NCBI RefSeq assembly: GCF_013402815.2
Contig: NZ_CP058601.1
Span: 2,728,001 to 2,792,000, forward strand
From: Natrinema halophilum
Lineage (GTDB): Archaea > Halobacteriota > Halobacteria > Halobacteriales > Natrialbaceae
Length of the DNA: 64,000 nt
Reading direction: 5' to 3'
Position 1 is the first letter of the stretch. Every line of letters begins with the position of its first letter. A program made the position numbers and the translations under genes. Shown piece after piece: positions 1 through 64,000 of this stretch. The notes under the pieces were generated by a model. It saw only the letters and a program-made list of their open reading frames with translations, was not told the DNA's origin and did not search any database.

Positions 1-1
1 A

Positions 2-211
2 CCGAAAGTACTCGGTACGATGTTCCTCGTCTCGACCCTCATCGCGATTCCGTTCCTGCCGATTACGGCGGCGCTGGTCGCCGCCCTAGGCGCGACGATC
101 GCCGACGGCGTGACCCTCGAAATTCGAACGTACATCATCGACGATAACCTGACGATCCCGATTTACGCCGCCTGTCTCGCGTTTCTGGCGCTCAGATTTG
201 TACCGCTGTAG
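2..211 (+). CDS. C-terminal fragment of a polyprenol/dolichol-kinase-like membrane protein (5' end outside window)
   Basis: The reading frame is open from the first bases and ends at 211, so only about 69 C-terminal residues are visible. They hold a hydrophobic helix, then the stretch ATIADGVTLE, a short IDDNLTIP segment and a final hydrophobic helix. This is the typical end of the archaeal CTP-dependent polyprenol/dolichol kinase or phosphatidate-cytidylyltransferase-like integral membrane family, where an acidic E(A/T)xxxxxDDNLxxP motif precedes the last helix. Such enzymes phosphorylate polyprenols at the cytoplasmic membrane face for lipid-linked glycan synthesis. The start and most of the protein lie upstream of the window, so the family call rests only on this tail. 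Confidence 0.55.
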   Translation, partial: PKVLGTMFLVSTLIAIPFLPITAALVAALGATIADGVTLEIRTYIIDDNLTIPIYAACLAFLALRFVPL

Positions 212-344
212 GGCGTGGCCGGCCGATTCGGCTGTCCAACTCGCGCGGCTGGTGACGAGGGGAACGGAATTCGATTCCGAAATCGGCAAGGGCGTACCGT
301 TCTGTAGGTCTCACGATCGTCGTACTCGAACGACACCATCCACC

Positions 345-1615
345 GTGTCTCAACCGGGAGCGACCAATCGACTGTCGAACGTGCGAGCGTTCTTGTCGGA
401 CGGCCGCGGCGCGATCCTCTCCGCCGTCGCAGCCGGCTGGTTTCTGTCGATCGGCATTCGGCTCGCGTATCCGGTGCTCCTGCCGTACCTCCGGAGCTCG
501 TACGGCCTCGACCTGACGACCACCGGACTTCTATTGACCGTCCTCTGGCTCTGTTACGCGCTGGGTCAATTACCCGGCGGGCTGCTTGCCGACCGGTTCG
601 GCGAAGGGAACGTCTTGGTCGCGAGCACCGCGATTTCAGCGATAACGCTCGGCCTCGTTGCCATCGCCGGCTCAGCGTCGGTAGTGTATCTGGCGACCGC
701 GGCCTTTGGGTTCGGAACGGCGCTGTACGGCGTCGCCCGGTTCACGACACTATCCAACATCTTCCCCGACAACGACGGCACAGCGATCGGTGTGACGATG
801 GCTGCGGGCCAGGCCGGTAACACGCTCTTGCCGCTTGCCGCAGGCGGAATCGCGTCCGCGTTTGCCTGGCAGTACGGGTTCGGCCTCGTCGTACCGGCAT
901 TCGCCACCGTGGCAATCGGCCTCCGACTTGCCGTTCCCGCACGCGCCTCGAGTACGACCAGTGCCGTCGACAGCGTCTCCCTCGAGACGGTCCGATACGT
1001 CGTCTCCGAACTGCGCCGACCGGACATCGTCACCGTGGCGGCGATCCAGATCCTTACGTACTGCGTCTGGCAGGCGTTTACGGGCTTCTATCCGACGTAC
1101 TCATCCAGATCAAAGGATTCTCACAGGCCGTCGCAACCGGCCTCTATAGCGCGTTTTTTGCGCTGAGGATCGTCGTCCAGCCGTTGACCGGCAGGTTGTA
1201 CGACCGATACGGGATCCGGAAATCGCTGCCACCCATCCTCGGCGTCGTCGTTCTTTCGCTCGTCGCGCTCCCGTTTCTCGAGGGGTTCTGGCCTATCGTC
1301 GCCGGCACCGTATTCTTGAGTAGCATCCTCGGCTACGGCACGATCACGCTGCCGTACATGACTTCGGCGTTCCCGTCGGACATGCAGGGGACGGGACTGG
1401 GGTTCCTGCGGACCGTCTACATGACCATCGGCGCGATGAGCCCGGTTCTGTTCGGGGCGCTCGCCGATGGGGGCTACTTCGACGAGGCGTATGTCATGCT
1501 GGCCGGATTCGTCGCCGTGCCGGTGGTGTTGACGTGGTGGTTGCCCGAGCTCTCAGAGGAATCGGTGGCTACCGAAGCTGCGATGGAGCACGCCAGTTTC
1601 TCGAGATGGTCATGA
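345..1615 (+). pseudogene. MFS transporter, disrupted by a single frameshift
   Basis: A GTG start at 345 (VSQPGATNRL) leads into a 12-helix major facilitator sequence. It has the MFS loop 2-3 motif GGLLADRFGEG near residue 80 and a second-half equivalent GRLYDRYGIRK. The first frame is lost at about position 1100, right after FYPTY; translation resumes one frame over as LIQIKGFSQAVATG and runs to the stop at 1615. Restoring one C (tac-ctc-atc) would give one continuous protein of about 420 aa, a normal MFS length. It is therefore a recent pseudogene or a one-base sequencing error. The substrate cannot be inferred. The stop overlaps the convergent PH-domain gene by six bases, and a decayed copy of its last 150 bases lies at 5091-5237. 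Confidence 0.85.
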
Positions 1616-3082
1616 TGGACACGCTGGTTCTTCAGGAAGATTCTCATCGAGAAGCCGTCGTTGAACCGTAGTTCCAACCGATTCGTTGACATCGGAGAGT
1701 CGAATTCCAGGAAGAAACGGTAATGAAGCGATATCAAGGCGTACTGAGATGAGCCCGACCCGCCGTTGAAACGGTGATTGAGAGATCGTCATATCCTGGA
1801 TATTGTCGTATGGGACGACGTAGGTCCGTTGTGTCCAAAAGCCATAGCGGACAACGATACAGTCATCCGCCAGCTCATAGCCACGGTGAGTCCACGAAAC
1901 ATGTGCTGCAAGTGGTGTGATGACGAGAATACCGCCAAACATCCCGAGTGGGATTAAGTCGAGCGCTGGAATGAATTGTCGTAGTACGACAGTGCCACCG
2001 GCCAGAGCGAGCGTGCCAAAACTGTATCTGACGAGATAGCGTCGTCGAGCGCGAGTGGGAATAGACTGCAACGTAGGTCGGCCGCGACCGATCGCACGTT
2101 CGACGAGTTGCCAGCCGATGTGCGTCTCAACGAGCGGTGCCAGTGGCCAGTGAAGTCCAAAGGGGAGTGAGCCCGAGATACCGGCGGTACCGACATCTGC
2201 CTGTACTAAGCCAAGAACGCGATGCAGTGGATTCGCTCTGATCCGTGCCACTTGAATTCGAGCGAGCGACAGGTCTGCGTCGTACTGTCTGATAAGTCCG
2301 TGTTGCTTTCGGAAATTGTTGTCTTCTACCGACAATTGAAACCCGAATAGTCGTTCGATTGAGAGCACAGCCCCGACCAACCAGCCACCGATTCCGACAA
2401 TGATGAGCATTAATCCTGGTGAGAGGGGCAGTATTCCACTAAACAGATCGATAAGTAGCGATCGAGGACTAGAAAGGGACTCCAGTGAGGTAAACAATAC
2501 TAGCCACCCTGCACCAATGGACAGGGCGACCGTCCGTAGTTGAAGTTGGGTACACCCAAAAAGAACGAGTTCTCGTGGAGAAAGTGAAAAAACGGTCTCC
2601 TGACTATCCTTGTTAGTATCTCCTGTCTGGTCAGGGGTGGTAGGGAGTCGCTGCTGGAGAACTGCAGCGTCGTCGGTGTCAAGATACCGGGCCGTTACTT
2701 CTGCCTCCTCAGGATCGCCAGCGGTTTCGCACTCAAATGCAGTTATGCCAAAAAGGCTGCTAACTGGCGTACGAAACGTGGAGGACTGTTGAATTCGGGA
2801 AAATGGAACGGTACGATGTTGAATCCGGAAAAAGCCAGATCGAACTGAAAGTGATTCATCTTCGATGGTGATTTCGAAGTTCCACCATTCAACAGTTTGA
2901 ACTATCAACTGCAATGTAAAATATACGAAAGCGATTATGAGTAGCGACCTGGTACCAGCGACGACTGACTCTATTCCCCGACTATCATTAATTACTGTTA
3001 GTACAACACCGAGTATACCGAAAAGCGTTAAGTCGAACTGTTCAATCACTCTGGCCGGAATGGATAACACACTCAACTTCAT
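1610..3082 (-). CDS. YdbT-like membrane protein with bacterial PH-like (bPH2, DUF304) domains
   Basis: This 490-aa protein alternates paired membrane helices with bPH2 domains. Helices lie near residues 20-65, 175-240 and 350-390; the PH domains carry ITIEDESLSVRSGFF, LSVEDNNFRKQHGLI and YELADDCIVVRYGFW, each followed by a (V/L)PxxxIQ-type segment. That is the architecture of Bacillus YdbT. It overlaps ydbS by 4 bp, so the two form a translationally coupled pair. In B. subtilis the SigW-controlled ydbST pair gives resistance to a circular bacteriocin, and bPH2 proteins occur in leaderless-bacteriocin clusters; that is known for the family and is not shown here. Base composition is clearly AT-richer than the flanking chromosome. 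An immunity role next to the halocin-like gene is my inference. Confidence 0.85.
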   Translation of the reverse strand: MKLSVLSIPARVIEQFDLTLFGILGVVLTVINDSRGIESVVAGTRSLLIIAFVYFTLQLIVQTVEWWNFEITIEDESLSVRSGFFRIQHRTVPFSRIQQSSTFRTPVSSLFGITAFECETAGDPEEAEVTARYLDTDDAAVLQQRLPTTPDQTGDTNKDSQETVFSLSPRELVLFGCTQLQLRTVALSIGAGWLVLFTSLESLSSPRSLLIDLFSGILPLSPGLMLIIVGIGGWLVGAVLSIERLFGFQLSVEDNNFRKQHGLIRQYDADLSLARIQVARIRANPLHRVLGLVQADVGTAGISGSLPFGLHWPLAPLVETHIGWQLVERAIGRGRPTLQSIPTRARRRYLVRYSFGTLALAGGTVVLRQFIPALDLIPLGMFGGILVITPLAAHVSWTHRGYELADDCIVVRYGFWTQRTYVVPYDNIQDMTISQSPFQRRVGLISVRLDIASLPFLPGIRLSDVNESVGTTVQRRLLDENLPEEPACPS

Positions 3083-3528
3083 ACTGACTTACCGTCATCG
3101 GTCAATTGATTGAGCTGGTTCGAGAGTGCCGTTGCACGGTCCGAATCAAGGCCAGGAATAGTGATTTGGCCGTCAAATACGCCCGCGGTATGGATTCGAA
3201 GCGAAACGAGTCCAAATGGTCTCCCGAGGAGACTGTGGTTGATATCGATATGTTGTATCTTATCAGCAGGTACGAATGTATCTCGAATAGTGACCACGCC
3301 TTGTCGTAAATGAATACCATCCTTTCGAATCTCGTATCGGAACCTGCGGAATCGAAGGACAGCCAGCATAGTACCAACGATAAGAAACAGAAATACGATG
3401 ACGAGGGTCGACAGATCTGTCACTGAAAACGTAGTCGTGAGAACTGAAACTCCGACTCCGATTCCAATCCCCAGCAATAGCCATTTCAGTATCCATAGGA
3501 TTTGGATACGCGAATGAAGTCTGTTCAT
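3079..3528 (-). CDS. YdbS-like membrane protein with a single bPH2 domain
   Basis: A protein of about 149 aa begins MNRLHSRIQILW, the usual start of YdbS-type proteins (basic RLHxR before the first helix). An upstream in-frame ATG at 3561 is possible but adds residues not typical of the family. Two membrane helices (about residues 12-55) precede one bPH2 domain with YEIRKDGIHLRQGV, then FVPADKIQHIDI, a GRPFGLVSL turn and ITIPGLDSDRA, all hallmark positions. It is the first gene of a two-gene unit with the YdbT-like protein. The shared 220-bp region with the divergent halocin-like precursor makes coordinated expression plausible. Confidence 0.85.
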   Translation of the reverse strand: MNRLHSRIQILWILKWLLLGIGIGVGVSVLTTTFSVTDLSTLVIVFLFLIVGTMLAVLRFRRFRYEIRKDGIHLRQGVVTIRDTFVPADKIQHIDINHSLLGRPFGLVSLRIHTAGVFDGQITIPGLDSDRATALSNQLNQLTDDGKSV

Positions 3529-3718
3529 CACAGTATCTGTCTGGAAACGCTTGCAAGGCATTCAACTTGTCTGCTCTGAGATGTTCTATTCATCCCCATT
3601 GGATTAAAAATATCGATACTGGCTTCTCGAGGAACCAGCCGTAATTAGGAGAATTGGACCTGTCCCATGTATTATACAGTATTTTTGCATCAAATATTAA
3701 TTGGTACAAGTATAAAGA

Positions 3719-3725
3719 TTTAATA
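3719..3725 (+). promoter_or_regulatory. TATA box of the halocin-like gene
   Basis: TTTAATA lies with its centre 30 bp upstream of the ATG at 3752, inside a very AT-rich 190-bp intergenic region. This spacing predicts a leaderless or nearly leaderless transcript, which is common in haloarchaea. A second TATA-like string (TATAAAG) lies at 3711-3717. An AGGTG two bases before the ATG is too close to act as a Shine-Dalgarno site. Confidence 0.5.
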
Positions 3726-3751
3726 CCAAGTTATAGTAATAATTAGGTGCG

Positions 3752-4642
3752 ATGTCGGAAGGAAGTAAGGAGGATGAATTAAATCGCAGAAAGATGCTAA
3801 AGATGAGTGCTGGCGTTAGTATTCCCACGATCGGTCTCACCGCGGCTAGTGGGCCCAGTAGTGCCAGCCATACTGAGGGAGGGAATATACGAAATATAAA
3901 TGACCTCGAGGTCCTTGATCAGGAACAGGTATCTGATAACCAAGCCAGCCAATGCTTGCAGATAGTGAAGCAATCGAGAATCGGCGAGGATTTTGTTAAC
4001 GATATCAAAAATAGGTATGAAGTAGAAGTAGCAGGCGTAACCGCGTTCCGAGTAACCACAAACAGCGAATGGATTGAAGAAAAGAATCCAGAGATTGTCC
4101 TGATAGGTGTTGGGTCAAAAGAAAGTAACTCCGCTGGTGGACTGATTTATGGAGTTATTGCGGATTCAGAATCAGCTGGGCGTGAACTAGTAGTTGTTCG
4201 TGGATTAATTGTCCCAAGGAATGGAAATAATAACGTTTCCATCCAGCATCGGGCTCAACACGGAACGAAAGCTATTGAGCACGTACCAGACGACAAAAAA
4301 GGATCCGAAATAGTGGATCGACATACTTTAGAATCGCTTCACGGAACTGGAGATGAAAATAGTCCAGGCACCTCTCATGGAGGTGTATCCACACAATCCT
4401 TCCATGGTACTATTGGAACGGAGGTGTGTATTGGAATCATATCCCTGATCTGTGAGAAATACGGCTCCAATGTAGCAAGAACACAGTGTGTCCCTGCGTG
4501 TGGCGCGGTTGGTCCAAGTGGACCCTTTGGCTACACCGCTTGTTTAGCATTTTGTGCATTAGCCGTGAAAGTCATTTCAGGGAAGGGATGCCATGTTGGT
4601 GGTGCTGTGATCTGCCAAGAGATCTTTGAGCGTGTAACGTAA
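3752..4642 (+). CDS. Tat-exported precursor with a halocin-C8-like cysteine-rich C-terminal peptide
   Basis: This 296-aa protein has a twin-arginine signal (NRRKMLKMSAGVSIPTIGLT, residues 11-30), a propeptide of about 180 residues with one cysteine (C68), and a distinct C-terminal domain after about residue 215. That domain has eight cysteines (226, 234, 246, 250, 264, 268, 280, 288) set among glycines and small hydrophobics, including CVPACGAVG and CLAFCALAV. Halocin C8 precursors have the same layout: Tat signal, an N-terminal part acting as immunity protein, and a C-terminal Cys-rich microhalocin of about 76 aa with a CxxxC(S/G)A(A/V)G segment. Mature C8 has ten cysteines and this one has eight, so it would be a divergent relative. 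Low GC suggests acquisition from elsewhere. No halR/halT-like regulator or transporter genes are adjacent. Secretion, cleavage and killing activity are inferred. Confidence 0.65.
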   Translation: MSEGSKEDELNRRKMLKMSAGVSIPTIGLTAASGPSSASHTEGGNIRNINDLEVLDQEQVSDNQASQCLQIVKQSRIGEDFVNDIKNRYEVEVAGVTAFRVTTNSEWIEEKNPEIVLIGVGSKESNSAGGLIYGVIADSESAGRELVVVRGLIVPRNGNNNVSIQHRAQHGTKAIEHVPDDKKGSEIVDRHTLESLHGTGDENSPGTSHGGVSTQSFHGTIGTEVCIGIISLICEKYGSNVARTQCVPACGAVGPSGPFGYTACLAFCALAVKVISGKGCHVGGAVICQEIFERVT

Positions 4643-5090
4643 TCCACCACCGTATATTGTTATTGTCTCACTTTCGTTCCGATGTAGTATAAATAGCTAC
4701 AAGTACGATTTCAGACGGTGGATTATATAATTTACCAAATTACTTATACGAATGGTTTGTTCCGTGCACTCCACCCTAGTGTCAACATCGGCATCTATCA
4801 CCACGTTTTCTCTCGTTTTCTCACAGCAGACTATCTTATCCGGTTTGGCTATAGCACACCGTTACCTGGGGGAATAGTTACACAGACACGCTTTCCGCTC
4901 GAGTCGATACACTCGAGGCTAATTCTGCTTTCACCGCGGTACGCGAACCCGTGTTCGCGGCGATAACAAACGATAAGTAATTACAGTAATGGACGGGGCA
5001 CGAAGCCGCAGACGGGGCACGAAGCCGCTGTCTCTCGAACACCGACTTCCTCAAGCACCGACCCTAGATGAAATTCGCAGGCACAGCAGT
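4643..5090. other. Non-coding stretch after the halocin-like gene, with a 19-bp direct repeat
   Basis: No credible gene is seen. An 82-codon open frame at 4718-4966 has no family features, no good start signal and non-haloarchaeal composition. AT content falls gradually from 4643 to about 4975. A direct repeat of 19 bp (GACGGGGCACGAAGCCG plus two bases) occupies 4992-5010 and 5011-5029. The stretch ends where similarity to the MFS 3' end begins. Confidence 0.5.
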
Positions 5091-5237
5091 AAACCATCTA
5101 CGTGACCATTGGCGCGGCGAGATGGGTCCTGTTCGGCGTGGTGGCCGATCGGTGACTCTTCGACGAGACAGGGGGTATGGTGGCTGGGTTCGCCATCGCA
5201 GTTCCGGTGACGCGGTGGCTACCTATGCCTGCAGAAC
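5091..5237 (+). pseudogene. Decayed second copy of the MFS transporter 3' end
   Basis: Read in one frame, this stretch gives TIYVTIGAARWVLFGVVADR, a stop, then LFDETGGMVAGFAIAVPVTR and WLP. It lines up position by position with the C-terminus of the MFS gene at 1414-1552 (TVYMTIGAMSPVLFGALADG, YFDEAYVMLAGFVAVPVVLT, WWLP). There is an internal stop and no upstream part, so it is a remnant. Its orientation matches the copy at 345-1615. The two copies bracket the low-GC PH-domain/halocin segment. Confidence 0.75.
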
Positions 5238-5281
5238 AGTAACTGCTCAGAGACTATCGGCTCGAGCCGTTCTCGCTTTCG

Positions 5282-5782
5282 TCAGGCGTTCAGCCGCCAG
5301 AGTTCGAAGTTCAGTACGGCCGCGAACGTCACCCACGCGAGATAGGGGACCAACAACGCCGCAGCACGCGTGTCGACCCGCCGAAACGCGATGACGGTTC
5401 CGACGACGAACGCCCAGAGTGCGAGGATGATCCCCAGTGCGACCAGCGGTGCCTCGAGCCTGAAGAATGCGGGCGTCCAGGCGACGTTGAACAGCATCTG
5501 GACGGCGAACAGCCCCAGCGCGAGGCGACGACCGTCGGCATCGCTACGCCAGACGAGCCAGAGCGCGACGCCGAGAAGCGAGAAGAGAGCCGTCCAGACG
5601 ACCGGGAACGCGATCGTCGGCGGATAGAACCAGGGCTTAGCGAGGCTCCTGAACCAGGCGGTGTCGGGGCTCGAGAGAATCCCCGGGAGACCGCCGACGA
5701 CGTTTATCAGGAGGACGAATCCAACCGCGACGAGAACGGACTCAACATCCGGGAGCCGGCGGGTGCTCACTCGAGTATCCAT
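5282..5782 (-). CDS. tspO: TspO/MBR family tryptophan-rich sensory protein
   Basis: This 166-aa protein has five membrane helices. Family markers are GGLPGILSSPDTAWFRSLAK, then PWFYPPTIAFPVVWTALF in the loop and helix 2, and NVAWTPAFF and LNFELWRLN near the end, rich in tryptophan as usual. TspO proteins bind tetrapyrroles and related ligands in the membrane and modulate stress or light responses; several haloarchaea have one. It is monocistronic, facing away from the MFS remnant. Its upstream side holds a 17-bp tandem repeat array. Function beyond ligand binding cannot be read from the sequence. Confidence 0.93.
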   Translation of the reverse strand: MDTRVSTRRLPDVESVLVAVGFVLLINVVGGLPGILSSPDTAWFRSLAKPWFYPPTIAFPVVWTALFSLLGVALWLVWRSDADGRRLALGLFAVQMLFNVAWTPAFFRLEAPLVALGIILALWAFVVGTVIAFRRVDTRAAALLVPYLAWVTFAAVLNFELWRLNA

Positions 5783-5930
5783 ATGTGATGTATGCTGCGA
5801 GCGAATTTATACCCTGCAGACGTCAGCAAGCAACGGACCGCCTGAGAGTACCCACCGCCGCGAATCGTGATCGGACGGTCAGCGTTGGGACGAACGGCAC
5901 GGTACCGAGCAGCCGATCCACACGATTCAG

Positions 5931-6032
5931 GCGCTGGCACAGTATCGGCGCTGGCACAGTATCGGCGCTGGCACAGTATCGGCGCTGGCACAGTATCGGC
6001 GCTGGCACAGTATCGGCGCTGGCACAGTATCG
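5931..6032. repeat. Six perfect tandem copies of a 17-bp unit
   Basis: The unit GCGCTGGCACAGTATCG is repeated head to tail six times with no mismatch, starting at 5931, 5948, 5965, 5982, 5999 and 6016. It lies between the 3' end of the beta-propeller gene (stop at 6069) and the 5' side of tspO. Because 17 is not a multiple of three and the unit contains no stop, several frames stay open across it and produce spurious ORFs. No spacers are present, so it is not CRISPR. Confidence 0.98.
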
Positions 6033-6068
6033 GTGATACTGCACGGAGGCAACGAGCAACTCGTCCTG

Positions 6069-7733
6069 TTACTCGGCCGGTTCGTCCGAATCGACCCGCC
6101 GACGAAGCCACTCGAGGCCGAGGGCACCTCCTGCAATCCCCGCACCGGTCGTAAAGCCCGGGACGTCGTCGGATTTGGTGTCATCCTCGGCATCAGTCGG
6201 TTCGTTCCCTGTCCCGGTTCCGTCACCGGTGGGTGCATCGTCACCGCCAGTCTCGTTGTCGTCGGCCGTGCCGTCGCTTCCACCGGTCTCGCTCTCGGTG
6301 TCCGTGTCGTCGCTTCCACCGACCCCACTATCGTTCTCGTCGGCCGTGCCGTCGCTTCCACCGGTCTCTCGATCACTGTTATCGCCACCACCGGCTCCAC
6401 TATCGCTATTATCGCCACCACCGGCTCCACTATCGCTATTATCGCCGCCACCGGCTCCATTATCGTCGTCGGTAGCATCCTGATCCGTATCCTCGCCATC
6501 GGATCCGGTGCGGTCGTCTGTAGACTCACGAAGTGCAACCAGCTTGCCCTCCCTATTATGATCGACATAGATGGTCTCGCCACTGATCGCATCGATATGT
6601 CCAACTGGTATGTCGTCCTTGGATAGCACCCACTTCTCGGAGCCATCGTATTTATTCAGAGCGACCAGTGCCTCATCGTATTCAGCGTTGGGAGGTCCAC
6701 CGTCCCTCGTAAAATAAGAATAGACCGTCTCCCCACTGATGACACCGTGGCCATAGAGATGTGGCTTGTCAATCGTCCAATCATATTCGCCGTCCATCTT
6801 GATAGAACCCCCGTTGATACCAGTATCCCACCCGCTAACGTAGATCTCTTCGCCGAGCGCTGGTGCTTGCCAGCCAGTTCCATTTAGAAAATCGCCTGTT
6901 TGCGCATCGTAGATTTCGGTCTCGATTTGTGATACTTTGGCCAAGACTGCAGTCTCCGTGGCGGAAATACCGGAGCCATCGTATATCGGCCTTCCATTCT
7001 TCCAGACATCGTCACCCGTTTCAGGTTCAAAAGCGAGGAGACCGCCCGGTGTACCGGCGTAGACGACCCCGTTCGCTGCAGCAGTGGTGGTACAAAACTC
7101 GTATTCTTCCGGCTCATCGGAGTCATACGGTGTCACCATGACTGACTCCTTTTTCCAGCGGAGAGATCCATCGGCAGCCTCCAGAGCGTACAACGTCCCA
7201 TCGACGACGGAATACACACCATCATATGCGACTGTTGTCCCCGCCCCGGAGCCAAAATCGTATTTCCAGCGGACGCTGCCGTCCGATCGGTCGAGCGCCA
7301 CGACTGGTTCGCCGCTGAGGTACACGGTGTCGCCGACGACGGAGGGGCCCCCAGCGTCGACGTTGGAGTTCTTCCAGACGAGCGCGCCGTCCGCGGCGTC
7401 GCGGGCCTCGACACCGGCATCCGTCGTTACATACACCGTCTCATCGGCGATCGCAACGGAATAGCTCTCGCCGTAGTCGACGGACCAGGCCACCTCGAGC
7501 GCGTCACCGTCGATTTCGGGCCCGTCTTTGACGTATCTGGCGTGGCCAGCATCCCCGAGGTACGACGGCCAGTCTTCGTCCATCTCCGGATTTGGCTGCA
7601 GAGATGGATCTGGAAGATCGTCGAGCCCGTTCACCGCCGAACCCGACTTCCCCATCCCGATCGATGCGAGCCCACTTCCGAGGGGCAAGGCTGCACCAGC
7701 CGCGAGTATCGAACGTCGATCCCAATCTGTCAT
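6069..7733 (-). CDS. Tat-exported PQQ-like beta-propeller protein with PGF-CTERM anchor
   Basis: The start at 7733 (MTDWDRRSILAAGAALPLGS) places a twin-arginine signal at the N-terminus; an upstream in-frame extension has no signal features. About 554 aa: signal, then PQQ-like propeller blades (repeats of the type VYxxxDGTLYALEAADGSLRW and GETVYLS...VALDRSDGSVRWK) to about residue 420. A long Asp/Gly/Ser linker follows with three copies of GAGGGDNSDS, then VPGFTTGAGIAGGALGLEWL and basic residues. The last part is a PGF-CTERM signal, cut by archaeosortase A with transfer to a lipid anchor in haloarchaea. The protein is expected on the outer cell surface as a binding or scaffold protein. No catalytic residues are apparent. 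It is a tandem paralogue of the next gene. Confidence 0.85.
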   Translation of the reverse strand: MTDWDRRSILAAGAALPLGSGLASIGMGKSGSAVNGLDDLPDPSLQPNPEMDEDWPSYLGDAGHARYVKDGPEIDGDALEVAWSVDYGESYSVAIADETVYVTTDAGVEARDAADGALVWKNSNVDAGGPSVVGDTVYLSGEPVVALDRSDGSVRWKYDFGSGAGTTVAYDGVYSVVDGTLYALEAADGSLRWKKESVMVTPYDSDEPEEYEFCTTTAAANGVVYAGTPGGLLAFEPETGDDVWKNGRPIYDGSGISATETAVLAKVSQIETEIYDAQTGDFLNGTGWQAPALGEEIYVSGWDTGINGGSIKMDGEYDWTIDKPHLYGHGVISGETVYSYFTRDGGPPNAEYDEALVALNKYDGSEKWVLSKDDIPVGHIDAISGETIYVDHNREGKLVALRESTDDRTGSDGEDTDQDATDDDNGAGGGDNSDSGAGGGDNSDSGAGGGDNSDRETGGSDGTADENDSGVGGSDDTDTESETGGSDGTADDNETGGDDAPTGDGTGTGNEPTDAEDDTKSDDVPGFTTGAGIAGGALGLEWLRRRVDSDEPAE

Positions 7734-7949
7734 CGAATCGTCATTCGGAAGAGACGGTTTTACTATCCATGAAATACAGTTACTTGATTTAATTGCAACT
7801 GAGAGAAAACATTGAAACCAGCAATAGACGGGGGAAGAACCCGACATTGTGAGAGAAAACGAACAGTATCGATAGTGTATTTTATACACTGAAAAAGTCC
7901 GACCGACGGTCACCTGCCGGTGAGAGATCGGCGGCTATCGCAATTCAGT

Positions 7950-9563
7950 TCAGTCGTCCGGGTCAGTGTGTCGTCGGAGCCACTCGAGACCGAGGGCCCC
8001 ACCGACGATTCCCGCACCAGTGGTAAAGCCCGCCACGTCGTCGGCACTGTCCGCATCCTCGGTGTCGGACGATACGGAACCGTCTCCATCTCCGCCGCCG
8101 GGTCCGGCCTCGTCCTCGCCGCCGGAGTCGCCATCGATCGCGTTTTCTGAAGCGGAGGATTCGTTTCCTGTAGCGGTTTCATTACCGGTCGTTTCGTCAT
8201 CGCTCGTGTCGCCGTCTCCGTTACCGCCGTCGCTTGAGTTACCGTGACTGCCTCCGGCGCGTCCGCCGTCTCCGCTCCCCTTATCGAGACGCGCCGTCTG
8301 CGCACGAAGCGCAACGAGTTTGTTGTCGCCGTCGTGGCCGCCGCCTCGATCGACGTAGATGGTCGTCCCACTGATCGCCCGAATCATTCCGACTGGAACG
8401 TCGTCGGCTGATACGGCCCACTTCTCGGTCCCATCGCGTTTGCTCAGGGCCACGAGTTCGTCACTGTAGTCCGCAGATGACGACTGTCCGTCCGGGACCG
8501 AGTCATCGGGGATATAGACGTAGACGGTCTCGTCGCTGATAACGGGTCTGGCACTGGTATGGAGAAGAGAGATATCCCAGAGCCGGTCAGACGGGTTCTC
8601 AAGAGACTTACCGAAGAGGTCCCAGTCGTCTCCGCTGACGTAGACCGATTCGCCGAGCGCGATGTCGACGCCCGCCGAAAGACCGAGACGGAGTCCCGCA
8701 CCAGTTTTCGCATCCACGACGTTCACACGATTGTATGTGAATCGTCCGAGGACGGCCCCTGTCGTCGTGGCTTGAGCCCGGTCGTACTGATAGCCGCCTG
8801 CACGGTTCGATAAATTCACAGTGCTCCGCCACACTTCGTTTCCGGACTCGGGCTCGAGGGCGAGGGCGACTCCCGCCGTTGCGGCGTACACTACGCCGTT
8901 CGCCGCAGCGGCGGACGTGACAAACTCGTACTCGTCTGCCTCGCCGTTTCCTGAGGAGCCGACCGTGACCGATTCGATGAACCACCGAACCGATCCGTCG
9001 GAAGCCTCGAGGGCGTACAACGTTCCATCGACGACGACGTAGACGCCGTCGTACGCTACCGTCTGGTCGGAGAGGTACTCGTCAGCCTCGAAGTCAGTCT
9101 TCCAGCGAACGCTGCCATCCGACCGATCGAGTGCTACTACTTCGTCCCCGGAGAGGTAGACGGTCTCGCCGACAACGGAAGGAGTCGTCGCGTCGACGTC
9201 GGCGTTCTCCCAGATGAGAGAACCATCAGTTGCGTCGAAGGCGACGACGCCCGTTGCAGTCGTCGTATACACCGTCTCGTCGGCGACAGCAACGGGGCCC
9301 GCGTGGTCGACGGACCAGACTGCCTCGAGCGCATCACCGTCGAATTCGTATCCATCATCGATGTATCGTGAGTGGCCGGCATTCCCGGCGTAAGACGCCC
9401 AGTCTTCGTCCATCGCAGGGTTTGGCTTCACTGCTGGGTCCGGGAGATCGGCAACCCAGTCCCCCGTAGTATTGGTCTCGCCCAGCCCGGCCGATGCGAA
9501 CCCACTCCCGACCGAAAGCCCTACACCGGTCGCTAGTACCGAACGGCGATGCCAGTCTCTCAT
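7950..9563 (-). CDS. Tat-exported PQQ-like beta-propeller protein, tandem paralogue with AGF-type C-terminus
   Basis: This 537-aa protein starts MRDWHRRSVLATGVGLSVGS (Tat signal). Its blade sequences match the downstream paralogue closely (VAVADETVYTTTATGVVAFD, YDGVYVVVDGTLYALEASDG). A Gly/Asp/Ser linker leads to DDVAGFTTGAGIVGGALGLE, a hydrophobic segment and basic residues. The sorting tripeptide reads AGF where the paralogue has PGF, so archaeosortase recognition may be altered. The two genes are codirectional with 216 bp between them, which suggests separate promoters. They clearly arose by tandem duplication. Ligand and partner are unknown. Confidence 0.85.
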   Translation of the reverse strand: MRDWHRRSVLATGVGLSVGSGFASAGLGETNTTGDWVADLPDPAVKPNPAMDEDWASYAGNAGHSRYIDDGYEFDGDALEAVWSVDHAGPVAVADETVYTTTATGVVAFDATDGSLIWENADVDATTPSVVGETVYLSGDEVVALDRSDGSVRWKTDFEADEYLSDQTVAYDGVYVVVDGTLYALEASDGSVRWFIESVTVGSSGNGEADEYEFVTSAAAANGVVYAATAGVALALEPESGNEVWRSTVNLSNRAGGYQYDRAQATTTGAVLGRFTYNRVNVVDAKTGAGLRLGLSAGVDIALGESVYVSGDDWDLFGKSLENPSDRLWDISLLHTSARPVISDETVYVYIPDDSVPDGQSSSADYSDELVALSKRDGTEKWAVSADDVPVGMIRAISGTTIYVDRGGGHDGDNKLVALRAQTARLDKGSGDGGRAGGSHGNSSDGGNGDGDTSDDETTGNETATGNESSASENAIDGDSGGEDEAGPGGGDGDGSVSSDTEDADSADDVAGFTTGAGIVGGALGLEWLRRHTDPDD

Positions 9564-9925
9564 TACCTTCGTCGTCCGCGGTGAGCGTTATTACTATTAA
9601 ATATATACGTTGACTTGTTTTCGCTGCAACTGCACCGGGACGTGATAAATCAGTATGAAATGGGAGGCGGAGTATATTTCCAGGAGAGTGTTCCTGGAAG
9701 CGATTATGGAGTTTATAGGATGAAACTGACCGGTCGATTGTCTTTTCGCAAGTTGGCGGCCAGGGGCGCTACACTGCGTATCCGGTACCGGTGTAACCAG
9801 TTCGTCGATGGTTCAGTGACCACGAACCGATACGCAGCCCGCCAGTGGACGACGATCCCGAACGGCCGTTCACTTCCACCCCGCTTTCTCAATGCTTATC
9901 CACGACCGAACCGAATCGCCCAGCA
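9564..9925. promoter_or_regulatory. Divergent promoter region between the propeller gene and hef, with a perfect hairpin
   Basis: There is no gene in these 362 bp. The side next to the propeller gene is AT-rich (TTACTATTAAATATATACG near 9589-9607), consistent with a TATA element for that gene on the minus strand. An 8-bp perfect inverted repeat, TTCCAGGA at 9678-9685 and TCCTGGAA at 9692-9699 with a 6-nt loop, sits in the middle. It could be an operator or an RNA hairpin; nothing else was recognised. Confidence 0.4.
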
Positions 9926-12388
9926 ATGGCAGCACAGGACGAGGAACCGCCCTCGATCGAGCATCCGCTCCTCGAGCCCGACCTTCTCGAGCGGCGGCTC
10001 TACCAACTGAAGCTCGCGGGTACGGCCGCGAATCATCACACGCTCGTCTGTCTCCCGACCGGTCTCGGGAAGACGACGGTCAGCCTGCTGGTCACAGCCC
10101 GCAGGCTCGAGGAAGTCGGCGGCACGTCGCTGATGCTCGCCCCGACGAAACCCCTCGTCCAGCAACACGCCGATTTCTACCGGGAGGCCCTTCGGATCCC
10201 CGACGAGGAGATCGTCGTCTTCACGGGCGACGTCAGTCCCGACGACCGAGCCGACCTGTGGGAAGAGGCGACGGTCGTGATGGCGACGCCGCAGGTAATC
10301 GAAAACGACCTCGTCGGCTCGCGGATCTCGCTCGCCGACGTCACCCACCTCACGTTCGACGAATGTCACCGGGCGACGGGCGATTACGCGTACAACTACA
10401 TCGCGGAACGATACCACGCCGACGCCCGCAAGCCGCTCGTGACGGGTATGTCGGCGTCGCCCGGCGGCGACGAGGAAGCCATCCTCGAAGTCTGTGAGAA
10501 CCTCGGCCTCCAGGAGGTCGAGGTGATGACGGAGGAAGACGCCGACGTCGACGAGTTCACCCACGACACCGACGTCGAGTGGGAACGGATCGACCTCCCC
10601 GACGAGGTCCTCGAGATCCGGGACGCGCTAAACGAGGTCATCACGGACCGGCTCGAGAAGCTCAAGGAACTCGGCATCGCGAGCTCGACGCAACCCGATC
10701 AGTCCCAGACGGACCTGAATCGGATGCGGGCCGAACTCCAACAGCTAATCAACAACGACCAGTCGGAGGGGTTCGAGGGAATGTCGATCCACGCGGAGGT
10801 GATGAAGCTCCGCCAGGCCGTCACGCTGGTCGAAACCCAGAGCGTCGAGGCGCTCTGTCGGTACTTCGAGCGACAGCGCAATCAGGCCCGCTCGTCGGGC
10901 GCATCGAAGGCGAGTCAGCGAATGGTTTCCGATCCTCGCGTTCGCGAAGCGATGCGGAAAGCCGAACAGTTCGACGAAATCCACCCCAAGTACCGCAAGA
11001 CGCGAATGTTGCTCGCCGAAACCCTGGGACTCGAGGGCGGCGAGCGCGTCATCGTCTTCACCGAATCCCGCGACACGGCCGAGGCGCTGACGGACTTTCT
11101 CGCGGACAGCTTCGACGCGAAGCGCTTCGTCGGGCAAGGCGACCGCGAGGGGTCGGACGGAATGACCCAGAAAGAACAACAGGAAGTCCTAGACGAGTTC
11201 CGGGCGGGCGAGTTCGAGGTTCTCGTCTCGACGTCGGTCGCCGAAGAAGGACTCGACGTGCCGGAGGTCGATCTCGTGCTCTTTTACGAGCCCGTTCCGA
11301 CTGCCATTCGCTCGATCCAGCGCAAGGGCCGAACCGGTCGCCAGTCCGAAGGGCGGGTCGTCGTCCTCATGGCCGAGGACACCCGCGACGAGGCGTACTT
11401 CTGGATCTCCCGGCGCCGCGAAAAGGAAATGGAGTCGGAATTACGCGAATTGAAAGGAATGGCCGACGATCTCGAGGACGAACTCGACGAATCCCAGCAG
11501 TCGCTTGCGGATTTCGATGGCGATGAACGGACGGCAAGGGGAGATGACGATAAAGCGGACCCCGAGTCCGAGGCCAGGGGAGAGAAAGCGAACCCCGACG
11601 CAGTCGACGGGTCTTCCAGTGGAAACGAAGGGGGAAGCGAGCAGCCGGGGCTGCAGGAGTTCGGCGACGAAACCGACGAAGCAACGGGGACGAGCGCCGA
11701 GTCTGTCGACACGGTCGAGCCACACGCCGAGGGAGAGACCGTTCAAATCGTCGCCGACCAGCGCGAAATGGACGCGAACATCGCCCGCGACCTCTCGCGC
11801 CGCGAGGAGATCGACGTACGCCTCGAGACGCTCGACGTCGGCGACTACGTCTGCTCGGATCGGGTGGTCGTCGAGCGCAAGTCGGTCGCGGACTTCGTCG
11901 ACTCGCTGGTCGGCGGCGACCGGTCCGTCTTCGAACAGGTCGGTGCGATGGCCCGCCACTACTCGCGGCCGATCGTCATCGTCGAAGGCAGCGGGCTGTA
12001 CGAACAACGAGACGTTCACCCGAACGCAATTCGAGGAGCGCTCTCGAGTCTCGTCGTGGACTTCGGCGCAAGTATTCTTCGGAGTGAAAGCGAAGATGAC
12101 ACGACCGAACTGCTCGCGGTGATCGCCGGCCGCGAGCAGACGACCGCCGACCGCGAGGTCTCGGTTCACGGCGAGAAGGGCAGCAAGACCCTGGGCGAGC
12201 AACAGGAGTACGTCGTCGCCTCGATCGCCGAGATCGGACCCGTCACCGCCCGGTCGTTGCTCGAGGAGTTCGGCACTGTCGAGGGCGTGATGATCGCGAC
12301 CGAAGACGAGTTACAGGAGGCCGACGGCGTCGGGGCGGTAACCGCCGAACGGATCCGAGAGGTCGTCGGAAGCGACTACACCGGATAA
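9926..12388 (+). CDS. hef: Hef helicase-nuclease (DEAH-type helicase fused to XPF/ERCC4 nuclease)
   Basis: The start MAAQDEEPPS at 9926 follows the last non-conserved upstream codons and gives 820 aa. The order is a superfamily 2 helicase (Walker A LPTGLGKTT near residues 43-51, DECH at 145-148, motif VI region IQRKGRTGR near residue 460), then a charged linker. Next comes an ERCC4 nuclease domain (VADQREMDAN, DVGDYVCSDRVVVERKSVAD with the catalytic ERK triad), then a C-terminal tandem helix-hairpin-helix. Euryarchaeal Hef processes stalled forks and branched DNA; in Haloferax it overlaps functionally with Hjc. The helicase half is FANCM-like. All key residues are present. It stands alone, convergent with the PAP2 gene. 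Confidence 0.97.
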   Translation: MAAQDEEPPSIEHPLLEPDLLERRLYQLKLAGTAANHHTLVCLPTGLGKTTVSLLVTARRLEEVGGTSLMLAPTKPLVQQHADFYREALRIPDEEIVVFTGDVSPDDRADLWEEATVVMATPQVIENDLVGSRISLADVTHLTFDECHRATGDYAYNYIAERYHADARKPLVTGMSASPGGDEEAILEVCENLGLQEVEVMTEEDADVDEFTHDTDVEWERIDLPDEVLEIRDALNEVITDRLEKLKELGIASSTQPDQSQTDLNRMRAELQQLINNDQSEGFEGMSIHAEVMKLRQAVTLVETQSVEALCRYFERQRNQARSSGASKASQRMVSDPRVREAMRKAEQFDEIHPKYRKTRMLLAETLGLEGGERVIVFTESRDTAEALTDFLADSFDAKRFVGQGDREGSDGMTQKEQQEVLDEFRAGEFEVLVSTSVAEEGLDVPEVDLVLFYEPVPTAIRSIQRKGRTGRQSEGRVVVLMAEDTRDEAYFWISRRREKEMESELRELKGMADDLEDELDESQQSLADFDGDERTARGDDDKADPESEARGEKANPDAVDGSSSGNEGGSEQPGLQEFGDETDEATGTSAESVDTVEPHAEGETVQIVADQREMDANIARDLSRREEIDVRLETLDVGDYVCSDRVVVERKSVADFVDSLVGGDRSVFEQVGAMARHYSRPIVIVEGSGLYEQRDVHPNAIRGALSSLVVDFGASILRSESEDDTTELLAVIAGREQTTADREVSVHGEKGSKTLGEQQEYVVASIAEIGPVTARSLLEEFGTVEGVMIATEDELQEADGVGAVTAERIREVVGSDYTG

Positions 12389-12455
12389 CCCGTCAGTCGA
12401 AGCCTCCCGGGCGAGTCGGCCCGAGTGTTCGTGCCGCGATCGAACCGGCGGGTCG

Positions 12456-13319
12456 TCAATCGCTGAGGTCGGGATCTGTCGCGAGGCCGTCATCGCTTTC
12501 GTCGGATTCAGCAGTAGGACCGGGATCACCCTCGGCGCGGGCGACGAGACGTTCAGCGGCGTAGACGCTGAACGCGGCGAGTGCGATACCTGCCACGACG
12601 TCGATCAGCCAGTGAATCCCCAGATACATCGTCGAAAAGACGATGCCGGTCACGACGAACGACGAGATCACGAGCCAGCGGGGATACTCTTTGCGCGACC
12701 GCCAGGCGAACAGCAAGACGACCACTGCCAGCGACGTATGCAACGAGGGGAACACGTTCGTGTTCGCCGAGACCGCCGCCGTCATTTCTTGGGTCTGTGG
12801 GTAGAACTCGTACATCAGGCCCGAAACGGTTTTGAGGTGATTTCGCGGCCCATAGACGATAAACAGCGTATAACAGATCGAGCCGATCAGGTAGTTAAGC
12901 ACGTACGCAACGAGCAGTTCCTTGAGGTGGCGCTGGGTCGGCAACATAAAATAGAGGATCGGAGCGGTCACCAGCAGGAACGGGAACCCGAACATATACA
13001 TCGACGAGAAGAACTCGACCGTCGCTCCGGGGACGACGTCTTGGAGCACTGCGACGAACTCCCCTTCGACCGCGTATATCGCCGCGGTGAGATCCCAGTC
13101 GAGGGACTCCGAGATTCGCAAACTGAGCCCGTGTGTCGTTCGTTTCGCCAGGAAGAACAGTGCGGTGACGCCGAGATACGGAGCGATCTCGAGGAGACGG
13201 TCGTCAAGTTCCCTCGCAGTCCGGCGGATTTCGGTCCACTCGAGACAGAGCGTGCTGGTTCCAACGAGCCCGGTGCAAACGACGAGTACCGTGAGTAAGA
13301 CGACGAATCCAAGTGCCAT
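12456..13319 (-). CDS. PAP2-family membrane phosphatase
   Basis: The start at 13319 (MALGFVVLLTVLV) opens directly into the first helix; longer in-frame starts add a non-hydrophobic tail. The 287-aa protein has about six helices and the phosphatase motifs TNVFPSLHTSLAVVVLL (SGH-type motif with catalytic His) and STMYLGIHWLIDVVAG (HxxxD motif). It resembles the Aur1/inositol-phosphoceramide-synthase branch of the PAP2 superfamily common in haloarchaea. The likely role is dephosphorylation or transfer on isoprenoid or phospholipid substrates at the outer membrane face. The C-terminus is short, acidic and cytoplasmic. The substrate is not deducible. Confidence 0.9.
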   Translation of the reverse strand: MALGFVVLLTVLVVCTGLVGTSTLCLEWTEIRRTARELDDRLLEIAPYLGVTALFFLAKRTTHGLSLRISESLDWDLTAAIYAVEGEFVAVLQDVVPGATVEFFSSMYMFGFPFLLVTAPILYFMLPTQRHLKELLVAYVLNYLIGSICYTLFIVYGPRNHLKTVSGLMYEFYPQTQEMTAAVSANTNVFPSLHTSLAVVVLLFAWRSRKEYPRWLVISSFVVTGIVFSTMYLGIHWLIDVVAGIALAAFSVYAAERLVARAEGDPGPTAESDESDDGLATDPDLSD

Positions 13320-13671
13320 CGTTATATTTTTCGTGAGTTCGTGATTCGAAGCCCCGCAGTATCGGAGTCGGCGGCTATCGTAGGCAAACGGCAACTGCTA
13401 CCCGACACGGCACGCAGCCAACGGTCGGTCGGGTGACCCCCCTGTCGAGACAGTTTTGGTTCAGTTCGTGCCCAATACCGCGGTCCACTACGTGCGGTTT
13501 CGAGGCAAGTCATATAATTTTGCTGAATTTACGGCCGCTGTTATATATAGATATCCAATCGGGACGAAATTTACGGAGCGAATGATGGCGACGAGAAAAG
13601 TACGCGCCTCCCGGAGCTATTGGGCAGAGCGGACGGGCAGATATGAGCTGGAGTCGTCATCGGTGACCCGG
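13320..13671. other. Intergenic region without recognisable gene
   Basis: These 352 bp hold an AT-rich patch (TTATATATAGATATCC around 13539-13554) that could contain a promoter, but no convincing gene starts from it. A 77-codon open frame over the second half has no family features and reads into the 3' end of the opposite-strand p27-like gene. Upstream of 13319, TTATATTTT at 13322-13330 may serve the PAP2 gene. Confidence 0.4.
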
Positions 13672-14433
13672 TCAGCGCAACGTTGCTAACGTTTCGCTCG
13701 CCTCGCGGGCCGCCTCGAGGCAGTCCTTTGCGTACTGGGGGTCGTCCGTCACAGCGGCCTCTTCGGCGAACTTCTCGAGAGTTCGGACGAGCGCATCGTG
13801 AGCGTCTTCGAGGTCGTCGTCGATCGGCGATGGACTCGTCGCAGGAGATGAACGAGAGGCGCCAGCTTTGGAATCCGGCAATGACGACTGACCGTGATCG
13901 GATGGGGGCGCCGTGGAACGAGGTTGCTGGCTGGAAGCCGACGCAGGCGTCTCGGGTTCGGTATCTCGCGCACGCACGTCTCCCTGGTTCTGGGTCGGTG
14001 GGGACGGTTCGGCGGCGGAATCGGGTCGGGTTGGGACCGTTTCGGAATTTCGTTTCGTAGTGGACGCCGAGGAACCGGCCTGCGTGCCGAGATTGTCAGT
14101 ATCGGAACTCGTACCGGGTCTCTCGTCATCGGTCGACTGTTCTTCGGTCGGCTGTTCTTGGGTAGGCTGGGCGTCGGTCGACTGTTCTTCGGTCGGCTGG
14201 GCTTCCAGTTCCGTTCCCTGAACGGCGTCCGGATTGCCGTGACAACTGGGACAGAACGTCGTGCCATCTTGCTGGAACAGGGGATCACCGCAGGTTCCAC
14301 AGTGGGCGTTGGTCATCGTCGCCCCCTTGAGCAACAGATCACTCATCCGCTGGGTCGCCTTTCGCTCTTCTTTGTCCCGTTCGTATTTTTCGCGAAGTTT
14401 CTCGCGCTCGGCTTCTTTATCGAAGTTGCTCAT
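13672..14433 (-). CDS. Sjogren's syndrome/scleroderma autoantigen 1 (p27) family zinc protein
   Basis: The start MSNFDKEAEREKLREKYERD at 14433 is preferred over the ATG six bases earlier. The N-terminal 55 residues are a charged coiled-coil segment with RMSDLLLKGATMTNAHCGTC and a zinc ribbon CGTCGDPLF...FCPSCHG. The middle is a long low-complexity Pro/Thr/Ser/Glu region with EEQSTDAQPTQEQPTEEQST-type repeats. The C-terminus is helical (DDLEDAHDALVRTLEKFAEE). Archaeal members of this family are conserved but not assigned a reaction. The unusually long linker is the main difference from the compact zinc-plus-helix core. Confidence 0.85.
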   Translation of the reverse strand: MSNFDKEAEREKLREKYERDKEERKATQRMSDLLLKGATMTNAHCGTCGDPLFQQDGTTFCPSCHGNPDAVQGTELEAQPTEEQSTDAQPTQEQPTEEQSTDDERPGTSSDTDNLGTQAGSSASTTKRNSETVPTRPDSAAEPSPPTQNQGDVRARDTEPETPASASSQQPRSTAPPSDHGQSSLPDSKAGASRSSPATSPSPIDDDLEDAHDALVRTLEKFAEEAAVTDDPQYAKDCLEAAREASETLATLR

Positions 14434-14492
14434 GTCCATCTAGACGTTTCGGAGCGTCGAAAAAGCTGCGACAACCGACAGTCAACGAATAG

Positions 14493-14951
14493 CTACGATT
14501 TCGCTGCCGTTTCGACGGCAGCTACCGCCTGTGCAGGCGTCTCCACGGTCTCGAGGTCGATCTCGGGTGTGGACACGTCGTGAGTCTCGAGACCGATGAC
14601 GGGCCGATCGTAAATTCCGGCAAAGCCGATCTCGGAGAGCGTTCCAGCGCCGCCGGTGAGCGCGATAACGGCATCACCGTTCAGCGGGACGAGCGCGTTT
14701 CTGGCGTGACCGAGTCCGGTCGCGATAGGGTGGTCCACGTACTCGTTTGCGGCGTCGCGGTCTGCGTCGGGAAGGATACCGATCGTCGTCCCGCCCTCGG
14801 ATTTCGCACCCCGACAGACCGCTTCCATCGTACCGCTGCCGCCGCCACAGACGACCGTGTGATCGCTGACGGCGAGTTCGCGACCGACTTCCTCCGCTCG
14901 GTTCGCCTGACCGTCGGTAATCGTTCCGCCGCCGATGACGCTGACGCGCAT
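14493..14951 (-). CDS. TIGR00725/LOG-like Rossmann-fold protein
   Basis: MRVSVIGGG at 14951 is the family start; the longer frame upstream lacks similarity. The 152-aa protein carries VVCGGGSGTMEAVCRGAKSE and GDAVIALTGGAGTLSEIGFA, the GGGxGxM and GGxGTxxE motifs of the lysine-decarboxylase-like/LOG superfamily. LOG enzymes hydrolyse nucleoside 5'-monophosphate conjugates, while the TIGR00725 branch is of unknown substrate. The gene is monocistronic and divergent from mdh. Confidence 0.88.
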   Translation of the reverse strand: MRVSVIGGGTITDGQANRAEEVGRELAVSDHTVVCGGGSGTMEAVCRGAKSEGGTTIGILPDADRDAANEYVDHPIATGLGHARNALVPLNGDAVIALTGGAGTLSEIGFAGIYDRPVIGLETHDVSTPEIDLETVETPAQAVAAVETAAKS

Positions 14952-15133
14952 ACCAGAGCAACGAACGCGGAGTGCTTTGGTCGGTTCGATCTCGAAGCGT
15001 ATCCTCCGTGTTCGGGCCACGAAACGGTGATCCATGGTCACGTGGAGACGTCCGATGACGTGACGCGCCGCGCCATTCGACAACTGTCGAAATAATCATC
15101 GTCAAATCGTGCGAAGCGGCGGGTTTCGACGGA

Positions 15134-15137
15134 TTTA
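15134..15137 (+). promoter_or_regulatory. TATA-like core of the mdh promoter
   Basis: GGATTTAACG centres about 31 bp before the mdh ATG at 15167, the spacing expected for a leaderless haloarchaeal transcript. Confidence 0.35.
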
Positions 15138-15166
15138 ACGCAGGGGCAAGTGGAGTGTTACGTGGT

Positions 15167-16081
15167 ATGACGAAAGTTAGCGTGGTCGGCGCGGCCGGGA
15201 CGGTCGGGGCCGCCGCAGGCTACAACATCGCGCTTCGGGACATCGCAGACGAACTCGTCTTCGTAGACATTCCGGACAAAGAAGACGATACGATCGGGCA
15301 AGCCGCCGACGCAAACCACGGCGCTGCCTACGATTCGAATACGACGATCCGGCAGGGAGGCTACGAGGACACCGAAGGATCGGATGTCGTCGTCATCACC
15401 GCGGGCATCCCGCGACAGCCGGGTCAAACCCGGATCGACCTGGCAGGCGACAACGCACCCATCATGGAGGACATCGGGTCCTCGATCGCCGAGCACAACG
15501 ACGACTTTATCACCGTTACCACGTCGAATCCTGTCGACCTATTGAACCGTCATCTCTACGAAACGGGCGACCGTGCACGCGAGAAAGTGATCGGATTCGG
15601 CGGCCGACTCGACTCCGCTCGGTTCCGCTACGTCATCTCTCAGCGCTTCGATGCACCCGTCCAGAACGTCGACGCGACTATCCTCGGTGAACACGGAGAC
15701 GCACAGGTTCCCGTGTTCTCGAAGGTCCGCGTAAACGGACAGGACCGAGAGTTCGGCGAAGACGAGAAAGAGGAACTGCTGTCCGAGCTTCAGACGTCGG
15801 CGATGAACGTCATCGAGAAGAAGGGCGCAACGGAGTGGGGCCCGGCGACCGGCGTCGGCCACATGGTGGAGGCCATCCTCCGCGACACGGGGGAGGTTCT
15901 CCCCGGTAGCGTCAAACTCGAGGGTGAGTTCGGCCACGAGGACACCGCGTTCGGCGTCCCGGTCAAACTCGGCTCCACCGGTGTCGAAGAGATCGTCGAA
16001 TGGGATCTCACCGAGTTCGAGCGCAATCAGCTCGGCGAGGCTGCAGAGAAACTCTCGGAGCAGTACGACAAAATCTCGTAA
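15167..16081 (+). CDS. mdh: Malate dehydrogenase (LDH-like, NAD-dependent)
   Basis: 304 aa from [20 protein letters not shown], the same length as the well-studied Haloarcula enzyme. Visible features are the nucleotide-binding [25 protein letters not shown] (Arg residues of the substrate loop), [11 protein letters not shown], the catalytic loop [14 protein letters not shown] with His, and [12 protein letters not shown] near the end. The surface is strongly acidic. It interconverts malate and oxaloacetate in the TCA cycle as a cytoplasmic tetramer. It is preceded by a TATA-like element and is not part of an operon. Confidence 0.96.
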
Positions 16082-16241
16082 CGGATCGAATACAGTCGGG
16101 ACGGGTTTGTGCCACAAGCAACGCCGCTTCGCCTTTCTCTGGCGTCCGGCTTTGGACTCCCGCTGACCGACTGGTTACGTGGCGACACCACCGATGTCGC
16201 CGCGCCGAACATCGCCAGATCACCCCTCCCTGTAGAGGTTA

Positions 16242-17396
16242 CTACTCGACCGGTTGCCAGACGTACCATGCCTCGTTTCGCGGCTCCTGTCCCTGCGTCC
16301 ACCACTGGGCCTCCCAGGTGGTGCCGTCGTGGGTCACCCGATCACCCTCGCGGTAGATTTTGGACGAGTCCCAGGCTGGGTAGGGTTGGCCTCCGCCGTT
16401 GCCGGTGTCGCCTTCGTTTCCACTCTCGCCATCGTTGCCCCCACCGCGACCCTGTCCGCCACCGCCGCTCGTGTAGCGCTGGCCGTTGATAGTGACATCG
16501 AACTGGTGATAGGTGACGTCGCCCCGGGTCCCCTGCCAGTATTCGTTGCCGAGTTCGATCCCGGAAATCCATTTCTGACCGGAGATACCATAGCGCTCGC
16601 TCATGAAGTCGATGAGCTCCTTCAGGTCGACGCGTCCGGTCGAGAGGCCGCCCTGGACCCGGAAGATGTGGAAGTCGGCGTTCGTGCCGCCGGGGCTGTG
16701 GGCCGTCCAGTAGTCGATGGTGTTGCCGAATGTATCCGTCCAGACGGTTGCTTCCTCCAAGTTGTTTCCGTGACCGCCGCCCCAGTCGAGGACCAGCATG
16801 ATCTCGTGGGTGTGAGTCCCAGTTGCCTCGGAGACTGGTTGGTCCATCAGCCACCACTCCTCAGCGAGATTCCACTTGCCGCCGGAGATATTCTGGTCGA
16901 TATCCACCTCGATCTCGAGCTGGTCGACGGCTGCCCGACGGATCGGGAAATCGGCCACACCTGTGTCCGAGCCCCAGGGTTTCGTCCCGAGAAGAACCTG
17001 CGGATAGTTGGGCTGGCCCCCGGTCGTCCGCGTCGCCCACTCGTAGCCGTACGACCCATCGGCATTGACTCGGATACACATCTCGACGGCGGAACTCCCC
17101 CAGTCGTTGTTCTTCAGCACGAAATCGCCGCCTCCGATCTCGAGCTGGTCTTCCGAACCGCACCGCTCGGCAGTTTGACTCCGCGCAACGGCGGACGAAC
17201 TGCCGATTGCCGTCGCCGCGAGTGTGGTCGCACCGACCTGGAGGAATCGCCGACGAGAACCATGTGATAAGTTTTCATCGTCGCGCCTCCGCTCGCCCGT
17301 CGCCATCGAATCGCTCTGTGTCGCGGTCAACAGCTGTTTCCTGTTGTCGAGCCATCGAGGAGCTGTGCGTCCGGTGTCGGAATCGTCTCGTGTCAT
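16242..17396 (-). CDS. Secreted GH12-like glycoside hydrolase with one C-terminal CBM5/12 module (copy 1)
   Basis: The start at 17396 (MTRDDSDTGR) matches the start of copy 2. A Tat signal (SRRRFLQVGATTLAATAIGS, residues 48-67) precedes a beta-sandwich domain. GH12 hallmarks are FVLKNNDWG, YEWATRTTGG, KPWGSDTG, a nucleophile segment THTHEIMLVLDWG and the second carboxylate in GIELGNEYWQG. After a Gly/Asn-rich linker comes one chitin/cellulose-binding module (YPAWDSSKIYREGDRVTHDG ... YVWQPVE). GH12 enzymes are retaining endoglucanases or xyloglucanases; actual substrate is not shown. 384 aa. This is the shortest of three paralogues and the only one with a single binding module. Confidence 0.8.
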   Translation of the reverse strand: MTRDDSDTGRTAPRWLDNRKQLLTATQSDSMATGERRRDDENLSHGSRRRFLQVGATTLAATAIGSSSAVARSQTAERCGSEDQLEIGGGDFVLKNNDWGSSAVEMCIRVNADGSYGYEWATRTTGGQPNYPQVLLGTKPWGSDTGVADFPIRRAAVDQLEIEVDIDQNISGGKWNLAEEWWLMDQPVSEATGTHTHEIMLVLDWGGGHGNNLEEATVWTDTFGNTIDYWTAHSPGGTNADFHIFRVQGGLSTGRVDLKELIDFMSERYGISGQKWISGIELGNEYWQGTRGDVTYHQFDVTINGQRYTSGGGGQGRGGGNDGESGNEGDTGNGGGQPYPAWDSSKIYREGDRVTHDGTTWEAQWWTQGQEPRNEAWYVWQPVE

Positions 17397-17790
17397 TGTT
17401 AGTGTAGTGATGATTTCCGAACGTCGTTGTGGCCGAACGGAGCCATTGCGGAGACGAAGCACGACAGTCGATGTCACGACTGCGAAGACGTCCCACGAAG
17501 GTCGCAGTCGTATTGGTAAAATAATATGCGCGAATTGAATCATATTAGGGAAATTTTGTCTCGTGTAAACCAGTACCGGATTCCCTTGAAGCGACCGAAA
17601 CAGCGGTTAGGCCCGCACATCGAACGACGTTTGTACCCCCGGCGACGACCACGATAACTGTGTGAATGAACGTGTTAATATATTTACATTTCAGCGACCA
17701 TCGCGAACGATTTCACGTGTTAGAGTCGTCCGCTTGACCGCGTTACGGCCGTTCAAAACGAATTAATGGAGAGACATCTGCCGACTTCAC

Positions 17791-18031
17791 AGACCGATCC
17801 GCTCCCCGTCGTCGTCAATCGTACTCGCGCTGACGGGACAGATCCGTGCGGCACACAACGTATCGAATTCCACGTTCCCGGTCACCCTGCGAACGAGATC
17901 GCCACCTTCGAGTTTCGCAGCGGCCTCGAGCAGGACTGACCTCCCTCGATCTGCTTGTCTCGAGGGCGTCCCACTCGACGGCACACTAAAACATCACGAG
18001 ACAGACGACTTCGTCGTATTGGGCGTTCGAA
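17791..18031 (-). pseudogene. Decayed ferredoxin, copy 1
   Basis: Reading the minus strand gives LEGGDLVRRVTGNVEFDTLC, AARICPV and TIDDDGERI, which align with EVEGGLFVREVPEDAELDAK, AARSCPVDAITI and YDDDGEQL of the intact ferredoxin at 22476-22721. The 5' part is recognisable only at DNA level and has lost its start and the CIGMFQC cluster motif through small indels. It belongs to the duplicated GH12-ferredoxin unit. Confidence 0.8.
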
Positions 18032-18275
18032 AACGACAGGACGCGATCCGGACGATCGCGAGTCGACAGAACCAGTGAGGTGGCGTTCCGCAACGATAGC
18101 GGGTACTGAAAGACGGTGGCAACCAATCCGTATCGACTCTCCGATCGAGGCGAAAACAGTTGCAATCGCGACGATACCAGCCACCGGCGAAACTCGAGTG
18201 ATCAGTCAGTCTCGCGCTCGTGAAATATAGAGTCGGTGAAACGATTACTCCAAATCTATACGTTTTGCAGTATTG

Positions 18276-19760
18276 CTACTCGACCGGTTGCCAGACGTAC
18301 CACGCCTCGTTGCGGGGTTCCTGTCCCTGCGTCCACCACTGGGCCTCCCAGGTGGTGCCGTCGTGGGTCACTCGATCGCCCTCGCGGTAGATTTTGGACG
18401 AGTCCCAGGCGGGAGTCGAACCGGTGTCGGGCTCGGTGGAGGGAGCGCCGTCTGCGTCCTCGACTCGCTTCCAGACGTACCACTGCTCGTCTTTCGGCTC
18501 TTCACCCTGCGCCCACCACTGGGCCTCCCAGACGGCACCGTCGTGGACGACGCGGTCGCCCTCGAGGTAGACCTGGTTGGGGTCCCAGGCCGGGTACGAT
18601 TCGCTGCCATCGCTCCCGCCGTTGTCGTTCTGGCCATCGTCGTTTTGGTTGCCGTTCTCGCCGCCGTTTCCGGTGTCGCCGTCCTCGTTGCCGTTTCCGG
18701 TGTCGCCGTCCTCGTTGCCGTTTCCGGTGTCGCCGTCCTCGTTGCCGTTTCCGGTGTCGCCGTCCTCGTTTCCGGGATCGGTCTCATCGCCCCCGTTTCG
18801 GCCGCCACCGTTGTTACCGCCACCACTGCCACCACCGCTCGTATAGGTGGTGCCGTTGATGGTGACGTCACACTGGTGGTAGGTGACGTCGCCCTGACTG
18901 CCTTGCCAGTATTCGTTCCCGAGTTCGATCCCGGAGATCCACTTCTGGCCGCCGACGCCGTGTCGCTCGCTCATGAAGTCGATGACCGGTTTGAGGTCGA
19001 CGCGGCCAGATGAAAGGCCGCCCTGGACCCGGAAGATGTGGAAGTCGGCGCTCGTGCCGCCGGCACTGTGAGCCGACCAGTAGTCGATGGTGTTGCCGAA
19101 TGTGTCCGTCCAGACGTTTGCTTCTTCCACGCTGCCGTTGGTAAAGCCCTCACCCCAGTCGAGGACCAGCATGATCTCGTGCGTGTGGGTCTCCGTCTGC
19201 TCTGAGACGGGGCTATCCATCAACCACCACTCCTCGGCGAGATTCCACTTGCCGCCGGAGATGTTAATGTCTACGTCCACCTCGAGTTCTAACTGATCGA
19301 CGCCTCCCCGGCGAACTGGGAAGTCCTGGACGCCCGTGTCCGAGCCCCAGGGTTTCGTCCCCAGGAGGACTTGCGGGTAATTCGGCTGCCCGCCGGTCGT
19401 CCGCGTCGCCCACTCGTAGCCGTACGAGCCGTCGGTATTCGTCCTGATACACATGTCGACGTCCCCGCCCCAGTCGTTGTTCTTCAGCACGAAATCGCCG
19501 CCGCCGACGACGAGCTCGTCGTGCGAACCACACGCTTCGTCGGCCGCCTGTGCTGCAACAGAAGAAGTACCGATCGCCGTGGCTGCGAGCGCGGTCGCAC
19601 CGACTTGCAGGAACCGCCGGCGAGACCCGTGAGACGAGGCGCCTCCGTCGTCGTCTCGCTCGAGCGCCGCTCGATCGTTGTGATTTTTTGTCAATTGCTG
19701 CGTCCGTTTGTCGATCCGTCGACCCCCCAGGCTTCCGGTATCGGAATCGTCTCGTGTCAT
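18276..19760 (-). CDS. Secreted GH12-like glycoside hydrolase with two C-terminal CBM5/12 modules (copy 2)
   Basis: 494 aa from MTRDDSDTGS at 19760. The Tat signal is SRRRFLQVGATALAATAIGT (residues 47-66). The catalytic-like domain spans about residues 75-305, with KNNDWGGD, YEWATRTTGG, HEIMLVLDWG (Glu195 as likely nucleophile) and ELGNEYWQG (Glu283 as likely acid/base). A linker follows with four copies of NEDGDTGNG, then two CBM5/12 modules: one with YLEGDRVVHDGAVWEAQWWA and one with YREGDRVTHDGTTWEAQWWT. The final 44 residues are identical in all three paralogues. Secretion across the membrane in folded form is expected. Role: degradation of an insoluble beta-glucan or chitin-like polymer (inferred). 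Confidence 0.82.
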   Translation of the reverse strand: MTRDDSDTGSLGGRRIDKRTQQLTKNHNDRAALERDDDGGASSHGSRRRFLQVGATALAATAIGTSSVAAQAADEACGSHDELVVGGGDFVLKNNDWGGDVDMCIRTNTDGSYGYEWATRTTGGQPNYPQVLLGTKPWGSDTGVQDFPVRRGGVDQLELEVDVDINISGGKWNLAEEWWLMDSPVSEQTETHTHEIMLVLDWGEGFTNGSVEEANVWTDTFGNTIDYWSAHSAGGTSADFHIFRVQGGLSSGRVDLKPVIDFMSERHGVGGQKWISGIELGNEYWQGSQGDVTYHQCDVTINGTTYTSGGGSGGGNNGGGRNGGDETDPGNEDGDTGNGNEDGDTGNGNEDGDTGNGNEDGDTGNGGENGNQNDDGQNDNGGSDGSESYPAWDPNQVYLEGDRVVHDGAVWEAQWWAQGEEPKDEQWYVWKRVEDADGAPSTEPDTGSTPAWDSSKIYREGDRVTHDGTTWEAQWWTQGQEPRNEAWYVWQPVE

Positions 19761-20136
19761 GATTGCTTGCTGATTGTCGCCGCACGTCACTGCGGTCGGA
19801 GTGGCGAGCGCGGAGACGAGTCACCGACGAACTGCCAGTACGACCGCAATGGCGTACCATCGGGAGTATGGAGTGATTCTTTCAATAATATAATTGTGGT
19901 AAATTTCGCTATGAACCTTTGAAACCGCGACAATCGTCAAATGAGCAGGTTTGGATAAACGAAACAACGATCAGAGCGGAAATCCGGATCGAGCGAGCCA
20001 GAAGACCGATACAACGAGACAGACAGCGCGGTCAGACAACGAACGTACTGCAGGAACCGTCACGCAGTAAAATTGCGCAGTACAACGGACGAGTACAGTC
20101 GCTTTAAAGTCAATCAAGCCGGATTTACGGCGGATT

Positions 20137-20297
20137 CTTCGTTCGACTCACGGAATTACCTGTTCGGCGGCGTCGTAATTCGTACTCGCGTTGACGAGAC
20201 AGGAACGTACAGGGAACGTCGCGTCGAGGTCCACGCCTTCAGGTTCCGTGCGGACGAAGGCCCCCTCATCTGACGCCTCGAAGCGAGGGTTTAGCTG
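20137..20297 (-). pseudogene. Decayed ferredoxin, copy 2 (internal deletion)
   Basis: The DNA aligns with the 3' portion of the intact ferredoxin gene and its downstream flank: around 20139 it matches 22456 onward, and 20158-20270 covers the C-terminal coding part. Similarity then jumps to the 5' flank (AAGCGAGGGTTTAG versus GAGCGAGGGTTAGG), so about half of the gene, including the cluster-binding cysteines, has been deleted. The flanks show that this too is part of the repeated GH12-ferredoxin unit. Confidence 0.7.
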
Positions 20298-20299
20298 TT

Positions 20300-20597
20300 C
20301 ACGATAAATCGGTGACCGTCAGGCCGAGCGGGCAATCGTTGCGCAACGATTGCGGCCACTGAAAGTCAATGACAACCAACCTATATCGACTCTCCGATCG
20401 AGATGAGACCAGTTGCAGTTGCGTCGATGCCTGCCACTGGATACGCGCGAGGGAGCATCCAGTCTTGCGCTCGAGAAATGGGCGTCGGTGCGATCGACCG
20501 GCCCGTTTTGAGGGCGGATGATCGTCACCGCCGGGTTTGGCTTCGAAACGGGTGTCAGTGGCGTTCGCTGCCAGTTCTACGCGTTCTACAGGGAGTA
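20300..20597. other. Duplicated spacer between GH12-ferredoxin units
   Basis: This spacer has no gene of its own. Its segment at about 20335-20435 (CAACGATTGCGGCCACTGAA, then TATCGACTCTCCGATCGAGA) is clearly related to 18090-18185 in the preceding unit (CAACGATAGCGGGTACTGAA, then TATCGACTCTCCGATCGAGG). The duplication therefore extended beyond the coding parts. Confidence 0.7.
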
Positions 20598-22079
20598 CTA
20601 CTCGACCGGTTGCCAGACGTACCACGCCTCGTTGCGGGGTTCCTGTCCCTGCGTCCACCACTGGGCTTCCCAGGTTGTGCCGTCGTGGGTCACTCGGTCG
20701 CCCTCGCGGTAAATTTTGGACGAGTCCCACGCAGGGGTCGGACCCGCACCAGGATCGACGGGAATGACGCCGCTCGCGTCTTTGACCCGCTTCCAGACGT
20801 ACCACTGCTCGTCTTTCGGCTCCTCACCCTGGGCCCACCACTGGGCCTCCCAGACGGCACCGTCGTGGATCACGCGGTCGCCCTCGAGGTAGATTTCGTC
20901 TTCCTGCCAGACCGGGTACGATTCACTGCCGTCGCTTCCGCCGTTGCCCGCGTCACCCTCGTTCCCGTTCTGGTCGTCGTTTCCGTTCTCGCCGCCATTC
21001 CCGTTCTGGTCGTCGTTTCCGTTCTGGTCGTCGTTTCCGTTCTCGCCGCCGTCTCCGTTCTGGTCGTCGTTTCCGTTCTCGCCGCCGTCTCCGTTCTGGT
21101 CGTCGTTTCCGTTCTCGCCGCCGTTATTTCCACCACCGTTACTGGTACCGCTGCCGCTCGAGTAGGTGGTGCCGTTGATGGTGACGTCGAACTGGTTGTA
21201 GGTGACGTCGCCCTGGCTGCCTTGCCAGTATTCGTTCCCGAGTTCGATCCCGGAAATCCACTTCTGACCGCCGACGCCGTGGCGCTCGCTCATGAAGTCG
21301 ATGACTTCCGTCAGGTCGACGCGGCCGGTCGAGAGGCCGCCGCGGACCCGGAAGATGTGAAAATCGGCGCTCGTGCCGCCGCTGCTGTAGTTCGCCCAGT
21401 AGTCGATGGTGTTGCCGAATGTGTCGGTCCAGACGTTTTCTTCCTCCATGTAGTGGTTGTGTCCGCCGCCCCAGTCGAGGACCAGCATGATCTCGTGGGT
21501 GTGGGTCTCCGTCTGCTCGGAGACCGGCGCGTCCATCAACCACCACTCCTCGGCGAGGTCCCACTCGCCCCCGGAGATGTTCTGGTCGATATCGATCTCG
21601 AGCTCGAGCTGGTCGACGTTCCCTCGACGGATCGGAAAGTCCTGGACACCAGTGTCCGAGCCCCAGGGCTTCGTTCCGAGCAGGGCCTGCGGGTAGTTCG
21701 GCTGCCCGCCGGTCGTCCGCGTTGCCCACTCGTAGCCGTACGAACCGTCGGCGTTGGCTTTGATGCACATATCGACGTCCCCGCCCCAGTCGTTGTTGAC
21801 GAGTACGAAGTCGCCGCCGCCGACCTGAATCTCGTCGAACGAACCGCATGATTCGGTGGCCTCCTGTGCAGCGACAGACGAACTACCGATTGCAGTGGCC
21901 GCGAGCGCGGTCGCACCGACTTGGAGGAACCGTCGGCGGGACCCACCTGACGAGCTGACTTCGCCGTTGTCTACCTCGATCGTCGATGGGTGGTCACTCT
22001 GCATCGTCGTCAGTTGCTTCTTCTCGCTATCGATTCGTCGATCCCCCGTGTTTCCTGTGTGCGGACCGTCCTGTGTCAT
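20598..22079 (-). CDS. Secreted GH12-like glycoside hydrolase with two C-terminal CBM5/12 modules (copy 3)
   Basis: 493 aa from MTQDGPHTGNTGDRRIDSEK at 22079. The Tat signal SRRRFLQVGATALAATAIGS is followed by the same GH12-like domain (LVNNDWGGD, YEWATRTTGG, KPWGSDTG, HEIMLVLDWGGG, GIELGNEYWQG). A linker built from GENGNDDQNGDG-type repeats follows, then two CBM5/12 modules, the last identical to that of the other copies. It sits next to the only intact ferredoxin, so this unit is probably the ancestral one. Expected to act outside the cell on a polysaccharide; specificity unknown. Confidence 0.82.
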   Translation of the reverse strand: MTQDGPHTGNTGDRRIDSEKKQLTTMQSDHPSTIEVDNGEVSSSGGSRRRFLQVGATALAATAIGSSSVAAQEATESCGSFDEIQVGGGDFVLVNNDWGGDVDMCIKANADGSYGYEWATRTTGGQPNYPQALLGTKPWGSDTGVQDFPIRRGNVDQLELEIDIDQNISGGEWDLAEEWWLMDAPVSEQTETHTHEIMLVLDWGGGHNHYMEEENVWTDTFGNTIDYWANYSSGGTSADFHIFRVRGGLSTGRVDLTEVIDFMSERHGVGGQKWISGIELGNEYWQGSQGDVTYNQFDVTINGTTYSSGSGTSNGGGNNGGENGNDDQNGDGGENGNDDQNGDGGENGNDDQNGNDDQNGNGGENGNDDQNGNEGDAGNGGSDGSESYPVWQEDEIYLEGDRVIHDGAVWEAQWWAQGEEPKDEQWYVWKRVKDASGVIPVDPGAGPTPAWDSSKIYREGDRVTHDGTTWEAQWWTQGQEPRNEAWYVWQPVE

Positions 22080-22475
22080 GATTGTACCCGTGATTGTTGC
22101 TGTACGTCATCGCGGTCGAGAGCGCGAAGTCGCTCCACTGTTCGTCCGCCCTCATTCCAGCGATGGCGCATCACACGATAGGTAGTCGTATCCGGCGAAT
22201 AATATGATGAAAATAACTCACATGTGCTACGTTTGGTGTGACAACAACTGTGAACCAGTCACATTGAGGCGAACGAAACAGCGATTAGATCGTCAATTCT
22301 GCCATCATTCGATGGAGGAATAAATGATAGAATAGATATGATTGTGGTGGTGAAAATGTATTTGTCTCTAGATAGAGCGAGAACAGTCCCGCAAACGAAC
22401 GCGCCCACGAGACCGGCTCGGTTCCGTCGATTTGCCGTTAATCGAGCCGAGTTTGTGAGAGGAACGCCGTTCGAC
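22080..22475. promoter_or_regulatory. Upstream region of GH12 copy 3 and end of the ferredoxin gene
   Basis: These 396 bp contain no gene. An AT-rich run around 22195-22215 (GAATAATATGATGAAAATAA) lies 115-135 bp upstream of the GH12 start and has counterparts upstream of copy 1 (17515-17540) and copy 2 (19880-19905). It may hold the promoter of the GH12 genes on the minus strand, which would then have leaders of more than 100 nt. Confidence 0.4.
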
Positions 22476-22721
22476 TTACGGGATCAGCTGTTCGCCGTCG
22501 TCGTCGTAAATCGTAATCGCATCGACGGGACAGGACCGTGCGGCGAACTTCGCATCGAGTTCTGCATCTTCGGGCACTTCGCGAACGAAAAGGCCGCCCT
22601 CGACCTCCTCACTGCCATCGAGAACGGCTTTTCCCTTCGACGTGTCCTTCTCGAAGGCGTCCCACTCGGCGACGCACTGAAACATCCCGATACAGGTATC
22701 CTCGTCGTATTCGACTTTCAT
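22476..22721 (-). CDS. Small ferredoxin, single cluster of [3Fe-4S]/[4Fe-4S] type
   Basis: 81 aa: MKVEYDEDTCIGMFQCVAEW, then an acidic middle and FAARSCPVDAITIYDDDGEQ. Cysteines fall in a CxxxxxC pair near the N-terminus and a CP near the C-terminus; the middle Cys of a full CxxCxxC set is absent, so a [3Fe-4S] cluster is most likely. Such ferredoxins often serve specific redox enzymes such as P450s, but no partner gene is adjacent. It is the only intact one of three copies in the repeated region. It ends 396 bp from the GH12 copy 3 start, so it has its own promoter. Confidence 0.85.
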   Translation of the reverse strand: MKVEYDEDTCIGMFQCVAEWDAFEKDTSKGKAVLDGSEEVEGGLFVREVPEDAELDAKFAARSCPVDAITIYDDDGEQLIP

Positions 22722-23109
22722 GAGCGAGGGTTAGGTCGATCCCCGTAAATCGTTAGCGGTCGTCGACCCCGTAACGCAATTCGTGGGACCACAGATCGAG
22801 GGGAACGGTATCTCTCCGTCCCGACTCTCGCGAGGAAAACGCCCACCGGAGTTTCCACCTCGAGTTCGAGGGCGAGACACCAAGCGGTGACCGACGCCGC
22901 GACACCGGTCGGACGCGACAGGTGCTGCGCTGATCGCCCTCTAGACTCCGTGGATCGGCGGTCGGAACACCGCAGCGCGTTCTCGGGGTGTGTCGGGCCG
23001 AGGTAACGACGTGACTCGTCGACGAAGTGGTGACGGGAGACATCGACGGATCGATACCGAGGGAACGCTTTTCCAGTCGGTCGTCGAACGATTCGGTACA
23101 AGACACGGA
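22722..23109. other. Intergenic region upstream of the phosphate transporter
   Basis: No gene is supported in these 388 bp. Overlapping open frames on both strands lack family features, and the frame in phase with the transporter upstream of 23110 is basic and non-hydrophobic, unlike an N-terminal extension. No clear TATA box was found. Confidence 0.35.
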
Positions 23110-24315
23110 ATGGTCGCACTCTCGTTTGCGGTCCTGGTCGGGACCGCTGTTCTCACCTGTCTGTTCATGGCGTGGGTCCTCGGGGCGAACAGCAACTCGC
23201 CACCGTTCGCCCCCGCGATCGGCGCGAACGCGATATCGACGATGCGAGCGGCGTTCATCATCGGCATGCTCGCGGCCGCCGGTGCCCTCATGCAGGGCGG
23301 TAGCATTTCCGAAACCGTCGGCGCGGCGCTCATCGACGGCGTCGCGATCACGCCGCTGGCGGCAACTGCGGGCCTGCTGACGGCGGCGACGTTTATGGCG
23401 ATCGGGATTTACACGCGGTATCCGATCCCGGCGGCGTTCGCAACGACGGGCGCGATGATCGGTGTCGGGCTCTCACTCGGGGGCGATCCCGCGATGGCTA
23501 CGTACCGACAGCTCGGGACCTTCTGGTTGCTCGTTCCGATCATGTCTGGAGGCCTCGCGTACGTGACGGCGATCGTGCTGCGACGCGAGGACATTCCCGA
23601 ACCGATCGCCGTCCCGATACTCGCAGGAATCGTCGGCGCGATCGTCGCGAACGTTCGACTCGGGATCATCCCCGATCCCACAGCCGAGCAGGGCAGCCTC
23701 GCAGGGTTTATCGCCCGCCAGTTCGGCGGCGGTCCGACGCTCGTCGCAGGTGCCGACCTCGGAACGGTCCTCGCGACGATCGGTGTCGGCGGGCTGGCGT
23801 TTTACTGGGTCCGACGGCGGATCCTCGTTTCAGTCGAAAAGGGGATCCGCTCGTTCCTGCTCGTTCTCGGCGGGATCGTCGCGTTCTCCTCGGGGGGGTC
23901 CCAGGTCGGGCTCGCGACCGGGCCCCTCGAGAACCTCTTTCGCACCGAACTCGGCCTGCCGGGAATCGTGTTGCTCGCGATCGGCGCCGTCGGAATCCTC
24001 GCGGGGGCCTGGATGGGCGCGCCGCGGCTGTTGCAAGCCACTTCGCGCGAGTATGCGCAACTTGGCGTCCGTCGCTCTATCGCGGCACTCGTTCCGGGGT
24101 TTATCGTCGCGCAGCTGGCGATCGCACTCGGGATTCCGATTTCGCTCAACAACATCGTCCTCTCGGGCGTCATCGGAGGGGGGCTCGCCGGCGGCTCCGC
24201 CGGCGTTTCGCGGCGCAAGATCGGCGTCACGATCACGTTCTGGTTGCTGACGCTCGGGAGTTCGGTCGTCGTCGGCTACGGCTTGTATCAGCTGTTCGCG
24301 AGGGTGATCGGCTGA
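23110..24315 (+). CDS. PiT-family inorganic phosphate transporter
   Basis: 401 aa from MVALSFAVLVGTAVLTCLFM. It has about ten helices with the PiT signature in both halves: GANSNSPPFAPAIGANAIST near residue 25 and the C-terminal ISLNNIVLSGVIGGGLAGGS. These enzymes import phosphate with a cation across the cytoplasmic membrane. No PhoU-like gene is adjacent. It is convergent with the universal stress gene, whose stop is only 18 bp away. Confidence 0.93.
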   Translation: MVALSFAVLVGTAVLTCLFMAWVLGANSNSPPFAPAIGANAISTMRAAFIIGMLAAAGALMQGGSISETVGAALIDGVAITPLAATAGLLTAATFMAIGIYTRYPIPAAFATTGAMIGVGLSLGGDPAMATYRQLGTFWLLVPIMSGGLAYVTAIVLRREDIPEPIAVPILAGIVGAIVANVRLGIIPDPTAEQGSLAGFIARQFGGGPTLVAGADLGTVLATIGVGGLAFYWVRRRILVSVEKGIRSFLLVLGGIVAFSSGGSQVGLATGPLENLFRTELGLPGIVLLAIGAVGILAGAWMGAPRLLQATSREYAQLGVRRSIAALVPGFIVAQLAIALGIPISLNNIVLSGVIGGGLAGGSAGVSRRKIGVTITFWLLTLGSSVVVGYGLYQLFARVIG

Positions 24316-24333
24316 GGATGCGGGGCCGCAGCA

Positions 24334-24774
24334 TCAGCCGAGGACCGTAACCGGACGCGACGTCCGTTCGACGACGGTCCCCGCGATCCCGCGGCCGAGA
24401 AACCGCCTGAGGAAACCGTCCGAGCCGGTACCGGAGCCGATCATCACGACGTGATCGATCCCTTCGTTGGCCGCGTATCGAGGAACGACGGTTCCCGGCC
24501 GTCCTTCGACCGTCTCGATCCGAACCCGATCCGTCGCCGCGGAATCGGCGGCCGATTCGAGCAATTCGGTCGCGCTGGCCCGGGCCTCCGCGGTCCGTTC
24601 CTCGTGTCGCTCGAGGACGCCGCCCTCGCTGAGCGGCGCATCCAACGGCGTCACGACGGCCAGCAGGACGATTTCGGCATCGGGAAATGTCTCGAGGGCG
24701 TAGGCGAGCGCCTCGTCGGCTCGCGGACGGCCGAGCTCCGGAACCAGGACGCGGTCGGGAGCGAAGTCGGTCAT
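24334..24774 (-). CDS. Universal stress protein, UspA type
   Basis: 146 aa from [20 protein letters not shown]; an upstream ATG at 24801 would add nine residues not typical for the family. The C-terminal ATP-binding motif is present ([20 protein letters not shown]...SRPVTVLG, fitting G-2x-G-9x-G). This cytoplasmic nucleotide-binding stress protein is of unknown specific role. The family is numerous in haloarchaea. Confidence 0.92.
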
Positions 24775-24872
24775 GGGATGCCCTTCGGCGGCCGTCGTCA
24801 TCGATCTATCGCCGCTCGGTTCGAAGACGGTCGGGCGAGCGGTCGGCGACCGCACGGGGCTCGAAAGACGAT

Positions 24873-24880
24873 AGTTTAAA
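24873..24880 (+). promoter_or_regulatory. TATA-like box of hel308
   Basis: AGTTTAAA is centred about 29 bp before the hel308 ATG at 24906, which indicates a leaderless transcript. Confidence 0.4.
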
Positions 24881-24905
24881 CCGCGGGACGCGCCAACGGC
24901 GGGTA

Positions 24906-27275
24906 ATGAACGTCGAGGAGCTGTCGAGGCTCCCAGCCGGTGCCGTCGACCACTTCCGGCGCGAGGGAATCGAGGAGCTGTACCCGCCACAGGCCGAGGC
25001 GGTCGAGGCCGGGGCGACGGACAGTGAGAGTCTCGTCGCGGCCGTCCCCACTGCGAGCGGGAAGACGATGATCGCCGCGCTGTCGATGCTGTCGGCGATC
25101 GAACGCGGCGGGAAAGCGCTGTACATCGTCCCCCTGCGAGCCCTCGCCAGCGAGAAGAAAGCGGAGTTCGAGGCCTACGAGGAGTTCGGCGTCACGGTCG
25201 GCGTGACGACGGGCAACTACGAGAGTACCAGCGACTGGCTCGCGACCAAAGACATCATCGTCGCCACCAGCGAGAAGGTCGATTCGCTCGTGCGAAACGG
25301 CGCGGACTGGCTCTCCGATCTCACCTGCGTCGTCAGCGACGAAGTCCACCTCATCGACGACCGGAACCGAGGGCCGACGCTGGAGGTGACGCTCGCGAAA
25401 CTCCGCCAGCTAACGCCCCAGTTGCAGGTCGTCGCGCTCTCGGCGACGGTCGGCAACGCCGACGAGATCGCCGACTGGCTCGACGCCGCGCTCGTCGAAA
25501 CCGACTGGCGACCGATCGACCTGCGGATGGGGGTCCACTACGGCAACGCCCTGAACTTCGACGACGGATCGACGCGCGAGGTGGCGGTCGACGGGTCGGA
25601 AAAACAGGAAGCCGCACTCGTCCGCGACATCCTCGAGGAAGGCGGTTCGTCGCTCGTCTTCGTCAACTCCCGACGGAACGCCGAAGCCGCCGCGAAACGG
25701 CTGGGGAAGGTCACGAGTTCCGAGTTGGCAGCCGAGGAGCAAGCAGCGCTGGCCGAACTGGCCGACGACATCCGGGACGACAGCGATACCGAGACCAGTG
25801 CGGATCTGGCCGACTGCGTCGAGCACGGCTCGGCTTTCCACCACGCCGGTCTCTCGAATACCCAGCGGAGCCTCGTCGAGGACGCCTTCCGCGACCGGCT
25901 CCTGAAAGTAATCTCTGCGACGCCGACCCTCGCAGCGGGGGTGAACACGCCCGCGCGCCGCGTGGTCGTCCGCGACTGGCGGCGCTTCGACCCGAGCGCC
26001 GGCGGGATGGCCCCGCTGGACGTTCTCGAGGTTCACCAGATGATGGGGCGGGCCGGTCGACCCGGGCTCGACCCCTACGGCGAGGCCGTCCTGCTCGCGA
26101 AAAGCCACGACGAAAGCGAGGAACTGTTCGACAGATACGTCTGGGCCGATCCGGAGCCGGTTCGGTCGAAGCTCGCGGCCGAACCCGCACTGCGGACGCA
26201 CGTGCTTGCGACCATCGCCTCCGGCTTCGCTCGCACACGAGACGGGCTCCTCGAGTTCCTCGAAGCGACGCTGTACGCCAGTCAGTCGACCGAAGCCGGC
26301 CGACTCGAGACGGTGACAGACACGGTTCTGCAGTACCTCGAGTCCAACGATTTCATCGAGCGCGACGGCGGTGACGGATCGGCCGAGGCCGACGACGGGG
26401 CGTTTACCTCCGCAGCGGCTCTCGCCGAGAGCGGTGGCAGAGACGAGTCACTCGAGGCGACGAGCCTCGGCCACACCGTCTCGCGGCTCTACCTCGATCC
26501 GATGAGCGCAGCCGAAATCGTACACGGGTTAGAGCGAGCGGACGACCGTCCGACGGCGCTCGGACTCTACCAGCTCGTCTCGCGGACGCCGGACATGTAC
26601 GAGCTCTATTTACGCTCCGGTGAGGACGAGAAATTCGGCGAACTGTACTACGAGCGCGAGGCAGAACTTCTGGGCGATGCGCCAAGCGAGTTCGAGGAGG
26701 ACCGCTTCGAGGACTGGCTGTCAGCGCTCAAGACCGGCAAGCTCCTAGAAGACTGGGCCGAGGAAACGGACGAAGCCAGACTGACGGATCGATACAAGAT
26801 CGGCCCGGGCGACCTGCGCGGAAAGGTCGACACGGCCGAGTGGCTACTCGGCGCGGCCGAGTCGCTGGCCGCCGAGATCGACAGCGACTGGACAGTGGCG
26901 GTCAGGGAGGCTCGCGCCCGCGTCGAACACGGCGTCGGCGAAGAACTCCTCGAGCTCGTCTCGGTCGGCGACGTGGGGCGCAAGCGCGCCCGTAGTCTCT
27001 ACGAGCGCGGCATCGAGACGCCGTCCGATCTTCGGACCGCGGACAAAGGTGTCGTCCTCGACGCCCTCAAAGGCGAGAAGACGGCCGAAACCATCCTCGA
27101 GAACGCCGGACGCGAAGACCCGTCGATGGACGGCATCGAACCGAAATCGGCGGGGTCGTCGACCGGGACTGCAACAGCCGCCTCGAGCGACGGAAATCGC
27201 AACGACGAATCGATGGAGTCGGAAGCGACGGATGGAGACGCGGACGACGGACAATCGAGCCTGGGTGATTTCTAG
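24906..27275 (+). CDS. hel308: Hel308 (Ski2-like) ATP-dependent DNA helicase
   Basis: 789 aa from [20 protein letters not shown]. It shows the Q-motif region YPPQAEAV, Walker [10 protein letters not shown] (residues 48-56), DEVH (145-148), ALSATVGN (motif III), [20 protein letters not shown] (motif V) and [12 protein letters not shown] (motif VI). The winged-helix, ratchet and C-terminal HhH ([20 protein letters not shown]) domains follow. Archaeal Hel308 unwinds lagging-strand forks and acts in recombination control. An acidic tail of about 40 residues ends in QSSLGDF, which resembles a C-terminal PCNA-interacting (PIP) box. Its stop overlaps the GTG of cgi121. Confidence 0.96.
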
Positions 27276-27781
27276 TGCGGCTACTCGAATGTCGATTCGC
27301 GATCGACGACCTCGACTCGTTCGTGGCCACCATCGGCGGGATCGGCGACCGCCACGGCGTGACGGTCCAGGCCTTCGACGCGCGCTACGTCGCCGATCGT
27401 CGCCATCTCGAGCGGGCCACCGAACTTGCCGACCGTGCCATCGAGCGCAGCGAGAACATCGCCCGGGATCGCGCCGTCGAGATCCTGTTGTACGCCGCCG
27501 GTCGCCGGCAAATCGACCAGGCGCTCGAGATGGGCGTACGCGTTGGCGACATTCGAGCGGTCGTCCTCGTCGATGGAGATACCGACGAGGACGAGGAAAG
27601 TGCTCTCGAGGCGATCGAGGCACTGGACGCGTGCGTCGAGCGAGAAGCGACGCTGGAGCCCGAAGATACGGAGACGCTGTGTGGCTTCTTCCACATCACC
27701 GATTCCGAGCGGGCGGCCACCGACGCGCCGTTGTCGGCGCTGGTTCGCGAGCGGGTCGCGCTGCTCGAGGTCGAGAAGTAG
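27275..27781 (+). CDS. cgi121: KEOPS complex subunit Cgi121
   Basis: 168 aa with a GTG start that shares a base with the hel308 stop (TAGTG), so the two are translationally coupled. The sequence MRLLECRFAIDD, the Cgi121 core ATELADRAIERSENIARDRA, VEILLYAAGRRQIDQALEMG and GFFHITDSERAAT are typical. KEOPS carries out threonylcarbamoyl transfer to tRNA A37; Cgi121 docks on Bud32 and helps recruit tRNA. Hel308-Cgi121 adjacency is widely seen in haloarchaea. Other KEOPS genes are outside the window. Confidence 0.92.
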   Translation: MRLLECRFAIDDLDSFVATIGGIGDRHGVTVQAFDARYVADRRHLERATELADRAIERSENIARDRAVEILLYAAGRRQIDQALEMGVRVGDIRAVVLVDGDTDEDEESALEAIEALDACVEREATLEPEDTETLCGFFHITDSERAATDAPLSALVRERVALLEVEK

Positions 27782-27856
27782 TCGCCCCGATCGTCCATCC
27801 GTCGACCCGAGACGCCAAGCGCGAGCCGCGGACCCATCGACCGCGCGGACCCACGG

Positions 27857-28663
27857 TCAGTCGTTGGCGGTCCCCTCGAGGCGACCCTCCCTCGCCTCTC
27901 GAAGCCCGTCACAGATCCCTCCCTGGCTCGACATGGAGACCGTCGCGAGCCGCCCTCTCCGGTGGACGAGGTCGAATGTCTCGGCGTCGATCGGGTCGCC
28001 CTCCGGCGTTCGAAACAGGACGTCGGCCGGGTTCGCCACGAGTTCCGTCTCGCGGGCCTTCTCGAGATAGCGCGCCAGAGGGGCCGCCGGAACGACGACA
28101 GCGAAGGCGCGATCGCGAACGGAGACGGCGACGGTCTCGGAGGCGTCGCCGTCGGATTCGAACTGTCGGTCTGGCACCAGCTCGTCTTCCTCGAGGTCGC
28201 GGAGGCGAAAATCGACGATCGCATCCGCATCGAGACCGGCGTCGAGGAGCGTTTCGACCGCGTCGTACTGTCGAGCGACGCGAGCCGTGTCGTCGAGTTC
28301 CGAACGGACCGCGTCGACGTCGCCGTCGGCGTCCGGAAACGCCGCCGCGAACGTGAGCCGCTCGTTCACGCCACGGTTGATCTCCGTCTCGTGCATGTGA
28401 TCGTGGAGCGCGATGCGGGCCGTCTCGACCGTCGGCAGGGACTCGACTTCGTCGCGGGCGTCGACGGCCATCATCCAGGCGAACGCAGGTGAGCACCAGG
28501 CCGTCGGGAGCGTGAGGTGGACGGTGACGTGTCCACCATCGATCTCGATCGCGTCAATGTACTCGAGTGCGACGATCGAGCGGTCGAGTTCCGGATCGGT
28601 GACCCGGTCCAGGCGGTCGCGGACGGCCGCTCGAGTCGGGCCGTCGGAAGTCCGTGCGCTCAT
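27857..28663 (-). CDS. MIP18/DUF59-family iron-sulfur assembly-like protein, amidohydrolase-linked
   Basis: 268 aa from MSARTSDGPTRAAVRDRLDR, ATG overlapping the amidohydrolase stop (TGATG), so coupled translation is likely. The N-terminal 100 residues form a DUF59/MIP18 domain (VTDPELDRSIVALEYIDAIE, HVTVHLTLPTAWCSPAFAWM with the conserved Cys). The remaining part is longer than simple SufT proteins and specific to this subgroup. In actinobacterial binuclear-iron propane/acetone monooxygenase operons the same gene order, amidohydrolase then DUF59, is found. Role here, probably metal-centre maturation, is inferred. Confidence 0.85.
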   Translation of the reverse strand: MSARTSDGPTRAAVRDRLDRVTDPELDRSIVALEYIDAIEIDGGHVTVHLTLPTAWCSPAFAWMMAVDARDEVESLPTVETARIALHDHMHETEINRGVNERLTFAAAFPDADGDVDAVRSELDDTARVARQYDAVETLLDAGLDADAIVDFRLRDLEEDELVPDRQFESDGDASETVAVSVRDRAFAVVVPAAPLARYLEKARETELVANPADVLFRTPEGDPIDAETFDLVHRRGRLATVSMSSQGGICDGLREAREGRLEGTAND

Positions 28664-29727
28664 CAGTCGTCCGCCGGTGCGGGCTCTTCGCTCGCGTAGT
28701 GGTCTTCGAGATCGAACTGCAGGCTGATTTCGTCCTCCCGGAACGCCCGCCGTTTTTCCTCGATGTCGATATCGTAGAGGTCGGCGGCGTTCTCGCCCAT
28801 CACCTTTCTCTTGGTCTCGAGGTCCCATTCGACGCCGTACTCAATGCGGTCTTCCTGCGTGAGTTCGGCTTCGACGACCTCCTCGACGAGCCAGTCGGGG
28901 TTCCAGAGGGCGTAGTCCGAGCCGAAGAGGATGCGGTCCTCGCCGAGCCACCAGAGGAGTTCGGACATGATCTCGGAGAACTTGCCCGGCCGGTTCTGAG
29001 CGAACGGTGCGGCGACAGCCAACCCCCCGTAGACGTTGTTCTCCTGGGCGGCGATCCAGCAGAAGTCGTCGAGGCGAGGCAATCCGACGTGCTCGACGAC
29101 GAAGTTGAGCTCCGGGAACGACGAAGCCGCGTCGTCGATATCGGCGACGTCGAACGCGTCGCGGTTCAGCGGTCGAATCGTCGGCCCCTTGTGCGCGTGG
29201 ATGTTCTCGATGCCGAGTTCGGAACACTTCTCGAGGAACTCGAAGGCCTCTTCATCGTCGAGTCGCCAGCCCTTCGAGTCGCCGCGCCACTCGGCGGTGT
29301 AGAGTTTGACGCCGGGTATCCGGTACTCGTCGTGGAGTTCCTCGAGGTACTCGAGGCCCTCGTCACCGTCACGCGGATCGAAGGTACCGTTGAGGACGAA
29401 TCGCTCGGGATGTTCGGTCGCGAGTTCGGCGTTCTGCTCGGTGGTATTGAACCCCTCCGTGTAGAAGTCGGTGAGGTACGTCGGCTGAAAGATCGCCATG
29501 TCCGCGGCGGCGTTGCCGAACAGGTCCTCGACCATCCGGTCGGCACCGTACCTGCGATACTCGTCGATGCTCCACTGCCGTTCCTCCGGCGTGAACGTCG
29601 TATGATAATCGTAAAAACACTGAATGAACTCCTCCCCACCCTGGTGTTTGATGTTCTCTTCCGTGGCGTCCCACAGGTGGACGTGCCCGTCGATTACGAA
29701 TATCTCCTCTCCGTTGTACTGATACAT
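28663..29727 (-). CDS. Amidohydrolase-family protein of the monooxygenase-operon type
   Basis: 354 aa from MYQYNGEEIFVIDGHVHLWD at 29727; the ATG ten codons upstream is less like relatives. It is a TIM-barrel metal-dependent hydrolase (amidohydrolase 2) with the HxH motif GHVHLWD, the segment IHAHKGPTIRP, FVVEHVGLPR and the metal Asp in ILFGSDYALWNPDWL. Close relatives known from mycobacterial mimABCD and Gordonia/Rhodococcus prm clusters have the same N-terminal MY-x-G-x-x-x-F-(I/V)-D start. There they are thought to aid monooxygenase maturation or use; the reaction is unproven. First gene of an operon with the DUF59 gene. Confidence 0.85.
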   Translation of the reverse strand: MYQYNGEEIFVIDGHVHLWDATEENIKHQGGEEFIQCFYDYHTTFTPEERQWSIDEYRRYGADRMVEDLFGNAAADMAIFQPTYLTDFYTEGFNTTEQNAELATEHPERFVLNGTFDPRDGDEGLEYLEELHDEYRIPGVKLYTAEWRGDSKGWRLDDEEAFEFLEKCSELGIENIHAHKGPTIRPLNRDAFDVADIDDAASSFPELNFVVEHVGLPRLDDFCWIAAQENNVYGGLAVAAPFAQNRPGKFSEIMSELLWWLGEDRILFGSDYALWNPDWLVEEVVEAELTQEDRIEYGVEWDLETKRKVMGENAADLYDIDIEEKRRAFREDEISLQFDLEDHYASEEPAPADD

Positions 29728-29909
29728 CCCACATTGTGTATTGTTATCATAGATCATTACTCTTTTTCAGACACATCCGAATTTCCCGCTTGAATTAGTT
29801 TCCAGCACCAATATTGGCGTTTACAGATTATGTGTAAATATAAATACATTCGCACACGGCGATGGTCGTGGGGAATATTATCACGATTGGGGGCGAACTG
29901 TAACGTACC
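29728..29909. promoter_or_regulatory. Divergent promoter region with the palindrome CCAATATTGG
   Basis: This 182-bp AT-rich region separates the amidohydrolase operon (minus) from the alcohol dehydrogenase (plus). A perfect 10-bp palindrome CCAATATTGG at 29808-29817 and the AT-rich run GTAAATATAAATAC at 29832-29845 mark likely regulator and TATA sites. The shared region suggests that both sides respond to one regulator. Confidence 0.45.
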
Positions 29910-30953
29910 ATGCAAGCAGCCAGACTCCACGAGTACACCGACGAGATGGACGAGGCGCTCTCGATCGACGAAGTTGACCGGCCGAACCTCGATCGATCCG
30001 ATCAGGTACTGGTCGAGGTCGAAGGCGCAGGGTGGTGTCAAACCGATAACCACATCATCGAGGGGATGTGGACCGACTACGCACCGCAAGATCTGCCGAT
30101 GACGCTGGGCCACGAGAATGCGGGTATCGTCGCCGAGACCGGCGACGAGGTGTCGCTGGTCGAGGAAGGCGATCCAGTGATCTGCCACCCCGTACAGACC
30201 TGCGGTATCTGTCGGCCCTGTCGGCTCGGCGAGGACATGTACTGCGAGAACAGCGCGTTCAATGGACTCACCACCGACGGTGGCTTCGCCGAATACCTCC
30301 AGACCAACGAGCGCGCGGTGATCCCCCTGCCCGACGGCGTCGACCCGACCGATATCGCGCCCCACGCCGACGCGGGAATCACGGCCTACCACGCCGTGAA
30401 GAAAGCGGTCGACGAACTGAATCCCGGAGATACGTGCGTCGTCATCGGCGTCGGCGGACTCGGCCACATCGGCCTGCAGTGTCTCGAGGCGATGAGCGCC
30501 GCAGAGATCGTCGCCGTCGACATCAAGGACGAAGCGCTCGAGTTGGCTGAAGACCTGGGCGCTCGACACACCGTCAACTCCGCGGAAGAGGACCTCGCCG
30601 ACGTCATCACGGACCTGACTGATGACGAGGGTGCTCAGCAGGTCGTCGACTTCGTCGGCGGCGACGAGACGACCGGGACGGCGCCCGAGATCGTCGCCGC
30701 CGGCGGTGATCACCACGTCGTCGGCTACGGCGGCCACATCCACGAACCCAGCCAGGCGCTGGTCAACGGCGAGTTCTCGTTCCGCGGAACGCTCGTCGGC
30801 AAGTACGCGGAACTACAGGAACTCGTCGCGCTCGTCGACCGCGGCGACGTCGAACTCCGAACGGAGCGCCACGAGCTCGATGACATCAACACGGTCGCGG
30901 AGCGCCTCGAGCACAACGAAATCGAGGGTCGTGCGGTCGTTCTCCCGCCCTGA
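29910..30953 (+). CDS. Zinc-dependent NAD(P) alcohol dehydrogenase (medium chain)
   Basis: 347 aa from MQAARLHEYTDEMDEALSID. Catalytic zinc ligands are Cys43 (AGWCQTDNH) and His68-Glu69 (LGHENAG). Structural zinc cysteines are C98, C101, C104 and C112 (CGICRPCRLGEDMYC). The Rossmann motif is VIGVGGLGHIG. The enzyme oxidises alcohols or reduces carbonyls in the cytoplasm. Its divergent pairing with the amidohydrolase-DUF59 operon reproduces the actinobacterial propane/acetone monooxygenase set, where the dehydrogenase oxidises the product alcohol. A secondary alcohol substrate is therefore possible but not shown. Confidence 0.93.
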   Translation: MQAARLHEYTDEMDEALSIDEVDRPNLDRSDQVLVEVEGAGWCQTDNHIIEGMWTDYAPQDLPMTLGHENAGIVAETGDEVSLVEEGDPVICHPVQTCGICRPCRLGEDMYCENSAFNGLTTDGGFAEYLQTNERAVIPLPDGVDPTDIAPHADAGITAYHAVKKAVDELNPGDTCVVIGVGGLGHIGLQCLEAMSAAEIVAVDIKDEALELAEDLGARHTVNSAEEDLADVITDLTDDEGAQQVVDFVGGDETTGTAPEIVAAGGDHHVVGYGGHIHEPSQALVNGEFSFRGTLVGKYAELQELVALVDRGDVELRTERHELDDINTVAERLEHNEIEGRAVVLPP

Positions 30954-31080
30954 CCGCCGCAAGCAGGTCGGTAGATGGGAACAGCGGGGCCGGGGGCACG
31001 GGTGGTCACGGTCAGCTCCCACGGGCACAGGCGGTCGGAATCAGCACTATCCTCTTGTGTACGCCTACAGTACGACCGGC

Positions 31081-32460
31081 ATGGCCACCCTCGAGGAACC
31101 CCTCGAAATCGGCGACGTGACGGTCCCCAATCGGCTCTATCGCGCGCCGCTGCTCGAGTGTGCGGGCAACGGCCCCGACGCGGTCGAGACGCTGATCGAG
31201 GATCTCGAGCCCGCTGCGGAATCGGGCGTCGGACTCATCTGCCAGGGGGCGACGATCGTTCGTGGCGACGGCGGATGCGCCGCACCGGGGATGACCCGCG
31301 TCCACGACCCCGAATTCGTCGCCCGACTCTCGCGGCTGACCGACCGAATCCACGATCACGGGAGCCGGATTTTCATCCAGCTCGAACACGGCGGTCTCCG
31401 GAGCATGGAAACGTGGCACGCCGAGTACCGGAGCGAACACCCGGACCTGGAGCAACTCGCCGTGTCCGACCCGCCGTGGCAGCTGCGATTGCTCGATCGA
31501 ATCGGGTTTCTCGAGTACGATCCGCACGTCCTCACGACCGCGGAGGTGTACGAGCTAGCGACCGATTTCGGCCGTGCGGCGGCTCGAGCCGTCGGCGCGG
31601 GCTACGACGGCGTTCACCTCGCCGGGGCCAACATGGGGATCGTCCAGCAGTTCCTGTCGCCGTTTTACAACCGGCGAGACGACGAGTTCGGTGGGTCGCC
31701 CGAAGCGCGCCTCGAGTTCCTCGCGGTCGTTCACGACGAGATTCGAGATCGGGCGGGCGAGGTCCCGCTGATGACCAAGGTCCCGGCAGAAACGCCGGCA
31801 CCGCCCGCGCCCGTGGTTCGACGGAAGCTCTCGCTCGAGGACGGCGTCGAAATCGCCCGTCGACTCGAGCGGATCGGCTACGACGCGGTGGTTCCCGTCC
31901 AGACGTCGGTCGTCTGGGACATGAGCATCGTCCGCGGAGAGTATCCCGACCACGCCTGGGACAACGAGGCGCTGCACGAGGAGTACGACGCCGCGTTCGG
32001 CGGCTCGACTCGCAGACGACTCGTCGCCCTGGCGAACCGGGTCCAGTCGCTCCAGTACGATTTCGAGCCGGCGTGGAACGAGGATTTCTGTCGGCGGGTT
32101 CGCGAACGACTGTCGATCCCGGTCCTCGCCGAAGGTGGGATCCGCGGGCGGGAAGAAATGGATCGGCTGCTCGGCTCGAGCGGCGAGCCCGAGGCCAGCA
32201 CCGTGAGCGGCGCGACCGACGACGGACCTGCCTGCGACATGGTCGGCATGGCCCGGCCGTTCTACGCCGAGCCGCGACTTGGTGCGCGATTGCTCGAGAG
32301 TGAGTCGACGGGCGACGATCCGCGCGTTATCTGCGAGAGCTGCAATAACTGTACGGTCCCACAGGTGACGGGTGCGCCGGGAATCTGCCGGACCCCCGAC
32401 GTGCTCCGAAAACGGCGCGAACTCGAACACGCAGGCGCCTACGACCGAACCGAGCCGTAG
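31081..32460 (+). CDS. Old-yellow-enzyme family FMN oxidoreductase
   Basis: 459 aa from MATLEEPLEIGDVTVPNRLY. The TIM-barrel features are VPNRLYRAPLLE, FIQLEHGGL, GYDGVHLAGANMGIVQQFLS, the family turn YNRRDDEFGGSPEARLEFL, and VLAEGGIRGREEMDRLL. It ends with a cysteine pair region CESCNNCTVPQ and PGICRTP, as in 2,4-dienoyl-CoA-reductase-type members that bind a 4Fe-4S cluster, but without their C-terminal FAD/NAD domains. It is codirectional with the alcohol dehydrogenase 127 bp upstream and may share its physiological role; the substrate is unknown. Confidence 0.88.
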   Translation: MATLEEPLEIGDVTVPNRLYRAPLLECAGNGPDAVETLIEDLEPAAESGVGLICQGATIVRGDGGCAAPGMTRVHDPEFVARLSRLTDRIHDHGSRIFIQLEHGGLRSMETWHAEYRSEHPDLEQLAVSDPPWQLRLLDRIGFLEYDPHVLTTAEVYELATDFGRAAARAVGAGYDGVHLAGANMGIVQQFLSPFYNRRDDEFGGSPEARLEFLAVVHDEIRDRAGEVPLMTKVPAETPAPPAPVVRRKLSLEDGVEIARRLERIGYDAVVPVQTSVVWDMSIVRGEYPDHAWDNEALHEEYDAAFGGSTRRRLVALANRVQSLQYDFEPAWNEDFCRRVRERLSIPVLAEGGIRGREEMDRLLGSSGEPEASTVSGATDDGPACDMVGMARPFYAEPRLGARLLESESTGDDPRVICESCNNCTVPQVTGAPGICRTPDVLRKRRELEHAGAYDRTEP

Positions 32461-32487
32461 AAACGCAGGCCGTGATAGTGGCGGGCG

Positions 32488-33249
32488 TCAGTTCTGTGCC
32501 GACGTGAGAGTGCCACTCGTCAACTCCTCGAGCGTTCCCTCGACCGTATAGTCGGGTGCTTCGACTCTGAACCGGGAGTCGGTCGACCCGGCGTAGTGGA
32601 GTTGCATGGTGTAGGTGCCGTCGTCTGTAATCGGGGCTGCTTCGAGACGTTCAGCGTCGATTTGCTCGAGCCTGACCATCTTGCCCACGTAGGCGGGGTC
32701 GGACTGGCCTTTGATCTCGTACGTAGCACGATCCGACGAAACTTCCGAGCCTTCGAGAGGATAGTCGCGGTCGATCCAGGCACCGAAACCTTCGTTGATT
32801 GCGTACACTTCTTCGTAGCCGTTGTTTATCAGCGCAGCGGCACGGAGCCCGGAAAGATGGTGGGGACAGCCGCAGTAGGTCACTATTCGATCGCTTTTGG
32901 ACCAGTCAGCAACCGGATCGTCGTCTGGTGTGTAAGGCGGTGCAGTGCTTAGTACCGCACCGGCGATATGGGACTTCTCGTACTGTGATGATCCGCGAGC
33001 ATCGGCGACTCTGGCTTCCTGTCGTTGGTACCAGTAAAAGACGTCGTCGATTGGTGCAAGCGGAACATCGACACCGTCGAATTTCTGTGTCTTATATGCA
33101 CCAGTGTCGATCGATCGCTTTTCGGGAACCGTCTCTGGTTTCGGGCCGTAGCCATCTAAATCATTGCCGTTAGAATTTCCGCCAAGACAACCGGCAACCC
33201 CGCCGAGTACACCCGTCCCGGTGATAGCGAGGAACGTCCGTCGGTTCAT
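32488..33249 (-). CDS. Tat lipoprotein with rhodanese-like domain
   Basis: 253 aa from MNRRTFLAITGTGVLGGVAG at 33249, with twin arginines and lipobox GVAGC (Cys21). The rhodanese domain spans about residues 65-170: VADARGSSQYEKSHIAGAVL (substrate-entry motif), active loop VTYCGCPHHLSGLRA with Cys126 and Cys128, and GYEEVYAINEGFGAWIDRDY. A C-terminal domain of about 80 residues follows with no recognised family. It should sit on the outer face of the membrane, lipid-anchored. It may handle sulfur transfer or redox of exported proteins; the partner is unknown. It is convergent with the OYE gene. Confidence 0.9.
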   Translation of the reverse strand: MNRRTFLAITGTGVLGGVAGCLGGNSNGNDLDGYGPKPETVPEKRSIDTGAYKTQKFDGVDVPLAPIDDVFYWYQRQEARVADARGSSQYEKSHIAGAVLSTAPPYTPDDDPVADWSKSDRIVTYCGCPHHLSGLRAAALINNGYEEVYAINEGFGAWIDRDYPLEGSEVSSDRATYEIKGQSDPAYVGKMVRLEQIDAERLEAAPITDDGTYTMQLHYAGSTDSRFRVEAPDYTVEGTLEELTSGTLTSAQN

Positions 33250-33377
33250 ACTTTGAGTGTAATGACGACGGAAAGATATGGTTTCTGGTGACTCGTTTCC
33301 CACCGACCACCCCCTCGTTTCAACTGGAAATCAGGAGGCTGTAGGGGGAATCGGCTCGAGTCGAAATCGCAGAGAAG

Positions 33378-33450
33378 TAGTCCATGCTGGATTCGAACCA
33401 GCGTCGAAGCCCCCAGAAGGCTTCAGGATTGGCCACTACCCTAATGGACT
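33378..33450 (-). tRNA. tRNA-Gln (anticodon CTG)
   Basis: The minus-strand 73-nt sequence folds as a cloverleaf. The acceptor AGTCCAT pairs with ATGGACT plus discriminator A, the anticodon arm AAGCC / TTCTGGG / GGCTT gives anticodon CTG, and the T-arm is GCTGG TTCGAAT CCAGC. No CCA is encoded. The D-arm contains GGGTAGTGGCCAATCC. No intron is present. Confidence 0.95.
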
Positions 33451-33584
33451 TGTCATGAATCGCCGGCTTCTACCACCGACGGTATACCAATCAGTAGACG
33501 ACGTTTGTATTAGAGTGTTACGAACTCGAGTGCGAATCGGGTTCTCTCGAGGCCCTGAAGTCTGTCGCCCTGTTGCGGTATATA

Positions 33585-34398
33585 TCAGCGCATCAATTCC
33601 ACACGGTGTACCTTTCGGTGGCAGTTTGCACAAAGTACCCGGCATCGTTCGATTTCGGTTTGAATGCGATCTTTCGCCTGAGCGTTCGAAAGCAGTTCCG
33701 CCACGGTTGGTTCTTTTGTATCACTATGGTAATAGAAACCCAGACAGGCAGGGTCGGATTCTGCACACGTGTCGCACCCCTCAGCACGTTTGTGATCGAA
33801 GACCCATCGTCTGCGTTTCCGGTTCGGTTGCGTCGAATGATGCTTCCGATGGCAGTTTGCGCACAACACCTCACATTTTGCCATCTCATCACGAAATGCT
33901 TCCTTCCTGTAGCCAATCACGAAGTGCTTCCTTCCCGTAGCCAAAGGTGACCATTCATCCGACGGCCATTTTCTTCGCCGATTCGTCGACGTGATGGAAA
34001 TCTAAACACGCGAGAGCATCGACACCACACTGTGAACAACCCTGTTGTTGCATTCGTTCGTTTACCCAAGACCGGAGACGAGATCGGCGGAGCAACGTCC
34101 GTTCTGTATTGTGATCGACATTTCGATACTGCCACCGCTGATCGACCGAAAGCTCGTCCGACGACGTTTCCGGGGGGAATTCAATGTCGTCCGGTTTCGG
34201 AGCAACTCGTGGCCCCCTCGAATACGAGGTCTCCAGTCCAACCATCTCTTTTGCATCGTTCCACCCTCCACAGGCACGGAGTATCGTCCCCGAAACAGGC
34301 GTCAACTCTAGCTCCTCGTACTGCGCTTTCGTCGGCGATTCGCCAAGTCGCTCGGCGGCCTCGAGTAAGGCCTCGAGACACTCGTCTTCGGTAGCCAC
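33585..34398 (-). pseudogene. HNH endonuclease with homing-type repeat, broken by a stop codon and a 28-bp duplication
   Basis: The minus-strand frame starts at 34398 (MATEDECLEALLEAAERLGE) with a helix-turn-helix-like homing-endonuclease-associated repeat (LGESPTKAQYEELEL, ILRACGGWNDAKEMVGL). It then carries the first half of an HNH zinc site (CSQCGVDALACLDFHHVDES). An in-frame TGA at 33955-33957 is followed by MVTFGYGKEALRD. The frame is then lost at a 28-bp direct duplication. Removing one copy restores REEMAKCEV-type continuity (LRDEMAKCEVLCANCHRKHH). A second, degenerate CxxC...CANCHRKVH unit ends the gene. The original product would be a double-HNH nuclease; two lesions make it inactive. 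It lies 134 bp from tRNA-Gln. Confidence 0.82.
33889..33944. repeat. 28-bp tandem duplication inside the HNH gene
   Basis: Copies at 33889-33916 and 33917-33944 differ at only two positions. 28 is not divisible by three, so the duplication shifts the frame by one. With a single copy, the zinc-site halves would be in one frame apart from the separate TGA at 33955. Confidence 0.95.
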
Positions 34399-34499
34399 AC
34401 CGCCGTTCGCATCGCTATCACAGATAAACGCACGGGCGGACCCGGCGACCCCGAACCCGAACCGACATCCATTTTCCCCTCTCCCGCGCAGGGTCGAGT

Positions 34500-35090
34500 A
34501 TGTACGTCGGACGATTCGTCGTCGTCGGCCCAGCAGTCGGGGCGTACCGCGTATCCTCGCGATCGTTCCCGAACCGAGAGATCACCGCTCGAGACGAGGC
34601 GCTCACCGTGGGTCCCACGGCCGACGCGCCGGCAACGGACAACCCGTACGTCTCGTACAACTGCCTGCGGGTGGTCGAGACACCGACGGGCGAGACGGCC
34701 GCGTTCGGCAACGGCTCGCACGTCGATCCGATCGCGGAGAAACTCGAACTGGGCTATCCCGCCCGCGACGCGCTGGCTGAAAGTCTGCTGGCGCTGGATT
34801 ACGAGAAGGACGACTACGATACGCCCCGAATCGCGGCGACGATCGGCGGCGACGGCGAGGCCCTGATCGGCACGGTTCGGAAAGACGCGTTGCTCGTCGA
34901 GACGGTCGACGAACCGACACTGGTCGCGACCTACGAGAAGAACGCCCCCGAACCGATCGACTTCGGCGCCGACGACGCCGAAGCAGCCGCGAGCGAAGCG
35001 TACGATCTCGAGTTCGAGCACGCCGTCTGTGCGGCCGGCGTCGCCCGCACTGACGACGCGTTCGAAACGGCCATCGAGAACGGAGACTGA
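34500..35090 (+). CDS. purO: Archaeal IMP cyclohydrolase PurO
   Basis: 196 aa from [10 protein letters not shown]. Family features include [23 protein letters not shown] and [14 protein letters not shown], typical of the archaeal-specific PurO that closes FAICAR to IMP, the final step of purine synthesis, in place of the PurH domain. It is monocistronic, divergent from the HNH pseudogene. Confidence 0.94.
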
Positions 35091-35305
35091 TAGACGCGGC
35101 GTTCGGTTCGACCGCGAGCCAGGCCAGTCCGCGCGAGTAGACGGTTCGATTCCGGCGGGGGAGTACTGGCTATGCAGGGAACCGCATATCGGGCCGTTCT
35201 CTGCGGTCTGCGAGGATGGTGGTGCTGATTTCCGCCTCTGAACGATGGCCTGGCACCGATTTGGAGGACCCGAACCCGTTGCTCGACCGACGGGGTGTTC
35301 TCGAG

Positions 35306-36091
35306 TTACTCCGGCTTCGACACGAGGTACAGAAACGCCGTGAGACTGAACAGTGTTTCCCCGTTCCGATCCCGTTCACGGAGGTCCTCACCCCACGCCT
35401 GTGGCGTTTCCGTGTCGAACTCGTCGTGTTCCGTGGCGTACGAACGGAGTATCCCTCGCATGTATCCCGCGAACGTGTCCTCGAGTTCGGTTTCGACGAT
35501 CGTAAACGGCGCGACCCGATCGACGGAGAGACCGGCGCTCCGAAGCGGCGAGCGAAGGTCGGAGCCTAGATGCGGTCGCGGACAGTGATCCGCCCATGCG
35601 TCGGCGACGCGCCTCGAGCGCTCTCTATCCGCGGCGTTCCAGACGAGAGAATCCCAGTCGGTCGCGTAGACGGCGGCTCGACCGCCGGGTCGGAGGACCC
35701 GCTCGAGTTCCGACAGTGCGGCGTCGAGATCCTCGATGTACTCGAAGACTTGGACCGACGTCGCGGCGTCGAATGCTCCGTCCTCGACCGGCAATTCGGT
35801 GGCCAGTCCGTGTTGTACGGTCACGTTCTCGTGGTCCTCGCATCGCTTCTTCGCGAGGTGTATCATCGGTTCGCTCGCATCGATCGCGTCAACCCGTCCG
35901 TCTGACGTGACTGCATCGGCCAGTTCGACCGGTTCGAACCCGGGTCCACACCCGATCGAGAGGACCCGCTCACCCGGCTGGGGTTCGAGAGTCGTTCTGA
36001 CGAATCTGCGGCGACGTTCGGCTGCATCCGTCTGGTAGAGCGATTCGACGCCCGCTGCTTCTTTCGAATCGAATTCCGTTTTCGTTCCCAT
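35306..36091 (-). CDS. Class I SAM-dependent methyltransferase, UbiE-like
   Basis: 261 aa from MGTKTEFDSKEAAGVESLYQ. SAM-binding motif I is RVLSIGCGPGFEPVELAD; motif II region AIDASEPMIHLAKKR; post motif FDAATSVQVFEYIEDLDAAL; and RVLRPGGRAAVYATDWDSLV. The substrate cannot be deduced. It is monocistronic; upstream 250 bp separates it from the divergent phosphoesterase. Confidence 0.88.
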   Translation of the reverse strand: MGTKTEFDSKEAAGVESLYQTDAAERRRRFVRTTLEPQPGERVLSIGCGPGFEPVELADAVTSDGRVDAIDASEPMIHLAKKRCEDHENVTVQHGLATELPVEDGAFDAATSVQVFEYIEDLDAALSELERVLRPGGRAAVYATDWDSLVWNAADRERSRRVADAWADHCPRPHLGSDLRSPLRSAGLSVDRVAPFTIVETELEDTFAGYMRGILRSYATEHDEFDTETPQAWGEDLRERDRNGETLFSLTAFLYLVSKPE

Positions 36092-36341
36092 ATCCGTGAC
36101 TCAGTAACCTCGTCAATTACGGCATTGTCGGGGAGGATCGAATACCTATCGGGAACTCCGTATTCGACCGTGCGAATCAGTAACCGTCGACGTCACCACG
36201 TCGGTTCGCATCCGACGCAGCAGTTGTCAGGCAACTCGGCGTCGCCGCCTGCCTTACAGCGCACAGGCCGACCAGTCAGGTGGCCACCCCGATACCGGCC
36301 GCGGATAACCTACAAATCCCTCCCGGCTGTTATGCTCCAGC

Positions 36342-37010
36342 ATGAGGGTCGGACTCATTTCGGACGTCCACGGCAATCGGGTCGCCCTCGAGGCCGTCCT
36401 CGAGGACATGCCCCCGGTCGACGAATTGTGCTGTGCGGGCGACGTGGTCGGATACAACCCCTGGCCGGCCGACTGCGTCGACGCACACCGGGAGCGGGAC
36501 GTGCCAACGGTGATGGGGAATCACGACGCCGCGGTCGTCGAGGGGACCGCCTTCCGGTTCAACGGCATGGCTCGTGCGGGCGTCGAACACGCAAAAAAGC
36601 GACTTTCGGCGGATCAGCTCGAGTGGCTGGCTTCGTTGCCGGACGAACGACTCGAATGCGACGGACGGGTGAAACTCGTCCACGGCCACCCGGACGATCC
36701 CGAACGATACACGCGATACACGTACCCGAGGGAATTCTCGCCGCGAATGCTCGGCGACGAGGACGTGCTGGTGCTCGGTCACACCCACGTGCAAGGGGTC
36801 GAGCAGTTCGCCGAAGGGATCGTCGTCAACCCCGGCAGCGTCGGCCAGCCTCGCGATGGCGATCCGCGAGCGGGCTACGCCGTCGTGGATCTCGATGCGC
36901 TGACGGTCGAAACGAGCCGCGTCGAGTACGACCTCGAAGCGGTTCAGGCGGCCGTTGCGGAGACCGGGCTCCCCGACCGAATCGGGACGCGGTTGGCTCG
37001 CGGCAAGTGA
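36342..37010 (+). CDS. Metallophosphoesterase, YfcE/MJ0936 type
   Basis: 222 aa from MRVGLISDVHGNRVALEAVL. Metal motifs are SDVHGN, GDVVGYNPWP, MGNHDAAV, VHGHPDD and LGHTHVQGVEQF; then VNPGSVGQPRDGDPRAGY. All dinuclear metal ligands of the calcineurin-like fold are present. It is a cytoplasmic phosphodiesterase of the MJ0936 class; the physiological substrate is unknown. Confidence 0.92.
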   Translation: MRVGLISDVHGNRVALEAVLEDMPPVDELCCAGDVVGYNPWPADCVDAHRERDVPTVMGNHDAAVVEGTAFRFNGMARAGVEHAKKRLSADQLEWLASLPDERLECDGRVKLVHGHPDDPERYTRYTYPREFSPRMLGDEDVLVLGHTHVQGVEQFAEGIVVNPGSVGQPRDGDPRAGYAVVDLDALTVETSRVEYDLEAVQAAVAETGLPDRIGTRLARGK

Positions 37011-37171
37011 CCGGTCGGCAGCTAAGGAACGCGTCGATGAGATCGGAACGAATCGCTTTACACTCACCCACCGCTACGTGTGACCATGGTATCCACCGGT
37101 CAGACCGCGTGTTTCGACAGGAATCGACCTCGTCGCACCGCTAGCCGGTGTTGTCGATCCCCGGCACTTGC

Positions 37172-37225
37172 GTGGACGCGAGGAGAACCGTGGACGCGAG
37201 GAGAACCGTGGACGCGAGGAGAACC
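37172..37225. repeat. Three tandem copies of an 18-bp unit before cysE
   Basis: GTGGACGCGAGGAGAACC is repeated exactly at 37172, 37190 and 37208, ending 41 bp before the cysE ATG. The unit is in phase with cysE, so an upstream start would add a RGREEN-type repeat to the protein, but CysE relatives begin at the ATG of 37267. Confidence 0.95.
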
Positions 37226-37266
37226 GCGCGTCGAGACCGGGTCCGCGGGGACGGCAGGCGAGGTCG

Positions 37267-37782
37267 ATGTTTAGGCGTCTCCGCGAGGACGTCCGAGCGA
37301 TGCGCAAGCGGGATCCGGCCGCGAAGGGGTGGCTCGAGGTGCTTTGCTGTTATCCGGGCCTACACGCGGTCTGGGCTCACCGCCTCGCCCACCGCTGCTG
37401 GAACGGCGGCGGGGCCGGGCGACCGTTCGCGCGGCTATGCTCTCACATCGTTCGTCTGCTGACGGGGGTAGAGATCCATCCGGCCGCCGAAATCGGGCGG
37501 CGAGTGACGATCGATCACGGGATGGGCGTCGTCATCGGCGAAACGGCCGAGATCGGCGACGACGTCCATATGTACCACGGCGTCACGCTCGGCGGCGACA
37601 CGAACGAACCGATAAAACGTCATCCGACGGTCGAAGACGGCGTACAGATCGGTGCCAACGCGACGCTGCTTGGTGACATCACGATCGGCGAACGGGCGGC
37701 TGTCGGCGCCGGGTCGGTCGTTACCCGAGACGTCGAATCCGGTGTGACCGTCGCCGGAAGTCCGGCGGAACGCGTCGATTGA
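37267..37782 (+). CDS. cysE: Serine O-acetyltransferase CysE
   Basis: 171 aa from [20 protein letters not shown], a compact SAT. A short helical N-terminal part ([20 protein letters not shown]) leads to the left-handed beta-helix with [40 protein letters not shown] (catalytic His and Asp), and TLGGD. The end is [10 protein letters not shown]. It makes O-acetylserine from serine and acetyl-CoA for cysteine synthesis in the cytoplasm. No cysK is adjacent. The 18-bp repeats upstream could affect expression. Confidence 0.94.
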
Positions 37783-37803
37783 CGGCGGAGCGTACTCGGA
37801 CGG

Positions 37804-39204
37804 TCAAACCAGCGGCTCGAGCAGTTCCTCTCCTGCCTCGAGCAGTTCTCGAACCCGTTCTGCATCGGATGCTTCGGCGTAGACCCGCAATACCGGCTCG
37901 GTTCCGCTGGGACGGACGAGCAGCCACGAGCCGTCGGCCAACAAGAGTTTGAAGCCGTCGGCAGTGTTTACATCTTCCACTGTGGTTCCGGCGACGGTCT
38001 CGGGGATCTCGTCTTCGAGGTCCGACAGGACACGGTCTTTCTCATCGTCGGGGCAGTCGACGCTCGTCTTGTCCTGGACGACGGTGCCGTGATCCTCGAG
38101 CAACCGGTCGATCCGCTCGTCTAACGGTTCTTCGGCGTGCATCGCGCCGGCGAGCAGCGCCATCAGGACACCGTCTTTCTCGCGGACGTGACCCCGGACG
38201 GTGAAGCCGCCCGATTCCTCGCCGCCGATCAGTGCGTCGCGTTCGGCCATCGCCCTGGCAACCCACTTGAAGCCGACCGGGACCTCGTGGACGGTCTCGC
38301 CGTGGGCCTCGGCGACTCGATCGATCAGGTAGGTAGTCGAAACGGAACGGACGACCGAACCCGACTCGTCCTCGAGCAGGTACTCGTAGAGCGCAGCGAA
38401 AAAGAGATTCTCGTTGAGATATCCCCGTTCGGGCGTGACGACAGCGATTCGGTCGGCATCGCCGTCGTTCGCGATTCCGAGGTCCACGACACCATCGGAG
38501 TCGCCGTCCGTAACCGTCGCGATCAGCGCATCGAGATTCTGGGCGGCGGGTTCCGGAGAGCCGCCGCCGAAATCCGGATCGCGTTCGCACCGCAATCGTT
38601 TCACGGAAGCGCCGGCGCGCTCGAGCAAGGCGTCGGTAGTTCCGCGACCGCTGCCGTGGATGGCATCGTAAGCGACGGTCAGTTCAGAGAGGTCGGCACT
38701 GCCGGTGATCCCCTCGACGAGAGCCATAGCAGCGTCGGCGTGTGGCTCGGCGAAGTCGACCTCGCGAGCGGTTCCGTGGTCGTCCTCGGGGAGCGGATCT
38801 GGTTCGGCCAGACGATCCGCGATGGCGTCGGTGACGGCCGGCAGGGCCGGTGCGCCGTCGTGGGGAATGAATTTTACGCCGTTGTACTCGGGCGGATTGT
38901 GTGAGGCGGTGATCACCAGTCCGCCGGCGAGGTCGCGGTCGACGATCGCGTAGGCGACAAGCGGGGTCGGCCGGTCCCGGTCTGAAAGCAACACGTCGAA
39001 GCCGTTCGCACAGAGCACTCGCGTAAGTTCTTCGGCGAATCCTCGCGACGTTTCGCGAGCGTCGTAGCCCACCGCGATGGGGCCCTCGAGGCCCTCGTCA
39101 GCGAGATACGTCGCGACCGCTTGCCCAACCATCCGAACCCGTGGAGTCGTAAACTCCTCGAGTGGCGCCCGCCAACCGTCGGTGCCGAAGCGAATCGTCT
39201 CCAT
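37804..39204 (-). CDS. Phosphohexomutase (phosphoglucomutase/phosphomannomutase family)
   Basis: 466 aa from METIRFGTDGWRAPLEEFTT. The four domains are visible: active-site serine loop VITASHNPPEYNGVKF near residue 98, metal loop IANDGDADRIAVV, sugar-binding loop IGGEESGGFTVRGHV, and the phosphate-binding RPSGTEPVLRVYAEA at the C-terminus. It interconverts hexose 1- and 6-phosphates for glycan and nucleotide-sugar synthesis. The exact sugar (glucose, mannose or glucosamine) cannot be settled from the motifs. Confidence 0.94.
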   Translation of the reverse strand: METIRFGTDGWRAPLEEFTTPRVRMVGQAVATYLADEGLEGPIAVGYDARETSRGFAEELTRVLCANGFDVLLSDRDRPTPLVAYAIVDRDLAGGLVITASHNPPEYNGVKFIPHDGAPALPAVTDAIADRLAEPDPLPEDDHGTAREVDFAEPHADAAMALVEGITGSADLSELTVAYDAIHGSGRGTTDALLERAGASVKRLRCERDPDFGGGSPEPAAQNLDALIATVTDGDSDGVVDLGIANDGDADRIAVVTPERGYLNENLFFAALYEYLLEDESGSVVRSVSTTYLIDRVAEAHGETVHEVPVGFKWVARAMAERDALIGGEESGGFTVRGHVREKDGVLMALLAGAMHAEEPLDERIDRLLEDHGTVVQDKTSVDCPDDEKDRVLSDLEDEIPETVAGTTVEDVNTADGFKLLLADGSWLLVRPSGTEPVLRVYAEASDAERVRELLEAGEELLEPLV

Positions 39205-39343
39205 ACTTCGGTGGTCGAGAGCCGATGCGAAAAAGGCGACGGGCCAATACAGTATCCGTGAACGGAGCCGAACGGGATTTCACCGCCGATTTCGGCGGTC
39301 GGCTTCCTGACGGGAACGGTAGTATCGGGTCTCGAGGAGGCGA

Positions 39344-40324
39344 TCAGGCATCGACGTCTGCGAGACGTTGTTCGAAGAGGCGTTCGCCCGTCTCCTCACA
39401 GGTGACTGCGACGACTTCGTGGGACGTACAGCAGGATTCGACGACTTCCTCTCCCATCTGTACGTCGCCACCGGACGGACAGGTCTCGAGGAACATCCGA
39501 AGGCTGTTGAGCACCTCGCCTTTCGTCCTGGAGTCGTACTCGCTCCAGTCGTCGACCCACGATTCGAGAGCCTGGCTTGCGGCGACGTCCGCGATCACGG
39601 CGGCTCGAGAGGGCCAGCGGCCGGCAACTACAGAGCCGGAAAGCAAAACTCGGGTCTCGTCGCGCGTCTCGAGATCGAACTCGTCAGGATCCGCATCGAA
39701 GCCAAAGGCATCGACGGCCGCCGCAGCGTCGATGCCCGATTCGTCGAGCGGATCGATCGCGGCCAGCCAGGCGGTTTCGAAATCGTCCGTGAGACAGAGG
39801 TCGTCCCTGTCCGAACACGGCTCGAGAACGTCGTGCTCGACGAAGAACGTCTCGAGATCGACGGTGGCCGGTTCGTCGCCGTCGTCGCCGACGTCGCTCG
39901 AACCGCCGTCACTCTCTGCGGGGCCGACGGTAGCGTCCTCCTCGAAGACCGACTCGGTGGCGGAACCATCCGATTCCCGCTTCGGTTGGTCGCGCTCCGG
40001 GTCGCCGATTTCGGTCAATTCCCCGCCGTCATCCGAGCCGAGGCCACTCGCCATCGCAGGATCAGGATCCTTGCCGAACCAGCGCAGGACTTCCGGTGGA
40101 AGGTAGCGTTTGGTCAGCGTCGGCGTACCGGGGACGAGATAGCCGCGGAGATAAATCAGGGTGATCGACACCGCGACGGCGAGGGCACCGCCGAGGCGGG
40201 ACTTTCGCGCGACGACGGAGCCGATCACCGCCGCGATAACGAGGTTCAACACGGTACAGGGTTCACACCGGTTTTCGCCGGTGTATTCGGGCTGTTTGAG
40301 ATCGTCGACGACGTCGAGTTGCAT
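39344..40324 (-). CDS. Haloarchaeal membrane protein of unknown function
   Basis: 326 aa from MQLDVVDDLKQPEYTGENRC at 40324. The N-terminal CEPC pair (NRCEPCTVLN) is followed by two membrane helices (LVIAAVIGSVVA; GALAVAVSITLIYLRGYLVP). A long acidic cytoplasmic region follows with segments DLETFFVEHDVLEPCSDRDD and VESCCTSHEVVAVTCEETGE that add cysteine pairs, possibly a metal site. I do not recognise a characterised family. It is monocistronic; strong third-position GC supports coding. Confidence 0.75.
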   Translation of the reverse strand: MQLDVVDDLKQPEYTGENRCEPCTVLNLVIAAVIGSVVARKSRLGGALAVAVSITLIYLRGYLVPGTPTLTKRYLPPEVLRWFGKDPDPAMASGLGSDDGGELTEIGDPERDQPKRESDGSATESVFEEDATVGPAESDGGSSDVGDDGDEPATVDLETFFVEHDVLEPCSDRDDLCLTDDFETAWLAAIDPLDESGIDAAAAVDAFGFDADPDEFDLETRDETRVLLSGSVVAGRWPSRAAVIADVAASQALESWVDDWSEYDSRTKGEVLNSLRMFLETCPSGGDVQMGEEVVESCCTSHEVVAVTCEETGERLFEQRLADVDA

Positions 40325-40435
40325 CTCGAGTATACTGTCATACCCAGTATACATCTATTTTTCGAACACGGTCGGAGGGATACTAGCATCGAGCGAGGCG
40401 GTCGCCGTCGAGTCAGCACAAAAAGCGGGCATCCC

Positions 40436-40684
40436 TCACTCGAGGTCAATGAGCTGTTCTTTCTGTGCGCGACTCAGTTGTTTGATTTCGTACTCGCGCG
40501 ACATCGCCGCCGATTTCGACTCGAATCGTTCGTGGTATCGAAGACGAACTGGCGTCCGTCCGCGTGTATACTTGGCACCCTCGCCTGCGTCGTGTTCGGC
40601 CACCCGTCGCTCCAGGTCGGTCGTATAGCCGGTGTACAGCGATCCGTCGGCACACTCGAGGACGTAAACGACGTGATCGGTCAT
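40436..40684 (-). CDS. GIY-YIG endonuclease-family protein
   Basis: 82 aa, the minimal GIY-YIG domain: [20 protein letters not shown] (YVL/YTG positions), the Arg of [12 protein letters not shown], the [17 protein letters not shown] strand, Glu in SREYEIKQL and the end SRAQKEQLI. It belongs to the UPF0213/YhbQ type of small single-domain proteins, with proposed DNA nuclease activity. Convergent or unlinked neighbours give no context. Confidence 0.92.
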
Positions 40685-40758
40685 CCGCTGTGGGCAGGGA
40701 CGGGTGCCTAAAAAAAGCGTCCCGTCTGTGAGGGCGCGTGGTTGTCGGTCGTGGTTCG

Positions 40759-40908
40759 TCAGGTACCGTGAGCGCGCTCTTTTGCAGCTTCTGCGATGCC
40801 GGCGTTAGCTGAACAACTGATGCATGCGTGGATTTTTCCGTGTTTGTCAGCGAAGACGCGTGCGAACTGTTCGGAGACGTGCGCGCCACAGTGGTCACAC
40901 TTGGGCAT
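40759..40908 (-). CDS. Small haloarchaeal zinc-finger protein (DUF7563-like), 49 aa
   Basis: A short gene read on the minus strand: [37 protein letters not shown] and [12 protein letters not shown]. Two Cys pairs (CDHC and CISC) make a compact zinc ribbon. Family identity is from memory of similar haloarchaeal proteins. It has a clear ATG, a TGA stop and haloarchaeal codon use. Role unknown; proteins of this size often regulate or stabilise complexes. Confidence 0.85.
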
Positions 40909-41027
40909 TGGTCACACCGGCCGAAGCCGGTACATCAATCTATTATTCGACTGGCTAAGTAAGTTTCTCCCAACACCGTTTGGCTTTTCGATTGTAAAAA
41001 GTAATTTTCTACTATCAAGTATACTCT

Positions 41028-41786
41028 TCAGTCGCGAGCCGCGGCGATCGTTCGGGCAATCAGGACGGCCTGCGCTCCGGCGACGAATCCCGCATCGATG
41101 TTGACGACCGAAAGAACGGTACAGGACTGAAGCATCCCGGCGAGCGCCCCCTCTCCGTCGCCGGCGTAGCCGTACCCGCTCGAGATCGGAACGCCGATCA
41201 CCGGCGTATCCACGAGGCCGGCGACGACGGTCGGCAGAGCGCCCTCCCGGCCGGCGGCGACGATCAATACGTCCGCATCGCGGAGCCGTTCGAGTTGATC
41301 GAGCGTTCGAGAAAGCGCCGCGACGCCGATGTCGTCGACTCGATCGATCGTTACCCCCGCATCCAAACAGACGGCTTCGGCCTCGGCAGCAACTGGGCCG
41401 TCGACCGTGCCACCGGTAGCGATCCCCACCGCCGCGTCGATCGACGGCGGCTCGTAGTCGGGAGCCATCACTCGTACCGTCGTCTCCCGCCGCTCGATCG
41501 TCGCATCCGGGATCGTCTCGTCGACGTAACTCTCGAGCGCTTCGAATTGAGGCGGAGATATCCGGGTGAGTAACGCGCGATCCGTCGTTTCCAGAGCGGT
41601 TTCGGCGAGTGCGACGATTTGGTCGGCCGACTTTCCCTCGGCGAAGATCGCCTCTGGGACCCCGCGACGCTGGTCGCGGGCTGCATCGAACCGGCCCGCA
41701 TCGCCGGTTACGTACCCGTTGAGTTCCGCTTCAGCCTGGGCTGGCGACAGCGAACCGTCAGCTACAGCCTCGAGGAGTTCTCGCAT
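41028..41786 (-). CDS. larB: LarB, nickel-pincer cofactor biosynthesis carboxylase
   Basis: 252 aa from MRELLEAVADGSLSPAQAEA at 41786; longer in-frame upstream codons are not conserved. The N-terminal region (FDAARDQRRGVPEAIFAEGK) and the AIR-carboxylase-like domain (GIATGGTVDGPVAAEAEAVC, DVLIVAAGREGALPTVVAGL, GVPISSGYGYAGDGEGALAG) are typical. LarB carboxylates and hydrolyses nicotinic acid adenine dinucleotide, the first step toward the Ni-pincer cofactor of lactate racemase. larC, larE and larA are not in this window. Confidence 0.93.
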   Translation of the reverse strand: MRELLEAVADGSLSPAQAEAELNGYVTGDAGRFDAARDQRRGVPEAIFAEGKSADQIVALAETALETTDRALLTRISPPQFEALESYVDETIPDATIERRETTVRVMAPDYEPPSIDAAVGIATGGTVDGPVAAEAEAVCLDAGVTIDRVDDIGVAALSRTLDQLERLRDADVLIVAAGREGALPTVVAGLVDTPVIGVPISSGYGYAGDGEGALAGMLQSCTVLSVVNIDAGFVAGAQAVLIARTIAAARD

Positions 41787-42026
41787 GCTCGTCCTCTGCG
41801 GCCGAGATACTCGAATCCGTCGACCTGTTCGCTCGACCGGCGACCAGTTCGTCCCACCAGAGGTGCTGCGAGCCCCGGAGGAGCGCGCGCGAGCGCTATT
41901 TTGGCGTTTCCCGGTGGAGAAATCCGTGTCGGCCATTCATCAAACATATACTTTCCGGTGGTCCGGCCGGTCGAAACAGCCGAATGAACCGCTGCATCCC
42001 CCGTATTTCCGCTACTAACCAATAGA

Positions 42027-42033
42027 TTTATAT
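42027..42033 (+). promoter_or_regulatory. TATA box of the DUF1931 gene
   Basis: TTTATAT is centred 30 bp upstream of the ATG at 42060, predicting a leaderless transcript. Confidence 0.55.
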
Positions 42034-42059
42034 GAGGTAACGCGAAACGGATACATCGT

Positions 42060-42227
42060 ATGGCAGACCTTATCGTCAAAGCCGCCGTTAAGGAAGCGCT
42101 CGATGACAAAAACGTCGCCTCGGATTTCTACGACGCACTCGACGAGGAAGTTTCCGAACTGCTCGACGACGCTGCCCGACGGGCAGAGGCCAACGACCGA
42201 AAGACGGTTCAGCCTCGCGACCTGTAA
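42060..42227 (+). CDS. DUF1931-type histone-fold protein, 55 aa
   Basis: MADLIVKAAVKEALDDKNVA, SDFYDALDEEVSELLDDAAR and RAEANDRKTVQPRDL: a single three-helix histone-like fold, with VKAAVKEAL as helix 1, DALDEEVSELLDDAARRAEANDRKTV as the long helix and loop, and RDL at the end. Similar short DUF1931 proteins are conserved in haloarchaea. It may bind DNA or modulate histones; there is no experimental role I can state. The strong TATA box suggests a well-expressed, leaderless mRNA. Confidence 0.85.
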   Translation: MADLIVKAAVKEALDDKNVASDFYDALDEEVSELLDDAARRAEANDRKTVQPRDL

Positions 42228-42404
42228 GGGACGCCACTCGAAATTTTTTCGATCGCTTCGCGACTAGCGACGTAACCGTCCGGACAATGGATCGGCCGTC
42301 GAATGGACCCCGACACGTGACATCTCCAGCGTCGGGGATACCCGATGGTCGCTCCAGTTGCCGGCTCGCGTTTTTTGCCGTGTGCCATCGTACCTCCGGA
42401 ATGC

Positions 42405-42881
42405 ATGTTGCGCAAACTCTTGATCGGCTTTGGAATCGTCGAGATCGTCAAGCCGGAGCCGGTCATCAGGATGTGCGAGCGGATCGGCCTGCGGAACCCG
42501 GAGGCCACCCAGCGACGCCCGCTTGCGCTTACCGGCGCTCGACTCGAGGGGCTGGCGTTCGTCTGGCTGCTCGCCCGCGGACGGACGGGATCAACGCTGA
42601 TCAGCGGTCTCCTCGGACTGGCTGGCATGGTGCTCGTGATGGTTCCGCAACCGGTTATCACGGTCAGTCAACACCTCGTCTACGCTAACACGGACGATCT
42701 CGAGTTACAGCCGTGGGTGGTTCCAGCAGCGCGTCTGCTCGGCGTCCTCTACCTGACTGTAACGCTGCTCTCCCGAGACACCGATAGAGATGTCGTCGAC
42801 GTGGAGAACGCAGAGAGCGACGACGACGCCAGCGACGGCGACACGACAGCAGGACGTCGGCTTCGGCTTCCGACACGGTAA
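42405..42881 (+). CDS. Small haloarchaeal membrane protein of unknown function
   Basis: 158 aa from MLRKLLIGFGIVEIVKPEPV. Two or three hydrophobic segments (LEGLAFVWLLARG; ISGLLGLAGMVLVMVPQPVI; ARLLGVLYLTVTLL) and an acidic C-terminal tail (DRDVVDVENAESDDDASDGD). No characterised family was recognised. A decayed paralogue follows at once (42990-43318), which indicates a former tandem pair. Confidence 0.75.
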   Translation: MLRKLLIGFGIVEIVKPEPVIRMCERIGLRNPEATQRRPLALTGARLEGLAFVWLLARGRTGSTLISGLLGLAGMVLVMVPQPVITVSQHLVYANTDDLELQPWVVPAARLLGVLYLTVTLLSRDTDRDVVDVENAESDDDASDGDTTAGRRLRLPTR

Positions 42882-42989
42882 CGACCTCCAACGGCAAAAC
42901 CGACGGCTTCGAACTACGATCGATGAATTGCACACGGGCTCTGGCAGCCGGATTCGGCCCCCTCGGGGAGATCGCTCCGAACCGGCTCA

Positions 42990-43318
42990 TCGGCGTCAGC
43001 GAACGGCCGTATCCGTGAATTCCGGCGATAGGCGGTTGCGATCCTCGACGATTCCGATTGCCCGTTTTGGGCTTTCCTTCGTCCGGCTGGGCAGACGGAA
43101 AGCGAGTCCATCAGCGGTCAGTGAACCGGTATCTGTCAGTCTCGGGGTTCGTTCTGACGTTGTTTCCCCGGACGACCGTCGAACGAAATCTCGACCTCGA
43201 TTGCGAAAACGCCGACGAACTCGAGCTGAGAAGGGGGATAGTACCATCGATGCGGGTACTAGAAATTATCTGCGTATTCGCTGGCAGTTCCGGCATCGGT
43301 CGATGCGCCGACTGATTC
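42990..43318 (+). pseudogene. Decayed paralogue of the preceding membrane protein
   Basis: The frame ending at 43315 reads FVLTLFPRTTVERNLDLDCE, NADELELRRGIVPSMRVLEI and ICVF. It parallels MVLVMVPQPVITVSQHLVYA, NTDDLELQPWVVPAARLLGV and LYL of the intact gene. The upstream part matches only at DNA level (GGCTTTCCTTCGTCCGGCTG versus GGCTGGCGTTCGTCTGGCTG), with indels and loss of the hydrophobic segments. No start or full frame remains. Confidence 0.65.
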
Positions 43319-43407
43319 GGCTATGGAGAGCAGTGACTGACGCGATACCAGTTTGTCCACCGTAACGACGTCGTCCGTTGTGTCGCAACGGGAGAACCAC
43401 ATTCGTC

Positions 43408-44115
43408 TCAGTACCGACGGGTGTCGACTCCGTCTTCGGAACCGACGTAAGTCATATCGGCAAGACCGACGAACAATCCGTGTTCGACAACACCCGGGAG
43501 CCTCGAGAGTTGCATCGCTAGACCGTCTGGGTCGTCGATCGCACCGAACGCGCAGTCGAGTACGAGGTTGCCATTGTCGGTCACGATCGGTCCGTCCTTT
43601 CGTTCGGCGTTCCGGAGCATCGGCTCACCGTCGAGTTCTCGAATGCGATCTGCCACCACGGAGTGGGCGTCGGGGAGAACTTCGACCGGGACCGGATTGT
43701 CGAGTCTGTCAGTCAGTTTCGAGGGATCAGCGACGACGACGAACCGGTCGGCCGCCGAATCGACAAGTTTCTCTCGCGCGTGGGCCCCACCGCCGCCTTT
43801 GATCAGTGCGCCGTGTGCCGGTGCATCGGGAGCATCGACGATCTGATCCGCACCATCGATCGCAACGTCAACGCCGTCGACTGCATCGAGGTCGGTCAGC
43901 GGAATTCCGACCTCGAGAGCGAGTTTGCGGGCCTGAAACGAGGTGGGAATGCCGCGAATCTCGAGGCCGTCGTCGACGGCACGACCGAGCGCCCGGATCG
44001 CGCAGGCGGCCGTCGAGCCGGTGCCCAGACCAACGACGAACCCGTCTTCGACCGCCTCGGCTGCACGATCGCCGGCGCGACGTTTCGCTCCGTCGGAACC
44101 ACCCTCCGTCTTCAT
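43408..44115 (-). CDS. rpiA: Ribose-5-phosphate isomerase A
   Basis: 235 aa from MKTEGGSDGAKRRAGDRAAE. RpiA motifs: VVGLGTGSTAACAI, AIDGADQIV, LIKGGGGAHAREKLVDSAAD, and IVTDNGNLVLDC. It interconverts ribose-5-phosphate and ribulose-5-phosphate for nucleotide synthesis. It lies 52 bp downstream of the ABC permease on the same strand and may be read through from it. Confidence 0.95.
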   Translation of the reverse strand: MKTEGGSDGAKRRAGDRAAEAVEDGFVVGLGTGSTAACAIRALGRAVDDGLEIRGIPTSFQARKLALEVGIPLTDLDAVDGVDVAIDGADQIVDAPDAPAHGALIKGGGGAHAREKLVDSAADRFVVVADPSKLTDRLDNPVPVEVLPDAHSVVADRIRELDGEPMLRNAERKDGPIVTDNGNLVLDCAFGAIDDPDGLAMQLSRLPGVVEHGLFVGLADMTYVGSEDGVDTRRY

Positions 44116-44167
44116 GGCTATGCAAGCGAGCGGCGACGCCAAAAACGTTGCATCTCGTCGTCGGCCC

Positions 44168-45010
44168 TCAGAGGTCGACGCTGTCGAAGCGCCAGATTCC
44201 GAGCCCGAGTGGCACCAGCGCCCAGGCTGCAAGCAGGACAAATCCGAACCACGGCTCGGCGATGAGCGGGAGGTTCTCGGGACTAAATCCGTTGGTGTTC
44301 GCGAACTCGGTTGCGTTTAACAAGGCGCTGGTCGCGGAATTAAAGGCGCTATCGGGCGGCACCGAAACGAACACGAGATACCAGTCAGGCATCGGTTGCG
44401 CGAGCATCTCACCCTCGATGAAGTGCATCAAGACCAGCCCGATGGTCCCCCAAAGGAGTTTGAACAACACGATAAATCCGAACGCGCCAGCGGCCGCTCT
44501 GGTCGTCGACCGCGTCATCGAGGACAGTCCGACGCCGATACAAACGTAGACGAACGCGAACAGTACCGTCATCAGGGTAAACAGGACGTAGTAGCGAAGC
44601 GAGACCGAGCCGACGAAGGCAAAGAGGGCGACCAATCCGACGGCAAAGCCGACCAGAATCGACACGACGACGACGCCCGTCCGACCGAGGATCTTCCCGA
44701 GAACGACGTCCCGTCGACGATGAGGAAGCCCGAGAAGGAACTTGAGGCTCCCGCTCTCTCGCTCGCCGGCGATCGCACCATACCCGACGAACAGCGCAAT
44801 GATTGGGACCAGATAGGACGCCGGTGTCTGCAGCGCGATGAGCAGATCCAACGTCGAACTGCCGCCGCCCGACCCAAAGATCGACGATGCCTCTGATGCG
44901 AGGTATGAGCCGCCGACGGTAAACAGCGCAAAGAGGAGAGTCAGACCGATCAGCGCACGCGAACGAACGGCGTCCTGAAAGTCCTTTTTCGCGACGATGA
45001 TCGAGCTCAT
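44168..45010 (-). CDS. ABC-2-type transporter permease (NosY-like)
   Basis: 280 aa from MSSIIVAKKDFQDAVRSRAL. An N-terminal helix, an extracytoplasmic loop, then the ABC-2 signature region VGYGAIAGERESGSLKFLLG, LPHRRRDVVLGKILGR and four more helices; the last is GFVLLAAWALVPLGLGIWRF. Overlaps the ATPase gene by 4 bp. Together they form an exporter-type ABC system at the cytoplasmic membrane. The substrate is unknown. Confidence 0.9.
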   Translation of the reverse strand: MSSIIVAKKDFQDAVRSRALIGLTLLFALFTVGGSYLASEASSIFGSGGGSSTLDLLIALQTPASYLVPIIALFVGYGAIAGERESGSLKFLLGLPHRRRDVVLGKILGRTGVVVVSILVGFAVGLVALFAFVGSVSLRYYVLFTLMTVLFAFVYVCIGVGLSSMTRSTTRAAAGAFGFIVLFKLLWGTIGLVLMHFIEGEMLAQPMPDWYLVFVSVPPDSAFNSATSALLNATEFANTNGFSPENLPLIAEPWFGFVLLAAWALVPLGLGIWRFDSVDL

Positions 45011-45945
45011 TGGACCACCCCCATCTCGTCTTTTGCATCAGACGTGTACGCGACGAACAGCTCCTCGAGCGATGACTCGCCGGTTTCGAAGTCCTCGACG
45101 GTCACGTCGTGGTCTTCGATCGTCTGTAGTACGCGCGTCTTCGCATCGCTCTCGCAGGCGACGACGAGTGTCCGTCCGTCAGGAGTCACTGACGAAACGC
45201 CATCGAGCGCTTCGACGGCATCGATCACGGCCGAAGAGGCGTCGGGGCTCTGATCGAGCGTTACCCGCAGCTGGGTCTGGGTCGGCATGGAGTCGCGGAG
45301 ACCTTCGACGGTGTCTTCCGCGATCAGGTCGCCGTCACGGAGGATGCCGACGCGATCGCACACCGCCTCGACTTGTCCGAGAACGTGCGAGGAAAAGAAC
45401 ACGGTCGCGCCGCGCGATTTCTCCTCGCGGATGATTTCGCGCATCTCGCGGGCTCCGTTGGGATCGAGTCCCGTCGAGGGTTCGTCGAGTATCAGGAGGT
45501 CCGGGTCGCCGACCAGCGCCGTCGCGAGCATGAGGCGCTGGGACATCCCCTTCGAGTACCCACCCGCTTTTTTCTCGGCCGCATCTGCGATACCCACCCG
45601 CTCTAAGAGGGCGTCAGGGTCGTCGTCGGCCGCCTTCGATTCGATCGCGAACTCGACGTGTTGGCGGCCGGTGAGTCGGTCGTACAGTTCGGCCCCCTCG
45701 GGAAGGATTCCGGTCCGTTCACGGATTTCGAGGCTCTCCGACTGGGCGTCGAGGTCGAACACGCGCACCTCGCCGTCAGTCGGCCGAATGAAATCGAGGA
45801 TGAGATTGATCGTCGTCGACTTACCCGCACCGTTCGGACCGAGAAACCCGTAGATTTCTCCGCGCTCGACGGTCAAGTCGAGTCCATCAAGCGCCGTCTC
45901 CGAACCGTATCGTTTCGTTACGCCGTTGATATCGATTGCATCCAT
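45007..45945 (-). CDS. ABC transporter ATP-binding protein, ABC-2 exporter type
   Basis: 312 aa from MDAIDINGVTKRYGSETALD. Walker A GPNGAGKSTTINL, signature YSKGMSQRLMLATALV, Walker B LLILDEPSTGLD and the switch His in VFFSSHVLGQVE. A C-terminal domain of about 90 residues is typical of the DrrA/NatA branch. Forms an export pump with the overlapping permease. Promoter: AT-rich region upstream (45950-46020). Confidence 0.93.
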   Translation of the reverse strand: MDAIDINGVTKRYGSETALDGLDLTVERGEIYGFLGPNGAGKSTTINLILDFIRPTDGEVRVFDLDAQSESLEIRERTGILPEGAELYDRLTGRQHVEFAIESKAADDDPDALLERVGIADAAEKKAGGYSKGMSQRLMLATALVGDPDLLILDEPSTGLDPNGAREMREIIREEKSRGATVFFSSHVLGQVEAVCDRVGILRDGDLIAEDTVEGLRDSMPTQTQLRVTLDQSPDASSAVIDAVEALDGVSSVTPDGRTLVVACESDAKTRVLQTIEDHDVTVEDFETGESSLEELFVAYTSDAKDEMGVVQ

Positions 45946-46345
45946 CGTTCAATTATCCTGTCGTACCATTCCAATACATAAGTATCTTGTTTGGTATATG
46001 ATCACTAGCAAATAAATATAGATCGGATCTCCAGAACGGTCGTAACGGCTCTACCGGTCGAGTGCCACACCAAGTCGTAAGGGAATATCCACACCGGGAA
46101 GAGACTCGAGGAACCGCAGCGAAAGGGGAGTAAAGAACGGGATGGAGGAGGAAGGGAATCGAGACCAGAAGCGGAGTGAGGGAGCGAACCGACAGGCGGC
46201 GACGGGGGCGGCACGCGACCAGGACATGGAGCGGTCGGAAATCCGAATCGGACATTGGGCCGAGACGATCTGTGCCCGCGTAACACGCGCAAATCGACTC
46301 GAGACTGCGCGGAACTTTTTTTGAACAGTCCGTGGTCGAACGCGC
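45946..46345. promoter_or_regulatory. Divergent intergenic region between two ABC systems
   Basis: 400 bp without gene. The 45960-46020 stretch is AT-rich; its minus strand carries ACTTATGTATT, about 35 bp before the ABC ATPase start at 45945, a plausible TATA element. The rest is GC-rich, with open frames on both strands that show no family features. A run of seven T at 46315-46321 lies 25 bp before the macB-like start. Confidence 0.4.
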
Positions 46346-47098
46346 ATGGCGTCTTCGGACACGGCCGTTTCTCTCTCGAACGTCCGGAAAACGTATCGGA
46401 TCGGCGAACCCGTCCACGCACTCGACGGTGTCACTCTCGAGGTACCACGCGGGGCCTATATCGCGATTATGGGGCCGAGCGGCTCCGGCAAGTCGACGCT
46501 CATGAATCTCGTGGGCTGCCTCGATACGCCGTCCGAAGGAACCGTGGTCGTCGGCGGTCGCGATGTCGGCGCGCTCAGCGACCGCGAACGCACCACCCTC
46601 CGGGGAACCGAGGTCGGATTCGTCTTCCAGACGTTCAACCTCATGCCGAGGCTGGACGCGCTCGAGAACGTGGCGCTGCCGCAACTGTTCCAGAACGTCG
46701 ACCGAGCGACACGGCGGGACCGAGCGCGGGACCTCCTCGAGCGCGTGGGACTGGCCGATCGGGCGGACCATCTACCGAACGAACTGTCCGGCGGACAGCG
46801 ACAGCGAGTTGCGTTGGCTCGGGCACTGATCAACGATCCAGCGATCGTACTGGCTGACGAACCGTCAGGGAATCTCGATACGGAGACTGAAAGCGATATA
46901 CTCGACCTCTTCGACGAATTTCACGGGGGAGGGACAACGATGTTGGTCGTTACCCACGAGCGCCACGTCGCCGAACGAGCAGATCGAATCGTTCACCTCC
47001 TCGACGGGAAAATCGAACGAATCGAGGAGCTCGATGGTGCTGATGAACCGACAGCGGGATCGGCGCCAGATCGGGAACCGGGGGACGACACGGCATGA
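46346..47098 (+). CDS. ABC transporter ATP-binding protein, MacB/LolD type
   Basis: 250 aa from MASSDTAVSLSNVRKTYRIG. Walker A MGPSGSGKSTLMN (about residues 42-54), Q-loop GFVFQTFNLMPRLDALENVA, signature LSGGQRQRVALARAL, Walker B VLADEPSGNLDTETESDIL and MLVVTHERHVAERADRIV. Overlaps the permease start by 4 bp (ATGA). MacB-type systems transmit ATP energy to an external domain for export or lipid/protein extraction; substrate unknown. Confidence 0.93.
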   Translation: MASSDTAVSLSNVRKTYRIGEPVHALDGVTLEVPRGAYIAIMGPSGSGKSTLMNLVGCLDTPSEGTVVVGGRDVGALSDRERTTLRGTEVGFVFQTFNLMPRLDALENVALPQLFQNVDRATRRDRARDLLERVGLADRADHLPNELSGGQRQRVALARALINDPAIVLADEPSGNLDTETESDILDLFDEFHGGGTTMLVVTHERHVAERADRIVHLLDGKIERIEELDGADEPTAGSAPDREPGDDTA

Positions 47099-48414
47099 AC
47101 CCGCTCGAAAGCCTTCGGCTGGCGTGGCGATCGATCCGCGGCCACAAGCTCCGGTCGGCGCTGACGACGCTTGGAATCGTAATCGGAATCGCCGCGGTGA
47201 TTGCGTTCGTCAGTCTCGGCGCGAGCCTGCAAGCGGGAATTATCGGCGACATCAGTCCCGACGACCAGCGCAGCCTCTACGGCTGGGCAGCCGAACCGAA
47301 CACCGAGGGCGGACCGCTGGCGGGTGCCCAGCCCGTCTTTACGCAGGATGACCTCGAGGCCGTCGAGGAACTCGAGGACGTCGAAGCGGCCTACGGCTAC
47401 GCGACGATCCAGACGCAGGCACTCTCTGACGGCAACGAGACCGTCGCACAGGGGAATGGGCTGGTCGCATCGGGGCCGTCGTACATCCGCGAAGAGCAGT
47501 TGGCCGAGGGGAGACGGTTCCAGATGGGTGAACGAGAGGCGGTGATCAACCCCGCAGCAGCGGGCCAATTCGAAGAGAACGTCACCGTCGGCGATGAGCT
47601 CACCGTGGCGTTTCTGGGGGGCCAGCGCACCACGATCGAGGTGGTCGGCATCACCGACACCAGCGAGGGGCTGAGCCCGTTCGAAGGATTCGAGTCGTCG
47701 CCTCGGGTCTACGTGCCGACCGATCCGTACTACACGGAGCAGGCGGCCAGACTCGGGTTCGGCGGCGGGAACGGCGATACCGCGAACGGAGGAGGGGACG
47801 ACCGCGGCGGTGGGAACGAGAGCGCCACCGACGACCCGGCACGCTTCCTCGCCATCGTCGTCGAGGCACCCTCCGACGATCAGGCGGCCATCGACGCCGC
47901 CCGCGAGGCTGCAGTCGACTACCTCGAGAGCGACCGCAGCGACGCGAGCGAGCGCATGGGAGACGACCTCGAGGTACAACTTCGAACGAGCACGGAGTTG
48001 CTCCAACAGCTTCAGGACGTGCTCGATCTCCTCCGGAACTTCATCGTGGGGATCGCTGCGATCTCATTGCTGGTCGGCTCGATCGGTATCGCGAACATCA
48101 TGCTCGTCAGCGTCACCGAACGGACCCGCGAAATCGGTATCATGAAAGCCGTCGGCGCACAAAACCGAGACGTCCTCGGGCTGTTCCTGACCGAAGCGGT
48201 GATTCTCGGGGTGATAGGCGCGATACTGGGAACGGGACTGGGACTCGTCGCCGGGTATTTCGGGGCACAGTACATCGACCTCCCGCTGGTCTATCCCCTC
48301 GAGTACGTCGCGCTCGCTATCGTCGTCGGAATGCTCGTGGGAGTCCTCGCCGGACTGTATCCGGCCTGGCGGGCCGCGCGCACGGATCCGATAGACGCTC
48401 TCAGATACGAGTAG
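47095..48414 (+). CDS. ABC transporter permease, MacB/FtsX type
   Basis: 439 aa from MNPLESLRLAWRSIRGHKLR. One N-terminal helix (LTTLGIVIGIAAVIAFVSLG), a large extracytoplasmic MacB_PCD domain containing a Gly/Asn-rich insert (GGGNGDTANGGGDDRGGGNE), then three C-terminal helices of the FtsX fold (FIVGIAAISLLVGSIGIANI; FLTEAVILGVIGAILGTGLG; LAIVVGMLVGVLAGLYPAWR). Forms a pair with the ATPase. The haloarchaeal acidic external domain would face high salt. Confidence 0.93.
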   Translation: MNPLESLRLAWRSIRGHKLRSALTTLGIVIGIAAVIAFVSLGASLQAGIIGDISPDDQRSLYGWAAEPNTEGGPLAGAQPVFTQDDLEAVEELEDVEAAYGYATIQTQALSDGNETVAQGNGLVASGPSYIREEQLAEGRRFQMGEREAVINPAAAGQFEENVTVGDELTVAFLGGQRTTIEVVGITDTSEGLSPFEGFESSPRVYVPTDPYYTEQAARLGFGGGNGDTANGGGDDRGGGNESATDDPARFLAIVVEAPSDDQAAIDAAREAAVDYLESDRSDASERMGDDLEVQLRTSTELLQQLQDVLDLLRNFIVGIAAISLLVGSIGIANIMLVSVTERTREIGIMKAVGAQNRDVLGLFLTEAVILGVIGAILGTGLGLVAGYFGAQYIDLPLVYPLEYVALAIVVGMLVGVLAGLYPAWRAARTDPIDALRYE

Positions 48415-48462
48415 TCCGACCGCTGATTCGATCGGCCTCGATCGTCCGCTCGATCGGTCGGG

Positions 48463-49074
48463 TTACCGGGCCCGATCCCGGTCTCGGTCCCCGTCTGAGT
48501 TCCGGTTCCCGGTGGATTCCGAGGGGCCCAGGTTCTGATCGCGATCGGCGTCCCGATTCGACGGGCGGTCCGTTTCCGAGTCGTGATCGTGATTTCGGTC
48601 CGGTCTCGAGTCGCGGTCGCGAATGGGAGCCGCATCGACGGAGCGGGCGGATCGATCCGACGCCGATTCGATTCCGATCGTCTCTCGAGTCCGCCGTCGC
48701 TTCGTCGGATATTCGTCCGCGAAGTACGCGCCCAGATACCCTCCGAGTGCGGACAGACCGACTGTATAGAGGAGGAAAAACAGGAGCATGCTGACGATCA
48801 TAATCAGGAGAAAGAAAACACCCGCTGCGGGGGCTCCACCGACGAATCCGAGACCGAACCCGAGAAAGCCGAGCACGAGAAACCCGCCGATCGCGATCGG
48901 GAGGAACGCGACTGCCCCGGCCAGAGCGCCTACTTTCGTTCCGGCACGTTCGTCTGGGCCCTCGAGGAAGCCGGCGACGGCACCGCCGATGACGGGCGAC
49001 AGCGGAATAAACGAGAGGACGACGCCGACGACGGCACCGATGAGCGCGTTGACGGCGGTTCGACTACGGACCAT
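48463..49074 (-). CDS. DUF5518-type membrane protein
   Basis: 203 aa from MVRSRTAVNALIGAVVGVVL. Four helices with the pattern PLSPVIGGAVAGFLEGPDER and GTKVGALAGAVAFLPIAIGG, typical of the haloarchaeal DUF5518 family, then a hydrophilic tail of about 70 residues rich in Arg, Asp and Ser. No function is known. The long tail is low complexity and may be disordered. Confidence 0.85.
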   Translation of the reverse strand: MVRSRTAVNALIGAVVGVVLSFIPLSPVIGGAVAGFLEGPDERAGTKVGALAGAVAFLPIAIGGFLVLGFLGFGLGFVGGAPAAGVFFLLIMIVSMLLFFLLYTVGLSALGGYLGAYFADEYPTKRRRTRETIGIESASDRSARSVDAAPIRDRDSRPDRNHDHDSETDRPSNRDADRDQNLGPSESTGNRNSDGDRDRDRAR

Positions 49075-49150
49075 GCGTTACTAAACGCGCGGCACCGAGA
49101 AAAGTGTCGGTGGTCGTTCGTGTCAGAAATCGTGTCGATAGGGCCGACAG

Positions 49151-50293
49151 CTAGTCGTCTGCGGTCCGCGTGTCCGACTCCTCGAAGGCCACCTGCGTCT
49201 CTTCGGCGTCGTCGGGCGTCGTCTCGAGATCCTTCTCGATAATCTCGCTGAACGAGGCGTCGCTGTTTACCTCGTCGGCGAGCAGGTCGACCGCTTCGAC
49301 GAAGACCGCGACGATCAGCGGGCCGACGATGACGCCGATTGCGCCGAGGGTGAAGAGTCCGCCGGTGAAGCCGACGAAGTAGAGGCTGCCCGAGAGCCCC
49401 GCAGAGCGCCGGGCCAATCGCGGCCGAACGGCGACGTCCGGGAGCCAGCCCACGAGGACGAGTCCCGACACGCCGATCAGGACCGCCGCGACGAGATCAC
49501 CCACGACGACGTGATAGAGCGCAATCGGAGCGATGAGCAAGCTCGGCCCGACGATCGGAACGAACTGGAGGACTGCAGCGAGAATCGAGAGGGTCAATGG
49601 GGCGTCGTATCCGAGGCCCCAGAATAGGGGGTAGGCGACCGCCATCGTCGCGATCGACGTCGCAACCTGCAGCACGTAGATCGCATACAGTGTCTCCCGT
49701 GCCCGCGTAGCGAGCGCATACACGATGTATCGATAGCCGTAGGGAATCGGTGCGACGGCGGCCCGGCCCGCCTCGTCGCCCTTGAGCAAGAGCCCGAACA
49801 ACAGAACGACGAACAGCGCGAACTTGATCGCGAGCACCGGTAACGCCAGCGCAAACGACGTTGCCCCACTGCTGATCGTGTCGACAGCGAGTGCCTGTAC
49901 CTGGCCAGCCTCGACCGTGTACGCCGCGCCGAGGGCCGTGATCGTAAGCTCCTGCGGGAGTCCCTCGACGACCGCCAGCACCTGCTCGATCCGGAAGTAG
50001 AGCGCGACGACCACCGGCGAGAAGACGGCGATCGCGCTCAGAAAGCCGATCAAGGTCGCGACGATGGCGCTCGCCCACTCCGAGAGGCCGCGCCTGACGA
50101 GCCAGCCGTGGACCGGGACGAGAACGTACGCCACCGTGAGCGCAAGAAGGATCGTCCCGAGTACCTTGAGCAGGATACCGGCGGTCACGACTCCGAGAGC
50201 CGCGACGACCCCTGCGAGAACGTATCGGTGACGCGCGCTCGCGGTCCGATCCCCGGTCCCTGTCACAGAACGTGCCTCACGTGCGCGCGGCAT
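49151..50293 (-). CDS. AI-2E family transporter-like membrane protein
   Basis: 380 aa from MPRAREARSVTGTGDRTASA at 50293. The fold has paired N-terminal helices (YVLAGVVAALGVVTAGILLK; GTILLALTVAYVLVPVHGWL), a middle amphipathic region (FRIEQVLAVVEGLPQEL) and the family C-terminal block LSILAAVLQFVPIVGPSLLI, GFTGGLFTLGAIGVIVGPLI. The family includes AI-2 exporters and Na+/H+ antiporters; substrate unknown. It is divergent from the thiamine transporter with 64 bp between starts. Confidence 0.9.
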   Translation of the reverse strand: MPRAREARSVTGTGDRTASARHRYVLAGVVAALGVVTAGILLKVLGTILLALTVAYVLVPVHGWLVRRGLSEWASAIVATLIGFLSAIAVFSPVVVALYFRIEQVLAVVEGLPQELTITALGAAYTVEAGQVQALAVDTISSGATSFALALPVLAIKFALFVVLLFGLLLKGDEAGRAAVAPIPYGYRYIVYALATRARETLYAIYVLQVATSIATMAVAYPLFWGLGYDAPLTLSILAAVLQFVPIVGPSLLIAPIALYHVVVGDLVAAVLIGVSGLVLVGWLPDVAVRPRLARRSAGLSGSLYFVGFTGGLFTLGAIGVIVGPLIVAVFVEAVDLLADEVNSDASFSEIIEKDLETTPDDAEETQVAFEESDTRTADD

Positions 50294-50357
50294 AACCTTT
50301 CGGTCTCGGTGACCGTCAATCACGCTGCTTAAGACCACCGAGTGCAACCACCGCGTA

Positions 50358-51479
50358 ATGAAACGGCGGATGTTCGTCGGTGCAGTCGGTGGAAGCGCGA
50401 TAGCCGGAGTCGCCGGCTGTCTGACTCGCGATGGGGGAGAAAACGGTACGAACGGCGGAACTGACGATGCGGAGCCTGAGAATCCCGATCTCGAGGGAGA
50501 ACTGACCGTCGCGACCTACACGTCGATGGTCGACAGCGACAACTCGGCCGGGCCGTGGCTCAAGGAGGCATTCGAGGCGGAGTATCCCGACGCGACGCTT
50601 ACGTGGACCGTCCCGAGTCAAGGTCTCAACCGCTACATCAATCGGGAGCAACAGGATGCCGATATTGAGGCGGACGTCTACTTCGGTCTCAACGTCGACG
50701 ACCTCGTTCGGATCGACGATACCCTCGGTGACGGGGGCCTCCTTCGAGAGCTCAACGTCGATCGAATCGACAACTCGGAGCGGATCCGCGATCGGCTCGA
50801 TATGGGCGATCCGCACGGACGGGTACTCGCCTACGATACGGGCTATATCAGCCTCGTCTACGACGAAACCGTCGTCGACGAGCCAGAAACCTTCGACGAT
50901 CTGCTCGAAGCAGATTATCAGGATGCGTTGTTGGCCCAGAACGCACAGCACTCGGATCCCGGGAAGGCGTTCCTCCTGTGGACCATCGACACCTACGGCG
51001 AAGACGGCTACCTCGACTACTGGCGCGACCTCGAAGCCAACGGCGTCAGAATCCTCGACGACTGGACGGAATCCTATACCGGATCGTACATGGAGGAAGA
51101 GCGGCCGATGGTCGTCTCCTACTCGACAGATCAGGTGTACGCAAACGAGTACGACTACGACATGAGTCGACATCAGATCGGGTTCCCGAACGATCAGGGG
51201 TACGCAAACCCCGAGGGAATGGGAATCTTCGAGCGCGCGTCGGAACTCGACCTCGCCTACGCCTTCCTCGATTTCGCCCTCTCGAGCGATGCGCAGGCCG
51301 AAATCGCCCAGCGAAACGTCCAGTTCCCGGCCGTCGCGTCGGAGCACGTCGACCTCGATCCCGAGTTCGACCAGTACGCCCACGAACCCCCGGAATCGGT
51401 GACGTTCGGCTACGATGCCCTCCGGGGCAACCTCGACGGCTGGGTCGAGGACTGGGCGCGCGAGTTCGCCGGCCGATAG
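50358..51479 (+). CDS. Thiamine-type ABC transporter substrate-binding lipoprotein
   Basis: 373 aa from MKRRMFVGAVGGSAIAGVAG: Tat-like signal and lipobox GVAGC (Cys21), so anchored to the outer membrane face. After an Asn/Gly/Glu linker the binding domain begins GELTVATYTSMVDSDNSAGP and continues with ADVYFGLNVDDL, YDTGYISLVYDETVV, YSTDQVYANEYDYD and IFERASELDLAYAFLDFALS, as in the TbpA/ThiB family. It heads an operon with a fused permease and an ATPase. Thiamine is the expected ligand. No riboswitch was recognised in the 64-bp leader region. Confidence 0.9.
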   Translation: MKRRMFVGAVGGSAIAGVAGCLTRDGGENGTNGGTDDAEPENPDLEGELTVATYTSMVDSDNSAGPWLKEAFEAEYPDATLTWTVPSQGLNRYINREQQDADIEADVYFGLNVDDLVRIDDTLGDGGLLRELNVDRIDNSERIRDRLDMGDPHGRVLAYDTGYISLVYDETVVDEPETFDDLLEADYQDALLAQNAQHSDPGKAFLLWTIDTYGEDGYLDYWRDLEANGVRILDDWTESYTGSYMEEERPMVVSYSTDQVYANEYDYDMSRHQIGFPNDQGYANPEGMGIFERASELDLAYAFLDFALSSDAQAEIAQRNVQFPAVASEHVDLDPEFDQYAHEPPESVTFGYDALRGNLDGWVEDWAREFAGR

Positions 51480-51483
51480 GCCG

Positions 51484-53397
51484 ATGGCCCGATCGAGAGC
51501 GTTCGAGCGATGGTCCCGAGTTCGAGCGGGGGCCACGGCCGCTCGCGACCGTCTCGAGCACCACGCACTTTGGCTGACAGCGCTTGCTACGGCGGCCGTC
51601 CTCGCGGTCATGCTCTACCTCCCGGTCGGCGTCGTCTTTGCACACGCCATCCTCGATGAAGGGCGGCTCACGCTCTCTCAGTTCGCCGACGTTCTTACCG
51701 ATCCGTTCTACGTCGGCGTCCTTGCAGACCTGTTCGCCGAGCCGCTGGCGGTTCGAGAACACGTCGTGGATGTCGTCGGCTGGCTCGCGGCCGTTTCGGT
51801 CTCGATTTCGGTCGAAACGCCGATCCCCGGGCTCGACGTCCCGGTGCCGTGGCTGCGAGTCGTCGCACCCGACGTTCGAACGGGATTGTTCGGGTTCACC
51901 GCCTATCAGGCGGCTCTCTCGACCGTCGCGAGCGTCCTGCTCGGACTGCCCGCCGCGTACGTCCTCGCGAACTACGAGTTCCGGGGGCGAAAGACGCTGC
52001 GATCGCTGACGATCCTCCCGTTCGTGCTTCCGGGAATCATGGTCGCCGTCGGTTTCTACGCGATGTTCGGGCGGGCGGGAACGCTCAACGAGCTGCTCGG
52101 AATCGTCGGATTCGGTCCGTATTCGTTCATCGAGGCGAATCCGCTCGCAATCGTGATCGTCGCTCACGCGTTCTACAACGCGCCGCTCGTGGCGCGCATC
52201 ACCGTCGCAGCCTGGGAGTCAGTCGACGTTCGGACGGTCGAGACCGCTCGCAGCCTCGGTGCGAGCCCTCGCCGCGCGTTCCGCGACGTCGTCGTGCCCC
52301 AGCTCCTTCCGGCGGTTCTGACCGGCGCGTTGCTTACCTTCATCTTTACGTTCATGACGTTCCCCATCGTCCTCGCACTGGGCGGCTTACAGCTCGCGAC
52401 CGTCGAAGTCTGGATCTACGACCGCGTCCGCCAACTGGCCTACGGCGAGGCTGCCACACTCGCGGCTCTCGAAACCCTCCTCTCGCTGGGTTTGACCTAC
52501 GCGTACCTTCGATACGAGTCCGCACAAACGGGACTGGCTCGAGCGACGTCCGCCCCGTCACGCCAGCCGCTCTTTCCGGATCTTCAGACGGCGCTGTCAC
52601 CCCGGCGGCTGGCGATCATCGGCTACGGACTCGTCGCATTGGTCGTCTTCGCCGGACCGATGGGAAGTCTCGTCGTCGGCAGCCTGACGGACGGCAGTGG
52701 TCTCACGCTGCGACACTTTGCGTTCCTGCTCGAGCGCCAGTTCGAGGGCGAATCGTATCAGACGCTGCCGGTGGTCGCGATACGAAACTCGCTTCTCTTC
52801 GGCGTCGCGACGCTCGTCGTCGCCCTCCCGATGGGCGTGGTCGTCTCGACAGTGACGGTCCGTGCCGGCCGCGGTGGGAAGATCGTCGATACGCTGGCGA
52901 TGGTTCCACTGGCGGTCAGCGGGGTCGTCTTCGGCATCGGTCTCCTGCAGGGGCTGGTCTTCGGAATTCCACTGCCCGGCGGCTGGCGATTCCAGGTAAC
53001 GGGTGCGGTCGCGATCGTCGCCGCTCACGCCGTCGCGGCCTATCCCTTCGTGACGCGAAACGTCTCGCCGCTCCTGTCGAATCTCGACCCGGCGTTGGTC
53101 GAATCCGCTCGCGCCCTGGGGGCCTCCAGATATCGTGCGCTCGTCGACGTGGAGCTGCCGCTGGTAGCCAGCGGCATCGTCGCCGGCGCGGCCTTCGCGT
53201 TCGCCATCTCGATCGGCGAATTCTCTTCGACGGTGATATTGACGGGCGGCGGTGACACGTACACGATGCCCGTCGCCGTCGAGCGCTATCTCGGTCGCCG
53301 CTCCGGTCCCGCGATCGCCATGGGAGCGGTCCTGCTATTCGTGACCGCTGCGAGCTTCGTCGTCGTCGATCGCGTCGGCGGGAGGTTCGAGCGATGA
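51484..53397 (+). CDS. Thiamine-type ABC transporter permease, fused two-domain
   Basis: 637 aa from MARSRAFERWSRVRAGATAA, four bases after the binding-protein stop. About twelve helices in two permease halves, each with an EAA-type loop (ETARSLGASPRRAFRDVVVP near residue 250; ESARALGASRYRALVDVELP near residue 540). This ThiP-like duplicated architecture means one polypeptide forms the whole channel. It overlaps the ATPase gene by 4 bp. Confidence 0.92.
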   Translation: MARSRAFERWSRVRAGATAARDRLEHHALWLTALATAAVLAVMLYLPVGVVFAHAILDEGRLTLSQFADVLTDPFYVGVLADLFAEPLAVREHVVDVVGWLAAVSVSISVETPIPGLDVPVPWLRVVAPDVRTGLFGFTAYQAALSTVASVLLGLPAAYVLANYEFRGRKTLRSLTILPFVLPGIMVAVGFYAMFGRAGTLNELLGIVGFGPYSFIEANPLAIVIVAHAFYNAPLVARITVAAWESVDVRTVETARSLGASPRRAFRDVVVPQLLPAVLTGALLTFIFTFMTFPIVLALGGLQLATVEVWIYDRVRQLAYGEAATLAALETLLSLGLTYAYLRYESAQTGLARATSAPSRQPLFPDLQTALSPRRLAIIGYGLVALVVFAGPMGSLVVGSLTDGSGLTLRHFAFLLERQFEGESYQTLPVVAIRNSLLFGVATLVVALPMGVVVSTVTVRAGRGGKIVDTLAMVPLAVSGVVFGIGLLQGLVFGIPLPGGWRFQVTGAVAIVAAHAVAAYPFVTRNVSPLLSNLDPALVESARALGASRYRALVDVELPLVASGIVAGAAFAFAISIGEFSSTVILTGGGDTYTMPVAVERYLGRRSGPAIAMGAVLLFVTAASFVVVDRVGGRFER

Positions 53398-54431
53398 CGA
53401 CGCTTCGACTCGAGGGCGTTTCCAAAGCCTACGACGAAACCGTCGCGCTCGAGTCCGTCGACCTCACGGTCCGCGACGGGGAATTCTTCACACTCGTCGG
53501 CCCCTCCGGTTGCGGGAAGACGACTACCCTCCGAACGATCGCCGGATTCGAGGAGCCCTCTGCCGGGAGCGTTCGCTTCGATGGCCGGGAGATGGCCGGC
53601 GTCGCGCCCGAGAACCGAAACGTCGGCGTCGTCTTCCAGAGTTACGCGCTGTTTCCCCACATGAGCGTCGCCGAAAACGTCAGCTACGGATTACGGTTTC
53701 GGGACCCGCCCGACGGAACGACGGTCGACGAACGGATCGCGGAGTTACTCGCGCTGGTCGACCTCGAGGGAATGGGCGAGCGCAGTCCCGACCAGTTATC
53801 CGGCGGTCAGCAACAGCGGGTCGCGCTGGCTCGGGCGCTCGCACCGGCACCCGATCTGCTCTTGCTCGACGAGCCGATGAGCGCGCTCGACGCGCAGCTA
53901 CGGGAGTCGTTACGCCGGCAGATCGCGCGGATCCAGTCCGAACTCGACATTACGACCGTCTACGTTACCCACGATCAGGCCGAGGCGCTGGCGGTTTCGG
54001 ATCGCCTCGCAGTGATGCGCGACGGCCGCGTCGAACAGGTCGGTCAGCCAGAGGCTATCTATCGAACGCCGTCGACGCGGTTCGTCGCCGAGTTCGTCGG
54101 TGACAACAACGTCTTCGACGCGACGGTGCGCTCGAACGATCGGGATGGCGCTCGAGTGGTCGTCGACTGCGAGGCGTTCGATATACCCGCACTCCCCGAC
54201 GGAAGCGAGCGCGCGACCGTCTGCGTGCGACCGGGTGCGCTCTCGCGAACCGCCGACTGCAACCGTATCTGCGTGGCGGTCGAGACGACTGAATTTCTCG
54301 GCGAGACCGTCCGCGTTCACGGTCGGTGGAACGGACGCGCGATTACGTTACGACTCGAGGACGTCCCCGACGGCGATGAACTGGCCGTCGGCTTCTCGCC
54401 CGAGGACGTCCACGTCGTCGCCCCGCAGTGA
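53394..54431 (+). CDS. ABC transporter ATP-binding protein for the thiamine-type importer
   Basis: 345 aa from MTTLRLEGVSKAYDETVALE. Walker A GPSGCGKTTTLRTIAG, Q-loop VVFQSYALFPHMSVAENVSY, signature LSGGQQQRVALARALA, Walker B LLLLDEPMSALDAQLRESLR, H-loop VYVTHDQAEALAVSDRLAVM. The extra C-terminal TOBE domain of about 110 residues is like PotA/FbpC rather than the short bacterial ThiQ. ATP hydrolysis at the cytoplasmic side drives uptake. Confidence 0.92.
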   Translation: MTTLRLEGVSKAYDETVALESVDLTVRDGEFFTLVGPSGCGKTTTLRTIAGFEEPSAGSVRFDGREMAGVAPENRNVGVVFQSYALFPHMSVAENVSYGLRFRDPPDGTTVDERIAELLALVDLEGMGERSPDQLSGGQQQRVALARALAPAPDLLLLDEPMSALDAQLRESLRRQIARIQSELDITTVYVTHDQAEALAVSDRLAVMRDGRVEQVGQPEAIYRTPSTRFVAEFVGDNNVFDATVRSNDRDGARVVVDCEAFDIPALPDGSERATVCVRPGALSRTADCNRICVAVETTEFLGETVRVHGRWNGRAITLRLEDVPDGDELAVGFSPEDVHVVAPQ

Positions 54432-54503
54432 GTCGTCGGCCCGCTCGGACGAACTGGAATGAGCAAGTGATCGCTTTTCCGTATTCCCGTGGTCACACTA
54501 GAC

Positions 54504-54815
54504 ATGCACGTCACCCGTCGGCTCCGGATTGCCGTCGAACGGAGAGAAGTCGCCGTCGGGGCCCCGATAACCATCCGCGTTCGTGATACTCGCCGACGGC
54601 CCGTCGAGGGGGCCCTCGTCACGACCGGAATCAAATCGGTGCGAACGGATGAACGTGGTCTGTGCAAATTGCGGTTCGACTCACCTGGATTCTGGAAACT
54701 CGTCGCTGCGAAATCTGCGAGCGATCGCGTCGAGTACGAGCCAGCGTCGGCACTCATACGCGTCGTTCCGAACCGGGCTGCGCTTCGGCCCCTCGGACGG
54801 GTCGGCTACCGATAG
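54504..54815 (+). CDS. Small Ig-like (carboxypeptidase-regulatory type) protein of unknown function
   Basis: 103 aa from MHVTRRLRIAVERREVAVGA; an ATG is not present earlier in good context except a GTG/ATG five codons upstream. The pattern PITIRVRDTRRRPVEGALVT with TDERGLCKLRFDSPGFWKLV is the beta-sandwich 'carboxypeptidase regulatory-like' repeat (polar strand, xVxGAxV turn, T(D/N)xxG). No signal peptide is visible, so it is cytoplasmic. Role unknown. Confidence 0.7.
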   Translation: MHVTRRLRIAVERREVAVGAPITIRVRDTRRRPVEGALVTTGIKSVRTDERGLCKLRFDSPGFWKLVAAKSASDRVEYEPASALIRVVPNRAALRPLGRVGYR

Positions 54816-54892
54816 CGATTGGCAGACGAAGTCGTCGCCAGTTGGAACCAACCGGGCACAGCGTTATGCCGCTCGCGGCTGTGTGGTGCTCT

Positions 54893-55105
54893 ATGGCAGA
54901 TACGAAGGACGGTCGAAACAAACAGGCCGACGACGCCGATACGCGCCAGCGCAAGCGGGAACTCGAGGAGGAACTCGAGCGGAGCGACGAAACTGAACCA
55001 TCCCTCGAGGACGAAGCGGACCAGGCTGACTCGGCGGACGGGGACTCCGAGAAAACCAACGAGGCGGACGGGGACTCCGAGAAAACCAACGAGGCGGACG
55101 GATAA
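54893..55105 (+). CDS. Small acidic coiled protein with internal 10-residue repeat
   Basis: 70 aa: MADTKDGRNKQADDADTRQR, a helical KRELEEELERSDETEPSLED stretch, then ADGDSEKTNE twice and a partial third copy ADG. Encoded by a 30-bp tandem repeat (55034-55063, 55064-55093). No family recognised; almost entirely charged, probably disordered. The start is supported by haloarchaeal codon use, but the protein could be a minor gene. Confidence 0.6.
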   Translation: MADTKDGRNKQADDADTRQRKRELEEELERSDETEPSLEDEADQADSADGDSEKTNEADGDSEKTNEADG

Positions 55106-55121
55106 CCGCTGGTACCCGAAA

Positions 55122-57107
55122 CTACGCCGGCGACAGCCCCCAGAAGAATGCGATTCCCAGGACGGTAACGACCGACAGCAGCAACTGCAGTGGCGCGCCG
55201 ACCCGGACGAAGTCCAAGAATTTGTAGCCACCGGGGCCGTAAACGAACAGGTTTGTCTGGTAGCCGACCGGCGTGAGAAACGCGGTCGAGGCCGCGAACG
55301 TGACCGCCAGTACGAACGCGAAGGGGTCGGCACCGATCTGTCTAGCCGTCTCCACGGCTACCGGGAGCATCAACACGACGCTCGCGTTGTTCGAGATGAC
55401 GCCCGTGATGAGCCCCGTCGCGAGATAGAACACCCACAGAACGCCGAGCACCGGCAGATAGGCTCCCGTCGCTGCGACGAGGCTGCCCAGTAGGTCAGCG
55501 CCACCGGTCTGCTCTAATGCCATCCCCAGCGGGATAATCCCGGCCAGCAGGAAGATCACGTCCCATTCGACAGCGTCGTAAATCTCGGTCGGCCTGAGAA
55601 CCCCCGTGGCTACCATCGCGACGACACCTGCGAGGGCCGTCACGAGAATTGGGAGCGATAACGCAGACAGGCCCTCGAATGCACCGATACTCGTCAGACC
55701 CGCGAGGGCGGCGCCGACTACTCCCCACGGCACGGCGACAAAGCCGACGACGCCGACCATGATGGCCGCCGCGTGGGGTATCTTTTCGGTCCGGTAATCC
55801 GGCTCCTCGGGTTCGTGTGCGACGATGAAATCGTCGTTCTTCGAGAGGCGGTCGATGCTATCCGGCGCTGCCTGGATCAGCAGCGTGTCGCCGACGCGGA
55901 TTCGACGCTCGTCCATGTTACTCCGGACCGTCTCGCCACGGCTCCGGAATGCCAGTACAGTCGCATCGTAGCGCTGGCGGAACGTCGAACTCTCGAGCGA
56001 TTCGCCGACGAGAAACGAGCCTCGCGGGACGACGATTTCGACGAGGGTCCGATCGGATACTTCGTCTGGCTCTATGTCCGCCGCGGTTTGTGGATTCCCC
56101 GCGAGGGTGACGGTCTCGCGGTCGACGAGTTGCTGGACGGTGGCACGACCGGCGCGCAATCGCAGCAGATCGCCAGCCCGGATCGTCTTCTGGCCGATCG
56201 GCTCGATGAATTCCTCGCCGTCGCGGACGACCTGCAGGATGTCGGCGTCGAACTCGACGTAGTCGATGGCGTCGTCGACGGTGGTGTCGACGAGCGGCGA
56301 GTTGGCGTCGACGACGACTTCGGTCAGGTACTCCTCGATCGCGTACTCCTGGACGTAGTCCTCGTCGACGGGGACCCGTTCCGGAAGCAGTCGATGGCCG
56401 ACGGTGAGGAGATAGAGGCTGCCGACGACGAGGACGACGATGCCGAGTTTCGTGAACTCGAACATGGAGAAGGGGTGGTCGATCAGGCGGGCGGAAACGT
56501 CGCTCGCGAGGATGTTCGTCGACGTGCCGATGAGCGTAAGCATGCCGCCGAACATCGATGCGTACGAGAGCGGTATCAGGAGCTTCGAAGGCGAGGTCTT
56601 CCCCTGATGTGCGATGTCGGAAACGACGGGAACGAGGATGGCAACGACGGGCGTGTTGTTGATAAATCCCGATATCGGACCGCTGACGCCGATCGTTGCA
56701 AGCAGTTGCTTATCGAGATCGTTTCCCGCGAACGCGGACATCTTGCGCCCGAGTATCTGAACGACGCCAGTCTGGCTGATCCCCGAACTGAGAATGAGCA
56801 TCGCCAACACGGTGATCGTGGCGGAGTTCGAAAAGCCCGACGTGCCTTCCGCCGTCGAAATTTCGGTGAAGTTCACTACGCCGTCAACTCCGAGCACCAT
56901 CAAAAGCACCATCACGAGGATAGCGGTCACGTCGATCGGCAGGAGTTCGGTCACGAAGAGGACAAGCGCGACGAGGATGATGGCGAAAACGACCAGCATC
57001 TCGGGAGTTACCGCGAGCGAACCGGATTTACTGGCCAGCGGAATCGCACCGATATCGAGCGGGAAAAATCCGGACACAGTTGACAGTCCGAATTCCGTGA
57101 CGGTCAC
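55122..57107 (-). CDS. SLC13-family permease with two TrkA-C (RCK-C) domains
   Basis: 661 aa. About eleven helices of the citrate/dicarboxylate/sulfate:cation class: MLVVFAIILVALVLFVTELL, GPISGFINNTPVVAILVPVV (the SNT/NNT motif in the first half) and TGLITGVISNNASVVLMLPV (second half). Between them lie two cytoplasmic TrkA-C domains (LTEVVVDANSPLVDTTVDDA; TLVEIVVPRGSFLVGESLES), which usually bind regulators. Transports an anion, most often sulfate or a dicarboxylate, across the cytoplasmic membrane. The start at 57107 is the longest; MLVVF at residue 37 is an alternative. Its start is 17 bp after the XPD stop, so cotranscription is likely. Confidence 0.9.
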   Translation of the reverse strand: MTVTEFGLSTVSGFFPLDIGAIPLASKSGSLAVTPEMLVVFAIILVALVLFVTELLPIDVTAILVMVLLMVLGVDGVVNFTEISTAEGTSGFSNSATITVLAMLILSSGISQTGVVQILGRKMSAFAGNDLDKQLLATIGVSGPISGFINNTPVVAILVPVVSDIAHQGKTSPSKLLIPLSYASMFGGMLTLIGTSTNILASDVSARLIDHPFSMFEFTKLGIVVLVVGSLYLLTVGHRLLPERVPVDEDYVQEYAIEEYLTEVVVDANSPLVDTTVDDAIDYVEFDADILQVVRDGEEFIEPIGQKTIRAGDLLRLRAGRATVQQLVDRETVTLAGNPQTAADIEPDEVSDRTLVEIVVPRGSFLVGESLESSTFRQRYDATVLAFRSRGETVRSNMDERRIRVGDTLLIQAAPDSIDRLSKNDDFIVAHEPEEPDYRTEKIPHAAAIMVGVVGFVAVPWGVVGAALAGLTSIGAFEGLSALSLPILVTALAGVVAMVATGVLRPTEIYDAVEWDVIFLLAGIIPLGMALEQTGGADLLGSLVAATGAYLPVLGVLWVFYLATGLITGVISNNASVVLMLPVAVETARQIGADPFAFVLAVTFAASTAFLTPVGYQTNLFVYGPGGYKFLDFVRVGAPLQLLLSVVTVLGIAFFWGLSPA

Positions 57108-57124
57108 GCTTGAAATACTCGGTT

Positions 57125-59563
57125 CTATTGTGACGAGAGCCGTGACCGGAACCGCTCGAGACCGACGTCAAGCATATCGGGGCTCACCGTCTGAAATTCG
57201 CCGTCGTCCGGCAGATACGGACGAACGGAGTCCCAGCTGTCTCGGGCGTAGCGTTCGTCGAGCAGGACGCGAACGCCGACGTCCTCGGGGCTTCGGATGA
57301 CGCGTCCGATAGCTTGCCGAGCCTTCCGAACCGCGGGGATCGTCAGTGCGTACGTAAACCCGTCGCCGAATTCGTCGTCGTAGGCCCGGCGGACGGCTTT
57401 CGTTCGGGGACTCGAGGTGTTGACGATCGGGACGCCACAGACGACCGCCGCGGCGAGTCGGTCGCCGCTGTAGTCGACGCCCTCGGTCAGCGTCCCACGC
57501 AGGCTGGTGACGAGAACCTTCCCGTCACCTGAGAAGAACTCGTCTTTGAGCAACTGAGTCGTCTCGTCGTCGCTTGCGGCGTCGAGCAAGACGGGCTTGT
57601 CGACTCGTTGTTCGAGGACGTTCCCAATCCACTTGGCTTCGGCATAGCTCGGCATTCCGACGAGGACGTTCCCGGGGAGTCGAGCGACTTTCTGGACGGC
57701 GTCCGCGTAATGGGTTCTGGTCGGATTCCGCTGGCGTTGTTCGCTCGCGTCACCCGAGCCAGGGTGTCTTTTACTCGCCTCGTCAGGACTGCCGCGATTG
57801 TCGTACGTGAACTTCGGCGCGGCGACCGCGAAGCTCTCTCGGTTTTCGGCAGGGAAGTGAAGGCCGTACCGACGCTCGGTGACTGGTCGATCCTTAGCGC
57901 GCTCGAGGTACTGAAGTCCCGTCACCTCGGTGAAGGCGTCCATCGGCTCGAGCGTCGCGCTCATCAAAATACCACCGCCGAAGGAGGCGAGTCGGGAGCC
58001 GATGGCGTCGCTCGGAACGCAGTTGTGGAGACCGAGCCTGGCGTTGTAGGCCCGCCGCCACGAGTCCGTCGGTTCGGTCTCGTCCCACGTGCGCTCGAGT
58101 TCGATCTCGCGGAAGTAATCGGTGTGACCCTGGCGGTACCATTCGCCCAGGATGCGGCCGACGGCAGGTACGGCGCGAGTACGATCTTCGTCTTCGGCCT
58201 CGTTCAGAATCCGCGCGACGACCGCTCCGACGGCCTCAGCGCGGACCCAGTCTGCATCGCCGTACCCGGCTTCTCTGGCCCACTCGGTGAGTTCGTCTTC
58301 GGCGGGCTCTGCAGGATCGCGAAGCGGTATCTCTTCGTCGGTGAGGTCGTTCAGATTCGACTGCCATCCCCTGTGTTTCCGGTCGAGAAAGTCAGTCACT
58401 CGACGGTCCAGTTCGGCACGGAGATCCCGAACGAACTCGAGTGTCCGATTGAGTTCCTCGTAGGAGACGTCGCTGTCGTTGAGTTCCGCACGGACGAGGT
58501 CCGCGTCGGCGGTCTTGGACCCGCCCTGAACCTGCCGACCCTCACGCTCGAATTTGATCGGCTGGATTACCCGGGAGAGTTCCGTTTCGGCATCACGTAA
58601 CGTCGAGTCCGCGATGCCCTCACTGACGAGGTCGCGAACCCGGGGCTCCAGCATGTGTGCTTCGTCGCAGACGACGAACGTCGAGTCGTCTACTAAGGCG
58701 CCCGTAAAGGAACCGACCGTTCGCGGATCGAAGGCGTGATAGTAATTTCCGATGACGACCTCGACGTGGCCGAGGGCGGCCCCCATCACGGAGTGTGGAC
58801 AGGTTCCGTGGCTGGCCGAACGGGCGACTAAATCCTCAGGCGTGACCATACCGGCGGCGGTGAAGTCGTATGGAACCGCTTCGGCGACGTCTCCGTCGCT
58901 TCCCCCGTCCGGCAAATCCTCGAGATATTGCGCGTAAAACGGGCAGTACTCGGTTTCGGCACCGACGGGACCGCCCTCGCCGTACTCGGGCAATTCGGTT
59001 GGATAGGGTGTCGGTTCGCCCGCGGTTTCGAGGAAGGCGCCAGTCGATCGGGCTCCGCTGTCGGCCAGCCCGATCTGCTGGCTTCGAGCGCGGGCGGTCA
59101 GGTTTTGTGCCGTCGTCTCACCGCCTTCGCCGGTGAGATCCCGAGTTCGCTCTCGAAGGGACTCACAGCGGTCGTAGACGGTTCCGTCGTCGAATCCAGC
59201 TTTTCGCTCGCGGTTGTACGGACAAACGTCGGCTTTGCCGACGAGCGTGAGTCCCGAAACCGGGTCCCAGTCGGAGGGCAAGTTCGCGTTGATCGTCTCG
59301 AGGTCGGCCTCGAACTGACGCAATTGTTGTTTGACGCTCGTGAGAACGAGGACGCGCTCGTAGTCGGTCTCCGGATCGCGCACGAGCTCGATTCCCGCTG
59401 TGAGCGCGATCATCGTCTTTCCAGTGCCACAGGCCCCCTCGATGACGGTGTAGCCGCCCTCTCGTGCGGTGTCGATGGCAGTCTCGATGCCGTCGACTTG
59501 CGGATCGTAGGGGCTCTCGTGGCCGAACACCGTCCGCCAGTTCGTCATGCTGCCCGTACTCAT
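57125..59563 (-). CDS. XPD/Rad3-type ATP-dependent DNA helicase with Fe-S domain
   Basis: 812 aa from MSTGSMTNWR (MTNWR at 59548 is an alternative start). Walker A GACGTGKTMIA at residues 43-53, four Fe-S cysteines at 114 (VCPY), 133 (RCES), 207 (YCPF) and 255 (TCPH), DEAH at 300-303, then motif V/VI with RKARQAIGRVIRSPEDVGVR. This is an archaeal XPD homologue: 5'-3' helicase of nucleotide excision repair. The arch region between the Fe-S cluster and DEAH includes a Gly-rich insert. All catalytic residues are present. Confidence 0.94.
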   Translation of the reverse strand: MSTGSMTNWRTVFGHESPYDPQVDGIETAIDTAREGGYTVIEGACGTGKTMIALTAGIELVRDPETDYERVLVLTSVKQQLRQFEADLETINANLPSDWDPVSGLTLVGKADVCPYNRERKAGFDDGTVYDRCESLRERTRDLTGEGGETTAQNLTARARSQQIGLADSGARSTGAFLETAGEPTPYPTELPEYGEGGPVGAETEYCPFYAQYLEDLPDGGSDGDVAEAVPYDFTAAGMVTPEDLVARSASHGTCPHSVMGAALGHVEVVIGNYYHAFDPRTVGSFTGALVDDSTFVVCDEAHMLEPRVRDLVSEGIADSTLRDAETELSRVIQPIKFEREGRQVQGGSKTADADLVRAELNDSDVSYEELNRTLEFVRDLRAELDRRVTDFLDRKHRGWQSNLNDLTDEEIPLRDPAEPAEDELTEWAREAGYGDADWVRAEAVGAVVARILNEAEDEDRTRAVPAVGRILGEWYRQGHTDYFREIELERTWDETEPTDSWRRAYNARLGLHNCVPSDAIGSRLASFGGGILMSATLEPMDAFTEVTGLQYLERAKDRPVTERRYGLHFPAENRESFAVAAPKFTYDNRGSPDEASKRHPGSGDASEQRQRNPTRTHYADAVQKVARLPGNVLVGMPSYAEAKWIGNVLEQRVDKPVLLDAASDDETTQLLKDEFFSGDGKVLVTSLRGTLTEGVDYSGDRLAAAVVCGVPIVNTSSPRTKAVRRAYDDEFGDGFTYALTIPAVRKARQAIGRVIRSPEDVGVRVLLDERYARDSWDSVRPYLPDDGEFQTVSPDMLDVGLERFRSRLSSQ

Positions 59564-59664
59564 CGTCGGTCAGTCATAGGGTTGACGGACCACGTTGGGC
59601 CGGCATCGTCCGTAAACCTGCGGCCCTCGAGATCGAACAGAGATGAAAGGATAACGGGAGAGGA

Positions 59665-60839
59665 GTGGGCAACGGTGTCGTCGCGAGCCGACTCGACGGA
59701 TCGATTACGTCCTACGAGTGGGATACCGACGGTGACGGATACTACGGCGAGTACGAGGACGCATCGAGCGGAGAGACGACAACTCTCTCGTTTAGCTCCG
59801 ATGGGAGCTATACTGTCCAGCTGCAGGTGTCCGACAACGGAGGTGTTAGTTCGACGGCTACGGCGACAATTCCGGTGAGTCTGCCGCCAGAGCCCTCACT
59901 TACTGCGTCGACTGAATCCATAGGCCGGAATCAGCCTGTGACGTTCGATGCCAGCGATTCGATCGATCGAGACGGGACGATCACGAAATACATCTGGCGG
60001 TTCGAGAACGGCGAGATAAAACACGGCGAGTCGGTGACACGATCGTTCTCTGTACTCGGCCAACAAGAGGTGACGCTGATCGTCGTCGACGACTCGGGAC
60101 ACCGGGTCGAAACGACGGGGACAGTCTCCGTCTATCCGAAACCGTCGGTAGATATCGCAGTCCAACCCACGGAGCCTATCGCGGGAACGCCTGTTCAGTT
60201 CGAGGCTCGTTCCGACGACCCGATCGACACGTACGAATGGGACGTCGACGGAGACGGTAATACGGATTACACGGGTAGATCCGTCGAACATACGTTCTGG
60301 AAATCTGGTGATCACACGGTACAGGTGACGGTAGTAACCGAGGAAGGCATCGTCAATAAGACGTCACGCGTAGTCTCGGTCGATCCGGAGCGTCGTTCGA
60401 ACTCACGTCGAACCTCGAAACGATCGAGGCTGGCGAAACGGCCGTCGTCACGTTCAGCGTGACTAACAACATCCCAGACCGACCCGTCGATGCCCGCTTG
60501 CAGCTCGATCTGCCCTCGACTGGCGTCTCGATCGCCGGTGTCGAAGGCGACAGCGTCGAAAGTCGGAGTTCGACGAACTTCGTCACCGTCTCCGGCGGTG
60601 AACAGAAATCGCTTCGTGTCAGAATGCGGTTCAACGAACCCGGCGAGTACCAGATCAGTGCACAATCAGCGTACTACTACGGAAACAAGTCGAACGTCCA
60701 GCAGAAAGCGATCAAACCGATCTCGGTGTCGGTAACTTCAAGCAGTTCCGTCGACGGCACGCCCGGATTCAGTGCGGTCGGGACCCTCCTCGCGCTCTGT
60801 TTCAGCGCGTACGCCACAGCGCGGAAGTGTAGAAATTGA
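59665..60839 (+). pseudogene. PKD-domain protein with PGF-CTERM signal, 5'-truncated and frameshifted
   Basis: Three PKD-like repeats are visible in the first frame: SYEWDTDGDGYYGEY...GSYTVQLQVSD, then PVTFDASDSIDRDGTITKYI...EVTLIVVDDSG, and DTYEWDVDGDGNTDYTGRSV...HTVQVTVV. The frame breaks near 60392 after VDPERR; one missing base moves it to FELTSNLETIEAGETAVVTF, a CARDB-like domain, then VDGTPGFSAVGTLLALCFSA and ARKCRN, a PGF-CTERM signal. No signal peptide or true N-terminus precedes 59665, so the gene is truncated and frameshifted. It would have been a cell-surface protein. A 28-bp tandem repeat starts 20 bp after its stop. Confidence 0.8.
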
Positions 60840-60858
60840 TCTCGCCAATTTTCTGGAC

Positions 60859-61071
60859 GGCTTCGAATAACACCGTTTCACTGGGCGGGTTCGGATAATA
60901 CCGTTTCACTGGGTGGGTTCGGATAATACCGTTTCACTGGGTGGGTTCGGATAATACCGTTTCACTGGGTGGGTTCGGATAATACCGATTCACTGGATGG
61001 CTTCGAATAACACCGTTTCACTGGGTGGGTTCGGATAATACCGTTTCACTGGGTGGCTTCGAATACCACTG
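60859..61071. repeat. Tandem array of a 28-bp repeat, 7.6 copies
   Basis: Copies start at 60859, 60887, 60915, 60943, 60971, 60999, 61027 and a partial one at 61055. Each begins GG(G/C)TTCG(G/A)ATAA and ends TTTCACTGGGT. Copies 1, 6 and 8 share one variant (GGCTTCGAATAAC) and copies 2, 3, 4 and 7 are identical, which shows recent unit exchange. No spacers, so not CRISPR. It ends 48 bp before the DUF1684 gene start. Confidence 0.95.
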
Positions 61072-61118
61072 TCCCGGGGAAACACAACCTCTTCCCGTCA
61101 CCGGCGATAACGATCGAT

Positions 61119-61697
61119 ATGAACGATTCGTTCGACGTCGACCGCTGGCGCGACGATCTCGAGTCGAAACGCGCCGAGAAAGACGATTTTTTCGCCGATC
61201 ATCCGCAGTCGCCGATCCCGCCCGAAGAACGCGACTCGTTCGACGGCCTCGACTACTTCGAGCCGAACCCGACCTATCGCGTGACTGCGATCGCGAGGGT
61301 TTCCGACGACCCAGATGTCGTTCTGATGGATACCACCGCGGGTCGTGAGATGCGCTACCGCCGGACCGCGACCCTCGAGTTCGATCTATCGCGGGCGGAC
61401 GGCGACCTGGAAGACGGAACGTTCGAACTCGGAGCCTACCGACAGGAGAGTCCGAACGAACAACCGCTGTTCGTCCCGTTCCGTGACAAGACCACCGGCC
61501 AGCAGAGCTATCAAGGCGGTCGATACATGGAACTCGAGTCGGAGAAAGCGCTCGAAGACGGCGACGAAATCGTTGTCGACTTTAATCTCGCGTATTCCCC
61601 GTTCTGTGCCTACAGCAATACCTTCGACTGCCCGCTCCCACCGGAGGAAAACTGGCTCGAGGTCGCGATTCCGGCCGGCGAACGGCACGAGAAGTGA
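61119..61697 (+). CDS. DUF1684-family protein
   Basis: 192 aa from MNDSFDVDRWRDDLESKRAE. Family features are RAEKDDFFADHPQSPIPPEE, FDGLDYFEPNPTYRV, RTATLEFDL, LFVPFRDKTTGQQSYQGGRY (most conserved) and YSPFCAYSNTFDCPLPPEEN near the end. Proteins of this family are widespread in archaea and bacteria without a known reaction; the fold is probably a beta-barrel cytoplasmic protein. Promoter lies in or beside the repeat array. Confidence 0.92.
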   Translation: MNDSFDVDRWRDDLESKRAEKDDFFADHPQSPIPPEERDSFDGLDYFEPNPTYRVTAIARVSDDPDVVLMDTTAGREMRYRRTATLEFDLSRADGDLEDGTFELGAYRQESPNEQPLFVPFRDKTTGQQSYQGGRYMELESEKALEDGDEIVVDFNLAYSPFCAYSNTFDCPLPPEENWLEVAIPAGERHEK

Positions 61698-62017
61698 GTG
61701 CGTAATCTTCGCCTTCTCCACCGCATGTATCATACTCAGTCCAAGGAATATGCTCATTTCTCCTCTAATTAGTACGGCCGTTGGTCGTCGCGAGTAAGAG
61801 AAGGGAGTAAGAGAAGGGAGTATCAGGAAAATGTCCCCAGTGTACAGACAGGAGTATTTCAACTGGAACTTCCGAGCCCGTTACACGGTATCCGCAAGGG
61901 ATGGAGGGCTAACCGTACGATGCGGTGTTTCTCGAGTGGAAACGAAGGGGGTTCGGGATGGCTGGTATTCGACGGCGATACCGTGTAGAAAGCTGTCGTG
62001 AAATCGGTGTCGAGAGA
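61698..62017. other. Intergenic region with a 13-bp direct repeat
   Basis: 320 bp between convergent genes, without a credible ORF. GAGTAAGAGAAGG is repeated directly at 61792-61804 and 61805-61817, followed by GAGTA. AT content is raised around 61715-61770, as expected for transcript ends. No terminator hairpin was identified with confidence. Confidence 0.45.
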
Positions 62018-62698
62018 TCAGGGAACTACACCGACGGTGAGCAACGTTCCGAACTCACGGTATCGCTCGACCATCTCCTCGCGGGTGTCCCACTCCTCGA
62101 GCGGGAAGTCAGCCTCGTCTGGTATCGTAACTTCGCGGTCAGGGATATTGTCCTGTTCTGCGACGTGAAAGCCTGCATCACGGAACGCATCCCGGTACTG
62201 TCGACGACTCCAGCGAGTCATTTCTACCGAGATGAACTGATCCCATTCGTGAGAGTGGACGTTTTCCTCGTAGTAGTTAACGGCACAGTAGAACGTTCCA
62301 CCGGGTCGGAGGACGCGGGTGAGTTCGCGGAGCGTTTCGACTGGATCGGTAGCGTAATAGAACGCTTCCATCGACCAACAGTGGTCGATTGAGTCGTCGG
62401 CTATCGGCAGCGAGTCAAAATCACCGACGACGTAGCCCACGTTCTCGTCGTCCGTATAGCCTGTCGCGTTTCGAGCCATTTCAGTGGACCCGTCGAGGCC
62501 GTACACTCGACCAGCCTCTCTGGTGGCACGGAGTGCTCGCCCTGCATAGCCGCTCCCGCAGCCGAGGTCGAGGATCGTATCGTCGGGCTCAACGGGCATC
62601 CGCATCAATGCCTGTTTCGCGGTGTTCCAGTGGCGTTCCTCCATCCCTCGATCCCGACCACTCGTTGCCCAGTCGTCGAACTCTTCGCGAACGCTCAT
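62018..62698 (-). CDS. Class I SAM-dependent methyltransferase
   Basis: 226 aa from MSVREEFDDWATSGRDRGME. Motif I ILDLGCGSGYAGRALR, acidic loop VYGLDGSTEMARNA, motif II VGDFDSLPIADDSIDHCWSM, EAFYYATDPVETLRELTRVL and RPGGTFYCAVNYYEENVHSH. The N-terminal region with REEFDDWA fits the family of small-molecule methyltransferases; substrate unknown. The next 454 bp upstream carry no gene. Confidence 0.88.
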   Translation of the reverse strand: MSVREEFDDWATSGRDRGMEERHWNTAKQALMRMPVEPDDTILDLGCGSGYAGRALRATREAGRVYGLDGSTEMARNATGYTDDENVGYVVGDFDSLPIADDSIDHCWSMEAFYYATDPVETLRELTRVLRPGGTFYCAVNYYEENVHSHEWDQFISVEMTRWSRRQYRDAFRDAGFHVAEQDNIPDREVTIPDEADFPLEEWDTREEMVERYREFGTLLTVGVVP

Positions 62699-63152
62699 GT
62701 CCAGTCGATGGGTTGTCCAGAAATAAACCCGTTCGCATAGAACTCTCTGGTCGAACCCGTCCGCCGGTGTTCGGCCGCTTCTATTCGGGTGGTGATTCTG
62801 TCGCATGCGGCTGATCGGCGACGGTCGCGTCTCAGATATCCGACGATAACGACACTGATCACGGCTATAGCGTCACCCTTGTCCATCGAAAGTGTCGCCA
62901 ATGCGACTCTGTCACCCGTTTCCACTGTGCTGATAGTTAGCGGTAGTTTTTTAGGTTTGCCTAAAATAGTGATGGTGAAGGGTCGTCACCGAACGAAATC
63001 CGTGGGCATCTGGATTTCGTCTCGATACTCGGTGAGTCTCTCTGTCCCACCCTCGAACTATTTCAGACCCTTCCTCCGATTTCCGGAATCAGGTATACAG
63101 CGAGAACTACATCCGCACTCTTAAGGGAATGCCGAAAGTTGTTCACGCTACT
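62699..63152. promoter_or_regulatory. Divergent intergenic region with two inverted repeats
   Basis: 454 bp without a convincing gene. Two palindromes are visible: TTTTAGG-TTTG-CCTAAAA at 62949-62966 (DtxR/SirR-like box) and ACGAAATCC...GGATTTCGT at 62993-63020. A short frame of 50 codons from ATG at 62971 follows the first palindrome but has no family features. Confidence 0.4.
62949..62966. promoter_or_regulatory. Iron-regulator (DtxR/SirR-type) operator-like palindrome
   Basis: The 18-bp sequence TTTTAGGTTTGCCTAAAA has perfect 7-bp arms around TTTG. It fits the general TTAGG...CCTAA operator of DtxR/IdeR/SirR metal regulators. It lies about 187 bp upstream of the DUF7090-like start and 250 bp upstream of the methyltransferase start, so the controlled promoter is unclear. 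Confidence 0.45.
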
Positions 63153-63731
63153 ATGGATTATACGCTTGAAATTGACGGGACACCGGAAACGGTACCAGGT
63201 GGGACTGGTGTGTTGCTTCTTCATCCGAGCACCGGTGAAACGGATCGAATCGACACAGACTTCCTGAAAACCGACACTGACAACTTCCTCGTCGTTTCGA
63301 CACGAACCACCGCTCGAGAAGTCCGGCAGAAACTCGAGTACTACGACGTCGATGAAAAACGGGCCGAAATTCTTGACACGCTGAGCATCGAACGCGGCTA
63401 CTCGCGCCGGTCGAGCGACACCGTCCACTACGTTGCCGCACCTGATGACATCGATGGGATCGTCGCACACATCGACAGCTTCCTCGACGAGCACGATGGA
63501 AAACTCCGCATTAGTTTCGACTCCGTCACCGAACTCGCCTACTATGCCGGGGAGGAACGAGCCCTCGAAGCGGTCGAACGGATCCTCGAACGACTCGCCG
63601 AGCACGATGCGGTCGGCCTCTTTCACCTCTCAGAAGAACCGCATGATACGGCGACCGTCGATGAGTTTCGCGCACTGTTCGACGGCATAATCGATCTCGA
63701 CGAAGACGGCAGCGTCGACGCCGACTTTTAG
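63153..63731 (+). CDS. Haloarchaeal RecA-superfamily-like protein (DUF7090 type)
   Basis: 192 aa from MDYTLEIDGTPETVPGGTGV at 63153; an in-frame ATG at 63129 adds eight residues not seen in relatives. Features: GGTGVLLLHPSTGETDRIDT (a P-loop-like position without the lysine), TRTTAREVRQKLEYYDVDEK, HIDSFLDEHDGKLRISFDSV and ERLAEHDAVGLFHLSEEPHD. The pattern resembles RecA/KaiC-fold proteins that have lost the ATP site. Function unknown. The DtxR-like palindrome upstream might regulate it. Confidence 0.75.
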   Translation: MDYTLEIDGTPETVPGGTGVLLLHPSTGETDRIDTDFLKTDTDNFLVVSTRTTAREVRQKLEYYDVDEKRAEILDTLSIERGYSRRSSDTVHYVAAPDDIDGIVAHIDSFLDEHDGKLRISFDSVTELAYYAGEERALEAVERILERLAEHDAVGLFHLSEEPHDTATVDEFRALFDGIIDLDEDGSVDADF

Positions 63732-63775
63732 CGCAAGTCAGTCAGCGAGCGGATCGATACCTGCTACCACGTCGA

Positions 63776-64000
63776 TTACGACTCATCAGCGAATACGTCG
63801 AACGTCTTCTCGGCCCAGCGAATCGCGTACTCGGGACCGTGGTCTCGATATGCATCCGTATCGAGGGCAGCAAAGGGGGGCGGTAGTTCGATTGCGTGCT
63901 TGATCGCGGCACATGCGAGTTCAGTCGCGTCAGCGAACGACGTATCACCGCGCGCGACGGCTCGAGGCAGCCCAGCTACCCGATCCTCGAGACGGTTCCC
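63776..64000 (-). CDS. Partial haloarchaeal gene at the window edge (C-terminal 74 aa)
   Basis: The minus strand is open from 64000 to the TAA at 63776-63778. It reads GNRLEDRVAGLPRAVARGDT, SFADATELACAAIKHAIELP, PPFAALDTDAYRDHGPEYAI and RWAEKTFDVFADES. GC-rich third positions and acidic composition support coding. The N-terminus is outside the window. No family was recognised; the helical ACAAIKHAIELPPPFAALDT segment is the most distinctive part. It is convergent with the DUF7090-like gene, 44 bp apart. Confidence 0.65.
   Translation of the reverse strand, partial: GNRLEDRVAGLPRAVARGDTSFADATELACAAIKHAIELPPPFAALDTDAYRDHGPEYAIRWAEKTFDVFADES

Follow-up and report, generated by a model that had tools for sequence, protein, structure and literature searches.

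A halocin C8-like precursor gene beside a ydbS/ydbT pair in Natrinema halophilum: a putative mobile antimicrobial-plus-immunity cassette

The precursor of halocin C8 (proC8/HalC8, family model TIGR04449) has a Tat signal and a pro-domain followed by a Cys-rich, hydrophobic C-terminal domain with ten Cys, and immunity to the peptide has been attributed to the precursor's own HalI part (PMC11509114). In Bacillus, the tandem genes ydbS and ydbT encode proteins of 159 and 493 aa with one and three bPH_2 domains, respectively (PMC8657885). They form a sigma-W envelope-stress operon (PMC3498285), and YdbST protects against amylocyclicin (PMC8144471), which is listed as a saposin-like bacteriocin (PMC6072434). 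PH-domain pairs also lie beside helical bacteriocins in leaderless clusters, namely those of enterocin DD14 (EntDD14, ddE/ddF), enterocin L50, lacticin Q (lnqC/D) and aureocin A53 (orf7/8) (PMC8657885). These peptides are placed in the saposin-like group or close to it (PMC6072434, PMC7559574); they have neither leader nor Cys, and their clusters include ABC transporters. The protective role of Bacillus ydbST and the presence of bPH2 proteins in leaderless clusters had both been invoked in the original prediction for the locus described here, and both are documented in the literature.

We analyzed a 64-kb stretch of Natrinema halophilum DNA (hereafter the window), in which a gene for a halocin C8-like precursor lies divergent from a ydbS/ydbT pair (Table 1). 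All three reading frames are intact at the positions listed. The layout agrees with what had first been read from the letters: a Tat-signal precursor with eight Cys among the last 75 residues, divergent from two coupled genes for bPH2 proteins, within a segment that is AT-rich against GC-rich surroundings. The Cys lie at residues 226, 234, 246, 250, 264, 268, 280 and 288, and the ydbT start overlaps the ydbS stop by 4 nt. As in Bacillus, the two PH-domain genes are in tandem and the domain counts and lengths correspond closely. Hydropathy suggests about 2 membrane segments in YdbS (hydrophobic stretches at residues 21-68) and 4-6 in YdbT, compared to 2 and 6 in Bacillus. However, the pair here is archaeal and linked to a Tat-type halocin-like gene rather than belonging to a sigma-W stress operon. 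The arrangement also resembles the leaderless clusters in placing a PH-domain pair beside a candidate helical saposin-like peptide, whose fold is only predicted here, but this peptide comes as a Tat precursor with disulfide-type Cys.

Table 1. Features of the cassette and its flanks (window positions)
Feature	Position	Strand	Basis or remark
Left flank: MFS gene, two reading frames in this genome	198..1615	+	PF07690 on both parts
YdbT-like membrane protein, 490 aa, three bPH_2	1610..3082	-	PF03703 E 6.4e-41, 3 stretches
Inserted AT-rich cassette between MFS gene and tspO	1616..5090 (approximate ends)	.	Empty site in congeners, low GC
YdbS-like membrane protein, 160 aa, one bPH_2	3079..3561	-	PF03703 E 6.1e-15
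Divergent intergenic region, 190 bp, presumably both promoters	3562..3751	.	35% GC
Halocin C8-like precursor, 296 aa	3752..4642	+	N-terminal Tat signal, C-terminal antimicrobial-like domain; TIGR04449 match
Twin-arginine signal region, residues 1-39 (NRRKMLK)	3752..3868	+	R12, R13 and L16 conserved among homologues
Pro-domain (residues 50-193) with an alpha/beta fold predicted, possible counterpart of the HalI part of proC8	3899..4330	+	AlphaFold2 (AF2)
Disordered linker of residues 194-216, where processing is likely	4331..4399	+	pLDDT <50 at 194-216
Mature-type domain of 84 aa with 8 Cys and four predicted helices	4388..4639	+	AF2, Foldseek, Cys coupling
Degraded second copy of MFS 3' end, right edge of insert	5093..5209	+	72% identity to 1412-1525, E 1e-12
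Right flank: TspO/MBR gene	5282..5782	-	PF03073 E 9e-45

Homology of the C-terminus to the halocin C8 family, on which the original prediction had been staked, was found with both profile methods. The NCBI curated model TIGR04449 (halocin_C8_dom) matches residues 225-290 of 296, at the C-terminal end of the Tat-signal precursor, with a modest score that narrowly passes the cut-off (25.5 bits against 24; E 1.9e-5). In hhalign, the profile of the window's subfamily aligns with canonical C8-type precursors from the signal to the C-terminus (98.4%, E 9e-15), although the pro-domain is covered weakly, at 15% identity. The predicted likeness to halocin C8 thus stands at the level of the family, and the precursor has a similar length and domain order, but the likeness does not extend to the Cys set. 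In the full-length AF2 model the signal is followed by a folded pro-domain, then by a disordered linker and finally by the helical domain, with pLDDT mostly 73-95 for residues 51-160 of the pro-domain and 81-85 for residues 171-190. A comparison of the pro-domain structure with the PDB found no clear fold match.

Relative to the ten-Cys pattern of mature C8, the domain in the window lacks C1, C4, C7 and C10, and C250 and C268 are new. Among 58 homologous domains, C1 and C10 co-vary (phi 0.86), C4 and C7 co-vary perfectly (phi 1.0), and C4/C7 is replaced perfectly by C268 (phi -1.0), often together with C250. We read the co-varying Cys as probable disulfide partners, which predicts bonds C246-C268 and C250-C264 for the window type, and C1-C10 and C4-C7 for C8. 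On these alignments, the window precursor is a member of a halocin C8-like subfamily with a different, rewired Cys set. AF2 predicts four helices for the mature-type domain (pLDDT 86, pTM 0.75), and the top nine Foldseek matches of this model are all saposin-like, with E values of 0.6-2.7 and TM scores of 0.45-0.52. The best matches include saposin D, NK-lysin, SLPs and caenopore-5 (the last at TM 0.55); over all of them TM runs from 0.45 to 0.56 and E is 0.6 or worse, so that none is significant alone. Sequence searches for saposin relatives of the domain found nothing. The disulfide frame of saposins has CxxC at its start and Cx5C at its end; a CxxC...Cx5C frame is present in 28 of the 49 homologues that have both outer Cys, whereas the window domain has neither of these. 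On this weakly matched model, the mature-type domain may adopt a saposin-like fold.

The block appears to have arrived from elsewhere. At 0.479, the GC content of positions 1616-5090 lies below the window median of 0.618, and practically no other 3.5-kb block in the 64 kb is lower. A search of 29 genomes of the genus found the right-flank gene tspO in 28, and in most of the 28 congeners compared it adjoins the MFS gene with a gap of tens of bases, compared to about 3.4 kb in the window. The MFS gene, split in this genome, is uninterrupted in three congeners (L114, L117 and L120). At several congener loci only the upstream part of the left flank could be aligned, so these are silent on the MFS-tspO junction. 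On this comparison of gene order, the 3.4-kb AT-rich block is an insertion. The same genome carries a second cassette (L044), flanked on one side by a universal-stress-protein gene and on the other by a conserved gene. These two genes are neighbors in most of the congeners compared, and empty sites are seen at both insertion points. The L044 cassette is not AT-rich relative to its surroundings.

The second point on which the original prediction depended, that ydbST should occur beside such precursors in other genomes, was also borne out. Matches to TIGR04449 occur in 44 of 391 Halobacteria genomes, and we examined 62 halocin C8-like loci, the window included. In seven of these ydbT adjoins the toxin gene: in the window, L044, L049, L056 and L091 it is accompanied by ydbS, and in L031 and L036 it stands alone, tail to tail with the toxin gene. 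When the family was searched with the subfamily profile, L098 emerged as a further case, with the genes in an H-S-T operon of 38-52% GC. In all, eight loci have ydbT or ydbS no more than about 0.6 kb away from the toxin gene. A gene for a Tat-type subtilase adjoins the L098 cassette. L049 lies on the Haloterrigena turkmenica plasmid NC_013745, where the products are annotated as halocin C8-like and PH domain-containing. Judged from the named members, all eight paired loci are in the window's family, Natrialbaceae. The gene order varies, with ydbST either divergent or downstream on the same strand, suggesting that the linkage has been kept despite rearrangement. Most halocin C8-like loci are without ydbST, and therefore the family does not need the pair. 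A narrower-alignment scan of the sequence collection returned only Natrialba aegyptia, at a contig edge and silent on the ydbST side. A scan of viral contigs yielded nothing.

The inferred toxin and YdbT trees agree. The window and L056 pair in both trees, as do L044 and L091; L049 and L098 form a pair among the YdbT proteins, and in the toxin tree both belong to a single small clade that lacks resolution. Toxin-linked YdbT proteins occupy two places, an accessory clade (the window, L056, L044, L091, L049 and L098) and a separate core-type lineage (L031 and L036). Within the accessory clade, an unlinked chromosomal ydbST clade (L092-L097) stands beside the window and L056 with moderate support (81/90). 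The filter used to look for a hidden toxin gene in the neighborhoods of L092-L097 returned no Cys-rich Tat precursor. From their position in the tree, these pairs could be old orphan immunity genes.

A further cassette bears on what the pair does. At the site of the second cassette, the congener G397 has the small membrane gene, ydbS and ydbT, all intact and at 84% DNA identity, and the toxin gene is absent. Omega between G397 and G000 is 0.08 for YdbS and 0.16 for YdbT; these values are averages over both lineages and give no date for the toxin loss. Retention of a protection gene without its toxin is typical of immunity, whereas a dedicated exporter is expected to decay. The toxin-less cassette in G397 thus suggests an immunity gene, and the intact ydbST there favors self-protection.

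Our best reading, to which we give a probability of about 0.6, is that the block moved horizontally as an antimicrobial-plus-immunity cassette in which YdbST protects the producer; the comparisons above support the archaeal cassette of this kind that had been proposed at the outset. The precursor would be exported via the Tat pathway, and an extracellular protease would then cut the disordered linker and free a small disulfide-rich helical domain that may attack the membranes of related haloarchaea. Protection of the producer would fall to the membrane pair YdbS/YdbT, which would probably bind the peptide or shield the membrane. The protease is probably a secreted subtilase, in view of the subtilase beside the L098 cassette and of a haloarchaeal precursor that can be activated by secreted subtilases (PMC12893001). 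Since immunity to C8 is ascribed to HalI, a separate ydbST next to the precursor would be an added or alternative layer.

The adjacency and co-inheritance of the toxin and ydbST genes would also be expected if YdbST aided export or maturation of the peptide, like DdE/DdF for enterocin DD14, and protected only indirectly by clearing the cell or membrane; deletion of ddE or ddF does block EntDD14 export and lead to toxic accumulation (PMC8657885). However, the precursor has its own Tat signal, most related precursors do without ydbST, and G397 keeps the pair intact at the same site in the absence of the toxin gene. The Tat signal and the survival of ydbST without the toxin favor protection over export, and we regard an export role as rather unlikely. 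It is also conceivable that the cassette is real and mobile but that ydbST is a general membrane-stress module, which travels with the toxin or was recruited to maintain the envelope and does not protect specifically. The stress regulation of the Bacillus operon fits this, as does the near-universal core ydbT of haloarchaea (389 of 391 genomes), from which it follows that the pair has other jobs. We nonetheless consider a purely general role unlikely, as linkage to the toxin is confined to certain YdbT lineages, whose tree follows that of the toxin.

Because nearly every haloarchaeon has a core ydbT, the chance of adjacency had to be estimated. Assuming 2-4 ydbT copies per 4.4 Mb, about 0.1-0.3 neighbors would be expected, and a rough binomial with rough assumptions gives P values of 1e-7 to 1e-13. 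Islands do collect unrelated genes, AT-rich ones may gather at insertion hot spots, and L031 and L036, with their shared tail-to-tail arrangement, could be a single chance event. Against such expectations, however, stand eight loci, two separate YdbT lineages and varied gene orders, and on these counts we rejected chance pairing as very improbable. The weak score to the halocin family, and the fact that saposins bind lipids without killing, would suit a secreted Cys-rich domain that is not antimicrobial, for example a saposin-type signalling or lipid-binding protein with YdbST as its membrane partner. This seems improbable to us, since patchy, horizontally moved and fast-changing genes beside varied small membrane genes are typical of bacteriocins.

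If protection by YdbST is correct, C8-type halocins would have a separate immunity system and one lineage of archaeal YdbST would gain a function. Tentatively, PH-domain YdbST pairs may be dedicated to antimicrobials of the saposin fold in Archaea and Bacteria alike. Halocin C8-like peptides would then be the archaeal form of saposin-like membrane attackers, with disulfides that can be rewired, and ydbST would be an immunity module that can be separated from them and exchanged with other membrane proteins. The association of PH-domain membrane pairs with helical, saposin-like bacteriocins would thus be a rule common to Bacteria and Archaea. The toxin family and the PH pair are each already known. 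As far as the literature searched shows, the haloarchaeal pairing, the rewired Cys class, the toxin-less cassette and the saposin link have not been described together: searches found no paper linking halocin with PH domains or with saposin, although an earlier mention of the former in Makarova et al. 2019 (mBio), which reportedly expanded the C8 family, is possible. Cross-protection is open to direct test, since one congener lacks the toxin and one genome carries two cassettes.

A defence-system search gave no match. Membrane genes beside two other halocin C8-like loci (L090 and L055) were considered as immunity genes, a role weakened by weak matches to DNA-binding-type domains. Within the genus, locus L065 of the congener G004 carries what we take to be the sequence of mature halocin C8.

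The small membrane ORF that precedes ydbS (table below) is retained in the toxin-less cassette of a congener too, and it is a candidate for a second immunity gene. A Tat-type subtilase (PF00082, E 2e-45; L098:9561-11033) adjoins the toxin-ydbS-ydbT operon of L098 and is a candidate maturation protease.

Small membrane ORFs before ydbS
Locus	Position	Length	Strand
L044 (second cassette of the window's genome)	8116-8457	111-115 aa	opposite
L091 (halocin C8-like gene with ydbST)	7572-7919	111-115 aa	opposite
L163	7685-8020	111-115 aa	opposite

At two halocin C8-like loci lacking ydbST, the adjoining membrane proteins (L090:6436-7050 and L055:8328-9056) gave weak DNA-binding-type matches and are possibly membrane-bound regulators. 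Near an unlinked ydbST, a different Tat precursor (262 aa, six Cys, lower GC) is followed by a 108-aa membrane gene; this pair (L095:3874-5158) may be another archaeocin cassette.

Flanking the insert in the window, the MFS gene (198-1615) lies in two frames, reflecting either a frameshift or a sequencing error; the congeners' copies are open through. Just upstream of tspO is a perfect tandem repeat (5930-6033; 6.1 copies of the 17-bp unit GGCGCTGGCACAGTATC). Propeller-like blocks recur in two long Tat-type proteins encoded side by side (6069-9563), whose tails are of low complexity (Gly/Asp/Ser); the two are apparently duplicates.
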